Assembly: GCA_013041835.1 (NCBI GenBank)
Contig: JABDRH010000287.1
Span: 1 to 11,301 of the forward strand
Length of the DNA stretch: 11,301 nt
Origin: Desulfatitalea sp.
Lineage (GTDB): Bacteria; Desulfobacterota; Desulfobacteria; Desulfobacterales; Desulfosarcinaceae
Direction: 5' to 3'
The position numbers were made by a program, and so were the translations under genes. Position 1 is the first letter of the stretch; each line of letters opens with the position of its first letter. Below the pieces are notes generated by a model that was given only the letters and a program-made list of their open reading frames with translations, was not told where the DNA came from and searched no databases. Below, one piece after another: positions 1 to 11,301 of the stretch.

Positions 1-41
1 GGCAAGTGTTTAATTTTTTTTGTTTTTTTCTGGTTTTTTGC

Positions 42-70
42 TTGACAAACATATCAGTGTGATATATATT
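42..70 (+). promoter_or_regulatory. Near-consensus sigma-70-type promoter
   Basis: A perfect -35 box TTGACA (42-47) is followed by a 17-bp spacer and a -10 box TATATT (65-70). Upstream, bases 11-39 carry three T-tracts (about 13-21, 23-29 and 34-39) spaced close to one helical turn. These could act as an UP element or a curved segment. The promoter faces the operon that starts at 134. The spacer is occupied by a perfect palindrome, so the promoter is probably repressible. Confidence 0.75.
51..65. promoter_or_regulatory. Palindromic operator inside the promoter spacer
   Basis: ATATCA-GTG-TGATAT is a perfect inverted repeat, with 6-bp arms and a 3-bp centre. It lies between the -35 and -10 boxes and touches the -10. 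A protein bound here would block RNA polymerase. The CI-type HTH protein encoded at 1208-1405 in the same operon is the obvious candidate, which would make the circuit autoregulatory. That assignment is inference. Confidence 0.6.
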
Positions 71-80
71 AGAGGTAACA

Positions 81-107
81 ATGGGGATCGGCCAGGGTCC
101 CCGATAA
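81..107 (+). CDS. Possible 8-codon leader peptide
   Basis: An ATG at 81 opens eight codons (MGIGQGPR) and ends in TAA at 105-107. AGAGG at 71-75 sits five bases before it as a possible ribosome binding site. The same bases can pair as GGGGA (83-87) with TCCCC (98-102). Such a short frame may be chance. If translated, it would affect folding of the leader ahead of the gene at 134. Confidence 0.25.
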   Translation: MGIGQGPR

Positions 108-133
108 ACCCAAACGCAAGGAAAGGATGAAAA

Positions 134-496
134 ATGGACATTATCATCAAAGAGACCGGCGAAGTCGAGGAGCTCCGTATTATTGACCGTAAAAACGGTG
201 TTAATTGGGCAGGTGATTTGGTCGGTAATCACACAATCGACGCGGACTGTGAAGAGGACGAGGACGGCATCATGATTATGGATCTTAGGACCCACCAATG
301 GTGGGATAATTTGACAACTACGCTACAGGCGGCGGAAGATCGATTTTGGGAGATGATAAAGGATATTCCGGGATCAGAGTGTGAACCCGGTACGCCATAT
401 CATGAGTTAATGGAGCAATTCAACGAACGCGATGGTGACCTTGAGGACCAACCGTCGCTTATCCATGCGATATGTGACGGTTACCAAAACCGCTGA
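134..496 (+). CDS. Acidic hypothetical protein, first gene of the regulated operon
   Basis: This 120-residue protein matches no family I can name with confidence. The ATG at 134 has AAAGGA at 122-127, six bases upstream, so the start is well supported. The protein is strongly acidic, with about 30 Asp/Glu against about 9 Lys/Arg. An acidic run lies near residues 36-44, and the start (MDIIIKETGEVEELRIIDRK) reads like a short beta-rich opening. It has no membrane segment and no signal peptide. It is the first gene behind the strongest promoter in the window and is separated from the next gene by a GC-rich hairpin, so it is probably the most highly expressed product of the operon. The charge recalls DNA-mimic anti-restriction proteins, but that is only a resemblance in composition. 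Confidence 0.75.
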   Translation: MDIIIKETGEVEELRIIDRKNGVNWAGDLVGNHTIDADCEEDEDGIMIMDLRTHQWWDNLTTTLQAAEDRFWEMIKDIPGSECEPGTPYHELMEQFNERDGDLEDQPSLIHAICDGYQNR

Positions 497-511
497 TTGA
501 ACAACCAAGGC

Positions 512-531
512 AGCCCCGCTTCGGCGGGGCT
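512..531 (+). terminator. Strong UUCG-loop hairpin after the first gene
   Basis: AGCCCCGC (512-519), loop TTCG (520-523) and GCGGGGCT (524-531) form a perfect 8-bp stem closed by a very stable tetraloop, 16 bases after the stop codon at 494-496. No T-tract follows. It could therefore be a partial terminator or a 3'-end stabilizer that lowers expression of the three genes behind it. I see no separate promoter between it and the next gene. Confidence 0.6.
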
Positions 532-579
532 ATAAAACTGAGAAAACAAAAAAAGAGGCTTTTGTGTGAGGTTAGTCTA

Positions 580-1218
580 ATGATGGCCGATCAGATTTTG
601 GAAATTCGTCGATTGTTAAAGTGGAAGGTATTTGAAATTTATGCGCCGCCACGCGCAATGGAGATCGTTTCAGATCCTTGGCAGCGCAGCCATACTATTT
701 ATTTGCCCCAGCCCGACGACGATTGGCGAGATATCGAATATTTGCATGAGCTCGCCCATAGTTACTTAGCCGAAACGGTGCATCCGTTACTTGGTACGGC
801 ATATTTCGCTAAAGGCACACCACAGAAATGGATTGACCGTTTTGAGTGGCCAAAACGGACGGCGGCAGACTGGTTCGCCGATGATTTGTTGATTCGTTGG
901 TGCCCAGACGAGGAGCGCGAGGAGATTGCCGAGCATGTTGAGCTGATGGCTAACGCAAAATCTTTTACTGATCAATTTTTGAAATTTGGCGCAGGGCTCA
1001 TGTTCGCCCAGGCGGTACAATACCGGGTTGCCCATCCTCCTGTTCCCCGCGAAGTTGCCCCCGTCGTCGAAATTTTACGGGGAATTCGGCCGAATAATCC
1101 GAGCCTGCGAAATATGCGCCGATTGATAAATCGTTTGGCGACACTTACAACGGCTCATCAACTCATCGTTGTAAGTGAGCCAAATAATTTTGACGTTTGG
1201 GGAATTGATGACAACTGA
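580..1218 (+). CDS. ImmA/IrrE-like zinc metalloprotease
   Basis: This 212-residue protein contains HELAH at residues 56-60, the HExxH zinc site of metallopeptidases. It is followed at residues 95-104 by AADWFADDLL, which resembles the conserved helix of the ImmA/IrrE family (usually E-A-x-x-F-A-x-x-L-L). ImmA-type proteases inactivate a partner HTH repressor to switch on mobile-element genes. The next gene encodes a small CI-type HTH protein and overlaps this one by 11 bp, which fits that arrangement. One oddity is that the acidic third ligand expected four residues before the Phe appears as Ala here. A neighbouring Asp (97, 101 or 102) could replace it. The ATG at 580 is preferred because GAGG at 568-571 lies eight bases upstream. 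An in-frame TTG at 562 would add six residues. Confidence 0.7.
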   Translation: MMADQILEIRRLLKWKVFEIYAPPRAMEIVSDPWQRSHTIYLPQPDDDWRDIEYLHELAHSYLAETVHPLLGTAYFAKGTPQKWIDRFEWPKRTAADWFADDLLIRWCPDEEREEIAEHVELMANAKSFTDQFLKFGAGLMFAQAVQYRVAHPPVPREVAPVVEILRGIRPNNPSLRNMRRLINRLATLTTAHQLIVVSEPNNFDVWGIDDN

Positions 1219-1405
1219 AAACGATAGGCGGGTGAACCGCATCCGTAGATACCTGGGTTGCAAAACCGATGAAGAACTCGCGGAAAAAATTGCTACATAC
1301 CAACCGAATGTTTCAAGGTGGCGTCGCAACGGTTTCCACAAATCAACGTCAATTCTGATTGACTGCCTTTTGGATGTAATAAAAATTTTGAAAAAACAAA
1401 TTTAA
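1208..1405 (+). CDS. Small CI-type helix-turn-helix DNA-binding protein
   Basis: This 65-residue protein consists almost entirely of a helix-turn-helix. Residues 16-42 read as CI-family N-terminal DNA-binding sequence: the LGCKTDEELAEKI helix, then QPNVSRWRRNG as turn and recognition helix. No S24 peptidase or other C-terminal domain is present, unlike lambda or P22 repressors. The ATG at 1208 lies within the end of the metalloprotease gene, with GGGGA at 1199-1203 upstream, so the two are probably translationally coupled. A GTG at 1175 in the same frame is possible but would lengthen the overlap. By analogy with ImmR/ImmA, this protein may bind the palindrome at 51-65 and be controlled by the protease encoded upstream. 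That link is inferred from position. Confidence 0.7.
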   Translation: MTTENDRRVNRIRRYLGCKTDEELAEKIATYQPNVSRWRRNGFHKSTSILIDCLLDVIKILKKQI

Positions 1406-1419
1406 GGGGAAAAATAATC

Positions 1420-1866
1420 ATGAGTCGTTATCCGAATCAACGAACCAAGGATATAATTACCAACGCCATGTGTGAAATATTTGATGTCGCTGCTCCCTGG
1501 CCTTATCCTGATCGCGATGACGATGACGAACTCCGATATTATGACGAGAGGATGGTGGCTTATCGCCGTAAATTGTTGATAATTGCCTTCCGCCAAATGT
1601 TGGAAGAGTTGGATAATAATTTTAATGTTGTCGACTCTGTGATCATCGAGTCGAGCTTATTAACGTTGATCGAGAGACGTTGGGAGAAACGAGACCCCCT
1701 ACCCAAATACAACGACTGGGAAGAGCGGCGGAAACACCTAGAAATGTGGATGACAGACCACTGTGGCGAAATGCTGAAGCGGTTTGGCGAAGATTTTGAA
1801 AATGAAGATAGGCAAATCATCGAGGAATGTGTTCAACGGTTGGTTCATCGGCGGATTTCGGATTGA
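1420..1866 (+). CDS. Hypothetical protein, last gene of the ImmA/HTH operon
   Basis: I do not recognise this 148-residue protein. The ATG at 1420 has a strong site, AAGGGGA at 1404-1410, nine bases upstream. That site overlaps the stop codon of the HTH gene, so the genes are co-transcribed. The protein is highly charged and looks mainly helical. It has a Pro/Asp-rich stretch at about residues 26-38, including a four-Asp run, then helices rich in Arg and Glu. No Cys/His cluster, nucleotide-binding loop, signal peptide or membrane segment is visible. As the fourth gene in an operon with a protease and a repressor, it could be an effector or a further partner, but nothing in the sequence shows which. 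Confidence 0.65.
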   Translation: MSRYPNQRTKDIITNAMCEIFDVAAPWPYPDRDDDDELRYYDERMVAYRRKLLIIAFRQMLEELDNNFNVVDSVIIESSLLTLIERRWEKRDPLPKYNDWEERRKHLEMWMTDHCGEMLKRFGEDFENEDRQIIEECVQRLVHRRISD

Positions 1867-1870
1867 TCTG

Positions 1871-1892
1871 CTGTTCTTTTTCTAAAGGACAG
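1871..1892 (+). terminator. Hairpin downstream of the operon
   Basis: CTGTTCTTT (1871-1879) pairs with AAAGGACAG (1884-1892) across a TTCT loop, with one G-T wobble. It starts four bases after the stop codon at 1864-1866 and lies between convergent genes. There is no clean T-tract after it. A second short hairpin, GCCCC-AAA-GGGGC (1910-1922), follows inside the 39-bp repeat. Together they probably mark the transcript end. Confidence 0.45.
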
Positions 1893-1894
1893 GC

Positions 1895-1933
1895 CCCCTT
1901 CTCCCCTCTGCCCCAAAGGGGCAACCGGTGTCA
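1895..1933 (-). repeat. 39-bp inverted repeat, left copy
   Basis: The reverse complement of this segment matches 11206-11244 at 38 of 39 positions, with one A/G difference. Its core is the hairpin GCCCC-AAA-GGGGC, and it ends in CCGGTGTCA. It sits between the stop of the gene at 1420-1866 and the convergent minus-strand gene. Read around the circle, this copy and its partner face each other and enclose about 2.0 kb holding the whole ImmA/HTH operon. I see no transposase and no clear target-site duplication. Confidence 0.85.
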
Positions 1934-1946
1934 TTCCGCGACCAAC

Positions 1947-2399
1947 TCAAAACGGGAGCAACTCAACATCGGAATCGATTGTCGGTAATCCAAAAAGTTC
2001 TCGGTCAACGTTGCGCTTAATGAACGGAGCGACCCTTTTAACCAACGTCTCCAAATCACATTTATATTGATCAAGGAAATAAGCACCAATCAAAATTGTG
2101 CCCCGCAGCCCTATGCTTTCTTCCTCGGACAGCTGCTTCTCGATAATTTGATCACCTACGGCAACCGGGAGTCCGAACAAGGCCCTATCATAGGGCCGGG
2201 TCAAAAATGAATCTAACATATTCATTAAACACATCCATTCTCCGTTGTGCAGATATTCCCGTCTAAAATATGTCCCAACCAAAACTTTTTTCCGTGTGTC
2301 TTTTCTTGATTTAGTGTGCCGTGCTTTGTTTTCAGCGTTGACGATGCGGGCTTTCAATTGCGCCTCGCGTGATTTCAGAGACTCAATAGATTTTTTCAT
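1947..2399 (-). CDS. Internally duplicated accessory mobilization-type protein
   Basis: This protein of about 150 residues has a basic, probably coiled-coil N-terminus (residues 1-36). Two copies of a module of about 38 residues follow: LVGTYF at about residue 40 to DRALFGLP, then LIGAYF at about residue 103 to DRELFGLP. The same module occurs once in the 98-residue protein encoded at 4008-4304, after a similar coiled-coil start. This protein is therefore a doubled relative of that gene. Small coiled-coil proteins of this size next to MOBQ relaxases act as relaxosome accessories (the TraC/TraD or MobC role), and that is the likely job here. The ATG at 2399 has a weak GGGA site five bases upstream. 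The GTG immediately before it (2402) is the alternative. It is the last gene of the minus-strand operon. Confidence 0.7.
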   Translation of the reverse strand: MKKSIESLKSREAQLKARIVNAENKARHTKSRKDTRKKVLVGTYFRREYLHNGEWMCLMNMLDSFLTRPYDRALFGLPVAVGDQIIEKQLSEEESIGLRGTILIGAYFLDQYKCDLETLVKRVAPFIKRNVDRELFGLPTIDSDVELLPF

Positions 2400-2443
2400 C
2401 ACGTTCCCATCCCAATATTTTTAAACCGGCAACCAACGCTTTT

Positions 2444-3988
2444 CTAATTCGATTCGAGGTCGAACTCAGCGCCTAAAGACCTATGCTTTTGAAATTCTTT
2501 TTTTTTAAGTTTGGATTTTTCCACCGTTATCGTTAACGCATCTGGGTTGTCAAATCCGAACTTCACGGCTTCATTTTTGGCCATTTCGGTCAAAATTGCC
2601 TTGGCATCCACTTTTGGTACATTCTCAACCGATATTTGACGCCGGCGGTTTTTGGCGCGGTCCTCGATATTAATTGTATACGCGCTGTTATCAATGTAGT
2701 GGTGCGCCTTATCCAAGGTTCGTGTCAGATACGCCTGCCGGTTTTTTTCGCCTTTATGAGACCCCCAATCGGACCTTTCGTTGGCTATCCGGTCCACGAT
2801 TTCATAATCCGGCACGTCCCGGCGCATCAATGCCATGGCGTAAGCAAGGTCTTGCTCTGATTCTTTGATTTTTCCTTTTGCATCCAAGCCTTTGAAATAG
2901 TCATCGCGTGTCGGCAAAACGGCCGAATTTACTTTGTAAGGCGTTCGGTCGGCAGGAGGGATTTCCAGGCTTGGCTTTTGGGCTGGCTCGATGAGTGGGA
3001 TTTGCGCCTGTTTGGCCCAATCCACCCATATGATTTTCGCCAGTGGATAACCCCCATCTTTTTCGTATTTGTCTTTTCGGTTTCTAAACCCCGGACATCG
3101 GCCCCATCGGCGCTTTGGGCTTGCGCCGGGGTCCGAGCGCATGACACGCAGCCAATGCGATTTTTCCGAATTATCCACAGGCCTGGATGATTTAATCCAC
3201 ACTTGGTAATTGCCAGGGCTAGTTTCAACCACCAAGCGGCCCGGCTTAAAGCTGCCATCGCGTTTGTGACATGCGTTTAGATGCTTTTCATCCAGGTCAT
3301 CGTGCATTATGAAATACGGCTCTTTATCAACGGTCGGGCGTATGAAGATGTGTCGCCCTTGAGCATTCATTGCCTTGAGGTACCCGATGTTTTTTTCGGC
3401 GAGCCAAACGGCGGCTTCTTTGTCGTTTTGGCTATCACGGAAAACGCCGATTTCGTATTCACCGAAAAACTTTTCAAGCTTACCGAAAACCTTTTCCATT
3501 CCTTTTTGATTTTCAGAGGGACGGCTATCTGCAATCCCATGTTTTTTTTCAGCAGTCACATGGTTTTTAGTTTTTTCTTGGTTTTCGCCATCGCAATGAA
3601 CGACACGATAAATCGAGTTACTGGAGTTACATTCATTTACGGTGCCAAATTGTACCCAATTTTTTTGATGCTGGTTCTGCCGCTCTGTTTCGTAACGAAC
3701 CCAAAGACAATATTTGCCGTCCGGTTTTTGCAATACAAAGCGGCCCGGTCGCCAATTACCATTAGATCGATGGTCGTTGAGGTCGTCTTCGGAAAGGTCA
3801 TCATGAATGGAATAAAATGATCTTACGTCCTCGGCAGGCCCAATGAATATATCCTCGTCTGGATCCAAGGCACACATGGTGATATCGATTGCGTCTGGAA
3901 GAATTGTATTGATATCCCCATCATTCATGGTACCGTATCGTTGCCAACCGTGGAAATACATGGACAATTTATTGTTAAGATCTTTCAC
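2444..3988 (-). CDS. RepB-type DNA primase with a duplicated, degenerate N-terminal copy
   Basis: This 514-residue protein has the hallmarks of plasmid RepB primases. NAQGRHIFIRP lies at 208-218, the acidic pair HDDLD at 229-233, ETSPGNYQVW at 255-264 and PGFRNRK at 299-305. A basic helical C-terminal half follows (SEQDLAYAMALMRR and a Tyr-rich helix). The family lays RNA primers on single-stranded origins, as RepB' does at the RSF1010 ssi sites. A second, weaker copy of the core precedes it at about 33-115: IFIGP (47-51), HDDLS (62-66) and RPGRF..KPDGKYCLW (80-96). That copy lacks the T-S-P-G and P-G-F-R-N-R-K motifs. The start is a GTG at 3988 with AAGGAGG at 3999-3993, four bases upstream. 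It is co-transcribed with the 98-residue gene, 19 bp ahead. It is probably the plasmid replication protein. Confidence 0.8.
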   Translation of the reverse strand: MKDLNNKLSMYFHGWQRYGTMNDGDINTILPDAIDITMCALDPDEDIFIGPAEDVRSFYSIHDDLSEDDLNDHRSNGNWRPGRFVLQKPDGKYCLWVRYETERQNQHQKNWVQFGTVNECNSSNSIYRVVHCDGENQEKTKNHVTAEKKHGIADSRPSENQKGMEKVFGKLEKFFGEYEIGVFRDSQNDKEAAVWLAEKNIGYLKAMNAQGRHIFIRPTVDKEPYFIMHDDLDEKHLNACHKRDGSFKPGRLVVETSPGNYQVWIKSSRPVDNSEKSHWLRVMRSDPGASPKRRWGRCPGFRNRKDKYEKDGGYPLAKIIWVDWAKQAQIPLIEPAQKPSLEIPPADRTPYKVNSAVLPTRDDYFKGLDAKGKIKESEQDLAYAMALMRRDVPDYEIVDRIANERSDWGSHKGEKNRQAYLTRTLDKAHHYIDNSAYTINIEDRAKNRRRQISVENVPKVDAKAILTEMAKNEAVKFGFDNPDALTITVEKSKLKKKEFQKHRSLGAEFDLESN

Positions 3989-4007
3989 GAACCCTCCTTT
4001 GAGGATC

Positions 4008-4304
4008 TCACAATTTTTCTATGGTTTCTTTTGGCTTTGAGGTATTCGATGACTTATCTTCCGGTGAAAGCCCGAACAAGGCACGGTCGGCAGGCTTTTT
4101 CAGGTAGCCGGCCTTGTTCATCGTGTCGGCAACAGACTTCAGATTGTTGTCGGATTCGGCACGTTCCAAATAATACTTGCCGATGATTTTGATCATCGCG
4201 TTCCTCTGCTTTTTGGCCTCATCCTTAACCCGCCGTTCCTCGATAGCTATCTGTTCCTGTATTTTTGTGATTTGGTCCTTCAACTTATCTAGTTTTTTGC
4301 TCAA
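4008..4304 (-). CDS. Small coiled-coil accessory mobilization protein
   Basis: This 98-residue protein has a Lys/Glu/Gln-rich coiled coil at residues 1-35, a helical segment with IIGKYYLER, and the motif PADRALFGL near residue 80. It has the size, charge and position of TraC- or MobC-like relaxosome proteins, which assist the relaxase at oriT. It is encoded divergently from the relaxase, across the oriT region. One copy of the module is present here, against two in the gene at 1947-2399. The start is TTG at 4304 with GGAGGT at 4316-4311, six bases upstream, which is convincing despite the rare codon. It is the first gene of the minus-strand operon, ahead of the primase. Without a family search the exact family name remains uncertain. 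Confidence 0.75.
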   Translation of the reverse strand: MSKKLDKLKDQITKIQEQIAIEERRVKDEAKKQRNAMIKIIGKYYLERAESDNNLKSVADTMNKAGYLKKPADRALFGLSPEDKSSNTSKPKETIEKL

Positions 4305-4324
4305 AATACCACCTCCATTAAATG

Positions 4325-4354
4325 ATTATACGACATAGATTTTTGATAAACCAA
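4325..4354 (-). promoter_or_regulatory. Promoter for the accessory/primase operon
   Basis: On the minus strand a perfect TATAAT (4330-4325) follows TTGGTT (4354-4349) at 18 bp. The expected start of transcription, about 4318, lies just ahead of the GGAGGT site at 4316-4311. The leader would be extremely short. Confidence 0.55.
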
Positions 4355-4398
4355 GAATACAGAGAAAACAAGCAAAAATGCAATACCGATCTCACCCG

Positions 4399-4428
4399 TT
4401 GACACGCAACCGCAAAATAAAATAAAAG
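4399..4428 (+). promoter_or_regulatory. Possible promoter for the relaxase gene
   Basis: A perfect TTGACA (4399-4404) is followed at 18 bp by TAAAAG (4423-4428), in an A-rich stretch. Transcription would cross oriT before reaching the relaxase gene, so a bound relaxosome could repress it. The -10 is a weak match. Confidence 0.4.
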
Positions 4429-4441
4429 ATAGGATACCTTA

Positions 4442-4458
4442 GCGCTGCGCAGCAGCGC
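4442..4458. other. GC-rich hairpin beside oriT
   Basis: GCGCTGC (4442-4448) and GCAGCGC (4452-4458) form a perfect 7-bp stem with a 3-base loop. A related word, GAGCGCAGCG, follows at 4469-4478. The hairpin lies between the presumed relaxase promoter and the nick region. It may be a binding site for a relaxosome protein or an attenuator. Confidence 0.5.
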
Positions 4459-4481
4459 CCACACGAGGAGCGCAGCGACCG

Positions 4482-4525
4482 AAGTGCGCACTTATACAAA
4501 CCTGCGGTTTGTAAGTGCGCTCGCC
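4482..4525 (+). other. oriT, RSF1010/R1162-like (MOBQ) nick region
   Basis: ACAAACC (4496-4502), loop TGC and GGTTTGT (4506-4512) form a hairpin that runs directly into TAAGTGCGC (4512-4520). In RSF1010 and R1162 the oriT core is likewise an inverted repeat followed by TAAGTGCG and then C, with the nick between that G and C. By analogy the nick here lies between G4519 and C4520. The arms extend further, with GCGCACTT (4486-4493) against AAGTGCGC (4513-4520) and a TA bulge. AAGTGCGCACTT (4482-4493) is itself a perfect palindrome. The site lies about 40 bp upstream of the relaxase gene, the usual place. Confidence 0.8.
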
Positions 4526-4560
4526 GCCCAAGTGGCCGTTTTGAAAGGCATTATCAACAT

Positions 4561-7500
4561 ATGGCGGACTACAGACTACATGCCAATGTCATTACCCGAT
4601 CCAAAGGCGCAAGCGGGGTTGCCGCCGCCGCGTACCGATCCTGCGCCATAATTCGTGATGATCGTCAAGGTATCACATTCGATTATTCGAAAAAAAAAGG
4701 TCTTGCGCACTCAGAAATTTTGGCGCCATCGAACGCCCAGCCCTGGATGCTGGACCGAGAAAAGCTTTGGAACCACATCGAGAAAATAGAAACCCGCAAA
4801 AACTCACAGATCTCCAGAGAGATACAACTATCGCTTCCCGTAGAGTTGACATTGGAACAAAACATCGAATGCGCCAGGGAATTTATCATCAACACATATG
4901 TGAAAAATGGCATGATCGCCGATTTCAACATCCACATGAACGATGCAAACAACCCGCATGCCCATGTGATGTTGACCATGCGCAAAATAGAAGGGGATGG
5001 CTTCGGTGGAAAAAAAGCTGCACGAATCTGGAATGAACGCAAGCTTTTGAAACAATGGCGTGAACGGTGGGCTGAACACCAAAATATACACCTTGCAAAA
5101 GCCGGTCTGGATATCCGTGTCGACCACAGATCGTATAAGGATCAAGGGATTGATTTGATTCCACAGATCAAGGTTGGCGCCGCCACTTACGGGGAAAAGC
5201 CGCTCAATCTAGAGCGAGCTGAAAAATACAAAGAAATACTTGAAATAAACGGTCAAAAGATCATCGAGGATCCAGATATCGTTTTAGACGCATTATCAAA
5301 AAAACAATCCACATTCACCTATGACGACATTTTAAAATACGTCCACGCCCACAGCGATGAACAGCAATTCTATGATGCTCTAAGTGCGGTTTTAAATAGC
5401 AAGTCCATGGTTAAGGTAGAGGAAAAAGAGCACGGGCGCTTCGATCGCTATACCTATAGCGGGCTGATCGAAATCGAACGTCAAATGTATGTCGACACCA
5501 CACAACTTGACAACCAGCAAAACCATATTGTCGATGACCGGTACATTGATCGAGCACTTGCCAGCAAGTCGCTCTCGAAAGAGCAGGCTGATGTCGTCAC
5601 ACAGACTTGTAAGGGCAAAGACATACATGCAATCGTAGGATACGCCGGCGCCGGTAAAAGTTATACGCTGGATGCAATCAGGCATGCATACGAATCCAAA
5701 GGCTATCGCGTAAAAGGAGCGTCGCTTGCCGCTGTTGCTGCGGAAGGATTGCAAGACTCAAGTGGTATTGAATCGGTAACTGTTGCAAAGCTTCTCAATG
5801 ACTGGCAAAACGGCTATTCAACTATGGACAAAGACAGTGTTCTGGTCATCGACGAAGCTGGAATGTTGGGCACCCGGCAAATGCAAGTCATAGTTCAAAA
5901 AATACAAGAGGCAGGCGCGAAACTGATTGTTGTTGGAGACACCAAACAGACGCAAGCCATTGAGGCCGGAGCAGCGTTCAGAGGACTATTAAAATATACA
6001 TCGGCATCAATACTGAGTGAGATATGGCGGCAGAAAGAGGCTTGGCAACAGAGGGCCACACGCCTGCTCGCCGGAGATGAAAGGAACATTTCTAAAGCGT
6101 TTGATCTGTACATGGAGGCAGGGCACATTCATGAGCACTCAACATTCTCGTCGCTCGCGGACGACATGGTTCAAAATTTCGTTAAAAACTACACGGACAA
6201 AGAAACGTCCGTGATGATCGCCCACAAAAACGAGACGGTCGACTATCTTAACAGGCTGGCCCGATTTAACTTAAAGGAAAAAACGAGTTACGTCGATGAC
6301 CGTTCAGTTGATATTCAGACCAGCTCCGGGATCAAACAATTTTCTTCTGGTGATAGAATAATATTCCTAAAGACAGACTCACGATTAGGCTTTAAGAATG
6401 GCCAGATCGGAACGATATCCAAGGCCAAGCGAAACGGTATATTAATAGTTGATATGCCTGGAAATGAAAGTGTTGTCGTTGATACGCAGCGCTATGCACA
6501 TGTTGACTATGGTTATGCGGCAACCGTACACAAAACCCAGGGAGCGACATACGACTGTGTGTCGGTCGCTGCATCCGATGGATATGACCGCCACCTTGCA
6601 TATGTTGCGGCAAGCCGTCACAGAAAAACATTGAATGTCCATTATAGTACAGACCAATTTGAAAATTATGAAAAATTGAAATGGAAACTGTCCAGGAACG
6701 CTGAAAAGGAGTTGCTCCTCGATTATGAAAATATAGAACCGCTGGATAGAGACGCACTGACGAGAAAAACCAAAATGAACGCGACTTTCAATGAGAAGAC
6801 CAAAAAGGAACTAATCAGCGATTTGGGTGATGGCGTTCTGGACAGGATAAAATACGTTGGAACCGACTATGAAGGGAAAGACCGGTTCACTAGTGACGAT
6901 TATAAATCGGTAGAGGAAAAGCTATTCAAGAAGGCAAACCAACTTTGCGGTTCGAAGGTGCACGTTGTCGATAAAGAAACAATTAACCAGGTCCTGGAAG
7001 ACAAACCGGTTTCGAATGAATATCGTCATGTTGTCACCAATGCCATCAATGGTACGGATTTAACCGTTATTGAGCATCAATATGGCGCCGATTACGGTTA
7101 TGCCGCTCGATTAATCGCCGAAACCTATCGCCGAAAAGGATATATTGTCGAGGGCATCAGCATTGCCGGCATCGGCGCCGAAAATTTTATGGAAGATAGC
7201 GGCATCGATAGCGATACAATTGCGAAAAAGCTTTTTATGTGGTCCAAAGGCATCGAACGGCTAAGCGATAAGCACGTTATTTTTATCGAACATGCCAACA
7301 ATATTGGTACTGAACAGATGGATGAAATATTGACGTATGCCCAAGCAGGCGGCGCAAAAGTTTTGATGTTTGGGGAACATCAAGCTTTGCAATCCATCGG
7401 ATCAGGAGGAGCCTATCGTGGCATCATCGAATATGGCAAAGGAACACAATTAAAATTACGCCAACAGGGCAAGCTGAAGCCGTGGCAGCAAAAAGCATAT

Positions 7501-8442
7501 GAGTTGATGCAAGGCGATGAGGATCAAATCGAACAGGCCTTTGCATTGTTTTCGCAAAACGGTTGCATACATCGAACCTTTGATCCCGATGCCACAAGAA
7601 ACGGTCTTGTGCACGATTGGTTCATGGCCGTTAAGCAAACAAATTCGTATAGAGAAAATTTGATGTTGACGGTGTCGAACAAGACTTCTTTTGAGTTAAA
7701 CGAAAGTGCTCGAAAAAAGCTAAAGGCCGCAGGTTATGTCGATAAAGAGGATCATATAATTGATACAGAACTGGGGAGTCTTAAATTTTCTGCCGGGGAT
7801 CGTATCATGTTCCTGCGTAAAGAGAATGATATACAGGTAAAAAGCGGCACGTTAGGCACGATCCGCAGCATAGACGGCAGCCGTTTAGTTGTCGCTCTCG
7901 ATGGAGGTCCTGTCGTTACCGTCGAGTCGCGTATATATGATAGCATTACCTATGGCTACGCCACCAATATATACCGTGGCGCCAACATTCGTGCCAAGAA
8001 TACCTATGTTTTGGTTGACAAAAGCTTTGACAGACAGATTGCGATGGCCGCTTTGGGTGCCCACAAAAAACAGATAAAAATCTACCACAGTTTTAAAAAT
8101 CATCAGCAATTTGTCGATTCGGTCACTAGGTCACGCGAGAAAGATCTGGTCGCAGATTACCCGATGCACAAGCAGGTTTACAAACTGTCCGTGAAATTTC
8201 AAGCCTACCAGTGGAAATCAACTCACCTTGTGGTCGAGCAAAAAATGAGCGAAGAGGCCTTGAGGCGCCACCTTTCAAAAGAGACGGAAAAATTCATCGT
8301 CAAAGAGGCCGGGCGCATGCGCATTGCCATCGATCCGGCCACGACCGTGGCAAAGGTCGAAAAATTGGACAGAGACCAAGCCCTGGGCTTTTTGCACGAG
8401 AAAAACAACGATCGAAACGCACGTATTGACAGGGGGGTATGA
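4561..8442 (+). CDS. traA: MOBQ relaxase-helicase with two helicase copies, the second catalytically dead
   Basis: This 1293-residue protein would nick oriT, stay bound to the cut strand and unwind it for transfer. The N-terminal MobA/MobL domain (about 1-240) has the candidate nicking Tyr25 in SGVAAAAYRS and the metal-binding histidines H125, H133 and H135 (NPHAH). A RecD/TraI-type helicase follows, with Walker A GYAGAGKS (360-367), Walker B VLVIDEAG (427-434), GDTKQ (459-463), HKTQG (657-661) and AASR (683-686). A whole second copy of this region runs from about 774 to 1203. In it these motifs read HQYGADYG, EHAN, GEHQA, YRGAN and ALGA, so ATP hydrolysis there is not expected. Ti-type TraA has one helicase and is shorter. 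F TraI also has one dead and one active helicase, but in the opposite order. AAAGG (4544-4548) is the only visible ribosome site, 12 bases upstream. The nuclease gene overlaps the stop. Confidence 0.9.
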   Translation: MADYRLHANVITRSKGASGVAAAAYRSCAIIRDDRQGITFDYSKKKGLAHSEILAPSNAQPWMLDREKLWNHIEKIETRKNSQISREIQLSLPVELTLEQNIECAREFIINTYVKNGMIADFNIHMNDANNPHAHVMLTMRKIEGDGFGGKKAARIWNERKLLKQWRERWAEHQNIHLAKAGLDIRVDHRSYKDQGIDLIPQIKVGAATYGEKPLNLERAEKYKEILEINGQKIIEDPDIVLDALSKKQSTFTYDDILKYVHAHSDEQQFYDALSAVLNSKSMVKVEEKEHGRFDRYTYSGLIEIERQMYVDTTQLDNQQNHIVDDRYIDRALASKSLSKEQADVVTQTCKGKDIHAIVGYAGAGKSYTLDAIRHAYESKGYRVKGASLAAVAAEGLQDSSGIESVTVAKLLNDWQNGYSTMDKDSVLVIDEAGMLGTRQMQVIVQKIQEAGAKLIVVGDTKQTQAIEAGAAFRGLLKYTSASILSEIWRQKEAWQQRATRLLAGDERNISKAFDLYMEAGHIHEHSTFSSLADDMVQNFVKNYTDKETSVMIAHKNETVDYLNRLARFNLKEKTSYVDDRSVDIQTSSGIKQFSSGDRIIFLKTDSRLGFKNGQIGTISKAKRNGILIVDMPGNESVVVDTQRYAHVDYGYAATVHKTQGATYDCVSVAASDGYDRHLAYVAASRHRKTLNVHYSTDQFENYEKLKWKLSRNAEKELLLDYENIEPLDRDALTRKTKMNATFNEKTKKELISDLGDGVLDRIKYVGTDYEGKDRFTSDDYKSVEEKLFKKANQLCGSKVHVVDKETINQVLEDKPVSNEYRHVVTNAINGTDLTVIEHQYGADYGYAARLIAETYRRKGYIVEGISIAGIGAENFMEDSGIDSDTIAKKLFMWSKGIERLSDKHVIFIEHANNIGTEQMDEILTYAQAGGAKVLMFGEHQALQSIGSGGAYRGIIEYGKGTQLKLRQQGKLKPWQQKAYELMQGDEDQIEQAFALFSQNGCIHRTFDPDATRNGLVHDWFMAVKQTNSYRENLMLTVSNKTSFELNESARKKLKAAGYVDKEDHIIDTELGSLKFSAGDRIMFLRKENDIQVKSGTLGTIRSIDGSRLVVALDGGPVVTVESRIYDSITYGYATNIYRGANIRAKNTYVLVDKSFDRQIAMAALGAHKKQIKIYHSFKNHQQFVDSVTRSREKDLVADYPMHKQVYKLSVKFQAYQWKSTHLVVEQKMSEEALRRHLSKETEKFIVKEAGRMRIAIDPATTVAKVEKLDRDQALGFLHEKNNDRNARIDRGV

Positions 8443-8981
8443 TGCACAATGTGTTTTTAGCCGTATTTGCAAGCGCTGCTGTTCTTGCACTGCTCACACT
8501 GATCTTTCGGACCTTTCGAAAATCAAGAAGGGCTCGCCGGCACAGGAAATACATCCGAAAATCTGTTGAGCTGGTCAAAATGTTTCGGTCGTGGGGGACG
8601 GGTGCCGAAGCGCGGATATTTGGATATCTGCGAAAGGTTAACCCCATGGTGTTTGAGGAGCTTGTTTTGACCTGCCTTGAAAATGCCGGGGTGGTGGTTA
8701 AACGAAACCGACGCTATACCGGAGATGGTGGCGTTGATGGTATTTTCTATCTCGATGATGTTTGCTGGCTGGTACAGGCAAAACGATATTCGTCCGCCAT
8801 CAATCCGGCGCATGTTCGGGCCTTCGTCAAAAAATGCAACGGCCGGCCCGGCATGTTCATACATACTGGACGTACGGGCTCGAAATCATATTCTTACTTG
8901 GAGCAAAATGTTGTATTGGTAAGTGGTAATAGGCTCATCACATTTATTCTAGGCAGTCCCCTGGAAGTTTTACGGCGTTGA
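8439..8981 (+). CDS. Membrane-anchored Mrr-like PD-(D/E)xK nuclease
   Basis: This 180-residue protein starts with one hydrophobic segment (about 4-23) followed by a strongly basic stretch. That topology anchors it in the inner membrane with the catalytic part in the cytoplasm. The soluble part matches the Mrr_cat restriction-endonuclease fold: Glu73/Glu74 in VFEELV, Asp100 in GDGGVDG and Q113-A-K115 in WLVQAKRY. This gives the E...D...QxK active site. The ATG at 8439 overlaps the relaxase stop (ATGA), so the two are translationally coupled. A second ATG at 8442 is better spaced from the G-run at 8431-8437 and may be the true start. No methylase gene is present, so it is not a classical restriction-modification system. 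A role in transfer or in excluding incoming DNA is possible but not shown. Confidence 0.8.
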   Translation: MMHNVFLAVFASAAVLALLTLIFRTFRKSRRARRHRKYIRKSVELVKMFRSWGTGAEARIFGYLRKVNPMVFEELVLTCLENAGVVVKRNRRYTGDGGVDGIFYLDDVCWLVQAKRYSSAINPAHVRAFVKKCNGRPGMFIHTGRTGSKSYSYLEQNVVLVSGNRLITFILGSPLEVLRR

Positions 8982-9018
8982 TCACAAATGGCCCCCTGGT
9001 TGCACAAAGGGCGGAATA

Positions 9019-9528
9019 TCACTTCGATGCCGGGCAGGTCCGGGCGGGGGACCTCCTGATCGTTTGACCTTGGCGCTTGCCTTTCCGAAAGTCCCAGGGG
9101 GGAACGGGATTTTTATCCTGCCAAAGGCCGAAACCCCCAGCCTTGGCCGTTTTCTCCGCTTGGGCATAGTCCGAGTCCGAGGAATACTGCCGATAATGCC
9201 ACGCCAGCCCGGCCCTAAGTAGCTCCAGATTGAGTGATCGGCCGTCGTCCAAAAGCACGACGGCCACGGTCCGGCCATACCGGTCAGTGTCCTTAGGTAG
9301 GATCCGGACGGTTTTTCCGAAACAGGCATCCGACGTAAAAGTCTTGGCTTTCTGGCCATAGTCTTGTTTTTTCTCGGGGCAATCGATTCCGTGGAGGCGG
9401 ATTTTTGTTTGCTTGGTTCCTTGGAGAACTGTGATCGTATCCCCATCGGCAACCCCTACCACCTTGGCCGTCCACGGCTGGGCGGCGGCCGGCAGCACTA
9501 GCAGCCAAAGCAGAGACAGGATTGCCAC
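9019..9528 (-). CDS. Exported staphylococcal-nuclease-like (thermonuclease) protein
   Basis: This 169-residue protein carries a signal peptide (hydrophobic residues 3-13, then PAAA-Q with likely cleavage after Ala16) and an SNase domain at about 20-145. Motifs are VADGDTITV (26-34), IRLHGIDCPE (43-52, with Arg44, Asp49 and Glu52) and DRYGRTVA (82-89). These cover the calcium-binding and catalytic residues of staphylococcal nuclease, so a calcium-dependent nuclease acting in the periplasm or outside is likely. Such nucleases recur on mobilizable and conjugative plasmids (for example Nuc of pKM101), but their benefit to the plasmid is unclear. The last 25 residues are basic and Pro/Arg-rich. 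The GTG at 9528 gives a good signal peptide but has no clear ribosome site. The frame stays open upstream, so the start is uncertain. Confidence 0.85.
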   Translation of the reverse strand: MAILSLLWLLVLPAAAQPWTAKVVGVADGDTITVLQGTKQTKIRLHGIDCPEKKQDYGQKAKTFTSDACFGKTVRILPKDTDRYGRTVAVVLLDDGRSLNLELLRAGLAWHYRQYSSDSDYAQAEKTAKAGGFGLWQDKNPVPPWDFRKGKRQGQTIRRSPARTCPASK

Positions 9529-9586
9529 CGTTGAAAATTTGAAAGTGTTTTGTGTTGCCAGTTTTTTGGCCCTCTTTGCAGGGATT

Positions 9587-10162
9587 TCAGGAGATGAGTT
9601 GTTTGGCCCAGGCCGGCACAGGATCGGCCCTCATCTCAAAAGCACCGTTTTCCATCACCACGATTTGCCGAAATCTATCTTTTTCCGAAGAATTATCCAG
9701 AATCCACGCTGCATCTACTATTGTCAGGGCGGTTTTAATGTGTTTGATGGTCCTTGGGATACGAGAATGGATTTTGTCCGGAGGCACACCATGGCCGCCT
9801 TCGGTTGTGCGTTGATGGACCCTGGCCTCGTTCAAGCTGGGATCGAACAAATGGATGTAGACCAGGATGACGCGATATCCCAGACTTTTTGCTTTGGCGA
9901 TGAAATCGATCTTTGATGGGTGGGAAAAAACGGTTTCAAAACAAAACGATGCGCCTTGATCGAGCAACTCATTCCTGATGGTTTCCACGATTGCCGCGGC
10001 GTCATAACTCGATTTTTCGGGATTCTTCGGGTCGATCTCCTTGGCGATCAGATCCGCATTGACAAACTTGATGCCGGAATCCGCTAAATAATGTTGGTAG
10101 AACGTCGATTTTCCGGATCCGTTCCCCCCGGCCAAAAGCCAAAGTTGTTTTTGATCACCCAT
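9587..10162 (-). CDS. Zeta-toxin family kinase
   Basis: This 191-residue P-loop kinase has Walker A GGNGSGKS (12-19), NADLIAKEI (35-43) with a probable catalytic acid at Asp37, FETVFSHPSK (75-84), and R114...R118 followed by TEGGHGVP (120-127). This pattern is that of zeta/PezT-like toxins, which phosphorylate UDP-N-acetylglucosamine and block cell-wall synthesis. The protein is close to the minimal zeta core length. A ParD-like antitoxin gene precedes it and overlaps it by 8 bp, so the two form a toxin-antitoxin pair that kills plasmid-free daughters. The ATG at 10162 is chosen because it sits at the antitoxin stop (ATGGGTGA). A GTG at 10180 would add six residues. Some family members are non-toxic kinases, so the toxin role rests on the pairing. 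Confidence 0.85.
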   Translation of the reverse strand: MGDQKQLWLLAGGNGSGKSTFYQHYLADSGIKFVNADLIAKEIDPKNPEKSSYDAAAIVETIRNELLDQGASFCFETVFSHPSKIDFIAKAKSLGYRVILVYIHLFDPSLNEARVHQRTTEGGHGVPPDKIHSRIPRTIKHIKTALTIVDAAWILDNSSEKDRFRQIVVMENGAFEMRADPVPAWAKQLIS

Positions 10163-10559
10163 CAATACCCGTGAACTCACCGTTCGTGAATTTCCCTGTT
10201 CTTCTTTCTCCCGTCAGCGTATTGACCTTGTCGAGAAACCCCGGCCTCTCAGGGCTAGCCTCAAAATAGAACGGAGCGGAAGTGACCGGCTTGTCTGCAA
10301 ACCCTTGCCTTCTGTCCGCTTCGAGCTTGCCGAACACGGTATCCGAATCGACGGCTGTGGTTTGCATAGGTTCCACCCGCAGCCGCTTCAGACCCTGAAG
10401 TACTGCGAAGGCGTCTTTTATATCGACTACCGAAGAAACAAGCCTCCCCAGAGTCGCCCAATATTCGATTTGATGCGGAATGGATCGGCGTTGCACCGTA
10501 CAAACCGATTTTGCCTGGGAAACCAGCTCCGCATCCAGTCTTATTGATTTTGTCGCCAT
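10155..10559 (-). CDS. ParD-like antitoxin, partner of the zeta toxin
   Basis: This 134-residue protein begins with a ribbon-helix-helix-type segment (residues 4-42) containing SIRLDAELVSQA and RSIPHQIEYWATLGRLV. This is the signature of the ParD-like antitoxin family. The C-terminal part (about 75-134) is polar, Gly/Pro-rich and probably disordered until it binds the toxin. The protein should neutralize the zeta kinase by direct contact and repress its own promoter. The ATG at 10559 has only a weak GGACGG site upstream. The last codons overlap the start of the toxin gene, which keeps antitoxin synthesis ahead of toxin. The partner family is unusual, because classical zeta toxins are paired with epsilon or PezA antitoxins. 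Confidence 0.8.
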   Translation of the reverse strand: MATKSIRLDAELVSQAKSVCTVQRRSIPHQIEYWATLGRLVSSVVDIKDAFAVLQGLKRLRVEPMQTTAVDSDTVFGKLEADRRQGFADKPVTSAPFYFEASPERPGFLDKVNTLTGERRTGKFTNGEFTGIDG

Positions 10560-10594
10560 AATGAACCGTCCGAGGGTTTTGGTTTGCAGCGCAC

Positions 10595-10619
10595 AGCATC
10601 ATTTTGATGCTATATACCA
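10595..10619 (-). promoter_or_regulatory. Extended -10 promoter with overlapping operator for the toxin-antitoxin pair
   Basis: On the minus strand TGGTATATA (10619-10611) is an extended -10 element. The predicted transcription start falls inside the perfect inverted repeat AGCATC-ATTTT-GATGCT (10595-10611). A TTGACA at 10647-10642 is too far upstream (25 bp) to be its -35. The inverted repeat fits an operator for the ParD-like protein. Confidence 0.4.
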
Positions 10620-10671
10620 CAATTGCAACTTTTTGCGATATTGTCAAGGGGATTGATTATTTTAGGGTCTA

Positions 10672-10695
10672 TAGTGGTGTAGTGGTGTAGTGGTG
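10672..10695 (+). repeat. Three tandem TAGTGGTG repeats (iteron-like)
   Basis: TAGTGGTG is repeated three times without interruption. A further near copy, TAGTGGTA, lies at 11171-11178, next to the second TTTTAGGG word. Short tandem repeats at the edge of a non-coding replicon region are typical initiator-binding sites, although these are shorter than the usual iterons of about 20 bp. Confidence 0.6.
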
Positions 10696-10792
10696 TGTTT
10701 ATTATCGGGTCGATGTGGTTTCTTGGAATGTATGGGGCCATGCCGCGGAAGGGCTGCGGCACCGGGCTCTGCCAGGGCTCCGCTTCGCTCCG

Positions 10793-10816
10793 ATCCCGCA
10801 GCTTAGGCTGCGGGAT
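10793..10816. other. Perfect 10-bp hairpin
   Basis: ATCCCGCAGC (10793-10802), loop TTAG (10803-10806) and GCTGCGGGAT (10807-10816) pair without a mismatch. No T-tract follows on either strand, so a terminator is doubtful. It may be a structured element of the origin or of a non-coding transcript. Confidence 0.55.
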
Positions 10817-10969
10817 TGGCCCCTGAGGACCGGGGCCACCCTTCTGATCCCTTGGCCTTTCGCCGTCTCGGCGACCATTCCATGGAGGTAGGGAACGCTT
10901 CGCTGATCTATTTGATGAAAAGAGGAAAGGAACGATCCCGGCCGATAGGGCCGGCCCGGATCTGGTCTT

Positions 10970-11136
10970 GCGCTCTGCACAGACCAGGCAAGGCACTTTT
11001 TGCCGGCGTGTAACGGGCGGCAATTGCTGGCGGGCAGTGATAGACGGCCAAAATGCGGCCGACTATCACTGCCCGCTTTTGTTTGCCGCCCGTTACACAC
11101 CTTTTGCTTGTGCCTTGCCTGGACTGTGCAGAGCGC
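10970..11136. repeat. 167-nt nested palindrome with symmetric internal loops
   Basis: The two halves pair in four blocks around a centre at 11053. The blocks are 10970-10996 with 11110-11136 (27 bp, one A-A mismatch), 11008-11023 with 11083-11098 (16 bp, perfect), 11030-11043 with 11063-11076 (14 bp, perfect) and 11045-11049 with 11057-11061 (5 bp). The intervening loops have equal length on both sides (11 and 11, 6 and 6), although their sequences differ. This block-wise conservation suggests two facing copies of a recognised site. In RSF1010 the facing ssiA and ssiB priming sites, used by a RepB primase, have such an arrangement. Confidence 0.85.
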
Positions 11137-11205
11137 ATTTTATCAGGGCCTCTATAGAGTTTTAGGGGTGTAGTGGTATTTTGCGGGTTGTGGAGAAAGG
11201 GGGGG

Positions 11206-11244
11206 TGACACCGGTTGCCCCTTTGGGGCAGAGGGGGGAAGGGG
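11206..11244 (+). repeat. 39-bp inverted repeat, right copy
   Basis: This is the partner of 1895-1933, with 38 of 39 positions matching after reverse complementation. It begins TGACACCGG and contains the hairpin GCCCC-TTT-GGGGC. It lies about 115 bp upstream of the operon promoter on the circle. It borders the presumed origin on one side and the ImmA/HTH cassette on the other. Confidence 0.85.
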
Positions 11245-11281
11245 AGGGCGGGCAGGGCGGTTTTTTTAGGGTGGATTGTTT

Positions 11282-11301
11282 GGCAAGTGTTTAATTTTTT
11301 T
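11282..11301 (+). repeat. Terminal overlap with bases 1-20 (circle closure)
   Basis: These 20 bases are identical to bases 1-20. An exact overlap at the two ends of a contig is the usual sign of a circular molecule opened at an arbitrary point. The unique length is then 11,281 bp. Confidence 0.85.

Follow-up and report, generated by a model that had tools for sequence, protein, structure and literature searches.

The window, by which we mean the whole 11,301-nucleotide stretch of Desulfatitalea sp. DNA analysed, carries a traA gene behind a probable oriT, with a mobilisation gene and a replication gene on the opposite strand (Table 1). The probable oriT presumably resembles the RSF1010 and Ti oriT. 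A single copy of the 12-mer GCGCACTTATAC lies in the window, at position 4486, and the Desulfosarcina ovata and D. cetonica loci each have one upstream of traA.

Table 1. Features at the traA locus; positions are those of the window, and residues are those of the traA product.
Feature	Position	Strand	Remarks
Replication primase-like gene (RepB_primase)	2444..3988	-	context
Accessory mobilisation gene, 98 aa, divergent	4008..4304	-	29/93 identical (1e-11) to D. ovata 'mobilization protein', same place
Probable oriT	4482..4522	+	inverted repeats TACAAACC/GGTTTGTA and GCGCACTTA/TAAGTGCGC
traA, relaxase with tandem SF1B helicase units	4561..8442	+	1,293 aa, stop included
MOBQ relaxase domain, residues 18-209	4612..5187	+	MobA_MobL 2.5e-69; MobQ equivalog 237 bits, cut-off 200
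Helicase unit 1 (active type), residues 245-741	5293..6783	+	motifs intact
Helicase unit 2 (dead copy), residues about 746-1220	6796..8220	+	profile match 761-1220, start extended to adjoin unit 1
Former Walker A, copy 2, residues 838-847	7072..7101	+	aligned with copy 1 GYAGAGKSYT
Former Walker B, copy 2, residues 906-915	7276..7305	+	VIDEAG replaced by FIEHAN
2B/SH3 sub-domain of copy 2, about residues 1071-1126	7771..7938	+	boundaries approximate, set by us
Former motif V, copy 2, residues 1129-1146	7945..7998	+	Arg1139, basic residue kept; Ala1141, ATP-side Gln lost
Phe1156, copy 2	8026..8028	+	place of hPIF1 F573 (ssDNA channel), mapped by inter-motif spacing
Former motif VI, copy 2, residues 1160-1171	8038..8073	+	Arg lost
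C-terminal segment, residues 1221-1293	8221..8439	+	by-eye likeness to C-terminus of same-class single-helicase TraA

The relaxase domain is of the MobA/MobL type (PF03389, 2.5e-69); the TrwC-type relaxase family PF08751 is absent among the 18 Pfam families listed, and PF03389 is there instead. The whole traA product scored above the NCBIfam cut-offs for TraA_Ti (983.4 vs 590.45) and PRK13889.1 (1023.9 vs 1015), both scores being sums over two stretches, and fell below those for F-type TraI (95.6 bits, cut-off 929.85) and RecD2 (149.9 bits, cut-off 500). With Ti-type TraA (TIGR02768/PRK13889) it shares the MobA/MobL relaxase domain and an active-type SF1B helicase, copy 1, in whose sequence motifs I-VI can all be recognised. 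However, the Ti-type models span a single helicase unit, while the window protein has two, the additional ATPase-dead unit lying between the helicase and the C-terminus; it is therefore a variant of Ti-type TraA and no standard member. The top solved-structure match of both copies is RecD2 (PDB 3E1S, 3GP8, 3GPL), which, unlike the window protein, is a single active helicase without a relaxase.

The initial annotation had described a helicase repeat with an offset of about 479 residues and small later shifts, and self-alignment bore this out. Local alignment of residues 285-770 with 761-1293 scored 587, against a mean of 43.7 (SD 7.0, maximum 67) for 200 shuffles, and 141 of 438 positions (32%) were identical between residues 295-741 and 774-1215. 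The offset of 479 holds through an ungapped block (295-492/774-971); small shifts follow, and the last block is 727-741/1201-1215. Copy 2 taken alone matches AAA_30 (6.9e-22) and the TraA_Ti model (1.2e-77). The two copies do align over the extent first given, 295-725 with 774-1203, but the repeated unit is larger: since copy 2 of some relatives, P0002 and P0004 among them, aligns from profile position 1 and includes the segment before the helicase, we set it at about 480 residues, end to end (about 245-741 and 746-1220).

All the motif losses ascribed to copy 2 were likewise seen on alignment. From copy 1 to copy 2, GYAGAGKS changes to HQYGADYG, the Walker A lysine K366 becoming Tyr845, and VIDEAG changes to FIEHAN with loss of the Walker B acids; GDTKQ is replaced by GEHQA, HKTQG by YRGAN, and the AASR arginine R686 by Ala1167. 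A dead second copy was found in ten proteins, including those of the Desulfosarcina ovata plasmid Do28_1 and of D. cetonica, and the same five residues are missing from all of these copies: the catalytic Glu, Gln of motifs III and V, and Arg of motifs IV and VI. At Walker A and Walker B, erosion has gone further in the window copy than in its nine relatives, where the Walker A Lys is Arg (seven) or Lys (two) and the Walker B Asp is kept. We compared copy 2 with 28 active units, namely 10 first copies, 16 single helicases and both P0007 copies, with P0008 and P0138 left out. Among the 81 columns conserved across these units, copy 2 loses 22 and keeps 41; by our own assignment, 17 of the 22 belong to motifs I-VI at the ATP site. 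The loss of motifs in the copy 2 sequence is clear, and its fold is predicted from profile matches to RecD2 and AAA_30.

To place the two copies, trees were built with 35 or 18 of 129 single helicases, excluding both P0138 copies; P0143-P0153 lay outside the analyses. The ten copy-1 units and the ten copy-2 units form separate clades (100/99 and 100/100), and one 100/99 clade also takes in five same-class single-helicase TraA proteins and the P0007 copies. Support for copy 1 and copy 2 as sisters was 73/81 under the better model (18 single helicases) and 94/97 in the tree with 35. Judged from these sequences, one old duplication with later ATPase loss in copy 2 is the most likely history. Two further proteins carry TraA-type tandem helicases as the window protein does: P0007 has intact motifs in both copies, and copy 2 of P0008 keeps Walker A without the catalytic Glu and motif V. 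Both look independent of the ten-protein duplication (AU test, p = 0.006 and 0.016, the two groups having been chosen after the tree was inspected). A homologue whose second copy keeps its motifs, which the initial annotation had named as possible counter-evidence, exists in P0007, but it groups as a separate duplication in both the tree and the AU test.

Among the PLSDB matches listed, D. ovata is suggested to be the only plasmid with a dead copy; its identity was 37.3%, against at most 32.6% for the 29 other matches listed, and there were 732 further, unlisted records. Searching genome contigs with the single copy 2 sequence gave no match. With a five-row profile, D. cetonica was the sole match in genome contigs, and viral contigs gave none. 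Separately, two of the 29 other PLSDB matches listed also show two places in the record, like D. ovata.

We read the traA product as a MOBQ relaxase with a duplicated helicase, the second copy of which would be a pseudo-helicase acting as an ssDNA clamp and possibly as a docking platform for a type IV secretion system (T4SS); we give this reading a probability of about 0.6. The tandem duplication would have covered a whole helicase unit and taken place in an ancestor that Desulfosarcina-like bacteria, or kin of theirs, carried. The first copy would remain the motor (5'-3', by family), and copy 2 would have lost ATP hydrolysis early and then been kept as a pseudo-helicase. During transfer, the relaxase domain would nick oriT and keep hold of the 5' end while copy 1 translocates along the transfer strand, and copy 2, ahead towards the 3' side, would passively grip the strand through its 2A/2B channel. 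Such a clamp may increase processivity and perhaps help to split the duplex, and the 2B surface of copy 2 may give the secretion system a second signal for docking or translocation, comparable to the vestigial helicase of F/R1 TraI.

At the residue level, the sequences are mixed and mostly favourable to a clamp, which is perhaps the role of copy 2. The 2B sub-domain is the only one in copy 2 without loss of conservation relative to copy 1. Its change was -0.11 compared with a mean loss of 0.67, none of 328 non-overlapping windows was equally low, and leave-one-out values ranged from -0.17 to +0.02; 2B was picked out only after an initial look at conservation. Motif V is split in the dead copies: all ten have Lys or Arg at the place of hPIF1 K556, and all ten have lost the Gln. 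In the portion of PMC6451128 available, from which the hPIF1 numbering is taken, the K556 mutant had the greatest ssDNA-binding defect. Phe occupies the Phe1156 place in all ten dead copies and in 2 of 10 first copies; it is also commonest there in other active units (10/18) and hence does not mark out the dead copy. The place of hPIF1 N486, a 2B ssDNA contact that we mapped to the KNG motif, holds Ser in eight dead copies, Ala in one and Asn in one. Some ssDNA-channel positions, not all, thus appear to be kept in copy 2.

The same data bear on a rival in which copy 2 is mainly a protein-docking platform held off the DNA, with the coupling protein, the accessory mobilisation protein or a partner relaxase as its target. 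This is unlikely, though it is the alternative that survives best. The strongest retained constraint lies in 2B, which carries the translocation signal TSA in R1 TraI (PMC3912908 and PMC5422253, in the sections available), and most dead copies have lost the Asn with which a Pif1-type 2B contacts ssDNA; the basic motif V residue and the channel Phe, each present in all ten, argue against it. Moreover, a Pfam scan recognised no secretion gene among the window's 11 ORFs; carriers may therefore differ in their partner machine, and this would make a fixed docking surface less plausible. SH3_13 matched the 2B/SH3 sub-domain of copy 2 weakly (0.0024, 18.1 bits, cut-off 41). The GDR..FL block of 2B occurs in active copies too and may reflect folding. 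A basic clamp surface on copy 2 was considered and set aside: net charge showed no consistent rise over copy 1.

Less probable still is that copy 2 binds nucleotide without hydrolysing it and regulates copy 1, as in spliceosomal Brr2. In the part of PMC8220420 at hand, the inactive C-terminal cassette of Brr2, which follows an active N-terminal one, is called an intramolecular cofactor, an order that matches ours, and several former ATP-pocket positions of copy 2 have acquired a new consensus (Tyr, Asp, Arg, Asn). However, Brr2 differs from the window protein in being an SF2 Ski2-like RNA helicase, its inactive cassette retains a nucleotide pocket and nucleotide binding, and the P-loop residues G360, A362 and G365 are lost in all ten dead copies and K366 in eight. 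We also considered, and rejected, that the old ATP pocket had become a new conserved site: the 20 lost columns, which lie between 285 and 734 and among which 393, 500 and 613 are not ATP-site columns, are no better conserved than average (permutation p = 0.61).

We also asked how copy 2 is conserved, since it could be a functionless, decaying remnant. Copy 1 is the better conserved of the two in 44 of 45 pairs, with 56 columns conserved in copy 1 and variable in copy 2 and 13 the reverse, and the erosion of Walker A and B in the window would suit decay. Yet copy 2 is full length in all ten predicted proteins, even with its identity falling to 0.325. In the remaining pair, D. ovata and P0006, the closest at the protein level, it is the more conserved copy (0.836 against 0.803). 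The DNA-level comparison covered the window, D. ovata and D. cetonica, which are too divergent for dN/dS, so codon positions were used in its place; differences in copy 2 ranked 3 > 1 > 2 in all three pairs, a pattern of purifying selection. Finally, 1.4 kb has been retained on an 11.3-kb plasmid. We regard decay as very improbable, and the proposal of a selected pseudo-helicase is well supported by ten full-length proteins that all lack the five key ATPase residues.

Least likely of all is inheritance from F TraI or a duplication shared with it: both proteins pair an active with a dead helicase, and in P0026 and P0029 it is the front part of the F-type TraI model (333-654, 389-660) that fits the first helicase best, which leaves the relation to the two TraI helicases not fully clear-cut, but our relaxase is MOBQ, not MOBF, copy 2 branches inside the TraA helicases beside copy 1, and the copy-2 profile matches F TraI weakly in its active-helicase part (1033-1151). 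The independent invention proposed earlier is supported in this way by TraA-helicase trees, in which F TraI itself is absent, together with the profile match.

F/R1 TraI (MOBF; PDB 5N8O) is likewise a relaxase that has two SF1B helicases, one active and the other ATPase-dead, according to the available parts of PMC5422253 and PMC3912908. It differs in relaxase family, in its separate duplication, in its larger 2B/2B-like sub-domains and in its dead-active order, the reverse of the window protein, as had been noted. The same parts of these papers describe the F TraI vestigial helicase as binding ssDNA, its 2B parts clamping the strand and carrying the translocation signal; in the DNA-bound form the vestigial domain sits at the far end, in the 3' half, and the active one closer to the relaxase domain. 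This spatial order would equal the linear order of the window protein. TraI of pKM101 and TrwC of R388 also fuse a relaxase to a helicase; they have no vestigial copy and function with a single helicase (PMC9868005 and PMC12117103, as far as their available text goes), so a dead copy is unneeded for transfer in general.

In the literature searched, F/R1 TraI was the only natural relaxase with a dead helicase that we found described, which makes it hard to tell its needed features from accidental ones. The window protein, a second case that apparently arose separately, has the opposite order, lies on a small (11.3 kb) plasmid and offers a natural comparison: features kept by both are candidate working parts, and P0007, with two intact copies, and the half-dead P0008 represent other outcomes of a like duplication. 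The dead second copy, kept across related plasmids, is probably a built-in grip on the DNA strand. We suggest, tentatively and with somewhat less than even confidence, that relaxases re-invent an ATPase-dead leading helicase (clamp plus secretion platform), that this lineage did so separately from F TraI, that the order relaxase-active-dead would reproduce the spatial order of DNA-bound F TraI, and that the active-dead pair would be a portable module joined to MOBQ and MOBP relaxases. In one member of the family the same active-dead helicase pair is joined to a MOBP relaxase, which points to the pair moving as a module.

The two helicase units of TraA were compared by alignment. Residues 295-741 and 774-1215 share 141/438 identities with a score of 587, against a maximum of 67 in 200 shuffles. 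A helicase profile placed the units at residues 245-741 and 761-1220. In several relatives (e.g. P0002 and P0004), the second unit begins at or near profile position 1, like the first, which suggests a head-to-tail copying of the whole unit, pre-helicase segment included.

Using copy 2 as the query, and the whole TraA against plasmids, we found the same active-dead arrangement in ten proteins: P0001-P0006, P0026 (D. ovata plasmid Do28_1), P0027, P0028 (D. cetonica) and P0029. Two helicase units were present in 13 of 142 proteins scanned, namely the ten plus P0007, P0008 and P0138. The catalytic Glu, motif III Gln, motif IV Arg, motif V Gln and motif VI Arg were absent from all ten second copies and present in all ten first copies. 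At the place of the Walker A Lys, the second copies carry Arg (7), Lys (2) or Tyr (1, the window's TraA). P0002 and the D. ovata protein are named 'Ti-type conjugative transfer relaxase TraA' by their source. G026, a genome from the same family as the window's source, has a TraA identical to P0028; a contig of Desulfosarcina cetonica JCM 12296 also carries P0028, starting at its residue 2. The host of the window's plasmid therefore probably belongs to the Desulfosarcinaceae. At 1e-20, the copy-2 profile matched 7 of 389 genomes drawn from the class, two with a double helicase (the window's and G026) and five with a single one. By match count, 5 of 395 genomes drawn from the phylum matched, the window's among them. 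P0026 (L004:8001-12893) and P0006 have a C-terminus about 340 residues longer than that of the window's TraA; by eye, the extra part looks like a short module repeated, one that also ends a single-helicase TraA in two compared genomes (G009 and G011).

We placed residues of human PIF1 on the copies by motif and spacing. The PIF1 ATP contacts are given as K234, E307, Q346, R381, G559 and R584, and the ssDNA-channel residues include N486, N495, H555, K556 and F573 (PMC6451128). Copy 2 has lost the ATP contacts apart from G559 (Gly in 5/10) and K234 (Lys in 2/10). At the channel, all ten second copies have a basic residue at the K556 place, His, Tyr or Phe at the H555 place, and Phe at the F573 place, the last found in 2/10 first copies and 10/18 other active units. 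The N486 place counts against a retained ssDNA channel, with Asn in one second copy, Ser in eight and Ala in one.

All ten predicted proteins have copy 2 at full length (DNA was read at three loci: the window, D. ovata and D. cetonica; the P0002 sequence lacks its N-terminal start). In the three pairs formed by these DNAs, differences by codon position followed the order 3 > 1 > 2 in copy 2, and copy 1 behaved alike. Copy 1 was the better conserved of the two in 44 of 45 pairs; the exception is the closest pair, P0006/P0026, where copy 2 leads (0.836 vs 0.803). We counted columns as conserved when 90% or more of the 28 active units share them (n=81). In copy 2 these divide into 41 kept (in 8-10 of the ten second copies), 22 lost (in no more than two) and 18 in between; by our motif-based assignment, 17 of the lost columns belong to motifs I-VI, at the ATP site. 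With approximate sub-domain boundaries that we set ourselves, the conservation drop from copy 1 to copy 2 was 0.7-1.0 in N, 1A and both 2A parts, but there was none in 2B (-0.11), which was singled out after an initial scan had shown its conservation. None of 328 windows not overlapping 2B had a drop as low, and leave-one-out values for 2B ranged from -0.17 to +0.02. Thirteen columns are shared by at least 9/10 second copies and at most 5/10 first copies; 56 show the opposite.

We analyzed ancestry with a 47-row mixture-model tree and an earlier, simpler-model tree of 59 rows. In the 47-row tree, the ten first copies form one clade (100/99) and the ten second copies another (100/100), and a further clade (100/99) unites both with five single-helicase TraA of the same class and both P0007 copies. 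Copy 1 and copy 2 were sisters at 73/81 in this tree and 94/97 in the 59-row tree. The copies of P0008 pair together (100/99), as do those of P0007 (100/98), and forcing their second copies into the dead clade was rejected (AU p 0.006 and 0.016, respectively, with test groups chosen after the tree was inspected). On the best tree, this puts the number of TraA helicase duplications in the sample at three or more. P0007 and P0008 represent two more tandem duplications, apparently independent. In P0007 both units look intact; in P0008 the second unit is half dead, keeping Walker A and lacking the Glu. Within this sample, a second copy that has lost all the motifs occurs only in the window's lineage. 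P0138 (2,034 aa) has two helicase units with Walker motifs kept in both; its sequence starts partway through a helicase unit, and the Pfam domains precomputed for it include no relaxase family.

P0029, a metagenome protein on a 34.9-kb contig, carries a MOBP relaxase (PF03432, 1.6e-25; TraI_MobP_relax, 322 bits, cut-off 250) ahead of the same pair, and its units sit in the copy-1 and copy-2 clades, respectively, in both trees. This suggests that the active-dead pair moves as a module. Chimeric assembly is a possible source of the fusion, P0029 being one sequence on one contig; a search with its copy 2 recovered P0004 and P0027 among the ten and, by listed Pfam labels, no second MOBP example.

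The known precedent is F TraI. Its vestigial helicase is described as binding ssDNA, with the 2B parts of both helicases closing on the strand; translocation signal A lies in the vestigial 2B, and the authors propose this helicase as a possible place of duplex splitting (PMC5422253, PMC3912908). In sequence F TraI runs relaxase-vestigial-active, and in its DNA-bound structure the active domain lies beside the relaxase, with the vestigial one at the other end, on the strand's 3' half (PMC5422253, PMC3912908). For the alternative (relaxase) mode, a 2025 relaxosome paper describes the opposite proximity (PMC12117103). The window's TraA, unlike F TraI, runs relaxase-active-dead, an order that would yield an F TraI-like DNA-bound arrangement without a long linker. 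From this precedent and order, we propose that copy 2 may act as a passive leading clamp, possibly with a docking role. The copy-2 GDR..FL block aligns with a GDRMRFT stretch of the F TraI active domain, not significant by itself; this suggests a 2B element common to copy 2 and F TraI, a reading limited by the occurrence of the block in active helicases too. The copy-2 profile matched F TraI (5.5e-05 overall) most strongly within the active domain, at 1033-1151; by contrast, the F-type TraI family model matched the first helicase of P0026 and P0029 best through its own front part (333-654 and 389-660). A probable origin separate from F TraI is suggested by the relaxase family, by the placement of copy 2 among TraA helicases and by the domain order. 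Among the papers listed in searches of the open-licence literature, F/R1 TraI was the only natural relaxase seen with a vestigial, inactive, tandem or duplicated helicase, and nothing was found on Desulfosarcina, plasmid and relaxase together; an earlier description of dead-helicase relaxases beyond open-licence papers is possible. One paper engineered versions of TrwC in which the helicase domain was duplicated (PMC5826034).

The window is an entire contig of the source assembly (G000:C494:1-11301), and the same 20 bases lie at both ends, which is what a circular plasmid about 11.28 kb long would show. The Pfam scan took in 11 of the 33 window ORFs listed and gave no match to a secretion-system gene among them, which suggests a mobilisable plasmid, not a self-transmissible one. 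The candidate oriT, which we take to resemble RSF1010- and Ti-type oriT, contains the 12-mer GCGCACTTATAC (one occurrence in the window), also present once upstream of traA in each of the D. ovata and D. cetonica loci.

Features of the window
Feature	Position	Strand	Basis or remark
151-aa gene	1947-2402	-	
RepB-primase-like gene	2444-3988	-	Pfam
Accessory gene, 98 aa	4008-4304	-	divergent
Candidate oriT, inverted repeats	4486-4494/4512-4520 and 4495-4502/4506-4513		directly upstream of traA
TraA	4561-8442	+	
Zeta-toxin-like gene adjoining ParD-like gene	9587-10559	-	Pfam
Mrr-type nuclease-domain gene			Pfam
Staphylococcal-nuclease-like gene			Pfam

The zeta-toxin-like and ParD-like neighbours are possibly an unusual toxin-antitoxin pairing. 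The 151-aa gene looks like a doubled form of the accessory mobilisation gene of 98 aa: both of its halves match the latter (2e-06 and 8e-06), and each contains a D-R-x-LFGL motif.
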